From an uncultured Pelagibacteraceae bacterium (lineage in GTDB: Bacteria > Pseudomonadota > Alphaproteobacteria > Pelagibacterales > Pelagibacteraceae): 64,000 bases of DNA. Below the pieces are notes generated by a model, which saw only the letters and a program-made list of their open reading frames with translations, was not told where the DNA came from and ran no database searches. A program made the position numbers and the translations under genes. Below, piece after piece: positions 1 through 64,000 of this stretch (position 1 is its first letter; each line of letters starts with the position of its first letter). The DNA lies in NCBI GenBank assembly GCA_902516625.1, contig CABXYU010000002.1, positions 26,411-90,410 on the forward strand, given 5' to 3'.

Positions 1-2
1 AG

Positions 3-401
3 AATGATCTGAGATCATTACCAAAAACTGTAAGATTACAAATTCTATTAGTTTTAAGTTTTATTTGGACGACTGTTTTTAGTTTATACGTATTTTCATA
101 TACAACTTTTGTATTTGGTTGGACTGGACTTTTTTTAGCTCACATAGGTTTAATATTCGCTGTGTATATGACATTTAAACATTTTCATAGGGCTGAAGAA
201 AATTCGGCTAGTGTTTTTAAAACAAAAAATTTTGACCCCTTTAAAATAATGGTACTTGTGTTTGTAATCGTATTTATATTTGTTTTTTCAAAAGGAATTG
301 AGGTGTTGACTAGTCCAAATCCATATTCTTACTCAATTCCATACGAAGGTTCATCTAAATCAGTATTTGAAAAATGGCTACCATTTAGTAAAGATAAGTA
401 A
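3..401 (+). CDS. Membrane protein, 5' end outside window (partial)
   Basis: Frame is open from the window edge (NDLRSLPKTVRLQILLVLSFIWTTVFSLYVFSYTTFVFGWTGLFLAHIGLIFAVYMTFKHF...) and continuous with the listed 162..401 ORF; hydrophobic segments. Confidence 0.6.
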   Translation, partial: NDLRSLPKTVRLQILLVLSFIWTTVFSLYVFSYTTFVFGWTGLFLAHIGLIFAVYMTFKHFHRAEENSASVFKTKNFDPFKIMVLVFVIVFIFVFSKGIEVLTSPNPYSYSIPYEGSSKSVFEKWLPFSKDK

Positions 402-781
402 TGCAAAATATAGCAAAAAATTTACAACTTATTTTAATGTGCATAATTTTAGTGAGCACTGTGATTGCTGTAGGCATAGAAATAAAAAAAATGTTTTTAA
501 ATCAATCAGTAACTTTAGCTGATCTTTTGTTGATGTTTCTATACTTAGAAGTGCTCGCAATGGTTAGAGTTTTTTGGGATCAGCAATCAATCAGTATCAC
601 GTTACCTCTATTGATTGCAATTACTGCTTTAGCTCGATTTATAATTCTTCAAGGAAAAGAGATGGATCCTGCAGCGCTTGTTTATGAAGCTGTTGCTATA
701 GTGCTTATTGCTGGAGCGATAGTAATTTTAAGACTAAGACACAGTGATAAACTAGGTCTAAAGAAAAAAAAATCAAAATAA
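401..781 (+). CDS. PsiE-family (phosphate-starvation-inducible E-like) membrane protein
   Basis: Four-TM pattern with LLMFLYLEVLAMVRVFW and ITALARFIILQGKEMDP, typical of PsiE family. Confidence 0.7.
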   Translation: MQNIAKNLQLILMCIILVSTVIAVGIEIKKMFLNQSVTLADLLLMFLYLEVLAMVRVFWDQQSISITLPLLIAITALARFIILQGKEMDPAALVYEAVAIVLIAGAIVILRLRHSDKLGLKKKKSK

Positions 782-787
782 TTTAGT

Positions 788-1927
788 ATGAATTTTGAAT
801 CTTCAAGGGCTAAGGCCTTAGACAAATTAAATTATTTTATAGAAAATAATCTTTCAGATTATTCTAAACTGAGAAATTTTGATTTCGGTCCTGAAAAAAG
901 AACAAATGTTTCTTGCCTATCTCCATACATTACTCATGGAGTTCTTTGTGAACAGGAAATTATTGAGAAATCTTTAAATAAATTTTCTTTTTCAAAAAAT
1001 GAAAAATTTATTCAAGAAGTTTTATGGAGAACATATTGGAAAGGTTGGTTAGAGTTGAGACCAAATGTTTGGTCGGACTATTTAATAGAATTAAACAAAG
1101 TTAGAGAAGAATTTAAAAATGATAAAAACTATCTTGCTGCAATTGAGGGCAAAACTAATATTGGATGCTTTAATAAATGGGTCAATGAACTTAAAAAAAA
1201 CAATTATTTACACAATCATACTAGAATGTGGTTTGCTAGTATTTGGATTTTCACTTTAGAATTGCCCTGGCAGCTAGGAGCAGAATTTTTTATACAACAT
1301 CTTTTTGACGGGGATGCTGCATCAAATACTCTTGGTTGGAGGTGGGTAGCTGGAATTCAAACACAAGGAAAACATTACTTAGCAAGCGAATGGAATATTA
1401 AAAAATTCACTAACAATAGATTTGATAATATTAATTTAAATGAAAACGCGCCTCCTAAAGTTTCAGAAAAAACTTACTCAATTGTCAAAAAAGATTTTAA
1501 TAACAAAAATATAGATAATAAGAACCTATTAGTTTTTGATAATAACCTCTCTTTTGAAAACACTGATTTTCAAAATCATAAATTTGAAAAAATTTACATA
1601 ATTTCAAATAAAAATGAAAATAGATCAATTAAACTTAGTGAAAAAGTTATTCAATTTAAATCTCTTTTAATTGATGATCAAAAACAGAGATTAAAAGTTC
1701 ATTCTATTGATTGCGAAGTAGTAGATATAAGTGAAATTAAAAATATAAGTGAAAGCATAATTGGTTTATATCCAACTGTTGGGGAAAACCTAGATTATTT
1801 AAATTCAAACAATTTAAAATTAGACTTTCTATTTAGAAAACTCGATCAATATTCTTGGCAATATTGTAATAAAGGCTTTTTTAATTTTAAAAATTATATT
1901 CCTAAAATAATTACAACTTTTAATTAG
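788..1927 (+). CDS. Short photolyase-like protein: FAD-binding photolyase/cryptochrome domain at the N-terminus plus an unassigned C-terminal domain
   Basis: SCLSPYITHGVL, WRTYWKGWLE, NYLHNHTRMWFASIWIFTLELPW, HLFDGDAASNTLGWRWVAGIQTQGKHYLA motifs of the photolyase FAD domain. Confidence 0.8.
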   Translation: MNFESSRAKALDKLNYFIENNLSDYSKLRNFDFGPEKRTNVSCLSPYITHGVLCEQEIIEKSLNKFSFSKNEKFIQEVLWRTYWKGWLELRPNVWSDYLIELNKVREEFKNDKNYLAAIEGKTNIGCFNKWVNELKKNNYLHNHTRMWFASIWIFTLELPWQLGAEFFIQHLFDGDAASNTLGWRWVAGIQTQGKHYLASEWNIKKFTNNRFDNINLNENAPPKVSEKTYSIVKKDFNNKNIDNKNLLVFDNNLSFENTDFQNHKFEKIYIISNKNENRSIKLSEKVIQFKSLLIDDQKQRLKVHSIDCEVVDISEIKNISESIIGLYPTVGENLDYLNSNNLKLDFLFRKLDQYSWQYCNKGFFNFKNYIPKIITTFN

Positions 1928-2145
1928 AACCACCTAAACATTCCAATAATTCCAGCTGTCGCATAAAAGAATTGCAAAAATAATATTCCTCTATGACCAC
2001 CCCTATAAGCCCAAATTCCAATTAAGATTGCAGATATAAGTAACAAGCAAAAACCAAAAAACTCTATACCAATATTCATAGCTACAAATATTGAATATAA
2101 TATTGCAGTAATAACCCCTGCCCATTCCAAAATTTTATTATTCAT
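1924..2145 (-). CDS. Small hydrophobic membrane protein, unknown function
   Basis: 73-aa ORF with 2-3 TM segments, start overlaps the stop of the neighbouring GATase ORF. Confidence 0.55.
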   Translation of the reverse strand: MNNKILEWAGVITAILYSIFVAMNIGIEFFGFCLLLISAILIGIWAYRGGHRGILFLQFFYATAGIIGMFRWF

Positions 2146-2861
2146 AAAAGTTTTTTAAAGTTACTGTAGAGAATCTTAGAATAATTATTCATATTTGTCA
2201 TATTATCTTTTGCAGATTGATCAAATTTCTCTAATGCTCCATCACCTAATTGATCCTCTAAAGCTTTTTTATATTCAGGCACACATCCCCATTCATTGAC
2301 CGTCGTATCTTTAATTTCGATATGAAATTGAATTCCGTAGGCATGATTTTGATATTTAAAAATTTGAAATTTAGTGATTGGGGATGAAGCTAACAAAGTA
2401 ACTTCTTTATTATTTTCTATTCCTTGGACCTCATATGAATGCCATTGCAAACTCATAATTTTATCAGGAAATTTAGAAAATAAATTATCTTGATTTTTTT
2501 CTTTGGTAAAATTTATATCCATCATGCCAATCTCAGCTGGACTCGATTTTACAACCTTGCCACCAATAACTTCACCTAATAACTGACAACCCAAACAAAA
2601 ACCTAAATAAGGTTTTTTTAAATCAACAACAAACTCTTTAATTCTTTTTTTTTCTTCAATTAACCAAGGATATTCTTTTTCCATATAAGTATCCATTGGA
2701 CCACCCATACAAAACATCCCATCAAATTTACTTAAATCATTTGGAATTTTCTCACCCTCGTCTAGCTCAATTGTAGTAAGATTTAATCCATCAGCCAACA
2801 TAAGATCTTTTATGTAACCAGGATCTTCAATTTTAATATGTTGTAAAATTATTATGTTCAA
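2142..2861 (-). CDS. Class I glutamine amidotransferase-like protein
   Basis: FDGMFCMGGPMDTYME, PYLGFCLGCQLLGEVIGGKV, YGIQFHIEI: Cys-His-Glu GATase motifs. Confidence 0.85.
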   Translation of the reverse strand: MNIIILQHIKIEDPGYIKDLMLADGLNLTTIELDEGEKIPNDLSKFDGMFCMGGPMDTYMEKEYPWLIEEKKRIKEFVVDLKKPYLGFCLGCQLLGEVIGGKVVKSSPAEIGMMDINFTKEKNQDNLFSKFPDKIMSLQWHSYEVQGIENNKEVTLLASSPITKFQIFKYQNHAYGIQFHIEIKDTTVNEWGCVPEYKKALEDQLGDGALEKFDQSAKDNMTNMNNYSKILYSNFKKLL

Positions 2862-2866
2862 TAACC

Positions 2867-2995
2867 TTAACTTAGCCTAGAACACTTCTTGGAACAATAT
2901 TTTACTCTCTCCCAATTTAATCTCCATTTCTTACGCCAAACAAAAGATCTTTTACAAACAGGACAAATTTTTGAGGGAAGATTTTGTTTTTTCAC
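2867..2995 (-). CDS. DUF2256-like zinc-ribbon mini-protein (42 aa, GTG start), not in supplied ORF track
   Basis: Hand translation: MKKQNLPSKICPVCKRSFVWRKKWRLNWERVKYCSKKCSRLS*; two CxxC/CxxxC pairs; GTG start overlaps the TAG stop of the upstream photolyase gene (TAGTG). Confidence 0.85.
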   Translation of the reverse strand: MKKQNLPSKICPVCKRSFVWRKKWRLNWERVKYCSKKCSRLS

Positions 2996-4485
2996 TAAAT
3001 AGTATTTTGCTTAATGAATTTATCTGCAGCAGATAAAATTAATTTTTTTCTCTCGGTTTTTATTTTATCAAAAATTCTTACCATCATTGAAAGTCTTGGA
3101 TTTTTTAAAAAAAATTTTCTATTTCGATCAATAAATCTCCAATACAATCCATCCATTGTGTTACACCACTCACCTTTTTTAAAATCCATCATTTTCATAA
3201 AATAAGCAGATCCACAGATATAGGGTTTAGTTGCAAAAATTCCCCCATCACTAAATAATCCCATTCCATAAACATTTGGAACCATTACCCAATCAGACGA
3301 ATCTACAAACATTTCCATGAACCATTTATAAACAAAAGTTGGTTTTATTTCACAAAGATTCATGATGTTAGATAAAATCATTAACCTTTCAATGTGATGA
3401 GACCATCCATGGTTTAAAGCATTCTTAATTGCATAATCAAGAGGAGGTAGTCCAGTTGTGCCTTCATACCAAGATTTTTTCATTTTTCTACTTTGTTTAA
3501 AAAAATTTCCAGTTTCCATTTCATTTGAATAATTTTGATAAATTCCTCTCATAAATTCTCTCCAACCAATTACCTGACGTACGTAACCCTCTAGTGAATT
3601 TAATCTTATCTTTTTACTTTTGTGGAATTCTAAAACTTTTTTAATAATAAATTCTGGAGTGATTAAACCCAAGTTAATGTATGGACTTAATGCACTATGA
3701 AATAAAACATTGTCTTTTTGATCAACAGCATCCTCATAATCTCCAAATAAATTTGATTTCTCTTTGATAAAAAAATTTAAAAGCTTAACAACATCATTAT
3801 ATTCAGTGGCGAACCAAAAATTATTAGTTTTGCCTGGGTGATCTTTAAATAATTTTTCAATAATTGGTTTTAACTTTTTAGTGTGATTAGTTTCATTAAT
3901 TTTTGGGAATTTTGGAATTGAAATATTTTTTGGTAATTTATTTCTATTATCTTCATCAAAGCTCCATTTACCTCCAATTGGGTTTCCATCTGAACCCATC
4001 AATATTCCTGATTTTTTTCTGACATCTTTATAAAAAGTTGCCATAAAAGGTTTTTTTGATTTGGATAGATATTGTTTAAATTCCTCTCTTGAATTTAAAA
4101 ACATTGGAGTTTGAATTATATTCCATTTTATTTTTTCCTTTTTGAGAAATTGATTTATTTTTTTTTCAAAAAATTTATCTTCAATTTCAAAACTCGAAAT
4201 CTCTTTAATTTTTTTTGAGCTAATTATTTTTTTTAATTTTTTTAAGTAATCATCTTTAAACTCTTTATCCTCAATTTTAATGTACTCTAATTTGAATTTA
4301 TCACTTTTAAGACTATCCGCGTATGAGCGCATTGATGACAAGAAAAGAAGTATTTTTTGTTTATGGTGTTTTTCGTATGTACACAATTGGTAATCTTCAG
4401 CCATAAAAAATAGGTGGTCTTTTTTGAAGCGGTCCAAGTATTTTGATGGAAATAATTGATTACCCAGTATAAAAAATAACTTCAT
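2995..4485 (-). CDS. Cryptochrome/photolyase-related protein (DPRP / FeS-BCP-like family)
   Basis: MKLFFILGNQLFPSKYLDRF, REFMRGIYQNYSNEM, GWSHHIERLMILSNIMNLCEIKP, WVMVPNVYGMGLFSDGGIFATKPYICGSAYFMKM. Confidence 0.85.
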   Translation of the reverse strand: MKLFFILGNQLFPSKYLDRFKKDHLFFMAEDYQLCTYEKHHKQKILLFLSSMRSYADSLKSDKFKLEYIKIEDKEFKDDYLKKLKKIISSKKIKEISSFEIEDKFFEKKINQFLKKEKIKWNIIQTPMFLNSREEFKQYLSKSKKPFMATFYKDVRKKSGILMGSDGNPIGGKWSFDEDNRNKLPKNISIPKFPKINETNHTKKLKPIIEKLFKDHPGKTNNFWFATEYNDVVKLLNFFIKEKSNLFGDYEDAVDQKDNVLFHSALSPYINLGLITPEFIIKKVLEFHKSKKIRLNSLEGYVRQVIGWREFMRGIYQNYSNEMETGNFFKQSRKMKKSWYEGTTGLPPLDYAIKNALNHGWSHHIERLMILSNIMNLCEIKPTFVYKWFMEMFVDSSDWVMVPNVYGMGLFSDGGIFATKPYICGSAYFMKMMDFKKGEWCNTMDGLYWRFIDRNRKFFLKNPRLSMMVRIFDKIKTERKKLILSAADKFIKQNTI

Positions 4486-4512
4486 AATTAAATATAACTA
4501 ATAAAATTTTTT

Positions 4513-5223
4513 ATGTCAGAAAAATATCTCATTTTTGGTGCGACAGGTTCAATCGGATCTAGTTTAGCCGAACAACTAGTAAACTCAGGAAATTCTGTTC
4601 ATTTAGTTGGAAGAAACGAAAATGAAACAAAAAGTATTTCTGAAAAACTTGGTTGCACTTTTACCATTGCTGATGTTTTAGAAGATGGATTTATAGAAAA
4701 GGTTAAAAATGATATTTCAGAGATAAAAGGTGTTGCTTATTGTGTTGGTTCAATAGATTTAAAACCTTTAAGAATGGTCAATGAAAATGATTTTAATAAA
4801 TGTATGAAATTAAACCTCTATTCAGCAGTTGAAGTTATTAAAGGTTATCAAGAAAGTTTAAAAAAAAATAAGGGTTCAGTTGTTTTGTTTTCAACAGTTG
4901 CAGCTCAAAGAGGATTTACTAACCATGCAATAATTGCTTCAACTAAAGCTGCAGTAGAGGGATTGACTGTTTCATTGGCAGCAGAATTTGCTCCAAACAT
5001 CAGAGTAAACTGTATAGCTCCTAGTTTAACAAATTCTAAAATTGCAGAACCAATGTTGAAAAATAAAGCATTAGCTGACGGAATAGCAAAAGCTCATCCT
5101 TTAAAAAGACTAGGTGAAGGAAGGGACTCAGCTTCACTTGCAAAATTTCTTATTACTGATGATAGTTCATGGGTTACTGGTCAGATTATAGCTGTCGATG
5201 GAGGAAGATCAAAATTATCTTAG
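4513..5223 (+). CDS. SDR family NAD(P)-dependent oxidoreductase
   Basis: GATGSIGSSLAEQL nucleotide-binding motif, VNCIAPSLTNSKIA, VTGQIIAVDGGRS. Confidence 0.9.
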   Translation: MSEKYLIFGATGSIGSSLAEQLVNSGNSVHLVGRNENETKSISEKLGCTFTIADVLEDGFIEKVKNDISEIKGVAYCVGSIDLKPLRMVNENDFNKCMKLNLYSAVEVIKGYQESLKKNKGSVVLFSTVAAQRGFTNHAIIASTKAAVEGLTVSLAAEFAPNIRVNCIAPSLTNSKIAEPMLKNKALADGIAKAHPLKRLGEGRDSASLAKFLITDDSSWVTGQIIAVDGGRSKLS

Positions 5224-5229
5224 CAAATT

Positions 5230-5532
5230 ATGTATATTGCAATGAATAGATTTAAAATTGTTCTTGGTAAAGAAAAAGAATTTGAAGATGTTTGGAAAAA
5301 TAGAGATACACATCTTGAAGGTGTTAAGGGATTTAAGAATTTTAATCTAATTAAAGGTGAAACTAATGAAAAGTATTCTCTTTATTCATCTCATAGTACA
5401 TGGGATTCAAAAGATGATTTTATAAATTGGACCAAATCAGAAGCTTTTAGACTGGCCCACAAAAATGCTGCTCAACACAGAGATTTATATTTAGGTCCAC
5501 CAGACTTTGAAGGCTTTGACGTAGTTTTTTAA
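5230..5532 (+). CDS. Antibiotic biosynthesis monooxygenase (ABM)-like protein
   Basis: MYIAMNRFKIVLGKEKEFEDVWKNRDTHLEGVKGFKNFNLIKG; dimeric alpha+beta barrel pattern. Confidence 0.8.
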   Translation: MYIAMNRFKIVLGKEKEFEDVWKNRDTHLEGVKGFKNFNLIKGETNEKYSLYSSHSTWDSKDDFINWTKSEAFRLAHKNAAQHRDLYLGPPDFEGFDVVF

Positions 5533-5537
5533 TAAAT

Positions 5538-6596
5538 ATGAAAATTTTTTTCATATTGTTAATCTTTATTTTTTCAAACATAGCTAGCGCGGAAAATCTT
5601 AATTTTAAAAAAATTGTAGACCTGAAAGATCCATGGGGATCAACTTTTATTGATGAAAACAATTTACTTATTACTGAAAAAGGTGGATTAATTAAATTAG
5701 TAAATATAAGTAACAAAAAAACAAATCTAATAAACCATAACCTAAATTTTCTTGAACACGGTCAAGGTGGTCTTTTAGATGTTATATTTAACGAAAATTT
5801 TGTTTATATTGCATATACTGAAAATAGAGGTGATTGGAAAACAAGCACCTCAATTGCAAAAGCAAAATTTGATAATAAAGAATTAATATTCACAAATATT
5901 TTTCAAGCAAACCCACCAATTGACTCTGGTTATCATTTTGGTTCCAGGTTAGCCATTAAAGATAATTTTCTTTTCGCTTCTGCTGGAGAACGAGGACAAG
6001 GAATGATTGCCCAAGATCCAACTAAACATCCTGGTAGTATAATAAGAATCAATTTGGATGGTAGTATTCCAAAGGATAATCCTAAATTTGAAGGTAAATC
6101 AGACTGGCTTCCAGAAATTTATCAAATAGGAATTAGAAATCCTCAAGGTCTTACACTCTCACCATTTGATAGAAAAATTTACATGAGTAACCATGGAGCA
6201 AAAGGTGGCGATTGGTTTGGTGAGGCAAAAAAAGGTGAGAATTATGGTTGGAAAATTTTAGGGTGGGGAGGAACTAATTATTCAGGCATTCCTATTGGAC
6301 CCAAATGGAAACCAGGTTTTACGAAAGCTCTACATTATTGGGTCCCTTCCATCGCCACGAGCGCAATAACTATTTATAAAGGGGAAGAATTTAGTGAGTG
6401 GAATGGACACGCTTTGGTTACTTCACTAAAAGATAAATCTCTCAGAAAATTGATTTTTGATGATTTATCTAATGTTAAAGAAGATATTATTTTCAAAAAT
6501 GAAATTGGAAGAATTAGAGATATACAAGTACACCCAAATAGTGGAAAAATATTTTTTTTAGCAGGAGATAGTTTGTGGTTAATGGAAAAAAATTAA
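5538..6596 (+). CDS. Exported PQQ-dependent sugar dehydrogenase-like (glucose/sorbosone dehydrogenase fold) protein
   Basis: Signal peptide; HGQGGLLDV, RIGIRNPQGL-like YQIGIRNPQGLTLSP, GKSDWLPEIY, GENYGW, HPNSGKIFFL. Confidence 0.82.
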   Translation: MKIFFILLIFIFSNIASAENLNFKKIVDLKDPWGSTFIDENNLLITEKGGLIKLVNISNKKTNLINHNLNFLEHGQGGLLDVIFNENFVYIAYTENRGDWKTSTSIAKAKFDNKELIFTNIFQANPPIDSGYHFGSRLAIKDNFLFASAGERGQGMIAQDPTKHPGSIIRINLDGSIPKDNPKFEGKSDWLPEIYQIGIRNPQGLTLSPFDRKIYMSNHGAKGGDWFGEAKKGENYGWKILGWGGTNYSGIPIGPKWKPGFTKALHYWVPSIATSAITIYKGEEFSEWNGHALVTSLKDKSLRKLIFDDLSNVKEDIIFKNEIGRIRDIQVHPNSGKIFFLAGDSLWLMEKN

Positions 6597-7648
6597 TCTA
6601 TTGTTTATTTATTTTAATTGGAATTATTTTTTATAATTGTTTAAGTATTGCAATGGAAAAACCTTATCATCATTTAGCAGATGGAACGTTTAGAAATCCA
6701 GAGGGTTCTCCAAAAAGAGACCCTAATGTAAAATGGTCTTACAAAATATTTAATCAAGAAAAAAAGAAACTTGATATGACTGTACCAAATGAACATGTCG
6801 TAGAGAAAGAAAAAGTTTTAGAGGACCTAAAAAAATATCAAGAGGATGATTATGTGGCTTGGATAGGACATGCTACATTTTTAATTAAGCTAGGTGAAAC
6901 TACAATAATTACAGATCCTGTTTTTTCAAAAAATGCAGGTCCTTTGATATTTGGTCCAAAAAGGTTTACCAAACCAGCACTGACACTAAAAGAAATTCCA
7001 AAGATAGATTTATTTTTACTAACTCACAATCATTACGATCACCAAGATATGTCTACAATAAGAAGATTTCCCTATAAAAATGCGAAAGTTTTACTCCCCT
7101 TAAAACTGGGAAAATATTTTAGAAGATATAATGATGTAAATGAAATGGACTGGTATGAGGAGATAAGAATAAACAAAGATTTAAAAATTACATTTCTTCC
7201 TGCTGTTCATTGGTCAAAGCGAAGTTTAACAGATACGAATAAATCTTTATGGGGAAATTTTTTAATTGATTATAACGGAAAAAAAATTTTATTTGCATGT
7301 GATACTGGAAAAGGAAATATTTATAAAGTTATTGGTAACAAATATGGGCCTATAGATTTAATATTCATTAATATTGGTGCATATAATTTTTATCCAATAA
7401 TGCCGCAAAAAGATAAATCAATTTACCATACAAATCCTGAAGAGGCATTATCAATTGCAAGAGATTTAAAAAGTAAAAAGGTAATTGGAATGCATTGGGG
7501 AACATTTGTTTTATCTCTAGAACCAATTATGGAGCCACCTAAACGCTTCAAAGATAATGCTGAAAAATATGGATTTAAAAAAGAAGATGCGATAATTTTT
7601 AAGATTGGTGAAATAAACTCACTTAAAAAATTATTAGGCTACAATTAA
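6575..7648 (+). CDS. MBL-fold metallo-hydrolase (NAPE-PLD/UlaG-like), N-terminal hydrophobic leader
   Basis: WIGHATFLIKLGETTIITDPVF, LLTHNHYDHQDMST, CDTGKG, GMHWGTF. Confidence 0.85.
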   Translation: MVNGKKLIYCLFILIGIIFYNCLSIAMEKPYHHLADGTFRNPEGSPKRDPNVKWSYKIFNQEKKKLDMTVPNEHVVEKEKVLEDLKKYQEDDYVAWIGHATFLIKLGETTIITDPVFSKNAGPLIFGPKRFTKPALTLKEIPKIDLFLLTHNHYDHQDMSTIRRFPYKNAKVLLPLKLGKYFRRYNDVNEMDWYEEIRINKDLKITFLPAVHWSKRSLTDTNKSLWGNFLIDYNGKKILFACDTGKGNIYKVIGNKYGPIDLIFINIGAYNFYPIMPQKDKSIYHTNPEEALSIARDLKSKKVIGMHWGTFVLSLEPIMEPPKRFKDNAEKYGFKKEDAIIFKIGEINSLKKLLGYN

Positions 7649-7656
7649 AAATTGTT

Positions 7657-9336
7657 ATGCAAAAAAGTTCTGAAATCTTATTTCAAAAAGGGATAGATCA
7701 TTTCAAAAATAAAAATTTTAAAGAATCAGAAAAATGTTTTGAGAATTTAAAGAATATTCTTCCTTCTAATAAAGATGTGCTTAAAAATTTAATAATCTGT
7801 TATTTTCATAATAAAAAATTTGAAAGTTGTGAAAAAACAATTGAGGAAATGTTTTCCCTTGGGAATAAGGAAAACAAATTCATTGAGCTTTTGCTTTTAA
7901 TACTTAAGCAACAAGATAAAGCTGATAAGATTTTAAAACTAATAGCCAAAGAAAAAAAGAACATTAACCCAAAATATAATTTGTTAGAGAAGTTTGAGAG
8001 ATCTGCGATTCCGATGTCTAACGAGGAATTAGATGATTTTAGACAAAAAACCTCAAATAAAGTTGACGGTGCTATTGCTGAGAATGCAATCAATTTAAAA
8101 ATAGACGAACACCTTTTAGACCCACCATTATTTTACTATTCATATGAAAAAAAAAATAATCTAGAACTTTCAAAAAAATTGCATATTCTAATAAGGAATT
8201 CATATCCTGAGCTTCAACAAAATTTTCAGATAGAGAATATTGAAAATAAGAAAATCAAAATAGGATTTATCTCAGAATTTTTTTTTAATCATACTATTTC
8301 AAAACTTTTTAAAGGATTAATCTTGGGACTTGATACCTCTATTTTTGATATAAATATTTTCTACTTAGATAACAACAAAGGGTTAGATCACGAATTTTTT
8401 GAAAATGAAAAAAAAAAACTTTTAAAAATCATTCCCTTACCAAAAGAGTTTAATAAAAAAGTTGATACGATTTTAAAAGAAAAATTAGATACAATTTTTT
8501 ACCCTGATATTGGTTTTTCTACTAAACTTTACTATTTAACTTTTTTAAGATTAGCTAAAATTCAAATAACATCATGGGGTCATCCTGAAACTACAGGTAA
8601 CCCAAATATTGATTATTTTTTATCTTCTAAACTTTTAGAAACAAATTTTGATAATGCTCAAAAACATTATTCAGAAAAATTATTATTATGTGATTTTTTG
8701 CCAATGTATTATTCAAAACCTACAATAAAAAAAATATCTGATGAAGATCTACAATCAAATAATATTTATTCATGTCCACAGACAATGTTTAAATTACATC
8801 CAGATTTTGATGAAATAATTTCAAGAATTTGCAAAGAAGATAAAAAAGCAAAAATTTATTTCATAAAAAGTAAAGAGGAGATTTTCTCAAAAAAAATTTA
8901 CAAAAGACTCAAAGAAAAAATGCCAAACTTTATAGATCAAGTAACTTTTATTAATAGTTTATCGGGTGAGGAGTATATCCATCATTGTGGCAGAGCTTCG
9001 GTCTTGCTAGATCCTCTTTATTTTGGAGCAGGAAATAGTTTTCATGAGTCAATGTTTTATGGAACTGCTACCGTAACTATGCCAACAAATTTTTTAAGAA
9101 GTAAAATCGTAGAAGGTGCTTATAAACAAATGGAAATTATTGATCCACCAATTGTTAAAACTATTGATGAATATGTTTCTTCAGCAATTAAATTAGCAAA
9201 TTTAAACCCAAAAAAAATATTAGAAAAAAAGAAATACTATGAAAATTGTGCAGATAAAAATTTATTTGAAAATGAAAAGGCTCTTAAATCGTTTCAAAAT
9301 ATACTAATTGAAGTATGTAAAAAAAATAAATCTTAA
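7657..9336 (+). CDS. TPR-containing GT41 (OGT/SPINDLY-like) glycosyltransferase
   Basis: N-terminal TPR-like helices; IKIGFISEFFFNHTISKL, ITSWGHPETTGNPNIDYFLSSKLLE, LLDPLYFGAGNSFHESMFYGTATVTMP. Confidence 0.75.
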   Translation: MQKSSEILFQKGIDHFKNKNFKESEKCFENLKNILPSNKDVLKNLIICYFHNKKFESCEKTIEEMFSLGNKENKFIELLLLILKQQDKADKILKLIAKEKKNINPKYNLLEKFERSAIPMSNEELDDFRQKTSNKVDGAIAENAINLKIDEHLLDPPLFYYSYEKKNNLELSKKLHILIRNSYPELQQNFQIENIENKKIKIGFISEFFFNHTISKLFKGLILGLDTSIFDINIFYLDNNKGLDHEFFENEKKKLLKIIPLPKEFNKKVDTILKEKLDTIFYPDIGFSTKLYYLTFLRLAKIQITSWGHPETTGNPNIDYFLSSKLLETNFDNAQKHYSEKLLLCDFLPMYYSKPTIKKISDEDLQSNNIYSCPQTMFKLHPDFDEIISRICKEDKKAKIYFIKSKEEIFSKKIYKRLKEKMPNFIDQVTFINSLSGEEYIHHCGRASVLLDPLYFGAGNSFHESMFYGTATVTMPTNFLRSKIVEGAYKQMEIIDPPIVKTIDEYVSSAIKLANLNPKKILEKKKYYENCADKNLFENEKALKSFQNILIEVCKKNKS

Positions 9337-9602
9337 CTATCTAATAATTTTTTTTTTGCTTTTTCAAATTCTTCCTGATTAAGAGCACCACTTTTATAAA
9401 GCTCATTAAGTTTTGTTAATTCACTGCTTAATTGATCACTATCAGGCAAATTTTCTTGCGGCTCGATTAAATCGTCACTCATATTTTCATCTGACTTATT
9501 TGCTTTTTTTGCACTAAAACCATTCATTATTGCTGAGCCACCTAAATAAAGAACAAAGCCTAATATAGGTATCACCAAACTAAAGAAAATTATTTTTTCC
9601 AT
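9333..9602 (-). CDS. SHOCT-domain membrane protein
   Basis: N-terminal TM plus LTKLNELYKSGALNQEEFEKAKKKLLDS. Confidence 0.75.
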   Translation of the reverse strand: MEKIIFFSLVIPILGFVLYLGGSAIMNGFSAKKANKSDENMSDDLIEPQENLPDSDQLSSELTKLNELYKSGALNQEEFEKAKKKLLDS

Positions 9603-9605
9603 AAA

Positions 9606-9824
9606 CTAATCTTCATCCTCTTCTCTCCAATTTTTTTCATACATTAACCAAGCTGCAAATATAACTGAAAATGTACCAACAATCATACCATAATCAAATC
9701 CAGTTTGTTGATCATATAAGTACCAACCTAATTGAGTGGCTCCAATCGGAGGGATTGTAAGAATTGCCATAAGTATTACAATTCTATATGGATATCTTGG
9801 TTTTTTCATATCCCAATCTACCAA
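9606..9824 (-). CDS. Small membrane protein, unknown function
   Basis: 72-aa ORF, two TM segments, 3 bp from adjacent gene. Confidence 0.55.
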   Translation of the reverse strand: MVDWDMKKPRYPYRIVILMAILTIPPIGATQLGWYLYDQQTGFDYGMIVGTFSVIFAAWLMYEKNWREEDED

Positions 9825-9846
9825 AAATTATTTGCTAATTTAAATG

Positions 9847-10692
9847 TTAAATTTGCGATCTTTTGAAACAGTCGATTGTATTTTTTAACAAACAAGCGAT
9901 AGTCATTGGTCCAACACCACCGGGCACTGGTGTAAGTGCTTTTGCATTTTTTGATACCTCTTCAAAAGCCACATCCCCTACAATTCCTTTATCAGTTTTA
10001 TTAATTCCAACATCTATTACTATTGCATCTTTTTTAACCCAGTCTCCTTTTACAAGTTCTGGAATACCAACTGCTGCAACTATAATATCTGCTTCCAAAC
10101 ATTCTGCCTTAAGATCTTTTGTTTTTGAATGAGTGATCGTCACCGTGCAATTTTCTTTTAAAAGAAGTTGCGTCATAGGTTTACCATTTAAATTTGATCT
10201 TCCAACTACAACCGCTTTTTTTCCATTTAAATTTGGTTCAATCTTTTTTATTAACAAATAACATCCTAAAGGGGTACATGGCACTGAACTTTCATAACCT
10301 GAAGACAGATTCCCAACGTTCATAGGGTGGAAACCATCAACATCTTTTGAAGGATCGATTGTCTCAATTACTTTTTGTTTATCAATATGATTAGGCAGTG
10401 GCAATTGAACTAAAATGCCAGACACTGATTCATCTTGGTTTAATTCTTTAATTTTATTTAAAATAACTTTTTCCTCAACACTGTCAGGATACTTAATCAC
10501 GTCAGATTTTAGACCAACTTCTTTTGCAGATTTTTCTTTATTTCTAACATAAATCTGGCTTGGTGTAAGATCTCCAATTAAAATCACAGTTAAACCAGGA
10601 ATCTTTTTATATTTATTTTTTAAGTCTGAAACCTCTTTTTTAAGCTCCTCTCTTAATAATGCAGCTTCTTTTTTACCATCAATTAAAATCAT
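9847..10692 (-). CDS. folD: Methylenetetrahydrofolate dehydrogenase/cyclohydrolase
   Basis: GILVQLPLPNHI, PSKDVDGFHPMNVG, PCTPLGC, VVVGRSNLNGKPM, TPVPGGVGPMT. Confidence 0.97.
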   Translation of the reverse strand: MILIDGKKEAALLREELKKEVSDLKNKYKKIPGLTVILIGDLTPSQIYVRNKEKSAKEVGLKSDVIKYPDSVEEKVILNKIKELNQDESVSGILVQLPLPNHIDKQKVIETIDPSKDVDGFHPMNVGNLSSGYESSVPCTPLGCYLLIKKIEPNLNGKKAVVVGRSNLNGKPMTQLLLKENCTVTITHSKTKDLKAECLEADIIVAAVGIPELVKGDWVKKDAIVIDVGINKTDKGIVGDVAFEEVSKNAKALTPVPGGVGPMTIACLLKNTIDCFKRSQI

Positions 10693-10696
10693 AAAT

Positions 10697-10987
10697 TTAG
10701 AATATTATTGGTGCAATGTAGAGCTTCATACACATTTCTATAAACCAAATCAATAGTAGTAAAATTATTGGAGAAATATCTAAGGCGCCCAAATTTGGTA
10801 GAAAACGTCTTATTCTTTTTAAAAAAGGATCAGTTAGTCGATATGTGAGCTCTAAAAGAGCATAAACAAATCTATTTTGTGTGTTAAGAACGTTAAAAGC
10901 AATTAACCAACTTACAACAACATTTGCTATCACTACATAAGAATAAAGTTTTAATATTTGTAAAACTAAATAAAAAATAGCTATCAT
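10697..10987 (-). CDS. YggT family membrane protein
   Basis: YSYVVIANVVVSWLIAFNV, LTDPFLKRIRRFLPNLGALDISPIILLLLI. Confidence 0.88.
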   Translation of the reverse strand: MIAIFYLVLQILKLYSYVVIANVVVSWLIAFNVLNTQNRFVYALLELTYRLTDPFLKRIRRFLPNLGALDISPIILLLLIWFIEMCMKLYIAPIIF

Positions 10988-12075
10988 TTTTTTTCAATAT
11001 AGATTGAAGAACTTGGAAATGCGAAAGAGGCTTTATTGTTCTCTACAATTTGTTTAATTTCAATAGCAAGTTTTTCTTTTACGGATAACCACTCATTCCA
11101 ACTGCTTGACTTAGTAAAACAACGTACATACATATCTATTGAACTATCTGAAAATTTATCAACTCTGACTGCAATTCCTATACTTGTATTAAAATCCTCA
11201 CTTTTTTTAATATGTGACTCAATATCGTTTCGTATTTTTTTTAATTGATCTACAGTCGTATCATATTGAAGTGTAATTACCCAACTTATCAACCAGTTTG
11301 ATGTTTCACTTACATTCACAACTGCATTTTCTGCAAATTGAAAATTAGGAATTATTGCTAATGATTTATCAAATTTTCTTATTGTTGTTGATCGAAAACC
11401 AATTTTTTCTACAATACCTTCTATAATGCCATCAACTAAAATCCAGTCACCTATCTTAAATCTTTTTTCAACAAGAACTAAAATTCCTGAAATTAAATTT
11501 TTAAATAAATCTTGTGCTCCTAATGCTACTGCAACTCCAAATAAACCTAGCCCAGCAATAATTGGACCGATTTTAATACCCCATAATTCAAGTACGGCCG
11601 CAAGTCCTAAAATAAATATTAAAATTTTAAGTGATTTTATAATCCAACCAATTAACTCTCTTGTTAAAAGTTTGTCTAAACCACTCAAGATATAGGATAT
11701 CGGTTCGATTACCTGATGAATAATCCAAAAGATTAGTATTGTAATTAATGTTCTGTTGATAGTGTCGACTATCTCTCGACCTTCCAAAGAAAAAGTCATG
11801 TAGTAACTTGCAATAAAGAAACCCAGAACAATTGGTAAAAATCTTGCTGGTCCAATTAATGCTGAAACAAAAGTGTCATCGAGTTTATTCGTAGTTCTTT
11901 TTGAAATTATTTCTAATTTTTTAATAATTAATTTACTAATTATTCCTCTAAAGATTAAAAATATAAGAAAAATTCCTAAACCAATTAATATTTGAAAAAT
12001 ATCAACACCAAGTATTCCTTTATTCCATACAGACAAAAATATTTCAGAAAAGTTATCAAATAATTCCATAATCAA
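10984..12075 (-). CDS. Small-conductance mechanosensitive (MscS-type) channel
   Basis: GPIIAGLGLFGVAVALGAQDLFKNLISGILVLVEKRFKIGDWILVDGIIEGIVEKIGFRSTTIR. Confidence 0.92.
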   Translation of the reverse strand: MIMELFDNFSEIFLSVWNKGILGVDIFQILIGLGIFLIFLIFRGIISKLIIKKLEIISKRTTNKLDDTFVSALIGPARFLPIVLGFFIASYYMTFSLEGREIVDTINRTLITILIFWIIHQVIEPISYILSGLDKLLTRELIGWIIKSLKILIFILGLAAVLELWGIKIGPIIAGLGLFGVAVALGAQDLFKNLISGILVLVEKRFKIGDWILVDGIIEGIVEKIGFRSTTIRKFDKSLAIIPNFQFAENAVVNVSETSNWLISWVITLQYDTTVDQLKKIRNDIESHIKKSEDFNTSIGIAVRVDKFSDSSIDMYVRCFTKSSSWNEWLSVKEKLAIEIKQIVENNKASFAFPSSSIYIEKK

Positions 12076-12770
12076 ATCTTATATAACAAAAATTCCTCTT
12101 CACCAGGATGAAATAAAAAAATTTTTTTCCACTTAATTTCATTCAAAATTGAAGAGGTTTTTTCACTTATACACATTAAGTTTGTATCCATCCAAATATT
12201 TTGAACTTTATTCATCTTTATAAAATTTAAAAAACTCAAGGCACTATTTTTTGAATAAATATACACGATGTCAGGTATTTTTACCTTAAGTTCGGAGACA
12301 AAGCTTTCATCAAAATTTTTTATGTGAGAAGTTTTATAATTGATAAGTCTATTTATTCTAATTCCCTCATCTAAAAGTTCACGATCTAGTTCTGTTGAAA
12401 TCGTATCCCCGCTTACATATATCATCTTACCATTTTTTTTATCAAAATTTTGTAAGATAAGTTCTTTTAAATTTCGAACATTTCCCTCTGCGGATATTAC
12501 GTTTTGAAATCCAACTTTTTTTGCTTTTTTTTCTGTTCCTGCTCCAACACAAAAACATAAAATTTTTTTATCTATATCTCCTAATTTTAAAAATTTTATT
12601 GCATTAGCACTTGTAAATACAATTGCTTTATAATCAGCAAAATTTATTATTCCATAATTAACTGATTGAATTTCTAATAATGGTAGATGTGAAACTTGAT
12701 GACCAAGAAACCTTAATTTTGAAATCATTTCCAATGAGTCTTCTAGTGGTCTTGTTAACAAAATATGCAT
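12072..12770 (-). CDS. hemD: Uroporphyrinogen-III synthase
   Basis: MHILLTRPLEDS start at 12770 rather than the ORF-track 12833; AIVFTSANAIKFL; adjacent to hemC. Confidence 0.85.
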   Translation of the reverse strand: MHILLTRPLEDSLEMISKLRFLGHQVSHLPLLEIQSVNYGIINFADYKAIVFTSANAIKFLKLGDIDKKILCFCVGAGTEKKAKKVGFQNVISAEGNVRNLKELILQNFDKKNGKMIYVSGDTISTELDRELLDEGIRINRLINYKTSHIKNFDESFVSELKVKIPDIVYIYSKNSALSFLNFIKMNKVQNIWMDTNLMCISEKTSSILNEIKWKKIFLFHPGEEEFLLYKI

Positions 12771-12774
12771 TTTT

Positions 12775-13692
12775 TTATTTTTTATAAGAATTATTAGATT
12801 TGTCTTTAAGTTTTTTGCCCACCTCTTCTCCAATCACTTTTGCATTTTCTAAGGATGCTGTTTTTTTTTCATAAAATCTTTTTGATCCATCTAACGAAAA
12901 AAGTTCAGCCTCGAGTATGAGATTGTTATTATCAATCTTTGCGTGGACACCAACCGCAGTTTCGCAATCGCCTTCTAAAATTTTTAAAACACTTCTTTCT
13001 GCTTGTACTACTTGATAAGTATTCAGATGATTTATTTTTTTAAGTATAGAATGAATATAATCATCATCATGTCTACATTGAAGAGCGACAATCCCCTGAC
13101 CAGCACATGGCACTATTTCAGAAGTTGAAAAGAATTGAGTGATTTTTTTTTCTAATTTCAATGATTTTAATCCTGCATAAGCAAGTATTATACCATCATA
13201 TAGACCATCATTTAATTTTTTTATCCTAGTTTCGACATTACCTCTAATTAATTGACAGTTTGCATCAGATCTAATTTTCTTAATTTGAAACTCTCTTCGA
13301 AATGATGAAGTTCCAATAATAGGATTTTTTTTTAATTCTTTGAGTTTTTTTTCGTTGCTAGTGATAAGTATTTCCCGGGGGTCATTTCTTTTTAAAAAAG
13401 TATTTGTAATTAGACCATTAGTCTCCATTGTTGGCATATCTTTTAACGCATGAACAGCAATATCAATTTCTTTTTTTAAAAGTTCTTTTTCTATATTTGA
13501 TGAAAATAATCCCTTTCCTCCAACATCTGACAACCTTTTGTTTTGGAATTGATCTCCTTGAGTAGAAATTTCTTTAATCAAAATATCATCAGATTTAAAA
13601 TTTGAATTTTCTAATATCTTATCTTTTGCATCTTGGGCATATTTTAGTGCCAGTTTGCTACCTCTAGATCCAATAATAATTTTATTTTTCAT
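12775..13692 (-). CDS. hemC: Hydroxymethylbilane synthase (porphobilinogen deaminase)
   Basis: IIGSRGSKLALKYA, IAVHALKDMPT, GTSSFRRE, LRGNVETRIKKL, EGDCETAVGVHA. Confidence 0.97.
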   Translation of the reverse strand: MKNKIIIGSRGSKLALKYAQDAKDKILENSNFKSDDILIKEISTQGDQFQNKRLSDVGGKGLFSSNIEKELLKKEIDIAVHALKDMPTMETNGLITNTFLKRNDPREILITSNEKKLKELKKNPIIGTSSFRREFQIKKIRSDANCQLIRGNVETRIKKLNDGLYDGIILAYAGLKSLKLEKKITQFFSTSEIVPCAGQGIVALQCRHDDDYIHSILKKINHLNTYQVVQAERSVLKILEGDCETAVGVHAKIDNNNLILEAELFSLDGSKRFYEKKTASLENAKVIGEEVGKKLKDKSNNSYKK

Positions 13693-13744
13693 AAATTTAT
13701 TTCTTATTTGTATAAAGATTGTACTATTATTAAAAACAATTTTA

Positions 13745-14818
13745 ATGATTAAAAAACCTATAATAATTGGAATTGAAACTAGTTGTGACGAAACTGCTGC
13801 ATCAATAATAACTGAGGATGAACAAGGAACTCCGTTGGTTCTCTCTAATATAATATCGAGCCAAATAAATGTTCATAAGGAATTTGGAGGTGTGGTACCA
13901 GAATTAGCAGCTAGATCTCATTTAGAAAAAATTGATCTTATTGTAAAAAAAGCGATTGATGATAGTGGTATAAAATTTTCAGAAATAGATGCAGTGGCAT
14001 CAACTGCTGGACCTGGTCTCATAGTTTGCTTATCAGTTGGTCTTAGCTTTGGAAAAGCAATTGCTTTAAGTTTAGACAAACCCTTCATAGCTGTAAATCA
14101 TCTGGAAGGTCACGCTCTCAGTCCGAGACTAAATTCAAATTTAGAATACCCTTACTTACTATTATTAATTTCTGGAGGACATTCGCAGTTTCTAAATGTT
14201 AAAAAATTTGGAAAGTATGAGAGGTTAGGGACAACTATTGATGACGCACTAGGTGAGGCGTTTGATAAAACTGCAAAAGTTTTAGGGATAGATTTTCCTG
14301 GTGGACCACAAATTGAAATTTTATCTAAAAAAGGAAACCCTGATAAGTATGACTTGCCAAAACCAATTTTTCATAGAGGTGGCTGCAATTTATCCTTTGC
14401 TGGTTTAAAAACTGCAGTATTGAAGATCGCAAAAGAAATTAAAACTGACCAAGAAAAGTTTGATTTGGCTGCCTCATTTCAGAAAACTATTGAAATGATT
14501 TTAAGAAAAAAAACGCTTGAAGCTTTTGTTCAATTTGAAAAAAAAAATCAATTAAAGGAAAAAGTGTTTGTAATTGCTGGTGGTGTAGCAGCTAATAAAA
14601 AAATAAGATCTATGCTCGTTGATCTTTGTAAAGAACAAAATTATAAAAGTATTTTTCCGCCAATTAACCTTTGTGGTGATAACGCTGCCATGATAGGAAT
14701 GGTGGGTCTTGAGAAATTTAAACTAAAACAATTTAATGAATTAGATTGTTCTGCAAAACCAAGATGGGCATTGGATGAAAAAGCTACTTTTCTAAAAGGC
14801 GCTGGAATTAAATTATAA
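13745..14818 (+). CDS. tsaD: tRNA N6-adenosine threonylcarbamoyltransferase
   Basis: IIGIETSCDETAASI, HKEFGGVVPELAARSH, NHLEGHALSPRL, LLISGGHSQFL, DALGEAFDKTAKVLG; start chosen at MIKKPIIIGIETSCDE. Confidence 0.97.
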   Translation: MIKKPIIIGIETSCDETAASIITEDEQGTPLVLSNIISSQINVHKEFGGVVPELAARSHLEKIDLIVKKAIDDSGIKFSEIDAVASTAGPGLIVCLSVGLSFGKAIALSLDKPFIAVNHLEGHALSPRLNSNLEYPYLLLLISGGHSQFLNVKKFGKYERLGTTIDDALGEAFDKTAKVLGIDFPGGPQIEILSKKGNPDKYDLPKPIFHRGGCNLSFAGLKTAVLKIAKEIKTDQEKFDLAASFQKTIEMILRKKTLEAFVQFEKKNQLKEKVFVIAGGVAANKKIRSMLVDLCKEQNYKSIFPPINLCGDNAAMIGMVGLEKFKLKQFNELDCSAKPRWALDEKATFLKGAGIKL

Positions 14819-15231
14819 TGCAGTATTGGTTAGTAAAATCTGAACCAGATGTGTGGTCCATTGACCAGCAGAAAAAAGCTGGAAAAAAAGGTGCTGCATG
14901 GGATGGGGTAAGAAATTATCAAGCTGCTAAAAATTTAAAAAATATGAAAAAAGGAGACCTGTGTTTTTTTTACCATTCGAATATAGGTAAAGAAATAGTT
15001 GGAATTGTTAAGGTTATTAAAGAGTATTATGCAGATAAAACAGACCAATCTGGACGTTTTGTTGCTGTAACAGTAAAATTTTTAAGGAAATTGGATAAAC
15101 CTATAACCTTAGAAAAAATAAAAAAAAACAAGCAATTAAGCCATTTATCATTAATAAAACAAAGTAGATTATCTGTAATGCCAATAGATTCTAAAAGCTG
15201 GAAAATTTTAAATAACATGAGTAAGATTTGA
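14818..15231 (+). CDS. EVE domain-containing protein
   Basis: [42 protein letters not shown]. Confidence 0.93.
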
Positions 15232-15244
15232 TAAAAGAGAATTT

Positions 15245-17329
15245 ATGCCAAAAAAAAAGAAGAAATCTAAAATAAAAAAAAAGTCTACTAGAAAAAAAAG
15301 TAAAACTAAAAAAAGAAAATCAACACAAAGAACTAAGAATAATAAGACTTTAAAAAAGAGATCCTCTGAAAAAAAAGTTTTAAAAAATCCATCAACTGAA
15401 TTGATTTTTAAAACAAAAAAAGAATGGATTAAAAATAGCCTAGCAAACAAACAACAATATCAAACTAAATATAGTGAGTCGATTAAAAATAATAACTCTT
15501 TTTGGAAAAAAGAAGGAAAGAGAATAACGTGGATTAAACCATATAAAAAAATTAAGGATGTAAAATATAGCAAAGATGAGGTTAGAATAAAGTGGTATGA
15601 AGATGGAACATTAAATGCTTCTGCAAATTGTATTGATAGACATCTTAAAGACAAAAAAGATAAAACCGCAATAATTTGGGTAGGTGACGACCCAAAAGAT
15701 ACTCAAAAAATTTCTTACAAACAACTCCATCAAAAAGTGTCTAAAGCAGCAAATGGATTAAAAAAACTTGGTATAAAAAAAGGTGATCGCGTTACAATTT
15801 ATTTAACAATGATACCTGAGCTTGCAATTTTAATGTTGGCATGTGCTAGAATTGGTGCAATTCACTCAATAATTTTTGGAGGATTTTCTGCTGAGTCTAT
15901 TTCTGGAAGAGTGAATGACTGTAAGTCCGAATATATTATTACTGCAGATGAGGGAGTAAGAGGTGGAAAAACTATTCCATTAAAAGCTACAACTGATGAG
16001 GCATTAACTAACTGTCCTAATGTAAAAAAATGTATTGTAGTCAAAAGGACTGGAAATTATGTTTTTTGGAATAATGAAAGAGATGTTTGGTATCATGATT
16101 TAATTAAAGATGTTTCTAATTTTTGTGAGCCAGAAGAGATGAATGCAGAAGATCCGCTATTCATTCTTTATACTTCAGGATCTACTGGAAAGCCGAAAGG
16201 TGTACTTCACACAACAGGTGGATATATGGTTTATGCATCAATGACTCATCAGTATATTTTTAATTATAAACCAAAAGATATTTATTGGTGCACAGCAGAT
16301 ATTGGATGGGTTACAGGCCATAGTTACATTATTTATGGACCTTTAGCTAACGGAGCCACGACAATAATGTTTGAAGGTGTTCCTAATTACCCTGACAGTT
16401 CAAGATGGTGGCAAATTGTGGATAAGTTTAAGGTCAATACATTTTATACAGCTCCTACAGCAATCAGGGCTTTGATGAGAGAGGGAGATGATCCTGTAAA
16501 CAAAACATCAAGAAAATCACTAAAACTTCTTGGTACAGTAGGTGAACCAATTAATCCTGAAGCATGGATGTGGTATTATAAGACAGTTGGTAATTCAAAA
16601 TGTCCTATAGTAGATACATGGTGGCAAACTGAAACTGGAGGAATTTTGATAGCTCCTCAAACTGGAGCTATACCTTTAAAACCTGGATCAGCTACAAAGC
16701 CATTCTATGGAATTAAGCCATCAATTTTAGATAAAGATGGAAATGAAATTAAGGGAGCCGGAGAAGGTAGACTATGTATATCTCAATCTTGGCCTGGCCA
16801 AATGAGAACTGTTTATGGTGACCATCAAAGATTTATTGATACTTATTTTTCACAGTTTAATGGAAAATATTTTACTGGTGATGGGTGCAGGAGAGATAAG
16901 GACGGTTACTATTGGATTACAGGTAGAGTAGATGATGTGATTATAGTTTCTGGACATAATTTAGGAACTGCAGAGATAGAAAGTGCTTTCGTTGCTCATC
17001 CTAAAGTTGCTGAAGCAGCTGTTGTTGGCTATCCGCACGATATTAAGGGAAATGGATTGTACTGCTATGTTACGTTGAACGTAGGTGAAAATGAAACTGG
17101 AGAATTAGAAAGAGATTTAAAATTGTGGGTTAGAAAACAGATAGGTCCGTTAGCAACGCCAGATTTGATACACTTCTCGCCTGGTCTTCCAAAAACAAGA
17201 TCTGGAAAAATTATGAGAAGAATTTTACGAAAGATAGCGGCCAACGAGCATGAACAATTAGGTGATACCACTACCTTGGCTGATCCAAGTGTTGTTACAA
17301 GTTTAGTTCAGAATAGAAAAAATATCTAA
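15245..17329 (+). CDS. acsA: Acetyl-CoA synthetase with lysine-rich N-terminal extension
   Basis: [91 protein letters not shown]-term [31 protein letters not shown]. Confidence 0.95.
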
Positions 17330-17970
17330 AATTTTATTCTTTCATTAAATTCTTTTTTTACAACATCCCATTTTAAAATCACAGAATTGAGAACTATTTT
17401 ACGATCTAAATTTTTTAAATCTTCTGCAATTGGTGCCCACTCATATAATGATAAAGCACTGGGGTTAAATGGTAAATCAATATGATAATTTTCCCAATCA
17501 ATATTCTGTAATCTGTCTTCAAAACTTTTTTTTGCTTTATCTATAATTTCAATTGGCATTTTATTTGAAGTTTCATCATCTAAAATCTTTAAAAAAATTT
17601 CTTTTGCCTTTTCGGTTTCTTGATAGTTAAAACTTGCTTTCAATTTTGAAAATGTAAAGAATGTTAGATCCTGAAGAGCAACTGCATAAATATTCCACTT
17701 AGCTAAGTTAACCGAATCCATAAATGTATCGTTTTCAAAGTGAAGGACGTACCTGGTCCCCATCCTCGTTTTAAGATACCCATAAAGAGTGACCTGACTT
17801 ACCCATGCAGATTTTGTTTGAATAAAGGATTCAAGTTGATCTAGATTATTAATTTTTCCTTTTGGGACGAAAGCTTTGAACATAGTGAAGAGGTAAGTCT
17901 TAAAATCATGCCAAGTTAAGTCTCTCCACGTTAATTTGTATTTCCCCATAAAAAACCCTATTTTTGACAC
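17326..17970 (-). CDS. Conserved hypothetical protein between acsA and a symporter operon
   Basis: 214-aa continuous ORF; 4-bp 3' overlap with acsA; no motif recognised. Confidence 0.7.
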
Positions 17971-18074
17971 TTATAACTAGAAAACGCTAGTAAATGTACC
18001 AATTTTAACACTTTAAATCTATTTCATAATGGTTATGGTTTTGGCCAGTTATAACTAAAAAGAGAGAGGTATAA

Positions 18075-18335
18075 ATGTCAAAACAAGAACAACATTGGGA
18101 AAAATCCAAGGGTTTGCTATTTATGACGTTAGCAATTTGGTTTGTATTCTCGATTGGCATCTTCTTATTTGGAGCTGAGATGAACGAAGTTGGAGGACCA
18201 TTTGGTTATCCTTTAACTTATTGGTTCACTTGTCAGGGTTCTCTAGGAATTTTTGTAATCCTAATTTTCTGGTTTGCGAATAGACAAGAGAAAATTGATG
18301 AAGAGTTCGGCTTTTCAGAAAGAGGAGATGACTAA
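18075..18335 (+). CDS. DUF4212 protein, small subunit partner of SSS symporter
   Basis: HWEKSKGLLFMTLAIWFVFSIGIFLFGAEMNEV...GFPLTYWF-like GYPLTYWFTCQGSLGIFVILIFWFANRQEKIDEE. Confidence 0.92.
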   Translation: MSKQEQHWEKSKGLLFMTLAIWFVFSIGIFLFGAEMNEVGGPFGYPLTYWFTCQGSLGIFVILIFWFANRQEKIDEEFGFSERGDD

Positions 18336-20149
18336 TGATAAAAGGTAATTTTATAGACAATTTGCCTAAAGTTTATGGAATCTATACAGGTGGATTTTTA
18401 GGTTTCATAATCATTATGGCAATTGGAGAGCAGATGGGTATGACATCGAAAACAATTGGTATTTGTTTCGTTGCCTTCACAGTAGCCATCTATGCTATAA
18501 TTGGTTATCTATCAAGAACGGCTCAAGCTGATGCTTACTACGTAGCTGGAAGACAAGTACCAACCGTTTTTAACGGAATGGCGACCGCAGCAGACTGGAT
18601 GTCTGGTGCATCATTCGTTGCAATGGCAGGTGGTATTTATTTCAAAGGTTATGGTTATATGGCACTGCTTGTAGGTTGGACTGGTGGATATGTATTAGTC
18701 GCATCTTTATTAGCACCATACTTAAGAAAATTTGGCTGTTACACAGTTCCAGATTTTATAGGTACAAGATACGGTGGTAATTTAAGTAGATTCATGGCAG
18801 TGGTAGTTTTAACTGTTGCATCATTTACATATGTGACTGCACAAATTAACGCTACAGGTACAATTGCGTCTGTTGCACTTGATATTCCATTCCAATACGC
18901 AGTATACGTTGGACTAATAAGTATTTTATTATGTTCAATGCTTGGTGGTATGAGAGGAGTAACTTGGACACAGGTAGCACAGTATATCGTACTAATCATA
19001 GCTTACTTATTACCAGTATTCTGGATCAGTAACAAAATGGGTGCAGGTTTCTTCCCGCACTTCATGTTGGCTGATGAAGTAGCTAGAATTGGTGAACTTG
19101 AGCAGCAATTTGGTTTTGTTGCAAACTCGAAAGAAAATCTTGCGATGGTGCCGAAAGGTTTAGCTGGAATAACTAAAGCTCACTCAGCGGTAAACGCTAC
19201 ACCTTGGGCATTTATTTCATTAGCACTAGCGATGATGATGGGAACAGCTTCATTGCCTCACGTGATGATGAGATATTTTACTACTCCAAGTGTAAAAGCA
19301 GCTAGAAAATCAGTAGGTTGGTCATTATTCTTTATCTTCCTACTTTATTCTTCTGCTCCAATGTTAGCGACACTATCTAAGTTGTCATTGATTGATCCAT
19401 CACTACCAACAGGTATTATTGGTAAATCAATAGCTGAAGTACAATCGATAGATTGGTATCAAAACTGGAACCAAGCAAACTTAATGTTTGTAAGCGACTT
19501 TAACGGAAATGGAACTCTTGAATTAAACGAGTTTTTCATGGGTGGTAAAGCCGTTGTGTTAGCAACTCCAGAAATAGCTGGATTACCATATGTAATCTCA
19601 GGTCTGGTTGCTGCTGGAGGTATGGCTGCTGCCATGTCAACAGCTGATGGTTTGGTTTTAGCAATTGCAAACGCAATCTCACACGATGTTTACTATAAGA
19701 TCATCGATCCAAAAGCTGAGACTGCGAAAAGACTAGTTGTTGCAAGGGTATTACTTGTAGTAATTGGTTTTGCAGGAGCAACAATCGCAGCTCTTGAAAT
19801 CCAAGGTATCCTAGGTTCAGTAATCTGGGCTTTTGACTTTGCGATGTCAGGACTATTCTTCCCACTAGTACTTGGTGTATGGTGGAAGAGAGCTAACAAA
19901 GAAGGTGCTATAGCTGGTATGTTCTTAGGATTAGTTTCTGGTGCTGCTTACCTAGTTTGGGTAAGATCAGGCGGAAGTGGATTCCTAGGTATTACTCAGT
20001 TAACTTTTGGTATCTTTGGTTCGGCTGTCAGCTTAGTAGCTATGGTTGTAGTGAGTTTAATGACTCAAGCACCAAATGCTGCAACGCAGAGAATGGTTGA
20101 TGAGGTTCGGGTGCCATCTGGTAAATCGATCCTTGGCAAACAACACTAA
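18335..20149 (+). CDS. Sodium:solute (cation/acetate-type) symporter
   Basis: AQADAYYVAGRQVPTVFNGMATAADWMSGASFVAMAGGIY, MGTASLPHVMMRYFTT, AAAMSTADGLVLAIANAISHD. Confidence 0.94.
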   Translation: MIKGNFIDNLPKVYGIYTGGFLGFIIIMAIGEQMGMTSKTIGICFVAFTVAIYAIIGYLSRTAQADAYYVAGRQVPTVFNGMATAADWMSGASFVAMAGGIYFKGYGYMALLVGWTGGYVLVASLLAPYLRKFGCYTVPDFIGTRYGGNLSRFMAVVVLTVASFTYVTAQINATGTIASVALDIPFQYAVYVGLISILLCSMLGGMRGVTWTQVAQYIVLIIAYLLPVFWISNKMGAGFFPHFMLADEVARIGELEQQFGFVANSKENLAMVPKGLAGITKAHSAVNATPWAFISLALAMMMGTASLPHVMMRYFTTPSVKAARKSVGWSLFFIFLLYSSAPMLATLSKLSLIDPSLPTGIIGKSIAEVQSIDWYQNWNQANLMFVSDFNGNGTLELNEFFMGGKAVVLATPEIAGLPYVISGLVAAGGMAAAMSTADGLVLAIANAISHDVYYKIIDPKAETAKRLVVARVLLVVIGFAGATIAALEIQGILGSVIWAFDFAMSGLFFPLVLGVWWKRANKEGAIAGMFLGLVSGAAYLVWVRSGGSGFLGITQLTFGIFGSAVSLVAMVVVSLMTQAPNAATQRMVDEVRVPSGKSILGKQH

Positions 20150-20160
20150 ATAATTTTTTT

Positions 20161-20185
20161 AAGGGGCGATTAATTTCGCCCCTTT
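20161..20185 (+). terminator. GC-rich hairpin downstream of the symporter (possible terminator or mRNA 3' stabiliser)
   Basis: AAGGGGCGA-TTAAT-TTCGCCCCTTT stem; the T-run lies before rather than after the stem, so a canonical intrinsic terminator is uncertain. Confidence 0.55.
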
Positions 20186-20217
20186 AAATTCCTTTCATTT
20201 TCCAATATAAATTTTAG

Positions 20218-20574
20218 ATGTCTGCCAACTTTCATCCATTAGTCTATATAATTGATTATATTCTTGGAGTAATTATGTGGACTTTAATTGGTAGGGTAGC
20301 AATGAATATTTTTCAAAGAGAAGATTCTCAATTTTTTTTTATGAAAGTATTTGTAAAATTTACTAATCCTTTAATTAAAATTTTTAAACCTTTAACACCC
20401 ACTTTCATTATTCAACCTTTAGTGCCTTTGTATGTTGCCTGGTTTTTTTTTATGATTAGATTTTACTTAATGCCATGGGTTTTGGGTTATTCTGTAATGG
20501 GCATGTTGTCTTTTCCTCTAGAAAGTGAAATTTCGAGACAAATTTACCAATTTTTTAATTCAATTAAATTTTAA
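20218..20574 (+). CDS. YggT-like membrane protein
   Basis: IIDYILGVIMWTLIGRVAMNIF, FVKFTNPLIKIFKPLTPTFIIQPLVPLYVAWFFFMIRFYL. Confidence 0.6.
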   Translation: MSANFHPLVYIIDYILGVIMWTLIGRVAMNIFQREDSQFFFMKVFVKFTNPLIKIFKPLTPTFIIQPLVPLYVAWFFFMIRFYLMPWVLGYSVMGMLSFPLESEISRQIYQFFNSIKF

Positions 20575-20602
20575 AAATTGATACTAGTTAAACTAGTTTT
20601 CA

Positions 20603-21262
20603 ATGAAAAAAATACAAATATCACCATCAATATTGTCAGCTGATTTTAGTCAGCTTGGTAATGAAATAAAGAGATTAGAGGAAGGCGGGGCTGATATGAT
20701 CCATGTAGATGTAATGGATGGTCACTTTGTTCCTAATCTTACAATAGGACCACCGGTAATTAAAGCATTAAAAAAAAGCTCCAGACTTATTTTTGATGTG
20801 CATTTAATGATTTCTCCTGTTCACAAATATATTGAAACTTATGCGGATGCAGGAGCTGATATTATTACAATTCATCCTGAGGCAACAGAAGATCTTAAAT
20901 CCTCTATTTCGAAGATCAAAGAATTAAAGAAAAAAGTTGGAGTTTCATTAAATCCTGAAACCAAAATAACCACAATAATAGATTTTTTAGAAGATATTGA
21001 TCTAGTTTTAGTAATGAGTGTTAACCCAGGATTTGGTGGCCAAAAATTTATGCCTGATGTTTTAACAAAAATAAAGGAGTTAAAAAAGTTTCAGAAAGAA
21101 AAAAAAATTAATTTTGATATTGAAATAGATGGTGGAATAAACTTTGAAAACTCAAAGACAGCAATTGAGGCAGGTGCAAATATTCTGGTATCTGGTACCA
21201 CAATTTTCAAAAGTAATAATGGAGATATAAAAAAAAATATTAAATTATTAAAATCAAAGTGA
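20603..21262 (+). CDS. rpe: Ribulose-phosphate 3-epimerase
   Basis: ISPSILSADFSQLGNEIKRLEEGGADMIHVDVMDGHFVPNLTIGPPVI, VMSVNPGFGGQKF, EIDGGIN. Confidence 0.97.
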   Translation: MKKIQISPSILSADFSQLGNEIKRLEEGGADMIHVDVMDGHFVPNLTIGPPVIKALKKSSRLIFDVHLMISPVHKYIETYADAGADIITIHPEATEDLKSSISKIKELKKKVGVSLNPETKITTIIDFLEDIDLVLVMSVNPGFGGQKFMPDVLTKIKELKKFQKEKKINFDIEIDGGINFENSKTAIEAGANILVSGTTIFKSNNGDIKKNIKLLKSK

Positions 21263-21266
21263 TTTC

Positions 21267-22874
21267 ATGATTTATATCAGTCGTTTTTTTTTTGGTATTC
21301 TTAATCAATTAAGGAAATTTTATTTAAATTCTAATTTTTACGATCAAAAAATTTCAAAAACAAACTACGAGGAATTAAAATATAAACCAAGTCCACATTT
21401 ACTCTCATCTTTAATCAAATATCAAAAAAAAAAATTTAATATAGAAGAATTTTCTTTGAGTGATATTTGGGAAAAAAATAATCTTAGTCTAAAAGAATAT
21501 AAAAATTTACATAATTTTTATTGGTTTTTTAGTCTTGATCTGAAATCCTCAAAATTAACAACTCAATCAATTATCGCGAATTGGATTAAAAATAATGGGA
21601 GATATGATGATAAATCTTGGGATTTTGATTTAACTGCAAAAAGAATAATAGCTTGGTTATCATGTTATAATCTTACTTGTGAAGATAGTGACCAAGACTA
21701 TAAAAAAAAGTTTAATAGAATAATACAAAAACAAAGCAATCATTTAATAAATGAAATAAAAAATTCTAAACAAGTAGATGATAAGTTAATTGGTTGTGCA
21801 TCAATAATACTTGTTGGGCTTTGTTACAAAGATGAAAAAAATTATTTATCTTTTGGTTCATCTCTTTTAAAAAAGATATCTAAATTAGGTTTAGATAATG
21901 ATGGTTTTCCAAAATCAAGAAATATTGGGCAACTGCTGTTTTATCTAAAATATTACATTTTAATTAGAGAGTGGTTCAAAGAATCTGGAACTATAGTCCC
22001 TGAGCACATAGATGAAACAATTTATTATCTTGGACAAGGATATGCTTTTGTAGAACAAGGAATGTGTAAAAATTTTTTATATAATGGCAATAATAATTCA
22101 AATAATTCTGATTTTGAGAATTACTTAAAAAGATTTGGCTATAATTTTAAAAATGAACAAAAAGAACTTGGTGGGTATATAAAACTTCAAAATAAGAAAA
22201 TTTGTTTAACTATGGATATAGGATCAACACCAATCACTAAATATTCAAAAGATTATCAGTCTGGGGCACTATCTTTTGAAATAACCTCCAATGGGAAAAA
22301 ATTGATAAGTAATTGTGGTTATTATAAGATTAATAAAAATCAATTAAACAAATTATCAAAATCATCTGCGGTCCATAACACATTAATAATTGACGACAAC
22401 TCATCGTGTAAATTTTTTTATTTAAAAAAGTACTGGTTAATAAAAAAAGGTTTAAAAGTAACTAAAAAAGATTTAATTTTTGAAAAAAACTACTGGAAAA
22501 TTAATGCATTACATGATGGATATTTAAAAAAATATAATTCTGTTCATGAGAGAGAAATTGAGTTTTTGCCCGATCAAATGAAATTTGTTGGTTTAGATAA
22601 AATTATAAAAAGAACCAATCACAATTATAAATTTGATATACGTTTCCACGTTGAACCAAGTGTAAAACTTATGAAAACGCAAGATAATAAAACAATACTA
22701 ATAGAGCTTAAAGATGAGGGATGGAAATTTACTTGTGATAATTTTCACCTAGCCATCGATAATGGTCTTTATTTTGGTAATAAGAATTCTTTTACAGAAA
22801 ATCAAAATTTTTTTATAAGTGGTATTTCCAATTTTCAAACAGAAGAAATCAAATGGGAGATAAGTAAAATATGA
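21267..22874 (+). CDS. Heparinase II/III family protein
   Basis: NWIKNNGRYDDKSWDFDLTAKRIIAWLSCY, DGFPKSRNIGQLLFYLKYYILIREW, SAVHNTLIIDDNSS; position between rpe and purH. Confidence 0.85.
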   Translation: MIYISRFFFGILNQLRKFYLNSNFYDQKISKTNYEELKYKPSPHLLSSLIKYQKKKFNIEEFSLSDIWEKNNLSLKEYKNLHNFYWFFSLDLKSSKLTTQSIIANWIKNNGRYDDKSWDFDLTAKRIIAWLSCYNLTCEDSDQDYKKKFNRIIQKQSNHLINEIKNSKQVDDKLIGCASIILVGLCYKDEKNYLSFGSSLLKKISKLGLDNDGFPKSRNIGQLLFYLKYYILIREWFKESGTIVPEHIDETIYYLGQGYAFVEQGMCKNFLYNGNNNSNNSDFENYLKRFGYNFKNEQKELGGYIKLQNKKICLTMDIGSTPITKYSKDYQSGALSFEITSNGKKLISNCGYYKINKNQLNKLSKSSAVHNTLIIDDNSSCKFFYLKKYWLIKKGLKVTKKDLIFEKNYWKINALHDGYLKKYNSVHEREIEFLPDQMKFVGLDKIIKRTNHNYKFDIRFHVEPSVKLMKTQDNKTILIELKDEGWKFTCDNFHLAIDNGLYFGNKNSFTENQNFFISGISNFQTEEIKWEISKI

Positions 22875-24409
22875 TGAAAAAGATACGGTCAGCTATTATT
22901 TCATTATCAGATAAATCAAATCTTAAACCTCTTTTAGTAATTTTAAAAAAAAATAATATTAAATTAATAAGCTCCGGTGGAACTTATAAAGAAATAAAGA
23001 AACACGGATTTGATTGTTTGGAGGTATCAAAATATACTGGAACAAATGAGATGCTTGGTGGAAGAGTAAAGACCTTACATCCTAAAATTTATGCGGGAAT
23101 TCTGAATAAAAGAAATAATAAAAAACATTTGAGAGATCTTAAAATAAGTAATTTTGAAAATATTGATTTAGTTATTGTAAATTTTTATCCTTTTGAAAAA
23201 AAATTAATTGAAACTAAAAACCATAAAAAAATTTTAGAACAAATTGATATAGGAGGCCCTACACTTGTTAGAGCAGCAGCTAAAAATTATACTGATGTTA
23301 CAGTAGTTGCCTCTAGTGACCATTATTCTGAATTAATAAATGAATTAAAAATTTACAAAGGAAAAACCTCTCTTCGATTTAGAAAAAAAATGTCAAGTAT
23401 AGCTTTTTCTGAAACTGCTTATTATGACTCAGTCATATCTAATTACTTTAATAGCATTTCTGGTATTTTATTTCCGAAAAAAAAAACTATTTATGGTAAT
23501 CTTGTAGAAACTTTAAGATATGGAGAAAATCCTCATCAACAAGGCGCTATTTATTCAAGAGACCAAAATCTTTCAATTAAAAAAATTCATGGAAAAGAAT
23601 TAAGCTATAATAATTATAATGATATATTTTCTGCATTAACTTTATCAAAGACTTTTCCAAAAAATTCTGGAATTGTAATCGTTAAGCATGCAAATCCATG
23701 TGGAGTATCAATAATCAAAAATAACTTAATGAGTTATAATTCTGCACTGGCATCTGATCCTGTTAGTGCTTTTGGTGGTATTGTTTCATGTAATTTTAAA
23801 ATAAGAAAAAATTTAGCTGTTGAACTTAATAAAACATTCTTGGAAGTTATTGTAGCTAAAGGTTTTGATGCAAATGCCCTTGAAGTATTAAAATCAAAAA
23901 AAAATTTAAGATTAATCGACTCAACTCACTATTCTAATAGTTCCTTTGTAAAATTTGATTCTTTTGGTGATAACATAGTTACTCAAACAGAGGATGAAAT
24001 ATTTTTTTCAAAAAAAAATTTTAAAATTGTATCAAAAAAAAAACCTAACAAGTCTCAATTAGAAAATTTGATTTTTGCTTTTAATACGTGTCGACATGTA
24101 AAATCGAATGGAATAGTACTAGCAAGTGATATGTCAACAGTTGGAATTGGATCGGGACAACCTAGTAGAATCGATAGTTGTAAAATAGCTGTATCAAAAA
24201 TGCAAAAATATATGAAATCAAAAAAAGAGGTGGTTGCTGCCTCTGATGCCTTTTTCCCATTCGTTGATGGCATTGAAAAACTTATTCAACATGGAGTTTC
24301 TGCTGTAATACAGCCAGAGGGCTCTATTAGAGATAAAGAGATCATTAAATTTGCTGATGCAACAGAAACTATACTTGTTTTCTCAAAAACAAGACATTTC
24401 AAGCATTAG
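22871..24409 (+). CDS. purH: Bifunctional AICAR transformylase / IMP cyclohydrolase
   Basis: ALISLSDK-like AIISLSDKSNLKPL, LGGRVKTLHPKIYAGIL, LRYGENPHQQGAIY, VKHANPCGVSI, SDAFFPFVDGIE. Confidence 0.97.
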   Translation: MMKKIRSAIISLSDKSNLKPLLVILKKNNIKLISSGGTYKEIKKHGFDCLEVSKYTGTNEMLGGRVKTLHPKIYAGILNKRNNKKHLRDLKISNFENIDLVIVNFYPFEKKLIETKNHKKILEQIDIGGPTLVRAAAKNYTDVTVVASSDHYSELINELKIYKGKTSLRFRKKMSSIAFSETAYYDSVISNYFNSISGILFPKKKTIYGNLVETLRYGENPHQQGAIYSRDQNLSIKKIHGKELSYNNYNDIFSALTLSKTFPKNSGIVIVKHANPCGVSIIKNNLMSYNSALASDPVSAFGGIVSCNFKIRKNLAVELNKTFLEVIVAKGFDANALEVLKSKKNLRLIDSTHYSNSSFVKFDSFGDNIVTQTEDEIFFSKKNFKIVSKKKPNKSQLENLIFAFNTCRHVKSNGIVLASDMSTVGIGSGQPSRIDSCKIAVSKMQKYMKSKKEVVAASDAFFPFVDGIEKLIQHGVSAVIQPEGSIRDKEIIKFADATETILVFSKTRHFKH

Positions 24410-24743
24410 GCATTTTGTCAATTTTTGCAGCTAGGATAAAATCGTTTTCTGATAAACCCTCAATTGCATGAGTAGTAATACTTATTTTGGCATATCCCCA
24501 TCCAAATAAAATTTCTGGGTGATGTCCCTCTTCTTCGGATATTTTTCCTACTTCGTTTACAAAATATTGGCTTTCTAAAAAATTTTTAAATTTAAATTTT
24601 TTTTCTAGGAAGAAAATATCTTTTTCGTTTTTAGTTATATCCCAACCATCTACTTTTTTTTGATATTTATGAATTTCGGATATATCGAATGGAGTTACTC
24701 CACCCTCACAAGGAACACATTTTTTTTCTGTCAAATCACTCAT
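24399..24743 (-). CDS. phhB: Pterin-4a-carbinolamine dehydratase (4a-hydroxytetrahydrobiopterin dehydratase)
   Basis: Start MSDLTEKKCVPCEGG; NEVGKISEEEGHHPEILFGWGYAKISITTHAIEGLSENDFILAAKID. Confidence 0.93.
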   Translation of the reverse strand: MSDLTEKKCVPCEGGVTPFDISEIHKYQKKVDGWDITKNEKDIFFLEKKFKFKNFLESQYFVNEVGKISEEEGHHPEILFGWGYAKISITTHAIEGLSENDFILAAKIDKMPNA

Positions 24744-24749
24744 AATACT

Positions 24750-24824
24750 TGGAGCGGGCAAAGGGGGTCGAACCCTCGACCTTCTCGTTGGCAACGAGAC
24801 GCTCTACCACTGAGCTATGCCCGC
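24750..24824 (-). tRNA. tRNA-Gly (anticodon GCC), CCA encoded
   Basis: GCGGGCATAGCTCAGTGGTAGAGCGTCTCGTTGCCAACGAGAAGGTCGAGGGTTCGACCCCCTTTGCCCGCTCCA folds as a cloverleaf; anticodon loop TTGCCAA. Confidence 0.97.
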
Positions 24825-24892
24825 ACATGAAACAATATAGTTAGTCGTTTTTTTTAATTCAAGCAATATTAATTGTGGTATAACTTAAAATT

Positions 24893-25540
24893 ATGAAAAA
24901 AGACGAATTACCAAAATTAATACCAATTTTTCCTTTAAGCAACTTTATTATTTTTCCTAAAACCAGCGTTCCACTAAATATATTTGAGCCAAGATACTTA
25001 GAAATGGTAAATGATAGTATGAAATCAAATAAGCTCATAGGAATTATTCAACCTAAAATCTTAAAAAACGATGATACTTTTTCCCCCAACTTATACAAAA
25101 TAGGGTGTCTAGGAAAAATAATTAATTTTAAAGAAACTGAAGATAAAAGATTTCTCATTGAATTAAAAGGACTGATCAGATTTAAAGTATTAGATGAAGT
25201 CAAATCAAATAAAACATATAGGGAGTGCAAAATTAATTTTGATAATTTCTATGATGATTTGATCGATTCAAAAGTAGACCTAAAATTTTCAGATCTTGAA
25301 TTAATATTTAGAGATTTAAAATCACTTTTTGAAAAAAGAGGCTTCATTATAAATTGGAAAGCCTTAGAAAAACAAAGTCTTGATGAAACAATAAATGCAC
25401 TAGCTATGGCATCACCATTTACACTTGAAGAAAAGCAAGTTTTACTTGAAGCTAAAAATTTAGAGGTAAGAAAAACTAAAATTGCTGAAATTCTAAGCAC
25501 ATATACTTTTGATAATTATGACAATAATACTTTACAGTAG
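24893..25540 (+). CDS. LON peptidase substrate-binding (ATP-dependent protease La N-terminal) domain protein
   Basis: LIPIFPLSNFIIFPKTSVPLNIFEPRYLEMVNDSMKSNKLIGIIQP. Confidence 0.92.
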   Translation: MKKDELPKLIPIFPLSNFIIFPKTSVPLNIFEPRYLEMVNDSMKSNKLIGIIQPKILKNDDTFSPNLYKIGCLGKIINFKETEDKRFLIELKGLIRFKVLDEVKSNKTYRECKINFDNFYDDLIDSKVDLKFSDLELIFRDLKSLFEKRGFIINWKALEKQSLDETINALAMASPFTLEEKQVLLEAKNLEVRKTKIAEILSTYTFDNYDNNTLQ

Positions 25541-25575
25541 ATGCTTATTAAAAAAATTTAAAAATTTTTTTATGA

Positions 25576-26646
25576 TTAAGTATTAAAACCTTGGTCAGCA
25601 AATTTTTTCAAGGAGTTATTAAGCAACTTATTTTTTCCAAAAAATTGAATAGATTTGCTTAATATATTATTTTTAAATTTACTTTCTAGATTAAAAAATT
25701 CATAAATAAAATCAATACTATTTGAAAATATATAATTCTTATGCTTAATATTTTTCTCAAAATCAGAACATATAGATTTATCTAAATCTAATCCAAGATC
25801 TAACTTTAATTTTATTAATTTTATTAACTCATAAATATCTCTTAAAGTCATATTGAAACCTTGACCAGCAAGAGGGTGAATTCGGTGCAACAAATCACCA
25901 AACGCTAAGATATTTTTATATCGATAGCTTCTTAGATTGCTCGATCTTAATTTAAAACTACTTATATTTTTTATTTTTGATATTTGATATTTTGAATTAT
26001 ATTTATCAATTATATTTTTAAAGTTTATATTTTTCTCTTCTTTGGCAGAATATACAATTGAAGTTTCTTTATTTGATATTGGTAAAAACGCTAATGGCCC
26101 TTTCTTAGTAAAAATTTGCTTAGCTGTATTATTTTCTAATTTTTGATGTTCAATAATTGTTGTATGAGCGTAACTTTTATAATCTTTACTTAACTCTTTA
26201 TAAAAATATTTCTTTGTGATCTGACTGTTTAGGTCACAATTAATAATTAAATTATATTTATCACTAATTGAGGTAAGATTATTTTTTTTATCTATAAACT
26301 TCACAAAGTTATTTTTATTAATTTTTGTATGCAAAAGATTAAATAATTTGTAATTTTTAATTAATGAAAAAAGAGGTTCTTTTTTATCTTCAAAATTAAT
26401 CAATTTGTCCTTGATAAATTTTTCGTTGTAAATTTCAATTTTATTTATATTCCATAAAATTTTTTCAATATTTAAAATATGTTTGTTAAAAAAATCTACA
26501 TTATTTTTAGATATTCCTATTGTGCGTATTTTATTTTGATTTTCAGTTTTGTAATTTGAAAAAATATCAACATTTACTTTAAGATTTATTAATGCCTTAG
26601 CTAGTGTTAAGCTAACTAATCCACCACCTAAAATGCATACTTTCAT
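25576..26646 (-). CDS. UbiH/UbiF-type FAD-dependent hydroxylase
   Basis: MKVCILGGGLVSLTLAKALI, ILAFGDLLHRIHPLAGQGFNMTLRDIYEL; start set at 26646. Confidence 0.88.
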   Translation of the reverse strand: MKVCILGGGLVSLTLAKALINLKVNVDIFSNYKTENQNKIRTIGISKNNVDFFNKHILNIEKILWNINKIEIYNEKFIKDKLINFEDKKEPLFSLIKNYKLFNLLHTKINKNNFVKFIDKKNNLTSISDKYNLIINCDLNSQITKKYFYKELSKDYKSYAHTTIIEHQKLENNTAKQIFTKKGPLAFLPISNKETSIVYSAKEEKNINFKNIIDKYNSKYQISKIKNISSFKLRSSNLRSYRYKNILAFGDLLHRIHPLAGQGFNMTLRDIYELIKLIKLKLDLGLDLDKSICSDFEKNIKHKNYIFSNSIDFIYEFFNLESKFKNNILSKSIQFFGKNKLLNNSLKKFADQGFNT

Positions 26647-26676
26647 AATAATTTTAATTTTAACAACAAAAATTAG

Positions 26677-28800
26677 ATGATACAAAGTGGTAAATTTGAT
26701 TCATCAAAAATGGATATAAAAAAACTAGCTAATTCGGTCTTTATTTTTACTGTAAATAGGCTCATAGAAATTTTTGGAATAATTATTTCTGTTGTTGGGA
26801 TACTTTTGTTTATATCTTTAATATCTTACTCTCCTGCTGATCCTAATTTTATATTTCCTGAAAATACACAAATAAAGAATTTTCTTGGATTTCAAGGGAG
26901 TTATACTTCAGATTTATTTTTTCAATCTATTGGAATGATATCTTATTTAATCCCATTAACCTTTTTTTTTACAGGCATAAATATTTTTAATAAGAAACAA
27001 ATTTTTTTACTAATTGAAAATAGTTTTTTTATAATATTGTATTCTTTAGTTGGCTCTATATTTTTTAATTATTTTTACAATAATGCTTTCGATCTATATA
27101 TCAATGGAAATGGTGGTTTTGTTGGTAATTATTTTAATCAAAATTTTTTTAGTAATCTTATAAGTAAATATGAAAATATTTTTTATTATTTTTTTATAGT
27201 TCTTATAACTTTTTTATTCTTTTTAAGTGTTAACTTTAATGTAAAAACGCTAAATTTATTTTTTAGAAAATTTGTTAATATTTTGTTCAAAAACTCTGGG
27301 AAAAATTACACTAAAAGAAACGAAATTATTGAGGAATATATTCCACAAGAAGAAATAAAAAATCTTATTCAAGATGATTTACCTTTTATAAGATCTGATT
27401 CCAATGAGACTCAAAAAAAATTCAAATTTAAATTACCATCATTAGATCTTTTAAAAATTCCTAGTAAAAAGCAGTTTGGAAATACAGAAAAAAATGAGAA
27501 ATATGATCCAGAATTTCTCGAAAAAATTCTTCTTGATTTTGGAGTTAATGGAAAAATAAAAAAAGTAAGCAATGGCCCTGTTGTAACTTTAAATGAATTT
27601 GAGCCTGCTGCAGGAGTAAAAGTTTCTAAAATTATTAATCTTTCAGATGATATCGCCAGAAATACAAGCTCAGAGTCTGCAAGAATATCTACAATACCAG
27701 GAAGTAATACAGTGGGAATAGAATTGCCCAACAGCTCAAGAGAAAACGTTTATCTAAGTGAAATTATAAACAATACTGATTTTAAAAAAAAAGATATCAA
27801 TCTGCCAATCGCTTTAGGCAAAAATATTTCTGGCTTACCAATCGTTGGTGATTTAGCTTCAATGCCACATTTATTAATTGCAGGAACAACTGGCTCTGGA
27901 AAATCAGTCTGTATCAACACAATTATTTTATCACTTCTATACAAACACACTCCAGAAAAATGTAAATTTATTTTAATCGATCCTAAAATGCTTGAACTTT
28001 CAACATACGAAGGAATACCTCATTTACTTTGTCCTGTAATTACTGAAGCAAAAAAAGCGACTTCAGTACTTGGTTGGGTAGTTAAAGAAATGGAAAGCAG
28101 ATACAGATTGATGACCAAAGAGGGTGTACGTAATATTGACGGCTATAATTCTAAACACAAATTACCAATGCCTTACATAGTTGTTGTAGTTGATGAAATG
28201 TCAGATTTAATGTTGGTAGCAGGTAAAGAAATTGAAAATTATATCCAAAAGTTATCTCAAATGGCTAGAGCAGCAGGTATCCATATTATTATGGCAACTC
28301 AAAGACCTAGTGTTGACGTAATTACAGGCACAATTAAAGCAAATTTTCCAACACGTATTTCTTTTCAGGTAACATCAAAAATCGATAGTAGAACTATTTT
28401 AGGTGAACAAGGTGCTGAGCAACTTTTGGGAAAGGGGGATATGTTATACATGTCATCTGCAAATCGCATTGTAAGAATTCATGCTCCATTCGTGTCAGAC
28501 AATGAAATAGAAAAAATTAATAATTTTTTAAGATCACAGGCTGAGCCAGATTATGTGGATGAAATACTCAATTTTGCCGATGAAAAAGAAATGGGTGAAA
28601 CCTCAAGAGATCAAGGGGATAAGGACGAACTTTACTTTTCAGCTGTAGAAATAATTAAATCTGAGGGAAAAGCCTCAACATCTTTTTTGCAGAGAAAACT
28701 TCAAATTGGTTACAATAGAGCAGCCAGAATAATTGATATGATGGAAGCTGATGGAATAGTAAGTAAAGCAAATCATGTAGGTAAGCGTGAGGTGCTTTAA
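26677..28800 (+). CDS. ftsK: DNA translocase FtsK
   Basis: N-terminal TM region; PHLLIAGTTGSGKSVCINTII, FILIDPKMLELSTYEGIPHLL, VVVDEMSDLM, ATQRPSVDVITGTIKANFPTRISFQV, C-terminal gamma domain. Confidence 0.97.
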   Translation: MIQSGKFDSSKMDIKKLANSVFIFTVNRLIEIFGIIISVVGILLFISLISYSPADPNFIFPENTQIKNFLGFQGSYTSDLFFQSIGMISYLIPLTFFFTGINIFNKKQIFLLIENSFFIILYSLVGSIFFNYFYNNAFDLYINGNGGFVGNYFNQNFFSNLISKYENIFYYFFIVLITFLFFLSVNFNVKTLNLFFRKFVNILFKNSGKNYTKRNEIIEEYIPQEEIKNLIQDDLPFIRSDSNETQKKFKFKLPSLDLLKIPSKKQFGNTEKNEKYDPEFLEKILLDFGVNGKIKKVSNGPVVTLNEFEPAAGVKVSKIINLSDDIARNTSSESARISTIPGSNTVGIELPNSSRENVYLSEIINNTDFKKKDINLPIALGKNISGLPIVGDLASMPHLLIAGTTGSGKSVCINTIILSLLYKHTPEKCKFILIDPKMLELSTYEGIPHLLCPVITEAKKATSVLGWVVKEMESRYRLMTKEGVRNIDGYNSKHKLPMPYIVVVVDEMSDLMLVAGKEIENYIQKLSQMARAAGIHIIMATQRPSVDVITGTIKANFPTRISFQVTSKIDSRTILGEQGAEQLLGKGDMLYMSSANRIVRIHAPFVSDNEIEKINNFLRSQAEPDYVDEILNFADEKEMGETSRDQGDKDELYFSAVEIIKSEGKASTSFLQRKLQIGYNRAARIIDMMEADGIVSKANHVGKREVL

Positions 28801-29349
28801 ATGAAAAAATTTTTTTTTTTTTTAATATTTATTCTTTATACATCGCATTTATCTGCATCAATTAAAGAAAATATTATCCAAAATTTAAAATCTATTGAAA
28901 ATGTAAGTTTTGATTTTGAGCAAAATATTAATGGAAAAATAGAAAAAGGTAAGTGTAAAATTCAATATCCAAAAAAAATCTTTTGTGAATATGACTTAGA
29001 AAATAAAAAAATTCTTATATCTAATGGAAAATCTTTGGTTATAAAGACTTTAAGTAGTTATTATTTATATCCTTTAGATAAAACTCCCTTAAACTTTATT
29101 TTGGATAAATTTTTTTTAGTAAATAAAATAAATAGTTTACAAGAAAGAATCATTGAAAAAAAATATGTAAACTTTAGTTTTATTGAAAACGAAAATGAAA
29201 TTAATTTATTTTTTGATAAAAAAAACTTTAATCTTATAGGTTGGCAAACACAAGATATTTACCAAAATCTTAGTATCACGTATATTTCATCTATTAAAAA
29301 AAATGAAAAAATTCAAAAAAACCTTTTCAATTTACCTTTAAGAAATTAA
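28801..29349 (+). CDS. lolA: Outer-membrane lipoprotein carrier protein LolA-like
   Basis: Signal peptide, FDFEQNINGKIEKGKCKIQYPKKIFCEY; directly after ftsK as in other alphaproteobacteria. Confidence 0.82.
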   Translation: MKKFFFFLIFILYTSHLSASIKENIIQNLKSIENVSFDFEQNINGKIEKGKCKIQYPKKIFCEYDLENKKILISNGKSLVIKTLSSYYLYPLDKTPLNFILDKFFLVNKINSLQERIIEKKYVNFSFIENENEINLFFDKKNFNLIGWQTQDIYQNLSITYISSIKKNEKIQKNLFNLPLRN

Positions 29350-29350
29350 T

Positions 29351-29854
29351 TTAAATTGAGATTGTCTCTCTTTTAAAAACTTTCATACCTCTAGCAATGT
29401 AATTACCAAGTGCATTTTTGTGATCTAATGAGCATGTGTGAACCCAAACTCTCTTAATTTCACTCAAAAATGAATTTTTAATTGCTGATGACAATAAAAA
29501 AGAACCTAATTTTTGATTCTGGTATTCCTCAAGTAAACCCAAGTAGGCTATTTCAACTTCATTTTGATCTTTGTGTATTATTAGTTCAAAATACCCTACA
29601 AGATCATTATTTTTTTTTAAAACAAAAGTTTTCACTTTTTTGTCTGATGTATACTCAATCCATTGTTTTTCAGACCAGACTAAGCGGTCTACCCAATGGT
29701 GTTTCTTTCCAACTTGTTTATAAAAAAACTTATTGAGTTGAAAATCAGCTGGTTCTACATTTTCAATAGTATAAATCTGTGATATAGCTTTATGCTCCCT
29801 CAAATCTTTGAGAGAACTGATTTCTAAATAGTTTCTTGTAATTTGTTTGCTCAT
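29351..29854 (-). CDS. GNAT family N-acetyltransferase
   Basis: VGYFELIIHKDQNEVEIAYLGLLEEYQNQKLGSFLLSSAIKNSF, VHTCSLDHKNALGNYIARGMKVFKRE. Confidence 0.9.
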   Translation of the reverse strand: MSKQITRNYLEISSLKDLREHKAISQIYTIENVEPADFQLNKFFYKQVGKKHHWVDRLVWSEKQWIEYTSDKKVKTFVLKKNNDLVGYFELIIHKDQNEVEIAYLGLLEEYQNQKLGSFLLSSAIKNSFLSEIKRVWVHTCSLDHKNALGNYIARGMKVFKRETISI

Positions 29855-30216
29855 TCGACCATTTTACCAACTCTCTCACCTCCAAATAAATGAAAATGTA
29901 AATGGGGAACTTCCTGCCCTCCATATTCATTAATATTAGCTAGAGCTCTGTACCCCTTTCCTATATCTGATGACATGCCAAGTTTTTTTGCAACGTAATT
30001 TATCCCTTTTATTAATCCAACTATTTCCTCTGCTGACGCATTTGCACTAAAGTCATCTAGATCAATATATTTGCCTTTTGGTATTACCAACGCATGTATT
30101 TTTTTTTGAGGATTTATATCGTGAAAAGATAAAACAAAATCATCCTCATATATTTTTTTGCAAGGTATCTCTGCTCTTAAGATTTTTGCAAAAATATTAT
30201 TATCATCATAGGTCAT
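29851..30216 (-). CDS. HIT family (HINT-like) nucleotide-binding protein
   Basis: NIFAKILRAEIPCKKIYEDDFVLSFHDINPQKKIHALVIPKG, GGQEVPHLHFHLFGG; start MTYDDNN at 30216. Confidence 0.94.
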   Translation of the reverse strand: MTYDDNNIFAKILRAEIPCKKIYEDDFVLSFHDINPQKKIHALVIPKGKYIDLDDFSANASAEEIVGLIKGINYVAKKLGMSSDIGKGYRALANINEYGGQEVPHLHFHLFGGERVGKMVE

Positions 30217-30247
30217 AAGCGATAATTGTAATTTTAAAAAAATAGCA

Positions 30248-30463
30248 TTATTTTTCCTCAACTCCAAACTTAATATAATTATACCAAGCCCTTTCATGAA
30301 AATAATATAAAAACATTTTTGTAATAACTTCCATTCCTGCTATTGCTCCAGCCCAATTCCACTCACCAGTAATAAACCAAGCAATTAAAAATGTATCTGT
30401 TGTAGCAAGAATTCGCCAAGTTAAAGTTTTTGCTATATGCCTTTTTTTGGTTACATGTTTCAT
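30248..30463 (-). CDS. DUF2061 membrane protein
   Basis: HIAKTLTWRILATTDTFLIAWFITGEWNWAGAIAGMEVITKMFLYYFHERAWYNIKFG-type sequence. Confidence 0.9.
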   Translation of the reverse strand: MKHVTKKRHIAKTLTWRILATTDTFLIAWFITGEWNWAGAIAGMEVITKMFLYYFHERAWYNYIKFGVEEK

Positions 30464-30475
30464 GCGTCATCCTCT

Positions 30476-30745
30476 CTATTTTCTCCTCTTTTTAAGTTCA
30501 TCCATTACATCTTCAATTTTAATATCGTTCCCTTCAAGGTAAACGATGAGATGATAAAAGACGTCCGCACTTTCATGTATCTTATTGGTATCTTTTTCCA
30601 CTGACTCAATAAGTTCATTAATTTCCTCTAATACTTTAGCTTTACTTAAAGATTTATCATTTAATAATCTATTTGTGTATGAGCCCTCAATAGGTTTTTC
30701 TTTTCTTTCTCTAACAAGTTTTATTAAATCATCTAAAACATTCAT
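30476..30745 (-). CDS. hisE: Phosphoribosyl-ATP diphosphatase
   Basis: SYTNRLLNDKSLSKAKVLEEINELIESVEKDTNKIHESADVFYHLIVYLEGNDI. Confidence 0.88.
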   Translation of the reverse strand: MNVLDDLIKLVRERKEKPIEGSYTNRLLNDKSLSKAKVLEEINELIESVEKDTNKIHESADVFYHLIVYLEGNDIKIEDVMDELKKRRK

Positions 30746-30747
30746 AA

Positions 30748-31740
30748 CTACTCGTCTTTCAACAGCATCTTCTCAAGTTTTTCCTCGGTTTTTGCCATTG
30801 CCATATAGTCTGTAAATACCATCATTCCCTCGGCTTCGTGCTTATGTTGAGCCTTTAAATTTGCATTAGTATACAATCCAAATTTAAAATAACATTTGTT
30901 TCTGTGTTTTCCTTTGTGCTTTTTTTTTCCCCAATTTGTAGGACCTTCATAATCATAAGCAAGTTTTTCATCAATCCAAACTTTTAATTTACCATCTGGA
31001 TTTTTTGAATTTTTGAAATTTAATCTGACTGCTGTCCATTTATCAGTTCCGTGATTTTCATTTACTTTAAATTTTTTAAGAACTCTTCTTTTTTCCATAC
31101 TACTTGGTTTCCATTCACCATTGTTTTTAAAACTTGCAAATTCATGTTTTAAAATTAATTTTCCTCCTATAATACTCATCATCCAAGTAATCTTGTGACC
31201 ATCTGGGTGACATTGGCCCACGTGAAATTGTCTAATTCCATTTTTTGGAAATAATATGTTTCGAGCAGGCATAAATGCATAATTTATCCATTTTTCTGTT
31301 CCCTCCGTAAATGTCCAGTCAGACTTTGATGTTAACTCTGTACGAACACTGCCATAATGATGTGTACAATCATTTTGTTTTCCTTTTTTTTTACATTTAG
31401 AATAATCAGCAGTAAATGAATAAAAAGAATTTCCATGATAAGCAAAATTTTCAGCACCTTTGACTTTAGCCATAGCACCACTACTTACATTTACATTCAT
31501 CGATAAACTGTTCTTCCAACCTGGAAACAGGATTTTCCCTGGTACTAATTCAATATCTTTGCCGATTATTGCATTATGAATTTTTGTATATCTCTCTTTA
31601 TCACTCACTTTATGGTAAGTTTTAGCCCATTCCTTATGAAGTTTTGCAGCAGTTTTATACCAACTTTCTTCTGCCAATAGTGGGTTAAAAATAAAAAAAG
31701 TTATTAATAAGTATAACAATTTGAATTTGGTATTAATCAT
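30748..31740 (-). CDS. Secreted polysaccharide lyase-like protein (heparin lyase I / PL jelly-roll-type)
   Basis: Signal peptide MINTKFKLLYLLITFFIFNPLLAEE; HYGSVRTELTSKSDWTFTEGTEKWINYAFMP, WTAVRLNFKNSKNPDGKLKVWIDEKLAYDYEGPTNWG, FKFGLYTNAN. Confidence 0.7.
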   Translation of the reverse strand: MINTKFKLLYLLITFFIFNPLLAEESWYKTAAKLHKEWAKTYHKVSDKERYTKIHNAIIGKDIELVPGKILFPGWKNSLSMNVNVSSGAMAKVKGAENFAYHGNSFYSFTADYSKCKKKGKQNDCTHHYGSVRTELTSKSDWTFTEGTEKWINYAFMPARNILFPKNGIRQFHVGQCHPDGHKITWMMSIIGGKLILKHEFASFKNNGEWKPSSMEKRRVLKKFKVNENHGTDKWTAVRLNFKNSKNPDGKLKVWIDEKLAYDYEGPTNWGKKKHKGKHRNKCYFKFGLYTNANLKAQHKHEAEGMMVFTDYMAMAKTEEKLEKMLLKDE

Positions 31741-31749
31741 AATTAAAAC

Positions 31750-32505
31750 CTAAATCCTAACAGGTATTCCTTTTGAGTCCAAATATTCTTTAGCTTCTTT
31801 TAATGAATGTTTGCCATAATGAAATATAGATGCAGCTAGAACAGCACTTGCATTGCCTAATTTAATTCCATCTACAAGGTGATCCAAATTACCTACACCT
31901 CCTGATGCAATAACTGGAATATTAACTTTTGATGAAATTTTAGACATTAGATTAATATCATAACCAGCTTGTGTTCCGTCTCTATCCATTGAGGTTACTA
32001 ATAATTCCCCAGCCCCATTTTCTTCCATTTGTTTTGCATACACCAATGCATCAATGCCACTATTATTTCTTCCTCCATGAGTAAACACTTCCCACTTGTC
32101 TCCATTTTTTTTAGCATCAATTGCTACCACAATACATTGCGACCCAAATTTTTTTGAACTATCAATAACGACTTTTGAATTTTCAACTGCTGCAGTGTTT
32201 ATTGAAACTTTATCAGCCCCACAATTAAGTAATTTATTAATATCTTCTACACTTCTAACACCACCTCCAACGGTCAAAGGAACAAAACACTTTTTTGAAG
32301 TTTTTTTAATAACATCGAAAATAATATCTCTATTTTCATTAGAGGCCGTTATATCTAAAAAACAAATTTCATCTGCTCCTCCATCACTGTAAATTTTTGC
32401 TTGCTCTACAGGATCTCCAGCATCTTTTAAATCAACAAAGTTGATACCTTTAACAACACGTCCATTTTTAACATCTAAACAAGGAATTATTCTATTTTTA
32501 AGCAT
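31750..32505 (-). CDS. hisF: Imidazole glycerol phosphate synthase, cyclase subunit
   Basis: [64 protein letters not shown]. Confidence 0.98.
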
Positions 32506-33214
32506 CTTCTTTTACCAACTCTTCTAATTTTATATCACCATCATAGATAGCTTTACCAACTATTATACCTTCGATATTTTTTAAATCCTTTGCTTTTTTA
32601 ATGTCATCTATTGATGAAACTCCACCAGATATAATCACAGGGCAACTTGATATCTCAGCAAGTTTTAATGTTTCGTCAAAATTTGGACTTTGTTTCATAC
32701 CATCTCTATTAATATCAGTATAAATCAATCTACTTACACCATAATCATTAACTTCTTTTAAATAATCTAACGCTAACTGATCAGAGTTTTCTCTCCATCC
32801 AGATACTGACAAATACCCATCTTTAACATCTAAACCTAAAGCAATTTTATCGACAAATTTTTCACACGCTTCTTTTAAAAAATTCTTATCTTTAATAGCA
32901 GCACTTCCTAAAATTACTTTCTCAACTCCAACATCGATATATTTTTGAATACTTTCAGGATCTCTGATACCACCACCTACCTCAATCTTTAAATTAAATT
33001 TACCAACTATATCTTGAATAATATCTAAATTTACTGTTTCACCAGTTAAAGCACCATCTAAATCAACTATATGTAAATTTTTAAATCCATGATCCTTATA
33101 TTTTCCTGCTTGTTCAACAGGAGACAATTCATATTCGGTTTTATTGTCAAAATCCCCTTTGATTAGTCTTACGCATTTTTTATTTTTAATATCTATGGCT
33201 GGAAATATTTTCAT
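32498..33214 (-). CDS. hisA: Phosphoribosylformimino-5-aminoimidazole carboxamide ribotide isomerase
   Basis: [58 protein letters not shown]. Confidence 0.97.
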
Positions 33215-33215
33215 T

Positions 33216-33368
33216 TTAATTTTTTATCTTAACCCCAGATGTCATAACTTTAAGACTAATTCCTCTATATTTTTTTTCTTTAGAAAAATCAATTTTTTTA
33301 GAATTTTCTAAATTTTGACATGAGCTTAAGAATATTAAAATTCCTATTATCGAAAAATATTTTTTCAT
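33216..33368 (-). CDS. Small putative lipoprotein (50 aa), not in supplied ORF track
   Basis: Hand translation: MKKYFSIIGILIFLSSCQNLENSKKIDFSKEKKYRGISLKVMTSGVKIKN*; signal peptide with LSSC lipobox; fits exactly between hisH and hisA. Confidence 0.7.
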   Translation of the reverse strand: MKKYFSIIGILIFLSSCQNLENSKKIDFSKEKKYRGISLKVMTSGVKIKN

Positions 33369-33370
33369 TT

Positions 33371-33997
33371 TCAAATTTTTATAAAATTTTCCAAAATTTT
33401 TAGTCCTAATTTATCGCTTTTTTCAGGGTGGAATTGCGTACCAAAAATATTTTCTTTTTCAACGGAGCAAACAATATTTGAAGAATAATTTGTTGTTGCA
33501 GAAATCACATTTTTATCTTTAGGAATAAATTCATAACTGTGAACAAAATACATGTGAGATTTATTATTAATATTTTTAAAAATTTTACTATCTTTTGTTA
33601 TATTTATTTGATTCCAGCCAATGTGAGGAAGCTTATATTTTCCGTTTTGATTATCTATTTTTGAGACTTTACCTGAAATCCAGCCTAAACCTTTTGTTTC
33701 AGTTTCTTCATAACCAATATCAGCGAACATTTGTAATCCGACACATATGCCAAGAAGAGGTTTTTTATTTGTGATTGCAAATTCATTTAATGTATCTGAA
33801 AGCCCATTAATTTTGTTTAAGGCATCTACACAGCTTTTAAATGAGCCCTGTCCTGGCAAAACCAATTTATCACCTGCTTTAATCTTATTTAAATCAGATG
33901 TTACCTCAATATTTACTTTATCTTGGGCAACCTCTTTAAAAGAATTTATTACTGAGCTTATATTGCCCGAATTATAATCAACAATTGTGACATTCAT
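33371..33997 (-). CDS. hisH: Imidazole glycerol phosphate synthase, glutaminase subunit
   Basis: VDYNSGNISSV, LVLPGQGSF, KPLLGICVGLQMFADIGYE, GTQFHPEKS. Confidence 0.97.
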   Translation of the reverse strand: MNVTIVDYNSGNISSVINSFKEVAQDKVNIEVTSDLNKIKAGDKLVLPGQGSFKSCVDALNKINGLSDTLNEFAITNKKPLLGICVGLQMFADIGYEETETKGLGWISGKVSKIDNQNGKYKLPHIGWNQINITKDSKIFKNINNKSHMYFVHSYEFIPKDKNVISATTNYSSNIVCSVEKENIFGTQFHPEKSDKLGLKILENFIKI

Positions 33998-34003
33998 TTA
34001 ATT

Positions 34004-34594
34004 TTATAAAGAACCTTTTGTAGATGGAATTGTTTTTTTATTCCTTGGGTCTATTTCTAATGCAGTTCTTAATGATCTTGCTAATCCTTTAAAACAAGAC
34101 TCAATAATGTGATGGCTGTTATCACCATAAATATTTTCAACGTGTAAAGTAATTCCAGCTGCTTGAGAGAAAGCTTGAAACCACTCTTTAAAAAGTTCTG
34201 TATCCATCTCTCCAAGTTTTTCGACTTTTAAGTTTACTTTCCAAATTAGGTAAGGTCTGTTTGATATATCAATTGCAACACGTGATAAAGTTTCATCCAT
34301 AGGTATCATTGCATGAGCATATCTTCTAATACCAACAGATTTTTTTAATGCTTTTTTCAAAGCCTCACCAATAGCAATTCCTGTATCTTCAGTTGTATGA
34401 TGCAAATCAATATGCGTGTCGCCTTTAGCTTTGATGCTCATGTCTATTGATGAATGCTTAGACAATTGTTCAAGCATATGATTCAAAAATCCTATTCCTG
34501 TATCAATTTTATACTTTCCTTTGCCATCAATATTTAGATCAACACTAATACTGGTTTCTTTTGTTTTCCTGCTAATTTTACCTTTACGTGCCAT
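34004..34594 (-). CDS. hisB: Imidazoleglycerol-phosphate dehydratase
   Basis: [54 protein letters not shown]. Confidence 0.97.
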
Positions 34595-34685
34595 AATTAA
34601 AAAGAGGTATACATATATTATCCAAATATGGCAATAATACTAAACCTAGCCTTGAACTATTAGATTTAATATCCATTTATAACCT

Positions 34686-35201
34686 ATGACTACGATAGTT
34701 TTAGTAAGAAAAAATAATGAAGTAGTGGTTGCTGGAGACGGACAGGTAAGTATGGGTAATACTGTAGTCAAAAAAACTGCTTCGAAAGTTAGAAAAATCG
34801 AAAAAAGAGGTGTGGTTGCGGGTTTTGCAGGATCAACTGCTGATGCACTAACATTATTTGAGAGACTAGAGGCAAAATTAGAAAAACATGCTGGAAATTT
34901 ATCACGAGCTGCTGTTGAATTAGCAAAAGATTGGAGAACAGACAAATATTTAAGGAGATTAGAGGCTCTTATGGCTATAGGAGATAAAGAAAATAGTTAT
35001 ATCATTTCAGGCACTGGTGATGTTCTTGAACCAGAGGGTGATGTGATTGGAATAGGATCAGGTGGAAATTATGCATTAGCCGCAGGGAAAGTTTTAATGG
35101 ATACTGATATGAATGCTGAAGAAGTTGCAAAAAAATCAATCAATGTTGCTTCTGAAATATGTGTTTTTACAAACAACAATATAAAAGTTGAAAAAATATA
35201 A
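34686..35201 (+). CDS. hslV: ATP-dependent protease subunit HslV
   Basis: [56 protein letters not shown]. Confidence 0.97.
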
Positions 35202-36574
35202 TGGATAAATCGAACGTAACACAACTTCATCCTAAAGATAAAGATGCTAGTAAAGAAGCTTCTTTGGGAAGCTCACTTTCACCAAGAGAAATAGTCTCTG
35301 AATTAGATCGATTTGTTGTTGGTCAAAATAAAGCCAAAAGAGCTGTTGCAGTCGCACTAAGAAATAGATGGAGAAGACAAGCTCTTGAGGGCGAAATGAA
35401 AAATGAAGTTTTACCAAAAAATATTTTAATGATTGGTCCTACGGGCGTTGGTAAGACGGAGATATCTAGAAGATTATCTAAATTAGCAGAAGCTCCTTTT
35501 GTAAAAGTAGAAGCTACAAGATTTACAGAAGTTGGATATGTTGGTAGAGACGTTGAACAAATCGTGAGAGATTTAGTCGAAATAGCTATATCAATGGAAA
35601 AAGTCAAAAAAAGAAAAGAAGTTTATACAAAGGCGCAAAAGTTAGCTGAAGAAAAAGTATTAGACGCACTTGTTGGTAAGAAAGCTAGTTTAGCAACAAG
35701 AGAAAGCTTTAGGAAAAGATTAAGAAACGGCGATCTTGATGATAATGAAATAGAAATCGCAGTAAGTGAATCTGGAGGAAATAGCACTTCTTTTGAAATT
35801 CCAGGGATGCCTGGAGCTAATGTTGGGATGATTAACATTGGAGAAATGCTAGGTAAATCTATGGGTGCAAAAGAAAAAAAGAAAAAAATGACTGTGAAAG
35901 AATCCCATGAAATTTTAATAAATGATGAATCTGATAAGCTTATTGAACAAGATAAAATTGTAAAAGCAGCAAAAATTTCAACAGAAAATAATGGAATAGT
36001 TTTTTTAGATGAGATTGATAAAATCTCAGGAAGATCAGATAGAGTGGGTGGTGATGTATCTAGAGAAGGAGTTCAAAGAGATTTATTACCTCTGATTGAA
36101 GGTACTACTGTAAATACAAAATACGGCCCAATAAAAACTGATCATATTTTATTTATTGCTTCAGGTGCTTTCCAATTAGCAAAGCCATCTGATTTATTAC
36201 CTGAACTTCAAGGAAGATTGCCAATAAGAGTTGAACTTGAAGCTTTGTCTAGTGACGATTTTAAAAGAATTTTAAAAGAACCTGACTATAGCTTAATAAA
36301 ACAATATGTTGCTTTACTAAAAACTGAAAATGTTGATCTTGAATTTTCAGCTGATGGAATTGATGCTATTGCTAATATTGCATCAGAAGTAAATACTTCT
36401 GTAGAAAATATAGGTGCAAGAAGATTACATACGATTATAGAAAAAATTTTAGATGAAATAAGTTTTACAGCAACTGATAGATCAGGTGAAAAAATAATTA
36501 TTAATAAAGAGTATATTAATAAAAATTTAGATAGTTTAGTTAAAGATACTGATCTTTCAAAATTTATTTTATAA
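35201..36574 (+). CDS. hslU: ATP-dependent protease ATPase subunit HslU
   Basis: [81 protein letters not shown]. Confidence 0.98.
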
Positions 36575-36982
36575 TTTTTTTTTTAAAAAAATATAGAACG
36601 CGCCACTACCGCCATCCTCAACATTGGCATCACCTATTGAGTTTATCATTTTAAGAAGACTATTATTATTTTTTACAAATTCAGGTAAAGAATTTTTCAA
36701 TATACCTAAATCAATAGACTTGTAGGGGTCTTTACTATTTTCCGAATGAAGTCCTTTTCCAGTAACAATTATTAATTTATTTACTCCATCTCTATAGGCT
36801 TTGCTTATAAGCTCTTCAATTTTTTTGTTCGCCTCGTCTAAAGAATATCCGTGAAAATCGAACGTTCTGGAATTTATTCTTTTTTTTATTTTTAAATGCT
36901 CTTCCTTATCGGATAGTTTTTCTTTATTCTGTAAAAAATTTTCCCAATCTTTTTTATCTTTATTTGAAATTTTTCTGATCAA
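36569..36982 (-). CDS. Smr domain protein
   Basis: [52 protein letters not shown]. Confidence 0.9.
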
Positions 36983-37579
36983 TTAAGTTAGGATATCTAC
37001 TAATTGCCAATTTGGATTATTTGATCTGGTATCTCTTGAAAATACCCATGTATCATAAATTTTTTTTATTTTTTCTGGGTCACCAGATATTATTTTTTTA
37101 TTCTTATCTTTAATACAAGTTATAACTTCGCTTACAAAATCTACTGTTACCTTAAGAACACTATTTGTATTTTTGTGTTCCTTTATTATTGCTGAATTTA
37201 CCCCGATAAATGTAATTTCAGCAAAATGACCTCTGTCATGCCTTTGTGTAAGAGCATCATTAAATTGATCGCGTATTTTTTCACTTAAAAGTGGTTTGCT
37301 CTTTGTGAGTTTATTATCGTCATCACTAAAGTCGGTAATTATAGTTTCGTATGCTATTTTTGCTCCTTTTAAAAATTCTTTTTGGGCCTCTTCATCAAAA
37401 CTCTTTTGCTTTTTGATCTTCTGTTCTGATCTCACGTTTTTTGAAACTTCTTCAAATTGCGGTGCTGTCTTACCTTCAAAACCTGTTCTTTTACCCAAAA
37501 CTCCTCTTAATCTTAAGAAAATAAATCCAACAATCATTGCAAGCAAAATGATGTCGATATATTCAAAACTGTAATTCAT
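36983..37579 (-). CDS. Tim44-like domain protein (TimA family)
   Basis: N-terminal TM; YETIITDFSDDDNKLTKSKPLLSEKIRDQFNDALTQRHDRG; WVFSRDTRSNNPNWQLVDI. Confidence 0.9.
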   Translation of the reverse strand: MNYSFEYIDIILLAMIVGFIFLRLRGVLGKRTGFEGKTAPQFEEVSKNVRSEQKIKKQKSFDEEAQKEFLKGAKIAYETIITDFSDDDNKLTKSKPLLSEKIRDQFNDALTQRHDRGHFAEITFIGVNSAIIKEHKNTNSVLKVTVDFVSEVITCIKDKNKKIISGDPEKIKKIYDTWVFSRDTRSNNPNWQLVDILT

Positions 37580-37636
37580 AGTCTTAATCTAATTACTATG
37601 TTGAATAATTTCAACTAACAATTACATTAAAGACAA

Positions 37637-38062
37637 ATGAACACAGTTCTTTTAACTATTATTTTGGTTCCTGTTATTGAGATCTATCTATTTATCAAGA
37701 TTGGATCTCAAATAGGAGCATTTAATACAATTTCCCTTATATTCATTACAGCCATAATTGGTATTTTTTACGCAAGGTACGAAAGCTTAAATACTTTACG
37801 ATCAGGAATAACTCAACTTATTAAAAATGAATTGCCAGCATATGAAATTATTTCTGGAGCCGCTATTGCTTTTGCGGCACTTCTTCTGATAATACCAGGT
37901 TTTGCAACTGATTTTTTAGGTTTCCTATTTATTTTTCCATTAACAAGAAAATTAATTTTTGGAAAATTTTTAAAAAAATATAAAAATGAAAGCTCCGAAA
38001 AGAAACCATTTATAGAAGGAGAGTTTGAGGATATTAAGGATGACGATGACCGAAAAATTTAA
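37637..38062 (+). CDS. fxsA: FxsA family membrane protein
   Basis: PVIEIYLFIKIGSQIGAFNTISLIFITAIIGIFYARYESL, LLLIIPGFATDFLGFLFIFPLTR. Confidence 0.92.
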   Translation: MNTVLLTIILVPVIEIYLFIKIGSQIGAFNTISLIFITAIIGIFYARYESLNTLRSGITQLIKNELPAYEIISGAAIAFAALLLIIPGFATDFLGFLFIFPLTRKLIFGKFLKKYKNESSEKKPFIEGEFEDIKDDDDRKI

Positions 38063-38468
38063 AATATTAGGTAAATACGTCAAAGACATGTCAAGTGAAA
38101 CACCAGATGTAGAAACCTTTTTATTTGTGAAGGATAATATCTCTAAGTACCAATTAAGTATTGATATTACGTCAAAACCACTAAAAGATAAAGTCGTTGA
38201 AGTAATCACAACTATTAAATACCAAGACAATGATAATAATGAAAAAAAAGCTTTTTTTGAAATAATATTTGCAACAATCATAAAAGTTACAGATGAGATT
38301 AAAGATAAAAAAACTATAGAAAAAATTATATTGTGTGATGTACAAAAAGAAATCTATTCGGATATTGAAAAATCATTATTAAATTTACTTCACAATTCAG
38401 GATACCCTGGTATAAAATTTGAAAAAAAAGTTGATTTTGAAAAACTTTATAATCAAAAATTTAATTAA
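38040..38468 (+). CDS. secB: Protein-export chaperone SecB
   Basis: FKILGKYVKDMSSETPDVETF, VVEVITTIKYQDNDNNEKKAFFEIIFATIIKV. Confidence 0.9.
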   Translation: MTMTEKFKILGKYVKDMSSETPDVETFLFVKDNISKYQLSIDITSKPLKDKVVEVITTIKYQDNDNNEKKAFFEIIFATIIKVTDEIKDKKTIEKIILCDVQKEIYSDIEKSLLNLLHNSGYPGIKFEKKVDFEKLYNQKFN

Positions 38469-39126
38469 AATAATTTTTTTTTAAATTTGTTTTTAAATAT
38501 GAAGTATGATTTTTTTTTTCATCTTCTGAAATTTTAACAATCTTTTTAAAATACAATACATTTTTGTTCGTTTCATTGTTAGATTCTTTTTCTTGAGTAT
38601 TAAAATTTAGCGTAGGTTCTTTTTGATCAATTAAATTAATATAAACTTTTGCGAGCAAATCACAATCAATCAATGCAGTATGTTTTTTTCTTCTCGTATT
38701 ATCAATTCTATATCTTTTACAGAGAGCATCCAAGCTTATTGATGAACCAGGAAATTTTTCTCTTGCTAAAACTAGTGTATCAATAACTTCATTTTGAATT
38801 TTACCTTTACCTAAGATTTTAAGCTCATTGTTCAAATGCGATAAATCAAATTCTGCGTTATGAATTATTAACCTTTTATCTTTTATAAATTCTAAAAATT
38901 CATCTGATAGCTCATTAAACTTTTTTTTATCAGCTAAAAATTGGTCTGAATAACCGTGAACTTCAAAAGCTTTTTCAGAAACTTTTCGTTCAGGGTTTAA
39001 ATAACAATGAAATTTTTTATGGGTCGGTATTAAATTATCTAATTCTATGCACCCTATCTCTACAATCCTATGACCATCTTTTACCGAGATCCCGGTTGTT
39101 TCAGTATCTAGGACTATTTCTTTCAT
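38461..39126 (-). CDS. dnaQ: DNA polymerase III epsilon subunit
   Basis: EIVLDTETTGISVKDGHRIVEIGCIEL, IIHNAEFDLSHLNNEL, KRYRIDNTRRKKHTALIDCDLLAKVYI. Confidence 0.95.
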   Translation of the reverse strand: MKEIVLDTETTGISVKDGHRIVEIGCIELDNLIPTHKKFHCYLNPERKVSEKAFEVHGYSDQFLADKKKFNELSDEFLEFIKDKRLIIHNAEFDLSHLNNELKILGKGKIQNEVIDTLVLAREKFPGSSISLDALCKRYRIDNTRRKKHTALIDCDLLAKVYINLIDQKEPTLNFNTQEKESNNETNKNVLYFKKIVKISEDEKKNHTSYLKTNLKKNYFN

Positions 39127-39695
39127 TGTAAAATCTCTTGTAAAATATGTTTAACATATTTTTTTACAGTTTTTGGATTAAAATTATTCCTCACAATGTA
39201 TTGAGATTTTTTTTTCTTATAATCGAGTGGAAGTTGAATTTTTTTAAATTTTTCAATAATTTTTTTATTAAAATTTTTTCTTTTTTTTAACCTTTTTAAA
39301 ACTTCTGATTTTTTTGCATCAACAAAAACTAAAACATCATTTTTTTTGTTAATTCTGTTTTCTAGGAAAAGTGGTATATCTAAAATTAATATTTCTTGAT
39401 TTTTGTTTTTCTTTAAAAATTTTCCTAATTTTCTTCTAATTTCTACATGAATTATAGAAACAATTTTATCTAAATTCATTTTATTGGAGATAATTGCTTT
39501 AGTGACGTCTTTTTTATCTACAGGGAATGAAGCGAAAAATTTTGGAAGTTTTTTTTTAAGCTTTTTAAAAACCTTTTTATCTTTTTTGTAAATTTTTGCT
39601 ACCTCTGCGTCTGCATCAAATATTGGATAACCAAAACTTTTAGCAACAAAACTTTTCCCTGAACCGATATCACCAAGAACTCCAATTTTAATCAT
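39123..39695 (-). CDS. coaE: Dephospho-CoA kinase
   Basis: IGVLGDIGSGKSFVAKSFGYPIFDADAEVAKIY, ILDIPLFLENRINK. Confidence 0.94.
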   Translation of the reverse strand: MIKIGVLGDIGSGKSFVAKSFGYPIFDADAEVAKIYKKDKKVFKKLKKKLPKFFASFPVDKKDVTKAIISNKMNLDKIVSIIHVEIRRKLGKFLKKNKNQEILILDIPLFLENRINKKNDVLVFVDAKKSEVLKRLKKRKNFNKKIIEKFKKIQLPLDYKKKKSQYIVRNNFNPKTVKKYVKHILQEILQ

Positions 39696-40486
39696 TGATC
39701 TAAAAATTCAATAAGTTTGTTATTAACTTCAGGTGTAATATCGTGCCAGATTTTAAATGCCAAATAAGCCTGATAAATAAACATCATCTTTCCATTTTCT
39801 GTAAAACCCCCATATTTCTTAGCAGATTTTAAGAAATCTGTTTCACTTGGATTGTAAATTACATCATAAAAGAACCTATTTTTCGCTAGTTTTTCAAAAT
39901 TAATATCTATTCGATCTTTATTATCAAGTCCTAAACTTGTGGCATTTATTATCATGTCGAAATCCGTAGTTTTTCCCCAATCTATAATATCTAAATCATC
40001 AAATGTTTTTTTTAAATTTTCAGCTTTACTTTTTGTTCTATTGCTAACTAAAATTTTTGAAACTTTCATATTTTTTAATCCAAGTATAATAGAAGGGACT
40101 ACACCGCCAGCTCCCAATATTAAAATTTTTTTTCCTGTAATGTTAAATTTGGCGCTCTTTATACCAAGTTGAAATCCTTCTATATCAGTGTTTTCTCCAA
40201 TAATTTTATTGTCTTTTAGATATATAGTATTAACTGATTGTGTTAGTTTTGCATCAGGGCTTAATTTATCTATATAAGGAATTACTTTATTTTTAAATGG
40301 CACTGTAACATTAGCACCATAAATTTTTTTCTTTCTAATATCTGTTATAAGGTCCTTAATTTGCTCTTCCTCTAATTTTTTCTTTTCATATATAGCTTTT
40401 AAATTAGATTTTTTTATCCAATAATTATGCAACCTCGGTGACAATGAGTGGTCTATAGGATTTCCTATTACAAAATAATTTTTCAT
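39692..40486 (-). CDS. aroE: Shikimate dehydrogenase
   Basis: FVIGNPIDHSLSPRLHNYWI, GANVTVPFKNKVIPYID, GENTDIEGFQLGI, ILGAGGVVPSIILGL. Confidence 0.95.
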   Translation of the reverse strand: MKNYFVIGNPIDHSLSPRLHNYWIKKSNLKAIYEKKKLEEEQIKDLITDIRKKKIYGANVTVPFKNKVIPYIDKLSPDAKLTQSVNTIYLKDNKIIGENTDIEGFQLGIKSAKFNITGKKILILGAGGVVPSIILGLKNMKVSKILVSNRTKSKAENLKKTFDDLDIIDWGKTTDFDMIINATSLGLDNKDRIDINFEKLAKNRFFYDVIYNPSETDFLKSAKKYGGFTENGKMMFIYQAYLAFKIWHDITPEVNNKLIEFLDQ

Positions 40487-41064
40487 GTCTTTAACAGATA
40501 TTCCTTAATCTTTTTTATTGGTAGACCCATAATGGTGTCCTTGTCGCCCTCAATTTTTGAAAATAGGCTCCTACCCTCTCCTTCTATCTGATAAACATTA
40601 TACGCATAAAGGTTTTCATCGCTAATTTTATTAAGATAGTTTTTTAATTCCTGTTCTGTCATGTTTTTCATTGTCAATGCTGCTTTATCAGTATAATTCC
40701 AAATCATTGCTCCATTTTTGGAAATACAAACCGAACTTATTAAATAATGTTTTTTTCCATTAAGTTTTTTTAATATGTTAAGCGCTTCTTCCCTGCTTTC
40801 TGGTTTTGATATTAGTTCTTTATTCAAATCAATAACACTATCAGCTCCCAACACAAGTTTATCATAATTCCTTTGACTAATTTTATTTGCCTTAAGTTCT
40901 GCTAAATTTTTAGAAATAATTTCAGGTGTAGCATTTTTTGATAATAAACTTTTTTTAATATCATCCTCGTTAACATTAGACGGTTCTACTTCCGATAAAA
41001 TTTGATTTTGATCTAAGATTTCTTTTCTTATTTTACTTTTTGATGCAAGGATTATATTAACCAT
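40483..41064 (-). CDS. maf: Maf-like nucleotide pyrophosphatase
   Basis: IILASKSKIRKEIL, LVLGADSVIDLNKELISKPESREEALNILKKLNGKKHYLISSV. Confidence 0.94.
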   Translation of the reverse strand: MVNIILASKSKIRKEILDQNQILSEVEPSNVNEDDIKKSLLSKNATPEIISKNLAELKANKISQRNYDKLVLGADSVIDLNKELISKPESREEALNILKKLNGKKHYLISSVCISKNGAMIWNYTDKAALTMKNMTEQELKNYLNKISDENLYAYNVYQIEGEGRSLFSKIEGDKDTIMGLPIKKIKEYLLKT

Positions 41065-41881
41065 TTTTTTTAAATATTTCGTAAATTTTAATAATTGATG
41101 CTGCTGTTTCCTCTACTGATTTTCTTGTTACATCTATGGTTGGCCATTTATATTTTTTAAAAGTGTTCTTTGCATTATCAACTTCTTTTTTTATCTCATT
41201 CAAATCAGTATATAACTTATTTTCAGTCTCTTTTAATGAATTCATTCTATTCTTTCTAATGTCAACCAGTCTTCCTGGTTCGGTATTCAATCCGATCACA
41301 CAAGATATTTTCGGGCTCTCTTTTAAAATTTTAGGAATTGAATTTTCATTTACAAGAGGAATATTAGAAGTTTTAAAACCTTTGTTTGCAAGATATATTG
41401 ATGTCGGTGTTTTGCTGGTTCTGCTTACTCCTAATAAGATTATATCAGATTTATCAATTTCTCCTATTAAATTACCATCATCATGATTCATTGTGAATTG
41501 GATTGCTTCTATTCTTTTATAATATTCTTCATTTAAAGCATGCTGGCCGCTCGGAAGATGTGATGCCTTCTGGTTTAAAAGTTTTGAAAAACTTAATATC
41601 AGATCTCCTAACACTCCAAAACAAGGAATTTTTTTATCGTTGCTTGTGTTAGCGAGATACTTTGCAAGGTTGTTATCAACGATTGTATATAATATTACAG
41701 AATTTTCTTTGTCTTCGGCCTCTGATAATATTTTTAGTATTTGATTTTCTGTTCTAGTAAAAGAGTATGAATGAACTTTATAATTTGTATTCTTAAATTG
41801 TGCTTTGATTGCCAAGAATATCCTATCTAAAGTTTCTCCAGTTGAATCAGAAATTAAATATATTTGATAAGTATTGTTCAT
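41057..41881 (-). CDS. ppsR: Pyruvate,phosphate dikinase regulatory protein (DUF299 family)
   Basis: IYLISDSTGETLDRIFLAIKAQF, ILLGVSRTSKTPTSIYLANKGFKTSNIPLV, IDVTRKSVEETAASI. Confidence 0.93.
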   Translation of the reverse strand: MNNTYQIYLISDSTGETLDRIFLAIKAQFKNTNYKVHSYSFTRTENQILKILSEAEDKENSVILYTIVDNNLAKYLANTSNDKKIPCFGVLGDLILSFSKLLNQKASHLPSGQHALNEEYYKRIEAIQFTMNHDDGNLIGEIDKSDIILLGVSRTSKTPTSIYLANKGFKTSNIPLVNENSIPKILKESPKISCVIGLNTEPGRLVDIRKNRMNSLKETENKLYTDLNEIKKEVDNAKNTFKKYKWPTIDVTRKSVEETAASIIKIYEIFKKNG

Positions 41882-42158
41882 GTATAAATTGTTAATAAAA
41901 TTGTATTATTTAAAACATATTAGTATTTTTTAATATTCATAATTTTTCATTGTAAAATAAGAGTTTTGTTAACAACTTTAAACATGTTTATATTTTTTTA
42001 TATATTTTAATAGATGTGAATAAAGCTTCAATTTGCTCTATATATTTAATAATTTAAACTATTATTTGTTAATAACTAGTTGATAAGATAATGATAAAAT
42101 TTAATTACCACTATTCACATAACATACTACTAATACTATTTAAATATTAACAAACAAT
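41882..42158. other. Candidate chromosomal replication origin (oriC)
   Basis: Very AT-rich 277-bp divergent intergenic region between ppsR and hemE; consensus DnaA box TGTGAATAA (42015-42023), near-match CTATTCACA (42111-42119), two TGTTAATAA one-mismatch boxes (41890-41898, 42067-42075). Confidence 0.72.
42015..42023 (-). promoter_or_regulatory. DnaA box (TTATTCACA on - strand)
   Basis: Exact match to TTATNCACA consensus within the candidate oriC. Confidence 0.7.
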
Positions 42159-43160
42159 ATGACACCAATAGAAGAAGTAATTATTAACAGAAAAACAAAT
42201 ACAAAACCTATCTGGGTAATGAGACAAGCGGGTAGATATTTACCTGAATTTCGTGAGATAAGAAAAAACAATACAGACTTTATAAAGCTATGCCTTAATC
42301 CAAGTTTGTCCACCGAAATAACAATTCAACCTTTAAAAAGATTTGATTTAGATGCAGCAATAATTTTTTCAGATATATTAATGTTACCTTATGGTCTAAA
42401 CCAAAAAGTAGAATTTAAGAAAGGTATTGGCCCAATATTAGGAACTTTAGATTTAAACAGTATTTCTAAATTAGAAGAAATTGATTTTGTTAGCAAAATG
42501 AAACCAGTTTATGATTTAATTAATTTAGTTAAAAACCACGACCTTACAAAAGATAAAAGCACAATAGGATTCGTTGGTGCTCCATGGACACTCTTGGTTT
42601 ACATGATAAATCAAAAATCTCCAAAAGATGGTCTTAAAAATAATTTTTTTAAAAATGATTATTTGATAAAAAAAACTTTATCAATTATTCAAATTTTTTT
42701 AAAAGTACATATTAAGAATCAAATTAAGAGCGGTGCACATATTATACAAATTTTTGATAGTTGGGCTGGATTACTAGATGAGAAAGATTATGCAAACTAC
42801 ATCTATACTCCTACAGCTGATCTTGTTGAGTACATAAAATCTTTTAATATTCCAGTGATTTGTTTTCCAAAAGGAATTAAAAAATACAAAGAATATTGTG
42901 ATATAGTAAGACCAAACACCATATGCATTGATTATGAAGTTGATCCCAAAAAAATTATACAAGATATAAAAATCCCAGTTCAAGGAGGAATGGATCCAAA
43001 AATTTTATTAACAGATCAAGAAAATTTAAAAAAACAGGCTACGAAATACTTAGATATATTTAAAGATCACCCTTATATATTTAATTTAGGACATGGAATT
43101 TTACCCGAGACAGATCCAAAAATGATGGATTATCTTGTGAAAATAGTAAAAGATTATTAA
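42159..43160 (+). CDS. hemE: Uroporphyrinogen decarboxylase
   Basis: KPIWVMRQAGRYLPEFREIR, IIFSDILMLPYGLNQKVEF, GFVGAPWTLLVYMI, NLGHGILPETDP. Confidence 0.97.
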   Translation: MTPIEEVIINRKTNTKPIWVMRQAGRYLPEFREIRKNNTDFIKLCLNPSLSTEITIQPLKRFDLDAAIIFSDILMLPYGLNQKVEFKKGIGPILGTLDLNSISKLEEIDFVSKMKPVYDLINLVKNHDLTKDKSTIGFVGAPWTLLVYMINQKSPKDGLKNNFFKNDYLIKKTLSIIQIFLKVHIKNQIKSGAHIIQIFDSWAGLLDEKDYANYIYTPTADLVEYIKSFNIPVICFPKGIKKYKEYCDIVRPNTICIDYEVDPKKIIQDIKIPVQGGMDPKILLTDQENLKKQATKYLDIFKDHPYIFNLGHGILPETDPKMMDYLVKIVKDY

Positions 43161-44162
43161 ATGGAAAATAACAAAAACCATCCACAAGTTAAATTTGGTA
43201 AGACTGGTGTTTTAATTGTTAATCTAGGAACACCAGACTCAACAAAATGGTTAGATATAAGAAAATATTTAAAAGAATTTTTATCTGATAGAAGGGTTAT
43301 AGAAATAAATCGATTTTTGTGGCAAATAATTTTAAACGTTTTTATTTTAAACTTAAGACCCTCTAAAACCGCCAAAGCTTATAAAGAAATTTGGATGAAC
43401 GAAATTGATAAATCTCCTCTCCTTTATTACACAGAGCTTCAGGCAAAAAAACTTAGTGAAAAAATGGATAATGAAAAAACTATTGTTGATTTTGCAATGA
43501 GATATGGGAATCCAAGCATAAGAAGCAAGCTAAATTTTTTGAAAGACAAAGGCTGTGAAAATATTATTATTTTACCATTGTATCCACAATACGCTGCTGC
43601 GACCACAGCAACAGTGTGTGATGAGGTTTATAGATCTTTTATGAAAATGAGATGGCAGCCTAGCTTACAAATTATTCCTCATTATGAAAGTGAACCACTT
43701 TACGTAGATGCTCTAGTTAAAAGTATTAAAAAAAAAATCTCAGAAATTAGTTGGAAACCAGATTTAATTTTAGCTTCTTATCATGGCATTCCTCAAGAAT
43801 ATTTCGATAAAGGCGATCCATACCAATGTTATTGTCAGAAAACAACACGTCTAATGAATGAGAAATTCCAAGACATTTTAATACAGACCACCTTTCAGTC
43901 TCGGTTTGGGCCAAGCAAATGGTTAACACCATACACAGACAAGATTCTTGAAAAGCTTCCGGGAGAGGGGAAAAAAAATGTTTTGATGATTTGTCCTGGT
44001 TTTGCATCCGATTGTGTAGAAACGCTTGAAGAAATTAATATACAAGGGAGAGAAACATTTATGAGTAACGGAGGAGAACATTTTGAATTTGTACCATGTC
44101 TTAATGATAACTCTGACCACATTCTCTTGTTTGAAAATTTAATTAGAAAATATTTAATTTAA
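43161..44162 (+). CDS. hemH: Ferrochelatase
   Basis: GVLIVNLGTPDSTKWLDIRKYLKEFLSDRRVI, ILPLYPQYAAATTATV, LASYHGIPQEYFDKGDPYQCYCQKTTRL, CPGFASDCVETLEEI. Confidence 0.97.
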   Translation: MENNKNHPQVKFGKTGVLIVNLGTPDSTKWLDIRKYLKEFLSDRRVIEINRFLWQIILNVFILNLRPSKTAKAYKEIWMNEIDKSPLLYYTELQAKKLSEKMDNEKTIVDFAMRYGNPSIRSKLNFLKDKGCENIIILPLYPQYAAATTATVCDEVYRSFMKMRWQPSLQIIPHYESEPLYVDALVKSIKKKISEISWKPDLILASYHGIPQEYFDKGDPYQCYCQKTTRLMNEKFQDILIQTTFQSRFGPSKWLTPYTDKILEKLPGEGKKNVLMICPGFASDCVETLEEINIQGRETFMSNGGEHFEFVPCLNDNSDHILLFENLIRKYLI

Positions 44163-44173
44163 GAGAAATACCA

Positions 44174-44698
44174 ATGGAGACTATAATAATTTATTCAAGT
44201 ACAGACGGACACACAAAAATTATCTGTGAAAAAATTAAGAGTAATTTTGGAAATGTGAATGATATAGCATTAGTTTCGTTAAGAGAGTCAATAAATTTAG
44301 ATCTTTCAAAGTTTAATCATATAATAATTGGTGCAAGTATAAGATATGGGAAACATTCAAACGATCTTTATAGATTTATTAAGTTTAACAAAAAAACACT
44401 TGAACAAAAAAAAACTGCTTTTTTCTCAGTAAATGTAGTTGCTAGAAAGAGTGAAAAAAATAACCCAGAAACAAATCCATATCTTAAAAAATTTTTAAAA
44501 ATTTCAAATTGGAAACCTGATAAAGTTGCTGTATTTGCAGGTAAGGTTGATTATCCTAATTACAATTTTTTTGACAAATATATAATTAAGTTGATAATGT
44601 TTATTACTAAAGGGCCCACTGATACTTCACAATCATATGAATTTACGGATTGGTCCAAAGTTGATAGTTTTGCAAGAGATATTAGGTCAAATCTATAA
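44174..44698 (+). CDS. hemG: Flavodoxin-type protoporphyrinogen oxidase
   Basis: IIIYSSTDGHTKIICEKI, HIIIGASIRYGKHSNDLYRFI, FFSVNVVARKSEKNNPETNPYLKKFL, FAGKVDYPNYNFFDKYIIKLIMFITKGPTDTSQSYEFTDW. Confidence 0.88.
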   Translation: METIIIYSSTDGHTKIICEKIKSNFGNVNDIALVSLRESINLDLSKFNHIIIGASIRYGKHSNDLYRFIKFNKKTLEQKKTAFFSVNVVARKSEKNNPETNPYLKKFLKISNWKPDKVAVFAGKVDYPNYNFFDKYIIKLIMFITKGPTDTSQSYEFTDWSKVDSFARDIRSNL

Positions 44699-44810
44699 AA
44701 ACATTAAAAAACCTTTGTTTTTCAATATTTTTAATATTTTAGGAACACTCTTGTAAAAGTTGCAATAGTATATATATTAGGAATATTATTAAGCTCTTAA
44801 TAATTCAATC

Positions 44811-46079
44811 ATGAACATCCAAGAACTAAAACTTAAATCATCTGAACAATTAATCACCCAAGCAGAAGAGCTTGGTATAGAAAATGCCAGCACGCTTCGA
44901 AAGCAAGAAATCTTATTTGCAATTTTAAAAAAAGTTGCGGAAAAAGAGGAAATTACAGGCGCTGGCGTTTTACAATTACTTCAGGATGGCTTTGGTTTTT
45001 TAAGGGCAATGGAGTCAAATTATCTTCCGGGTCCTGACGATATTTATGTGAGCCCAAGTCAAATAAGAAAATTCGGTTTAAGAACTGGTGACACAGTTGA
45101 AGGACCAGTTAGAGCACCAAAAGAGGGTGAGAGATATTTTGCATTACTACAAGTCAGTAAAATTAACTTTGAAGAACCTGATAAATCAAGGCACAAAATA
45201 GCTTTTGATAACTTAACACCACTTTATCCTGACAAACAACTTGTAATGGAGGTTGAAATTGCTAAGCCTGAAAAAAAACAGGATTTAACACCAAGGCTAA
45301 TAGATTTGGTTAGTCCAATTGGAAAAGGACAAAGATCAATTATTATTTCTCCACCAAAAGCTGGAAAAACAATGATTTTACAAAGTATTGCTAATTCAAT
45401 AGCTAAAAATTATCCGGAATGCTACTTGATGGTATTACTAATCGACGAGAGACCTGAGGAAGTAACGGATATGCAAAGAACAGTAAAAGGAGAAGTTATA
45501 AGTTCAACTTTTGATGAGCCTGCTCAACGTCATGTTGCAGTAGCTGAAATGGTTATCGAAAAAGCAAAAAGATTAACAGAACACAAAAAAGATGTCGTAA
45601 TCCTTTTAGACTCAATCACAAGATTAGGAAGGGCTTATAATGCTGTTATACCGAGCTCAGGTAAAGTACTAACAGGTGGTGTCGACGCTAATGCCCTTCA
45701 ACGTCCAAAAAGATTTTTTGGTGCTGCTAGGAATATTGAAGAAGGTGGGTCGTTGACTATAATTTCTACTGCATTGATTGATACTGGTAGTAGAATGGAT
45801 GAAGTAATATTTGAAGAATTTAAAGGAACCGGTAACAGCGAAACTGTATTAGATAGAAAGATTGCTGATAAGAGAATATATCCAGCAATTGATATAACTA
45901 AGTCAGGCACAAGAAGAGAAGAACTCTTATTTGATAAAAATGATTTACAAAAAATGAATGTCTTAAGAAGAATAATTGCTCCGATGGGTACAATGGATGC
46001 GATTGAATTTATCAATTCAAAACTTAAAGATACTAAAAATAATGCTGAATTTTTTAATTCTATGAATAAGCCAGCATAA
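44811..46079 (+). CDS. rho: Transcription termination factor Rho
   Basis: [87 protein letters not shown]. Confidence 0.98.
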
Positions 46080-46085
46080 AATCTA

Positions 46086-48038
46086 ATGTCTTTGCTTAGC
46101 AATGATCAAAAAAATTTGATTGATAAAGCTTTGCAACTCCATAAAGAGGGTAAATTACAAGAAGCCATCAGATCTTATTCAGAATTATTAGATAAAGATA
46201 AAAATAATTCTCAACTGTTATTTCTTTTAGGGACTGCTCTCATACAAACAAAAGATTTTAAAAAAGGCATTGATTATTTAAAAAAATGCTTGTCTTTAAA
46301 ATCAAATAATGCCTCAGCTTATAGTAATTTGGGCAATGCCTATAAGGAACTTCTTCAATACGAAGAAGCATTAAAAAATTATGATGAAGCTATTAAGATA
46401 AACCCTAATTTTGCAGATGCATTCAGTAATCGCGGAATTATTTTACAGGAAATGAGACGTTTTGATGAGGCTCTTAAAAGTTACAATAGAGCGTTAGAGA
46501 TTAAACCCGATCATTTTTTTGCTCATAACAATAAAGGCATTACTTTAAAAGATTTAAATCGATATGGTGAAGCATTGGAAAGCTACGATAAAGCCATCGA
46601 AATTAATCCCTCATTTATTGAACCATATAATAATAAAGGCAATATTTTAAAAGATTTAAAGCAATACGATAAAGCATTAGAAAACTTTCAAAAGATAATG
46701 AATTTAAATCCAGAATATAATTACAATTTAGGAAAAGTATTGCACACAAGTATGTTTTTGAGTGAATGGAAAAATTTTGATATTCTTAATAAAAAAATAG
46801 ATGATGCTATTAAAAAAGGATTGTGTGCTATAGAGCCTTTCTCATTCCTTGGAATATCAGATGATCCAGATCTAGAAAAAACAGTTTCTGAAATCTTTAT
46901 AAAAAATAAGTTCCAAAATAATATTGAGATGAATAATTTAGCTCAAAATTATGATCATAAAAAACTAAGAATTGGATATATGTCTGGAGACTTTTATGAT
47001 CATCCAGTCCTTCATTTAATGATGGATGTTTTTAAAAATCATGACAAGTCTAAATTCGATATTTTTGGATTTTCATTTGGACCAAATAAAGAAGACAAAT
47101 GGAGGGCTGAGGTTAAAAATTATTTTTTTTATTTTGAAAATATTAATAATTTATCAGATCTAGAGGTAGCAAATTTAATTAAAAAACATGAAATTGATAT
47201 AGTAATTGATTTGTCAGGATTGACAGGAAATTCAAGAATTGGCATTTTTTCCTATCAGGCAGCACCAATACAAATTAATTATTTAGGTTTTCCAGGTACA
47301 ATGGGAGCAAAATTTATTAATTACATTATAGCGGATGAGGTCGTCCTACCAAAAGAAAATCAAAAGTATTTTTCTGAAAAAGTAATATATTTACCACATT
47401 GTTATCAAGCTAATATGAGTCAAAGAGAAGTCTCATCAAAGAAATTTGAGAAAAAAGATTTTGGATTACCGCACGATGGGTTTGTTTTTTGTAGCTTTAA
47501 TAATAATTATAAAATTACACCATATATTTTTGACAGTTGGATGACGATTCTTAAAGAAGTAAAAAATAGTGTTTTGTGGGTTTTGAAATCAAATGAAGGA
47601 GCAATTCAAAACTTAAAGGAAGTTGCAAAGAAAAGAGGAGTTGATGAAAATAGAATAATATTTGCATCCTTCATGTCTAACGACGAACATTTAAAACGAA
47701 TAACATTAGCTGATTTATTTTTAGATTCATTCCCATATAATGCACACACGACTGCAAGCGATGCAGTGAGAATGGGGATACCAATAATTACTTTAACCGG
47801 AAAATCGTTTTCATCTCGAGTTGGAGCAAGTATTTTAAAAACTATTAATATGGAAAAGTTAATTACCTATAATAAAAATGATTACGAAGAATTAGCAATC
47901 GAGTTAGCAAAAAAACCAGAAAAATTAATGGATTATAAAAACCAATTAAGAGAAGCTGTAGAAAAATCCCCTTTATTTGATAGTGTATCGCATACAAGAA
48001 ATTTGGAAAATCTTTATTTGAAACTTATAAAGAATTAA
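46086..48038 (+). CDS. TPR + GT41 (SPINDLY/OGT-like) protein between rho and mnmE
   Basis: Repeated TPRs ([44 protein letters not shown]...); [86 protein letters not shown]. Confidence 0.92.
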
Positions 48039-48039
48039 G

Positions 48040-49371
48040 ATGACTATATATGCATTATCTTCAGGACCAGGTACTTCAGGTGTCGCAATCATAAGAATTT
48101 CAGGAAATGAAGCTTTAAATGTTATAAAACTGCTGACTGGTAAGGAAATTCCAACCCCAAGAGTGGCTACCCTTCGGAAAATAAACAACATCAACACTTC
48201 TGAACTAATTGATGAAGGGATAATATTGTGCTTTCCTGGCCCAGAGAGCTACACAGGAGAGGATATGGCCGAAATTCATGTCCACGGAGGTAAGTCAGTA
48301 ATTTTGGCAGTTCAAAATGAGATATCTAAAATTAAAAATTGTCGATTAGCTGAGCCAGGCGAGTTTACAAAGCTAGCTTTTCAAAATGGAAAGATAAATC
48401 TATTAAAAGCAGAAAGCATTGCCGATTTAATTTCAGCCGAGACTGAAATACAAAGATTACAAGCTGTTAAAATAATGAATGGAAAGTCTTCTGATAAATT
48501 TAATGAGCTTAGAGAAAAACTGTTGAAACTTTTATCATTTGTCGAAGCCAAAATAGATTTTCCCGATGAGGATTTACCAGAAGATAATTTAAAAAAAATT
48601 CAAAAAGACTCATCGGATGTATTAAATGAAATTAATAAAATTTTAAATGATCAAAAAGTTGGAGAAATAATTCGGGAGGGTTTTAAAATTGCAATAGTAG
48701 GTCCCACAAATGCTGGTAAATCAAGTTTACTAAATAATTTATCAAATAGAGAAGTTGCCATAGTTTCAGAGATAGCAGGTACTACTAGAGATGTTGTGGA
48801 AACGCATTTAAATATAGATGGATATCCTGTTATTATTTCAGATACGGCAGGTATAAGAGATTCGAAAGATGAAATAGAAAAAAAAGGAATTAAATTGTCT
48901 CTTAATAAAGCAGAAAATGCTGACCTGAAACTAGTGGTAGTTGATGCTAAAAGTATTGATTTAAGCGTTTTTTTGAATGATTTTTTAAAAAATGATGCCA
49001 TATTAGTTGTAAATAAATCTGATCTTTTGCAGGAAAAATTAAACCCAGAAATTGAAAAGTTAAACCATGTTTTAATTTCTTTAAAAGACAATTCGAACAT
49101 TGATAAGTTGATAGAAAAAATAAAAGAAAACTTAAAAAATAAATTTATATCTGAGGAGAATATATTAATAACTAGGGAAAGGCATAGACAGCATTTGATA
49201 CAGTGTGTCGATCATTTAAATAATTTTGCAGACAAGAATGATAAAAATGATTTTGATAAGGCTGCTGAGGATTTACGACTTGCTACGAGACAATTAGGCA
49301 TGATTGTTGGAAAAGTTGATGTAGAGGAGATATTAGGTAGTATTTTCAAGGATTTTTGTATTGGAAAATAA
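48040..49371 (+). CDS. mnmE: tRNA modification GTPase MnmE
   Basis: TIYALSSGPGTSGVAIIRISG, ESYTGEDMAEIHVHGG, IVGPTNAGKSSLLNNL, IAGTTRDVVE, C-terminal DFCIGK. Confidence 0.98.
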   Translation: MTIYALSSGPGTSGVAIIRISGNEALNVIKLLTGKEIPTPRVATLRKINNINTSELIDEGIILCFPGPESYTGEDMAEIHVHGGKSVILAVQNEISKIKNCRLAEPGEFTKLAFQNGKINLLKAESIADLISAETEIQRLQAVKIMNGKSSDKFNELREKLLKLLSFVEAKIDFPDEDLPEDNLKKIQKDSSDVLNEINKILNDQKVGEIIREGFKIAIVGPTNAGKSSLLNNLSNREVAIVSEIAGTTRDVVETHLNIDGYPVIISDTAGIRDSKDEIEKKGIKLSLNKAENADLKLVVVDAKSIDLSVFLNDFLKNDAILVVNKSDLLQEKLNPEIEKLNHVLISLKDNSNIDKLIEKIKENLKNKFISEENILITRERHRQHLIQCVDHLNNFADKNDKNDFDKAAEDLRLATRQLGMIVGKVDVEEILGSIFKDFCIGK

Positions 49372-49487
49372 TTAATAATTTCTTGGATTTTTAGCTCTAT
49401 TTTTTAGATTTTCTTTGATAAATAAGGCTTATTTAAGCAACAAAACTCAAATCTTGTAAAAATTGTAATCGAATATAAATTTATTTC

Positions 49488-51359
49488 ATGAAAAAAGATT
49501 TATTTTTTGATGTAGTAGTAATAGGTGGAGGTCACGCAGGCTGTGAAGCAGCAGCAGCATCCGCGCGACTTGGAATTAACACTGCCCTATTCACTCACAA
49601 TAAAAATACAATAGGAGAAATGTCATGTAATCCTGCTATTGGTGGTTTAGGAAAAGGTCATCTGGTAAGAGAAATTGATGCTTTAGATGGGCTTATGGGC
49701 GAGGTTGCTGATAAGTCTGGAATACAGTTTAGACTGTTGAATAGAAGTAGAGGTCCGGCTGTAAGAGGACCAAGATCCCAATCTGACAGATCATTATATC
49801 GTAAATTTATGCAAGAAAAACTTGTAAACTACTGTAATTTAAGCATTTTTTCTGATCCTGTAATTAAATTTATTTTTAAGAATAATGAAATAAGTGGATT
49901 TCTAACATCAAATGGTAATAAAATAAGTTGTAACAAGTTAATACTTACAACCGGCACATTTTTAAACGGTTTGATACATATTGGTGATGAAAGAACTCCT
50001 GCTGGGCGATTTAATGAAAAGCCCAGTACTGGTTTAAGTGAACAGTTAAAAATATATAATTTTAAAATAGGTAGACTAAAAACTGGGACTCCACCAAGAT
50101 TAGATTCTAGAACAATTAATTTTGAAAAGTTGGAAAAACAATTTGCAGATGATGATCCTTATTTTTTTTCTTTCTTAACAAAAAAAAATCTCAACAAACA
50201 AGTATCGTGCTCTATGACCTATACCAATGAAAAGGTTCATAAGATTATAAAAAAGAATTTATCTAAAAGTGCAATGTACTCAGGTAGCATTCAAGGTGTT
50301 GGTCCAAGATATTGTCCTTCAATAGAAGATAAGATAGTAAAATTTGCCGATAAGGGTAGACACCAGATATTTTTAGAGCCAGAAGGCCTTAATGATCATA
50401 CAATTTACCCGAATGGTATATCAACTTCTCTACCTGAGGTTGTTCAATATGAAATACTCAATAATATCAGCGGTTTAGAGAATGTTAAAGTGATACGTCC
50501 TGGATATGCTATAGAATACGACTATATTGATCCTAGAGAGCTCTTTTTAACATTAGAGACAAAGAAAATAAAAAATTTATACCTTGCGGGTCAAATAAAT
50601 GGAACTACAGGGTATGAAGAAGCTGCAGCTCAAGGTCTTATCGCTGGGATTAATGCCGCTCTTTCACTAAAAAAAATGGAGCCTTTTATTCTAGACAGAT
50701 CAGATGCATATATTGGAGTAATGATTGATGATTTAGTAACTAAAGGTGTCGCTGAGCCCTATAGAATGTTTACATCCAGAGCTGAATATAGATTAAGCCT
50801 CAGATCAGATAATGCTGACCTTAGGCTAACCCGTAAAGGAATTAATATAGGTTTAATTTTTAATAACAGAAAAGAGATATTTGAGAATAAATTTGAAAAA
50901 TTGAGTAAAATATCATTGCAGATGTCTAATTTATATATTTCACCCTCTAAAGCCGAGAAATTTGGAATTAAAATAGCTAAAGATGGTGTATTTCGATCAG
51001 CTGAGGAAATTTTAACTCAAAAGTCAGTTAATATGAGCAAAATTAGAGATATATGGCCTGAAATTCTAGATCATGGTACTGATATTGATCAGCAAATTGA
51101 GATTAATTCACATTATAGAGGTTATTTGAAAAAACAAAAGGCTGACATCATAGCTTTTAAAAGGGACGAGAATTTAATAATCCCCGATAATATTAATTAT
51201 GATCAATTTTCTGGTCTCTCTAATGAAGTTAAGGCGAAATTTAAGGAAATAAAGCCTAAAACTATGGGTCAAGCTCTTAGAATAGACGGAATTACGCCTG
51301 CCGCTGTATATATTTTGTTGTCACATGTAAAAAGAAAGTCTATTAAGCATATAGCTTAA
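49488..51359 (+). CDS. mnmG: tRNA uridine-5-carboxymethylaminomethyl synthesis enzyme MnmG
   Basis: [75 protein letters not shown]. Confidence 0.98.
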
Positions 51360-52006
51360 TGGATAATATAATTTATAATTCTTACTCTAAAATTTCATAT
51401 TTGAATGTTTCACGTGAAACTTGTAATGAGCTTGAAAGCTTAATCTCAATGATACAAGAAAAAAACAGAGAAATTAACATAATGAGTAAACAAATTTATG
51501 AAAAAAACATTATTAGAGAGAGACATATTATAGATTGTGCGCAAATTATTGATATTGTTGATTTAAATTGTAATACAACCTGTGATTTAGGTACAGGAGG
51601 GGGGATGCCTGGATTAATTGTGGCTATAGTAATGAAAAGCATGAAAAATAAGATGAGAATTAATTTATATGAAAAAAGCTATCATAAGTGCAATTTTCTT
51701 AGAGAAGTTTCAAAAAAACTGACATTGAACACAGAAATAATTCAAAAAGATATTTTTACAATTAAAAATATTGAAACAGGAACAATAATGTCAAGAGCTT
51801 TTAAACCGATGCCAGTGGTTCTTAATCTCGTAAATGAAAACTTTAGGAAATATAAAAACATTATTTTTTTTATGGGCAAAAATGGTAGGAAAATTTTAAA
51901 TGATACTCTTAAAGAATGGGACTTAGACTATGAAGAAAAAAAAAGTTTAACAAGTGATAAGTCATTCATCTTAAATATAAAAAAAATTAAAAAAAAAATT
52001 TCATGA
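51359..52006 (+). CDS. rsmG: 16S rRNA (guanine527-N7)-methyltransferase
   Basis: NVSRETCNELESL, RHIIDCAQI, DLGTGGGMPGLIVAIV; between mnmG and parA. Confidence 0.95.
   Translation: MDNIIYNSYSKISYLNVSRETCNELESLISMIQEKNREINIMSKQIYEKNIIRERHIIDCAQIIDIVDLNCNTTCDLGTGGGMPGLIVAIVMKSMKNKMRINLYEKSYHKCNFLREVSKKLTLNTEIIQKDIFTIKNIETGTIMSRAFKPMPVVLNLVNENFRKYKNIIFFMGKNGRKILNDTLKEWDLDYEEKKSLTSDKSFILNIKKIKKKIS
51406..51421. promoter_or_regulatory. parS centromere-like site inside rsmG
   Basis: TGTTTCACGTGAAACT: 15/16 to TGTTTCACGTGAAACA with a perfect 14-bp palindrome GTTTCACGTGAAAC. Confidence 0.93.
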
Positions 52007-52797
52007 AGATAATTTCAATTATTAATCAGAAGGGCGGAGTAGGGAAAACAACAACAGTTATTAACTTAGCATCTGCATTGTCTCAACAAAATAAAAAAAT
52101 ATTAGTTATCGATCTTGATCCTCAGGGAAATGCTACAACAGGCTTAGGTTTATCAAATACCGATCAATCTGACCAAACTATTTATGGAATTCTTAATGGC
52201 ACAATGTCAATTTCAAATGTAATAAAGAAAACAAAATTTCAAAATCTAGATTTAATTACTTCAAATGTAGATTTATCGGGATTAGAAGTTGAGACTGCTG
52301 GTGATAATGATAGGGCTTTCATTTTGAAGAGCAAATTGACCGCATTTTTGAATGATTCTGGAGCAGTATACGATTATATTTTAATAGATTGTCCACCATC
52401 TTTGAGCCTACTTACTGTAATGGCTCTCGTATCGTCGAACTCGTTATTAGTGCCTCTTCAGACAGAATTTTTTGCTCTTGAGGGTTTAACTCAGCTAATG
52501 AAAACTATTGATCGTATTAAAGTAAATTTAAATCCAAAATTAGCAATACAAGGGATACTTTTAACAATGTATGACAGAAGAAACAAACTATCGACCCAGG
52601 TAGAGCATGAGGCTAGAGATTATTTTAAAGATAAAGTTTATCAAACTGTAATACCTCGTAATGTAAGATTGTCGGAAGCTCCGTCACATGGAGTACCGGT
52701 TTTAATCTATGATAAAAACTGTCCAGGCAGTAAATCTTATTATAATTTTACTGAAGAGTTTATAGTGCAAGAAAATAAAATTGGGAGCGCAGCCTAA
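52003..52797 (+). CDS. parA: Chromosome partitioning ATPase ParA
   Basis: IISIINQKGGVGKTTTVINLASAL, LVIDLDPQGNATTGLG, YDYILIDCPPSLSLLT. Confidence 0.98.
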   Translation: MKIISIINQKGGVGKTTTVINLASALSQQNKKILVIDLDPQGNATTGLGLSNTDQSDQTIYGILNGTMSISNVIKKTKFQNLDLITSNVDLSGLEVETAGDNDRAFILKSKLTAFLNDSGAVYDYILIDCPPSLSLLTVMALVSSNSLLVPLQTEFFALEGLTQLMKTIDRIKVNLNPKLAIQGILLTMYDRRNKLSTQVEHEARDYFKDKVYQTVIPRNVRLSEAPSHGVPVLIYDKNCPGSKSYYNFTEEFIVQENKIGSAA

Positions 52798-53645
52798 TGA
52801 ATTCAAAAATTAAAAAGGGCTTAGGTAGAGGCTTATCTTCATTAATAGGCGAGACAAAAGTTGAGTCCAAAACTAATAAATTATCATTAAGCGATATTAT
52901 TCCTAATAAGTTCCAGCCACGAAAAAATTTTGAGGAGGAAAATTTGAATGAGTTAACAAATTCAATTAAAGAACGGGGTGTTATTCAACCAATTATAGTT
53001 AGAAAATCAAACTCTGAAGATACCAAATTTGAAATTATCGCAGGTGAAAGAAGATGGTTAGCTGCTAGAAAAGCTGGTTTACATGATATCCCTGTTGTTG
53101 TAACTGAGGCCGATGATCTTAAATCGTTGGAGTTTGCGATAGTTGAAAATGTACAAAGACATGATTTGAATCCATTAGAGGAGGCTCAAGGTTACAAAAG
53201 ATTGATTGATGAATTTGCTTATGATCAAGAGAAAGTTTCTAGATTTATAGGAAAAAGCAGAAGTTATATTACTAATTCATTAAGGCTACTTAACTTACCA
53301 ATTGATGTTTTAAAAATGGTAGAAGAAAAAAAAATTACAGCTGGTCACGCAAAAATATTGGTTGGTATGGAAAATGCTTCTTTTATTGCTAATAAAATTA
53401 TTGAAAAAAAACTATCAGTTAGACAAACAGAAACCTTCGTTAAAATCTTTAAATCAAAAAATAAGGTTATTTCCAGAACCACAAATGACCCAAATATTAA
53501 AAATCTTGAGATGTCTGTACGCGATAAAATAGGTTTAAATGTACTGATTAAGAATAAAAAAAACAATAAAGGTACAATTTCTTTTTACTACCATGATTTA
53601 GAACAACTTAATAAAATTATAGATATTATTAAATCTCATTATTGA
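52797..53645 (+). CDS. parB: Chromosome partitioning protein ParB
   Basis: KKGLGRGLSSLIG, PNKFQPRKNF, IIAGERRWLAARKAG, IVENVQRHDLNPLEEAQGYKRL, ITAGHAKIL. Confidence 0.98.
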   Translation: MNSKIKKGLGRGLSSLIGETKVESKTNKLSLSDIIPNKFQPRKNFEEENLNELTNSIKERGVIQPIIVRKSNSEDTKFEIIAGERRWLAARKAGLHDIPVVVTEADDLKSLEFAIVENVQRHDLNPLEEAQGYKRLIDEFAYDQEKVSRFIGKSRSYITNSLRLLNLPIDVLKMVEEKKITAGHAKILVGMENASFIANKIIEKKLSVRQTETFVKIFKSKNKVISRTTNDPNIKNLEMSVRDKIGLNVLIKNKKNNKGTISFYYHDLEQLNKIIDIIKSHY

Positions 53646-53646
53646 T

Positions 53647-54630
53647 TTAAGCTATATTTTCAAAAATAAAATTTAATACTATTATAGATGAAATAGCAGG
53701 ATACTTCTTTACCTCAAATTCAATTTTATTAGTTTTAATGATTAAATCCTGAATTTTATCTAGATCCCATTTCTGAACTTGTTCTTTTACTATTTCTCTA
53801 TCTTTCCAAAAAATTGGTGGCTTAATTGAAGATAAAGTTGTTTCTAAACTTTTGTTTTTTATTTCTTCAGATTTAATTTTTAAAAGTCTTTTTAATTTCG
53901 ATAAATAAGTTTTTAAAATTAAAATGTTATCATCTGTGTTAAAATTATTTTCATTAATTATATTAATAGTTTTTGATTTGTTTTTTGCTAAAGAATTATC
54001 AACTAATTCAGAAATATTATAATTTTCTGCTAAGTTTGTTAATTTGAAAATTTCGTCAACGCTGATATTTTTTCTATTTTTTAGAAGACTTTCAATTTTT
54101 ATTAATTCATTTTTTAAATTGTTTCTATCTCCTCTTGATCTTTCAATTATCAAGTTAATATTCTGTTGTGATAATTTAATTTTCTTATCTAGCAAAAAAT
54201 TTCGAGCTACAATATTTAAACTTTGAATATTATCTTCATAAAAAGCTACACATATAGCACTTTTATTTTTTTCAAAAAAAATTCTTAATTTTGATTTTTT
54301 TTCCAATATGTCAGCCATTACAATTAGAGTTATACCTTCCAGATTATCTTCCAACATTTCATTAACTATTTTCAAAATTTTGTCTGTTGCTCTCTGAATA
54401 ATAATTAATTTCTTATCATCAAATAGTGACTTATTTCGAATATTTTCAATAAAGCTATCTATACTATTCAGAATTTCATTTTCTTCGTATTTGAAAATAT
54501 TATTTGGTAAAATTGGTTTTAAAACATTGTTAAGAGTTTCTTCAATAAGCCCTTTATTTTTACCATATAATAAGAAAAATTTTGTTTGATCTAGTTTTTT
54601 CTTTTTTAATTCAAAAAATTTAACAATCAT
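53647..54630 (-). CDS. holA: DNA polymerase III delta subunit
   Basis: FFLLYGKNKGLIEETLNNVL, IIIQRATDKIL, RDRNNLKNELIKIE-like RSRGDRNNLKNELIKIESL; next to lptE-leuS. Confidence 0.88.
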   Translation of the reverse strand: MIVKFFELKKKKLDQTKFFLLYGKNKGLIEETLNNVLKPILPNNIFKYEENEILNSIDSFIENIRNKSLFDDKKLIIIQRATDKILKIVNEMLEDNLEGITLIVMADILEKKSKLRIFFEKNKSAICVAFYEDNIQSLNIVARNFLLDKKIKLSQQNINLIIERSRGDRNNLKNELIKIESLLKNRKNISVDEIFKLTNLAENYNISELVDNSLAKNKSKTINIINENNFNTDDNILILKTYLSKLKRLLKIKSEEIKNKSLETTLSSIKPPIFWKDREIVKEQVQKWDLDKIQDLIIKTNKIEFEVKKYPAISSIIVLNFIFENIA

Positions 54631-55068
54631 CTAAAGGTTTAAAAAAATATTTAGATCTTCAATAATTTTATTAACTAAATTATCTTTAACATCATCCTGA
54701 TACGTTGATAAGTCATATTTATTAGCAATGTTATTATAATCAAAGGTCTCATTAAAAGTTCTCTTCTTAATTTCTTTTCCATTTTCTATGATGATCACTT
54801 CAACATTTAATAAACTTTTAAATGTTGCTGGCTGACCTTTGGCGTCCTTAGAAGTTGTAATAATATTTATTTCACTTTCTACAATTATTTCGTTATTTAT
54901 ACTAATCTTTTTGTCTTCTTTGATTTCAGTGGATGAAAGTATTTTTCGATTTATTTGTTTGTCACCGATAAGTGTTATTTTCTTAAAAAGAATTTCATCT
55001 TTTTTCACGTATAGTGGTTGATAACCACAAGCAGTAACCAAAAAAAATACTATAAAAATTTTTTTCAT
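54631..55068 (-). CDS. lptE: LPS-assembly lipoprotein LptE
   Basis: [20 protein letters not shown] lipobox and synteny leuS-lptE-holA. Confidence 0.85.
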   Translation of the reverse strand: MKKIFIVFFLVTACGYQPLYVKKDEILFKKITLIGDKQINRKILSSTEIKEDKKISINNEIIVESEINIITTSKDAKGQPATFKSLLNVEVIIIENGKEIKKRTFNETFDYNNIANKYDLSTYQDDVKDNLVNKIIEDLNIFLNL

Positions 55069-57602
55069 TATAAAGCAATAATATTAATCAGTCTTTCTTT
55101 AACATATATAGTCTTATTTATTTTTTTATTATCGATATATTTACGAAACAAGTCCATTTTTTTTATTTTTTCAAGAATTTGAGACTCTGCATCATTTTTA
55201 TTGATTAAAATTACACCTCTTTTTTTTCCATTTATCTGAATTACTATCTCTTTTTCTTTTGTTTCAAGTAATTCTTTCTTTACATTTGGCCAAAATAACT
55301 TTCCTTTCTGATTTATTTTTTTGTAACACTCATTTGTAATGTGTGGGATGACTGGCATCATTATTAATAAAATTTTTTCAAAATTTTCCTTAAGATTTTT
55401 TTTATTATTTGTTATTTTTATATAAAAACTATAAATGTCATGAAACACAGCTATAATTACATTGTATCTAAATTTTTCTAATGCAATATTTATTTTTTCA
55501 ATTGATTGATTTGTAAAAATATCAATATCCTTATCTGCTTCTTCTAGATCATTATTTTTTGTAATACTTAATATATTTTCACTCATTATCCAAAATTTTT
55601 GAATAAATTTATATGCAGCAGACATACCACTATCTGACCATTGAATATCTTTTTCAGGAGGGCTGTCAGATAATATGAACAATCTTACAGCGTCTGCTCC
55701 AAATTCTTTAATCATTTTTTCAGGATCGATAGTGTTTTTTTTTGATTTAGACATGGATTCTGATGGTCCAACTAAAACTTTTTTGGACTTATTATTTTTT
55801 ATAAAAAAATTAAGACCATCTTCAGTAGATACCTCCTCAGGATTTAGCCAATTATTCGTCTGATCCTTAAAGGTTTTGTGACATACCATACCTTGAGTAA
55901 ATAAACCTTGAAATGGCTCTTTTATTTCAAAATCTTTATTATATAAATTTATAGCTCTTGAAAAAAATCTTGAATACAAAAGATGTAAGATAGCATGCTC
56001 AACGCCACCTATATACTGGTCTACAGGCATCCAGTATTTTATTTCTTCTTTATCGAATGGATCTTTGTCATTCTGAGATGAACAAAATCTTAAGAAATAC
56101 CAAGACGAATCTACAAAAGTATCTAAAGTATCAGTTTCTCTAGTACACTTTACCCCTTTAATTGTTATGTTTTTCCATTCATCTGCCAAATCTAGTGGAT
56201 TGCCCTTTGTTTCTAGATTAATATTCTCAGGCAAAAGAACTGGAAGATCTTCCTCGGGGATTTTACAAATATTGTTATTTTCATCATAAGCAATTGGAAT
56301 AGGGCAACCCCAATATCTTTGTCTTGAAATACCCCAATCTTTCAATCTAAAATTCGTCTTTTGTTTACCGATTTTTTTTTTATTTAAAATTTCAATTGTT
56401 TTTAGAACAGACTGTTCTGGTGCGGTTAGACCGTTCAAAAATTCTGAGTTAATGACAATTCCTGGTCCGCTATAGGCCTCATCATTGACTTTAAATTTGT
56501 CACTTTCATCTTTAGGTTTGACTACTGTCTTAATTTCTAAATCATATTTTTTTGCAAAATCAAAATCTCTTTGATCATGAGCTGGGCATCCAAAAACAGC
56601 ACCGAATCCATAATCCATGAGAACAAAGTTTGCAAAATAAACTGGAACTTTTTTATTATTGTCTAAGGGATTAATCGCTATAAGATCTGTTTTAAAACCA
56701 ATCTTTTCTGCTTGAGCGATAGATTCCTCCGTAGTTCCTGTCTTGGAACATTCTTCCTTAAATTTCTTGAATTCACTATCTTTTTCGTAAAATTTGGAAA
56801 CAGGATGATCAACAGAAAGTGCTAAAAATGAAAAACCAAATAATGTATCTGGTCTAGTTGTGTAGCATTTTATTGTATTAATTTCATTTTGACCTTCAAT
56901 TTTAAAATCTATCTCACATCCAAAAGATTTACCAATCCAATTTTTTTGCATTGTTTTGACTTTATCTGGCCATTGATCTAGATTATTTAGGTCATCTCCT
57001 AATTCTTCCGCAAATTTTGAAATATTAAAAAACCATTGATTTAATTTTTTTCTTTCAACTAAGGCCCCTGATCTCCAACCTTTTCCATTAATAACCTGTT
57101 CATTTGCAAGAACAGTTTTATCTACTGGGTCCCAATTTACATAACTTTCTTTTCTATAAACTAATCCTTTATCATAAAGCTGGAGAAAAATTTTTTGTTG
57201 GTGCTTATAGTATTCGGGCGTACATGTGGAAATTTCTCTTTCCCAATCTATAGATAAACCAAGTTTTTTTAGTTGGTTTTTCATTACCTGGATATTTTTT
57301 TCTGTCCACTCTTTAGGATTTAAATTATTTTGTCTTGCTGCATTTTCTGCTGGCATACCAAATGAGTCCCATCCCATGGGATGTAAAACATTAAATCCTG
57401 ATAGGTTTTTGTAACGAGCTAAGACATCTCCAATTGTGTAATTTCTAACGTGACCCATATGAATTTTTCCAGACGGATATGGGAACATTTCCAAACAGTA
57501 AAATTTTTTTTTGTTTTGGTTAATCGTTGCGGAAAAAGATTTATTTTTTTCCCAAAAATTCTGCCAGTTTTCCTCAACAATTTTAAAGTTGTATCTACTC
57601 AA
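55068..57602 (-). CDS. leuS: Leucyl-tRNA synthetase
   Basis: [61 protein letters not shown]. Confidence 0.98.
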
Positions 57603-57607
57603 GTTTA

Positions 57608-58183
57608 TTAGTCCGGATCAGGAGTAATTTTATAATCACTCTCTTCTGCTCTTTTTTTTCTAGTTTGATTCTTTAATTGAGCAGCTTTTTTAAGAACAGC
57701 TAGTTTTATTTCATTATTAAGTTCAGATTTCATAAGTTGTGTATTACACACAAGTTTTTCATTACATATTTTTTTATAAATTTTTACATTTAATCCATCA
57801 GCTCTGATTTCATTCGATAAAAAATTTACCATAATCTTAATTGATTCCTCCGAGTCTAAATTATCTGAGTACCAATCAGTTATAATTATTCCACCTCCAT
57901 AGTCAGCTGTAGTTAATGGAACAAAATCTAAAACAGCTATTGTAGCTCTCCACATTTCATTTGAGGTAGCAAAATCAAAAGTACCAGATCCTCCGCCTAC
58001 TTTAGGAATTAAAATACCTCTACCTTCTTTAATATTTTTTTCTCGCTTTGCAGCATCATTAATAGGCACATCCTTAACATCAGCTCTTTTAAATTTAAAA
58101 GCATCGCATGACTGAACAAATGTTAAAATTATGAAAATTAAAAAAGTGTTTTTAAGAAAAATCAGTAATTTATTTGAAAACAT
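57608..58183 (-). CDS. DUF3576 lipoprotein
   Basis: Signal peptide with QSCDAF lipobox; [29 protein letters not shown]. Confidence 0.9.
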
Positions 58184-58277
58184 TAGAAATATATAATTTG
58201 CAAAGGGTCTTATTTAAATAAAAACTTTAAGCTAATATAGTTCAAAATACCTAAAAAAATGCTCATATTAATCTTTA

Positions 58278-58297
58278 GTGTTGTATTTATACAACAC
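58278..58297. promoter_or_regulatory. 8-bp inverted repeat GTGTTGTA-TTTA-TACAACAC upstream of the porin-like gene
   Basis: Perfect dyad seen directly in the divergent DUF3576/porin intergenic region. Confidence 0.5.
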
Positions 58298-58399
58298 AAA
58301 CTGAAAAAATAGCAATATTATTGGCTTTTTTATCTTGTTTTAGATGTTTTCATGTAAAAGCGGGATGTTCATATTATTAATAATATAAAAGGAGTAAAT

Positions 58400-59383
58400 A
58401 TGAAAAACATGAAAAAAGTAGGTCTTTCAGCTTTAGCTGGATCACTTGTAGCTTTCTCAGCTAACGCTGTAGATATGAGTGTAACAGGTAATGCGGAAGT
58501 AACTTACACAACAAACGGTGGTACTAACGATGTTACTGGTAACCCATTCGGTTCTAACAACTCGATTAAATTCTCGGGTTCAGGTGATGTAGGTTTCGGT
58601 ACTGCTACTGTAGTAAGAACAATCAATGATGGTCAAGGATCAGCATGGTTATCTGCGTATACAACACTTGATATGGGTGCAATGGGAACACTTTCTCATG
58701 ACTCTATCGGTGGTGGATTAGTAGGTACAACTGCAAACGATGACATTCTTCCAACTGCTTATGAAGAAGTATGGAATGGTGTATCTGGAGCAAGTGTACT
58801 TGGTGCTGCTTCTAACGATACAATCGGTTACAGCAACACAGTCATGGGTGCTACATTTTCACTAGCGCAAACTAAAGGTGGAACAGGTGGAACAGGTGAT
58901 GGTGGAAACGACGGTGAAGGTGTTACTTCACACGGATCTGACTGGCACGTTAGTGTACCAATTCCATACCTTGAAGGTTTAACAATTGCTTACGGTCAAC
59001 ATAAGACTGAGTTTGCAATTCAAACTGAAAACGATGACACATCTTCTGTAGGTCACATTTTATACGACATGGGACCAATGTCTATTGGTTACAGACATGC
59101 TGAACAGCAAGATGGATCTAATGGTTCAAATGGTTTGAACGTAGAAGCTTACGCTATTGCGTTTAACTTAAATGACGAAATGTCAGTATCATTAGCTACA
59201 CAAGACACTGAATACGACGTTCCATCAGGAACTAACGTAACAGAAACTGTAGATGCAGTTAACGCTTCATACACAGTTGGTGCAGCTTCTGTAAGAGCTA
59301 CGTTCTCAGAGTCAGACAATGACGCTGGACAAACAGGTGATACAGATGAGCACATGGAACTAAGTTTAGTATTATCATTCTAA
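58400..59383 (+). CDS. Porin-like major outer-membrane protein
   Basis: Signal peptide MKNMKKVGLSALAGSLVAFSANAVDMSVTGNAEVTYTT; beta-rich, acidic/Gly/Thr/Ser-rich; C-terminal aromatic HMELSLVLSF; strong RBS AAAGGAG. Confidence 0.85.
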   Translation: MKNMKKVGLSALAGSLVAFSANAVDMSVTGNAEVTYTTNGGTNDVTGNPFGSNNSIKFSGSGDVGFGTATVVRTINDGQGSAWLSAYTTLDMGAMGTLSHDSIGGGLVGTTANDDILPTAYEEVWNGVSGASVLGAASNDTIGYSNTVMGATFSLAQTKGGTGGTGDGGNDGEGVTSHGSDWHVSVPIPYLEGLTIAYGQHKTEFAIQTENDDTSSVGHILYDMGPMSIGYRHAEQQDGSNGSNGLNVEAYAIAFNLNDEMSVSLATQDTEYDVPSGTNVTETVDAVNASYTVGAASVRATFSESDNDAGQTGDTDEHMELSLVLSF

Positions 59384-59404
59384 TCTAAACATAGTTTAAG
59401 ATTT

Positions 59405-59437
59405 AAAAGGCCCCAATTTTTTGGGGCCTTTTTTTTT
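59405..59437. terminator. Bidirectional intrinsic terminator
   Basis: AAAAGGCCCCAA-TTTT-TTGGGGCCTTTT plus T-run, between convergent porin and TPR-sulfotransferase genes. Confidence 0.93.
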
Positions 59438-60986
59438 AATTAAATTTATCGAAAATCTCTTTCATATATTTTTCGTACTTTTGATATGAAAGAATAGATG
59501 ACTTGTAAATTGGTTGTCTTGCTTGTGCAGAACTTACTGTTTTAATTGGTCTTTTTGTTTTATAAAAATTTAGGCAATTTTTTTCATAATCTAAATCACA
59601 GAAATTCAGCAATTTTTTTATTTCATCTTCAGGATTTTCTAAAAATTTTTCATAGTTTGCCTCATAAATTTGATTTTTAAATTTATTTTTCCAAAATTTC
59701 ATTAGGCTTAGATATTCTTTATAGAAGACTTCTAAATCATTAAAATCATAACTAAAATTCAAACGGTCATCAAAATCGTTTTTATAAAGAGATAAAATGT
59801 TATCTTTTGCATTTCTTGAACAATGTATAATTTTGGAATTAGGTAGTAAGATTTTAATAATACCAATCCAAGCAAAATTAAGAGGCGCTTTATCTGTAAA
59901 AACTTTGGATTTAGGTTCAAATTTTTGAACAAAATCTAAATAACTTTTTGCCAATCTTTTTATTTTAGTGTTGTCTAAATTGCTTAACATCGAGTTGTCT
60001 AAAACTCCTTGATTATAAAAATTAGTTCTTACTATTTTATGTATAAAATCTAATTCTCCACATCCATGAACTTTTGAATGAGAGGAAATAATTTGTTCTA
60101 TTAAGCTTGTACCTGATCTTGGTAAACCTAAAATAAAAATTATTTTTTCATTTTTATGAGCATCTGTTTCATTTGACAAATTATACTTCTCAAAAAAATT
60201 TTTCAAATTATTAAAAGTTTTAAAGTCATTTTTGAAATCTCTATTAATTAAATTTTTTTTAGTGTCGTTAGCTTTTTTTAAAAAATAAAATGATTTTTCA
60301 TAATCTGTAATATCCTCGTATGCCTTTCCTAATGAGAAAAATAAATTAACTTTTTGTAGGTCATTGAGATCTAGATTTTCTAATTTTTCTTCCATTTTTT
60401 TTAAATGATCATTTTCTTTTGTATATTTAGTGAATCTACTAATCATCTTATCAGCGTTTGTATTACTTGGGTTTATTTCGAGAACTCTTTCAAACTCTTT
60501 TTTAGAACTGTTGAATTCCCCAATGCTTTGGTAAACCAATCCTAAGTTGTAATGAGCTAAAGCATTCTTATCATTAATCTTAATAGCTTTAAGATATTGA
60601 TCAGTTGCATTTTGAAAATCATTAAGTTCAAAATATAGATTTCCTAAATTAATAACTGCATTTATAAATAACGGATTTATTTCGAGAGCTTTAGTATAAT
60701 TTTCTTTTGCCTCCTCAAACTTTTTTTGTGTTTTAAATACATTTCCTAAATTATTATATGCTGCTATGTTTTTGTTATCTAAATTTAGAATATATACAAA
60801 TGCATCCGCTGCCATTTTTAAATTACCAAGATTTTGATAGCTAGAACCTATTAAATTAATTAAAAAAATATTATCGGGTAACTTTTTAAGTAAAATTTGT
60901 GTTTCCTTTATTGTGTAATGATAATCACCAGCTTTAAAATGATTTAATAATTTCTCAATTTTCTTATTTATTACTTCTTTATCCAT
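59436..60986 (-). CDS. TPR-containing sulfotransferase family protein
   Basis: TPR array; IIFILGLPRSGTSLIEQIISSHSKVHGCGEL (PAPS 5'-phosphate loop), KIIHCSRNAKDNILSLYKNDF. Confidence 0.93.
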   Translation of the reverse strand: MDKEVINKKIEKLLNHFKAGDYHYTIKETQILLKKLPDNIFLINLIGSSYQNLGNLKMAADAFVYILNLDNKNIAAYNNLGNVFKTQKKFEEAKENYTKALEINPLFINAVINLGNLYFELNDFQNATDQYLKAIKINDKNALAHYNLGLVYQSIGEFNSSKKEFERVLEINPSNTNADKMISRFTKYTKENDHLKKMEEKLENLDLNDLQKVNLFFSLGKAYEDITDYEKSFYFLKKANDTKKNLINRDFKNDFKTFNNLKNFFEKYNLSNETDAHKNEKIIFILGLPRSGTSLIEQIISSHSKVHGCGELDFIHKIVRTNFYNQGVLDNSMLSNLDNTKIKRLAKSYLDFVQKFEPKSKVFTDKAPLNFAWIGIIKILLPNSKIIHCSRNAKDNILSLYKNDFDDRLNFSYDFNDLEVFYKEYLSLMKFWKNKFKNQIYEANYEKFLENPEDEIKKLLNFCDLDYEKNCLNFYKTKRPIKTVSSAQARQPIYKSSILSYQKYEKYMKEIFDKFN

Positions 60987-61518
60987 TAATTTTATATTTT
61001 TCTATATAAGATATTGATGCAAAACCAAAACAATTTATTTTATTAACTGTACTAATATTTTTATTATTTAACCCGCCAAGCGCAATAGTCCTTTTATGAA
61101 AGTGATTTGCTAAAATATTATATTTTGTTGGACCCAGAAAATAATTTCTTTTTTTTATCTTAAACAATGGTGATATAAATAAATACTCCACACCTTGTTT
61201 TTTTTTTTCTAATATTTCCTTAAGATTATGGGCTGATCCAAGAATATAAAACTTATTTTTTCTATAGGTATTAGGAATGAGTTTTTTATTAAATGAAGGA
61301 ATATAAACTCCATCTAAATTTAAATATTTTGCAAGTTTATGGTCATTTGCTAAAAAAAACTTTCTATTTTTCAATTTACAAATCTTTTTTATTTCAATGA
61401 TCTCTTTAGTATTATATTTTCTATTGTAATTGCGATAAATAATGTGAATATTTTTATCCAATTTATAAATTGTTTTTTTTTCAAATTTATTAATAAAATA
61501 AAAACATTTTTTATGCAT
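60979..61518 (-). CDS. Divergent thiamine-phosphate synthase/TenI-fold protein
   Basis: LDGVYIPS, YILGSAHNLKEI, EYLFISPLF, IALGGLNNKNIS, GFASISYI resemble the TMP/TenI barrel motifs. Confidence 0.75.
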   Translation of the reverse strand: MHKKCFYFINKFEKKTIYKLDKNIHIIYRNYNRKYNTKEIIEIKKICKLKNRKFFLANDHKLAKYLNLDGVYIPSFNKKLIPNTYRKNKFYILGSAHNLKEILEKKKQGVEYLFISPLFKIKKRNYFLGPTKYNILANHFHKRTIALGGLNNKNISTVNKINCFGFASISYIEKYKING

Positions 61519-62160
61519 GATACAATAACAAACTTATTAAGAATTAAAGAAGAAATAAACTTAAAAAATTTGCAAAAATTAAAAATTATTGCAGTGAGTA
61601 AAACTTTTGGGGAAGAAAAAATATTACCACTAGTTAATTCTGGTCATATTGATTTTGGTGAGAATAAAGTTCAAGAAGCGGTGTTAAAATGGTCAGATAT
61701 AAAAGATAAATTTAAAGATGTTAAGCTCCATATGCTTGGAAAACTTCAATCAAATAAAGTTAAACATGCCATCAAAATTTTTGATTATATACATTCGTTA
61801 GATAATTATAAGCTTGCTGAAAAAATATCGATTGAACAAAAAAATCTTAATAAAAATCTTAAATATTTTATTCAAGTAAATATTGGAAATGAGCATCAGA
61901 AAAATGGAGTTAGTCAAAATGAGGTCAAAAACTTCCTGGAAGAATGTAAAAATGATTTGAAATTAGATGTAATCGGTTTGATGTGTATTCCCCCTAATGA
62001 TGAGAAATCAAAAAATTATTTTTCTAAGATGTTCAAAATTAAAGAGGAATTAAATTTAAAGGATCTAAGTATGGGTATGTCTAATGATTATTTAGATGCT
62101 ATAAATTGTGGATCTACAATGATAAGGATAGGTTCAAAAATTTTTGGTAAAAGAAGTTAA
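61513..62160 (+). CDS. YggS-family pyridoxal-phosphate homeostasis protein
   Basis: KIIAVSKTFGEEKILPLVNSGHIDFGENKVQEAVLKW, HMLGKLQSNKVKHAI, IHSLDNYKLAEKI, VNIGNEHQKNGV, LSMGMSNDYLDAINCGSTMIRIGSKIFG; start set at ATGCATGATACA. Confidence 0.93.
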   Translation: MHDTITNLLRIKEEINLKNLQKLKIIAVSKTFGEEKILPLVNSGHIDFGENKVQEAVLKWSDIKDKFKDVKLHMLGKLQSNKVKHAIKIFDYIHSLDNYKLAEKISIEQKNLNKNLKYFIQVNIGNEHQKNGVSQNEVKNFLEECKNDLKLDVIGLMCIPPNDEKSKNYFSKMFKIKEELNLKDLSMGMSNDYLDAINCGSTMIRIGSKIFGKRS

Positions 62161-62651
62161 AAAATTTTTATTTTTGTTTTTGTATTTATAATTTTTAACA
62201 TAATTAAAAAATCTTTCATTTTTAGTGCTATACATCCTTCCGTTGGTTTGTAGTTTTTCGTAAGATGGATGAATATACAGCTTCCTTTGCCCAAAGTTCT
62301 TTTATCAAAATTATATTTTATAGGTATCAAAAGATCGTATATCTGATCTGATCTAAATAATTTCTCGTGCTTAATTTCTTTTTTTGAGCTAATTAATTTA
62401 TTATATTTTTCTTTATTATTAATATCATCACACCAACCCATTGTTTTTTTAATTTTTACTTTATTTAGTTTTGAAATTAAATTTTTAATTCTATCCGCAC
62501 GATAATATAATTTTTCTATCCCAAATGTTCCTTTTGGGGTCTTTTTATCACCTTCTTTTTTATTACTTGTGACTCCATTTTTTCCGATAGCACATCTAAA
62601 ATAAAATTCATCAACCTGAAGAGTATGTTTATTTTTAAGATAAATTAACAT
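62157..62651 (-). CDS. L,D-transpeptidase (YkuD) family protein
   Basis: CAIGKNGVTSNKKEGDKKTPKGTFGIEKLYYR, SCIFIHLTKNYKPTEGCIALKMKDFL. Confidence 0.9.
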   Translation of the reverse strand: MLIYLKNKHTLQVDEFYFRCAIGKNGVTSNKKEGDKKTPKGTFGIEKLYYRADRIKNLISKLNKVKIKKTMGWCDDINNKEKYNKLISSKKEIKHEKLFRSDQIYDLLIPIKYNFDKRTLGKGSCIFIHLTKNYKPTEGCIALKMKDFLIMLKIINTKTKIKIF

Positions 62652-62664
62652 ATTCTATCTTACA

Positions 62665-63228
62665 ATGAATCATCAAAATCTTATAATCTATAATTTTCCA
62701 ATAATTTACGAAATTTTATCTGAGGTTGAAAATCATTTAAATTTTAAATTAATAAATATCAATCAAGAGGAATTTATTAATTTTGAGGAAAAGGATTACA
62801 AAAATTTCATTTTTTTAACAAAAAAAAAAGATTCAGATATAAGTAATCAATTTGTACTAAATGATCTACCAATTAAATTAATTGATTTAGTTGAAAACCT
62901 TAATGTTATGTTTTTAAAAATTAACTACCAAGGACAGTCAAATCAGATAATTAAAAACTATACGATAGATTTGAATTCAAAAAAATTTTTTAAGGAAGAC
63001 AAAAGCTTAAAGCTAACAGAAAAAGAAATTGGAACAATACTATACCTCGCAAAGCATCAGAAACCAGTAAGTATAAAAGAATTACAAATAAAAGTTTGGG
63101 ACCATAAATCAACACTTGAAACCCACACTGTTGAGACTCATATTCATAGATTAAGAAAAAAAATTAAAGAAAAATTTAATGATGCAAATTTTATAATAAG
63201 TTCAAAAAAAGGATATTTTATAAATTGA
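62665..63228 (+). CDS. OmpR-type winged-helix DNA-binding protein with degenerate N-terminal receiver-like domain
   Basis: SLKLTEKEIGTILYLAKHQKPVSIKELQIKVWDHKSTLETHTVETHIHRLRKKIKEKFNDANFIISSKKGYFIN. Confidence 0.88.
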   Translation: MNHQNLIIYNFPIIYEILSEVENHLNFKLININQEEFINFEEKDYKNFIFLTKKKDSDISNQFVLNDLPIKLIDLVENLNVMFLKINYQGQSNQIIKNYTIDLNSKKFFKEDKSLKLTEKEIGTILYLAKHQKPVSIKELQIKVWDHKSTLETHTVETHIHRLRKKIKEKFNDANFIISSKKGYFIN

Positions 63229-63365
63229 AAAAAAAGAATATTTTCGCAAGAGATCTATTTTCAAAAAAGTATAAACAAAGAGTAGTTAAACCCAAAAAAG
63301 GTAAAGGTAGTTTTTCTAGGAAAAAAAAATTAAAGTCTAGCTCCAATTTGTTGAATAACTTTTGA
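63225..63365 (+). CDS. arfA: ArfA-like alternative ribosome-rescue factor (46 aa, TTG start), not in supplied ORF track
   Basis: Hand translation: (M)KKKNIFARDLFSKKYKQRVVKPKKGKGSFSRKKKLKSSSNLLNNF*; matches the ArfA core LF..(R)QRV..KKGKGS(Y/F).RK. Confidence 0.75.
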   Translation: MKKKNIFARDLFSKKYKQRVVKPKKGKGSFSRKKKLKSSSNLLNNF

Positions 63366-64000
63366 CGCCATTTCAGTACCTTTTTTTAAACAATCTTCTT
63401 GTGAAAATTTCTTTAAATAACCATGAAGAAACCCTGCAGCAAAGAGGTCACCTGCACCGGTAAGATCTATAATTTTAAGGTTTTCTAAAACTTGAGCAGT
63501 CGTAACTTTGTCACCAAATATCGAAATAGCACCCTTGTCTCCTCTTGTAATAACTAATTGTTTTTTAATTTCTTTTCCAAATGCAATTACATCATCAAAT
63601 TTTTTTGCATTTATTAAGGACGAGATTTCCTGCTCATTAGCAAAAGTAATATCCAATTTATTTTTTACAAGTTCTAGAAAGTTTTCTTTATGCCTATCAA
63701 CACAAAATTTATCAGATAGTGACATTGCAACCTTCCTGGCACAATTGATAGCTTTATTAAAAGCTTTTTTTGGATCCCCCTCGTCCCATAAATATCCCTC
63801 AAGAAATATCATTTCACTTTGATTTATTGCTTCTTTATCAATATCATTTTCACTAATTTTTCCCGCTGTTCCAAGAAACGTGCACATTGTTCTTTCAGAA
63901 TCTGGTGTAACCAAGATTAAACAAGTTCCAGTAGGAAGGGCCTCTTTTTTTTTATTATAAAAATAAGTAACTTTTTCTTTTTTTAAACCATTTTCATATT
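63330..64000 (-). CDS. PfkB-family sugar/adenosine kinase, 5' end outside window (partial)
   Basis: Frame open to the window edge (YENGLKKEKVTYFYNKKKEALPTGTCLILVTPDSERTMCTFLG); IDLTGAGDLFAAGFLHGYLKK anion-hole motif. Confidence 0.93.
   Translation of the reverse strand, partial: YENGLKKEKVTYFYNKKKEALPTGTCLILVTPDSERTMCTFLGTAGKISENDIDKEAINQSEMIFLEGYLWDEGDPKKAFNKAINCARKVAMSLSDKFCVDRHKENFLELVKNKLDITFANEQEISSLINAKKFDDVIAFGKEIKKQLVITRGDKGAISIFGDKVTTAQVLENLKIIDLTGAGDLFAAGFLHGYLKKFSQEDCLKKGTEMASKVIQQIGARL

Follow-up and report, generated by a model that had tools for sequence, protein, structure and literature searches.

Among the described ribosome-rescue systems, the closest to the gene reported here is ArfA of E. 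coli (YhdL; Pfam PF03889). Its gene has 72 codons, encodes an N-terminal arm and a hydrophobic tail, and carries a hairpin in its coding region that makes the message nonstop. The gene lies downstream of the DNA-binding regulator gene zntR and is convergent with mscL, with an overlap of 4 bp. In E. coli ArfA the motif that corresponds to KPKKGKGSFS of the gene reported here occupies the empty mRNA tunnel, and proteins cut shorter than Asn47 are reported to be inactive (PMC5378476). In most alphaproteobacteria the same backup role is held by ArfB/YaeJ, a catalytic GGQ protein found in 2,022 of 2,376 alphaproteobacteria (85%; PMC11633108). ArfT of Francisella has about 40 aa and a basic tail (KKGGSTNKK), and its expression is not regulated by a nonstop message; in contrast to ArfA, it uses RF1 or RF2, has no exact KKGKGS and lies beyond detection by homology searches (PMC6299226). 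A survey of >15,000 genomes by Callan et al. 2024, which used DNA profiles, confined ArfA to the gammaproteobacteria, part of the betaproteobacteria and a small number of Bacillus, and reported arfA in 0 of 2,376 Alphaproteobacteria (PMC11633108). In the literature that we searched, the only ArfA related to SAR11 was gp30 of the pelagiphage HTVC027P (PMC12753301).

We analysed 64,000 nucleotides of a SAR11 genome (the window), near the end of which a frame of 46 codons at 63225-63365 on the forward strand runs from a TTG start to a TGA stop. Its translation, LKKKNIFARDLFSKKYKQRVVKPKKGKGSFSRKKKLKSSSNLLNNF, is identical to that given in the preliminary description, and we assigned it to ArfA from this translation, its match to PF03889, our SAR11 profile and its orthologues. 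The KPKKGKGSFS motif is encoded at 63288-63317 (forward strand). The TTG (63225-63227) is the sole ATG, GTG or TTG in this frame upstream of the conserved core, and it overlaps the TGA (63226-63228) of the upstream gene, so that start and stop share the TTGA at 63225-63228 on the forward strand. This upstream gene (62665-63228, forward strand, 187 aa) is OmpR-like: its C-terminal DNA-binding domain matches Trans_reg_C (PF00486, 46.6 bits), and no receiver domain was matched in it by Pfam. Downstream, a convergent gene for a PfkB-family carbohydrate kinase (63330-63998, reverse strand; PF00294, 119.9 bits) continues past the window end. As its frame ends at 63330, 36 bp of the 3′ end of arfA are antisense to it, and both overlaps are present as first described. 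A gene for a YkuD-type L,D-transpeptidase (62157-62651, reverse strand; PF03734, 51.3 bits) is divergent from the OmpR-like gene and belongs to the context only. No Rfam match was found in the last 3 kb of the window.

A search of the peptide against PF03889, proposed in the preliminary description, gave a match of 31 bits (E 1.7e-7), above the gathering cut-off of 25.5. The source genome contains one such match, and among 14 control genomes E. coli alone matched. A profile built from 22 SAR11 ArfA versions (A1) scored 69 bits for the window gene in the source genome and, when searched against the 177,635 sequences of the PDB, matched six distinct sequences, all of them ArfA (E 2e-7 to 5e-7). 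The alignment with these chains extends over 33 positions without a gap. The SAR11 protein shares with E. coli ArfA the tail KKGKGS(Y/F)xRK, the shorter form of which, KKGKGS(Y/F)xR, our searches partly select for. As the preliminary description had claimed, the hydrophobic tail is missing; the SAR11 stop comes soon after the basic tail. The peptide contains no GGQ and hence differs from ArfB, a short protein with a GGQ RF-1-type domain. No model in PHROGs or NCBIfam names the SAR11 protein, and the tiny gene is usually unannotated.

Furthermore, we searched for arfA in other members of the order. Exactly one match to PF03889 was found in 276 of 397 genomes, including 113 of the 151 that are at least 90% complete, and in 74 of the 101 genomes of the genus; in 168 of the 397 the match exceeded the curated cut-off. 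On contigs of named genomes 412 loci were confirmed, and the best 80 of these 412 all belonged to Pelagibacteraceae/Pelagibacterales, which places the source genome in the SAR11 family Pelagibacteraceae (Alphaproteobacteria). Outside SAR11, PF03889 matched in 7 of about 380 sampled alphaproteobacterial genomes, and a broader alphaproteobacterial profile (A2) matched in 25 of 385 genomes of the class, variants without GKGS included. Since most of the SAR11 family has ArfA, the published distribution map has to be redrawn, and the earlier premise of a mainly beta- and gammaproteobacterial factor is corrected. The ArfA family itself is known; what is new is a compact ArfA in a lineage for which the published survey reported none. 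Sporadic full homologues with C-terminal extensions, over or near the Pfam cut-off, were seen in other alphaproteobacteria (L266, L268-L270), and these also contradict the published absence of ArfA from the class.

We read out the locus in 142 distinct SAR11 loci. The gene has 33-46 codons (mode 35) and starts with ATG in 92, TTG in 36 and GTG in 14 of them. Directly upstream lies the OmpR-like gene in 134 loci, a methyltransferase gene in two, a photolyase-related gene in two and a contig end in four, and the convergent PfkB gene follows downstream in 123. In 125 of 136 loci the arfA start and the stop of the upstream gene overlap (66 at −4 and 19 at −1). The preliminary description had proposed that arfA is translationally coupled to the regulator. 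The frequent overlap and the nearly constant OmpR-like neighbour fit with coupling, but they are weak evidence for it, because overlaps are common in this genome (18 of the 41 same-strand neighbour pairs in the window). The data do not support a link with the regulator in particular, since overlaps are common and the overlap is retained where the upstream gene encodes a methyltransferase or a photolyase-related protein. The OmpR-like gene and arfA are probably co-transcribed. In one genus (g2; L289 and L040, genome G101), the gene order is OmpR-like gene, photolyase-related (DPRP) gene, arfA. The layout resembles that of E. coli, where arfA also follows a DNA-binding regulator gene and faces a convergent gene, although the neighbours zntR and mscL are not homologous to the OmpR-like and PfkB genes.

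Eleven SAR11 genomes, several of them complete, have no arfA; in these the OmpR-like gene abuts the PfkB gene with nothing in between. We considered whether a divergent ArfA is hidden at the usual site in the genomes that lack a match, and rejected this because the orthologous site is empty. SAR11 strains with and without arfA offer a comparison.

To assess selection on the frame, we compared 28 core codons in 139 unique sequences, which gave a pS of 0.67 (near saturation), a pN of 0.17 and a pN/pS of 0.25. The median dN/dS was 0.16, indicating purifying selection. Conservation of the KKGKGS frame across relatives, on which the preliminary description had staked its reading, was borne out: the motif is invariant at the protein level in all 139 cores, an invariance that partly reflects hit selection because the searches favour KKGKGS, and its glycines use all four codons, a synonymous variation which the searches do not affect. 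A lysine-rich frame could also arise by chance in an AT-rich genome. The composition of the peptide would agree with such an origin, and low-complexity filtering of lysine-rich ArfA peptides is probably the reason why tblastn against the phage collection returned no match. However, the frame is conserved as a single copy, is under purifying selection and occupies a fixed locus that is cleanly empty in genomes without the gene, and the SAR11 profile found no ArfA-like frame at E ≤ 1 among the 20,605 frames of a complete 1.31-Mb SAR11 genome without arfA. We regard a chance origin as next to impossible. All these comparisons argue strongly that 63225-63365 is a genuine, conserved and compact SAR11 arfA.

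The 36-bp antisense overlap had also been suggested as a source of the truncated mRNA that controls arfA elsewhere. This overlap is not conserved, as the arfA stop mostly lies no more than about 15 bp from the convergent stop. Moreover, no hairpin above shuffled sequences was found in 36 SAR11 arfA loci, where the mean z was near zero. The window gene gave a z of −0.1 over its whole length and positive values near its end, whereas in the same test the coding-region hairpin of E. coli arfA, our control, reached −28.1 kcal/mol and a z of −5.3. Terminator-like sites in or after arfA were present at 3 of 141 SAR11 loci, compared to one in shuffled sequences. With no structure around the SAR11 stop and a strong signal in the control, we rejected control by nonstop mRNA. 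The lack of such control agrees with the stop codon that follows soon after the basic tail; in this respect the SAR11 gene, with 33-46 codons and no hairpin, differs from E. coli arfA and resembles arfT, with which it also shares a small size and a basic tail.

Next we took stock of the other rescue factors in 50 genomes of the order, which were picked partly for having or lacking arfA and are not a random sample. Alpha-tmRNA was found in 48 and SmpB in 47 of them. Matches to PF00472 consisted of RF1- and RF2-sized frames, and no ArfB-sized PF00472 frame was present in any of the 50, in contrast to most alphaproteobacteria. The SAR11 family thus appears to have ArfA in place of ArfB. Because tmRNA, SmpB, RF1 and RF2 are present and ArfB was not found in these 50 genomes, ArfA is probably the sole known backup, and SAR11 members without arfA appear to depend on trans-translation alone. 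This suggests that a streamlined genome can trade the catalytic backup ArfB for an ArfA of 35 residues. In the source genome we found no tmRNA, SmpB or RF2, which means little for tmRNA and SmpB because that genome is 65% complete. An apparent frameshift, a single one within an A-rich stretch, breaks its RF1 gene (L437, G000:C1:88800-91500) in two and is probably due to an error in assembly or amplification.

We then compared the SAR11 protein with the features on which E. coli ArfA depends. The modal form has 35 aa that correspond to E. coli residues 10-44, and the N-terminal arm (residues 1-9) is missing, so that it is a natural minimal ArfA below the shortest functional E. coli truncation. 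In the RF2-contact patch formed by Leu19, Leu24 and Phe25 in E. coli, the SAR11 protein has Asp, Lys and Tyr or Phe, and Leu20 is invariant. The KKGKGS tunnel motif, Arg28 and an aromatic residue at position 25 are kept. In nine SAR11 RF2 sequences, from genomes with and without ArfA, Trp319, Phe217 and residues 213-217 (E. coli positions) are conserved.

From these sequence comparisons we consider it likely, with a probability of about 0.86, that SAR11 arfA acts as a nonstop-ribosome rescue factor, most likely together with RF2, and as the backup that replaces ArfB. On a ribosome that has stalled at the end of a nonstop mRNA, the basic protein of 33-46 residues would enter the A site, with its KKGKGS(F/Y)xR(K)n tail occupying the vacant mRNA channel. 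It would then position a release factor, most likely RF2, for hydrolysis of the peptidyl-tRNA without a stop codon. Translation of the gene itself would take place at the end of the OmpR-like message and stop at the gene's own stop codon, and its product would serve as the backup for which most alphaproteobacteria use ArfB. With the tunnel motif, Arg28 and the aromatic residue retained but residues 1-9, the part after residue 44, Leu19 and Leu24 missing or changed, we predict rescue activity as probable, and RF2 would be the most probable partner. These same losses, namely a modal form that ends at 44, the missing arm and the exchange of Leu19 and Leu24 for Asp and Lys, count against this predicted role, as does the fact that some complete SAR11 genomes have no arfA.

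The altered Leu19 and Leu24 might instead mean that the homologue rescues nonstop ribosomes through contacts other than those in E. coli, for instance by using both RF1 and RF2 in the manner of ArfT, and the similar size of the two proteins points in the same direction. We think this unlikely, though deserving of consideration: KKGKGS, Arg28 and the aromatic residue at position 25 are retained, and SAR11 RF2 keeps Trp319, Phe217 and 213-217, albeit also in genomes without ArfA. It is considerably less probable that the gene encodes an ArfA-derived basic peptide that binds ribosomes or RNA for some other function, for instance in hibernation or in controlling the message of the OmpR-like gene. 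Such a function would accommodate the shortened or missing ends that are functionally important in E. coli ArfA, and the close association with one regulator gene. Yet conservation is highest at the residues that occupy the mRNA tunnel, the frame is retained next to different upstream genes, and copies in phages have unrelated neighbours.

These phage copies, like the SAR11 genes predicted to serve in rescue, have the compact build, as seen in HTVC027P gp30 (PMC12753301) and in IMG/VR contigs. Marine-phage and SAR11 proteins share the pattern N(P/x)(I/V)A(K/R)(D/E)(L/V)(R/L)(T/S)PK(Y/F), followed by KPKKGKGS. In IMG/VR we found 202 candidates that encode ArfA relatives, many of them on marine virus contigs (L158-L237), and all six viral representatives that were tested exceeded the Pfam ArfA cut-off. 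In contrast to the SAR11 gene, the viral copies are surrounded by phage genes, and none of 80 viral loci contained the host OmpR or PfkB gene. On the T4-like contig L168 (3036-4685) ArfA is flanked by the clamp-loader gene gp44 on one side and by the next clamp-loader gene on the other. In two relatives of this contig, the Pelagibacter phages Mosig EXVC030M and HTVC008M, no ArfA was present in the regions read, and a 2OG-Fe(II) oxygenase gene takes its position instead. Viral contig L164 also encodes a terminase, and L214 a GroES. That phages carry arfA suggests a role for ribosome rescue in the infection of marine bacteria, and exchange of arfA between host and phage is plausible.

In addition, short basic proteins that resemble the N-terminal half of ArfA and have no GKGS were seen at L261-L264 and L321 (about 1460-1640), as well as at L311, L312 and L315-L320. 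They follow the pattern N(P/A)xA(K/R)xLRxPK(Y/F)(R/K)x(K/R)xVxxKK... and occur in a second family of the SAR11 order, in the SAR11 genome G103 and in other alphaproteobacteria. When their profile was compared with that of SAR11 ArfA, the probability was 97% over 27 columns, and they may be a sister group that recruits release factors. A wider reading, which we put forward only tentatively, is that SAR11 ArfA belongs to a compact ArfA branch shared by alphaproteobacteria and marine phages, and that it took over from ArfB in the most abundant bacteria of the ocean. This ArfA would not be held back by tmRNA, because its message contains a stop codon and lacks a hairpin, and phages may have swapped it with their hosts or exploited it, bringing their own copy into hosts, some of them arfA-less. 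The group without GKGS might then be a further recruiter family. When this variant was sought by synteny in other SAR11 genomes, G103 was the only one to have it; there a DPRP-like gene is located upstream of it, at a distance of a few genes (L321 and L342).
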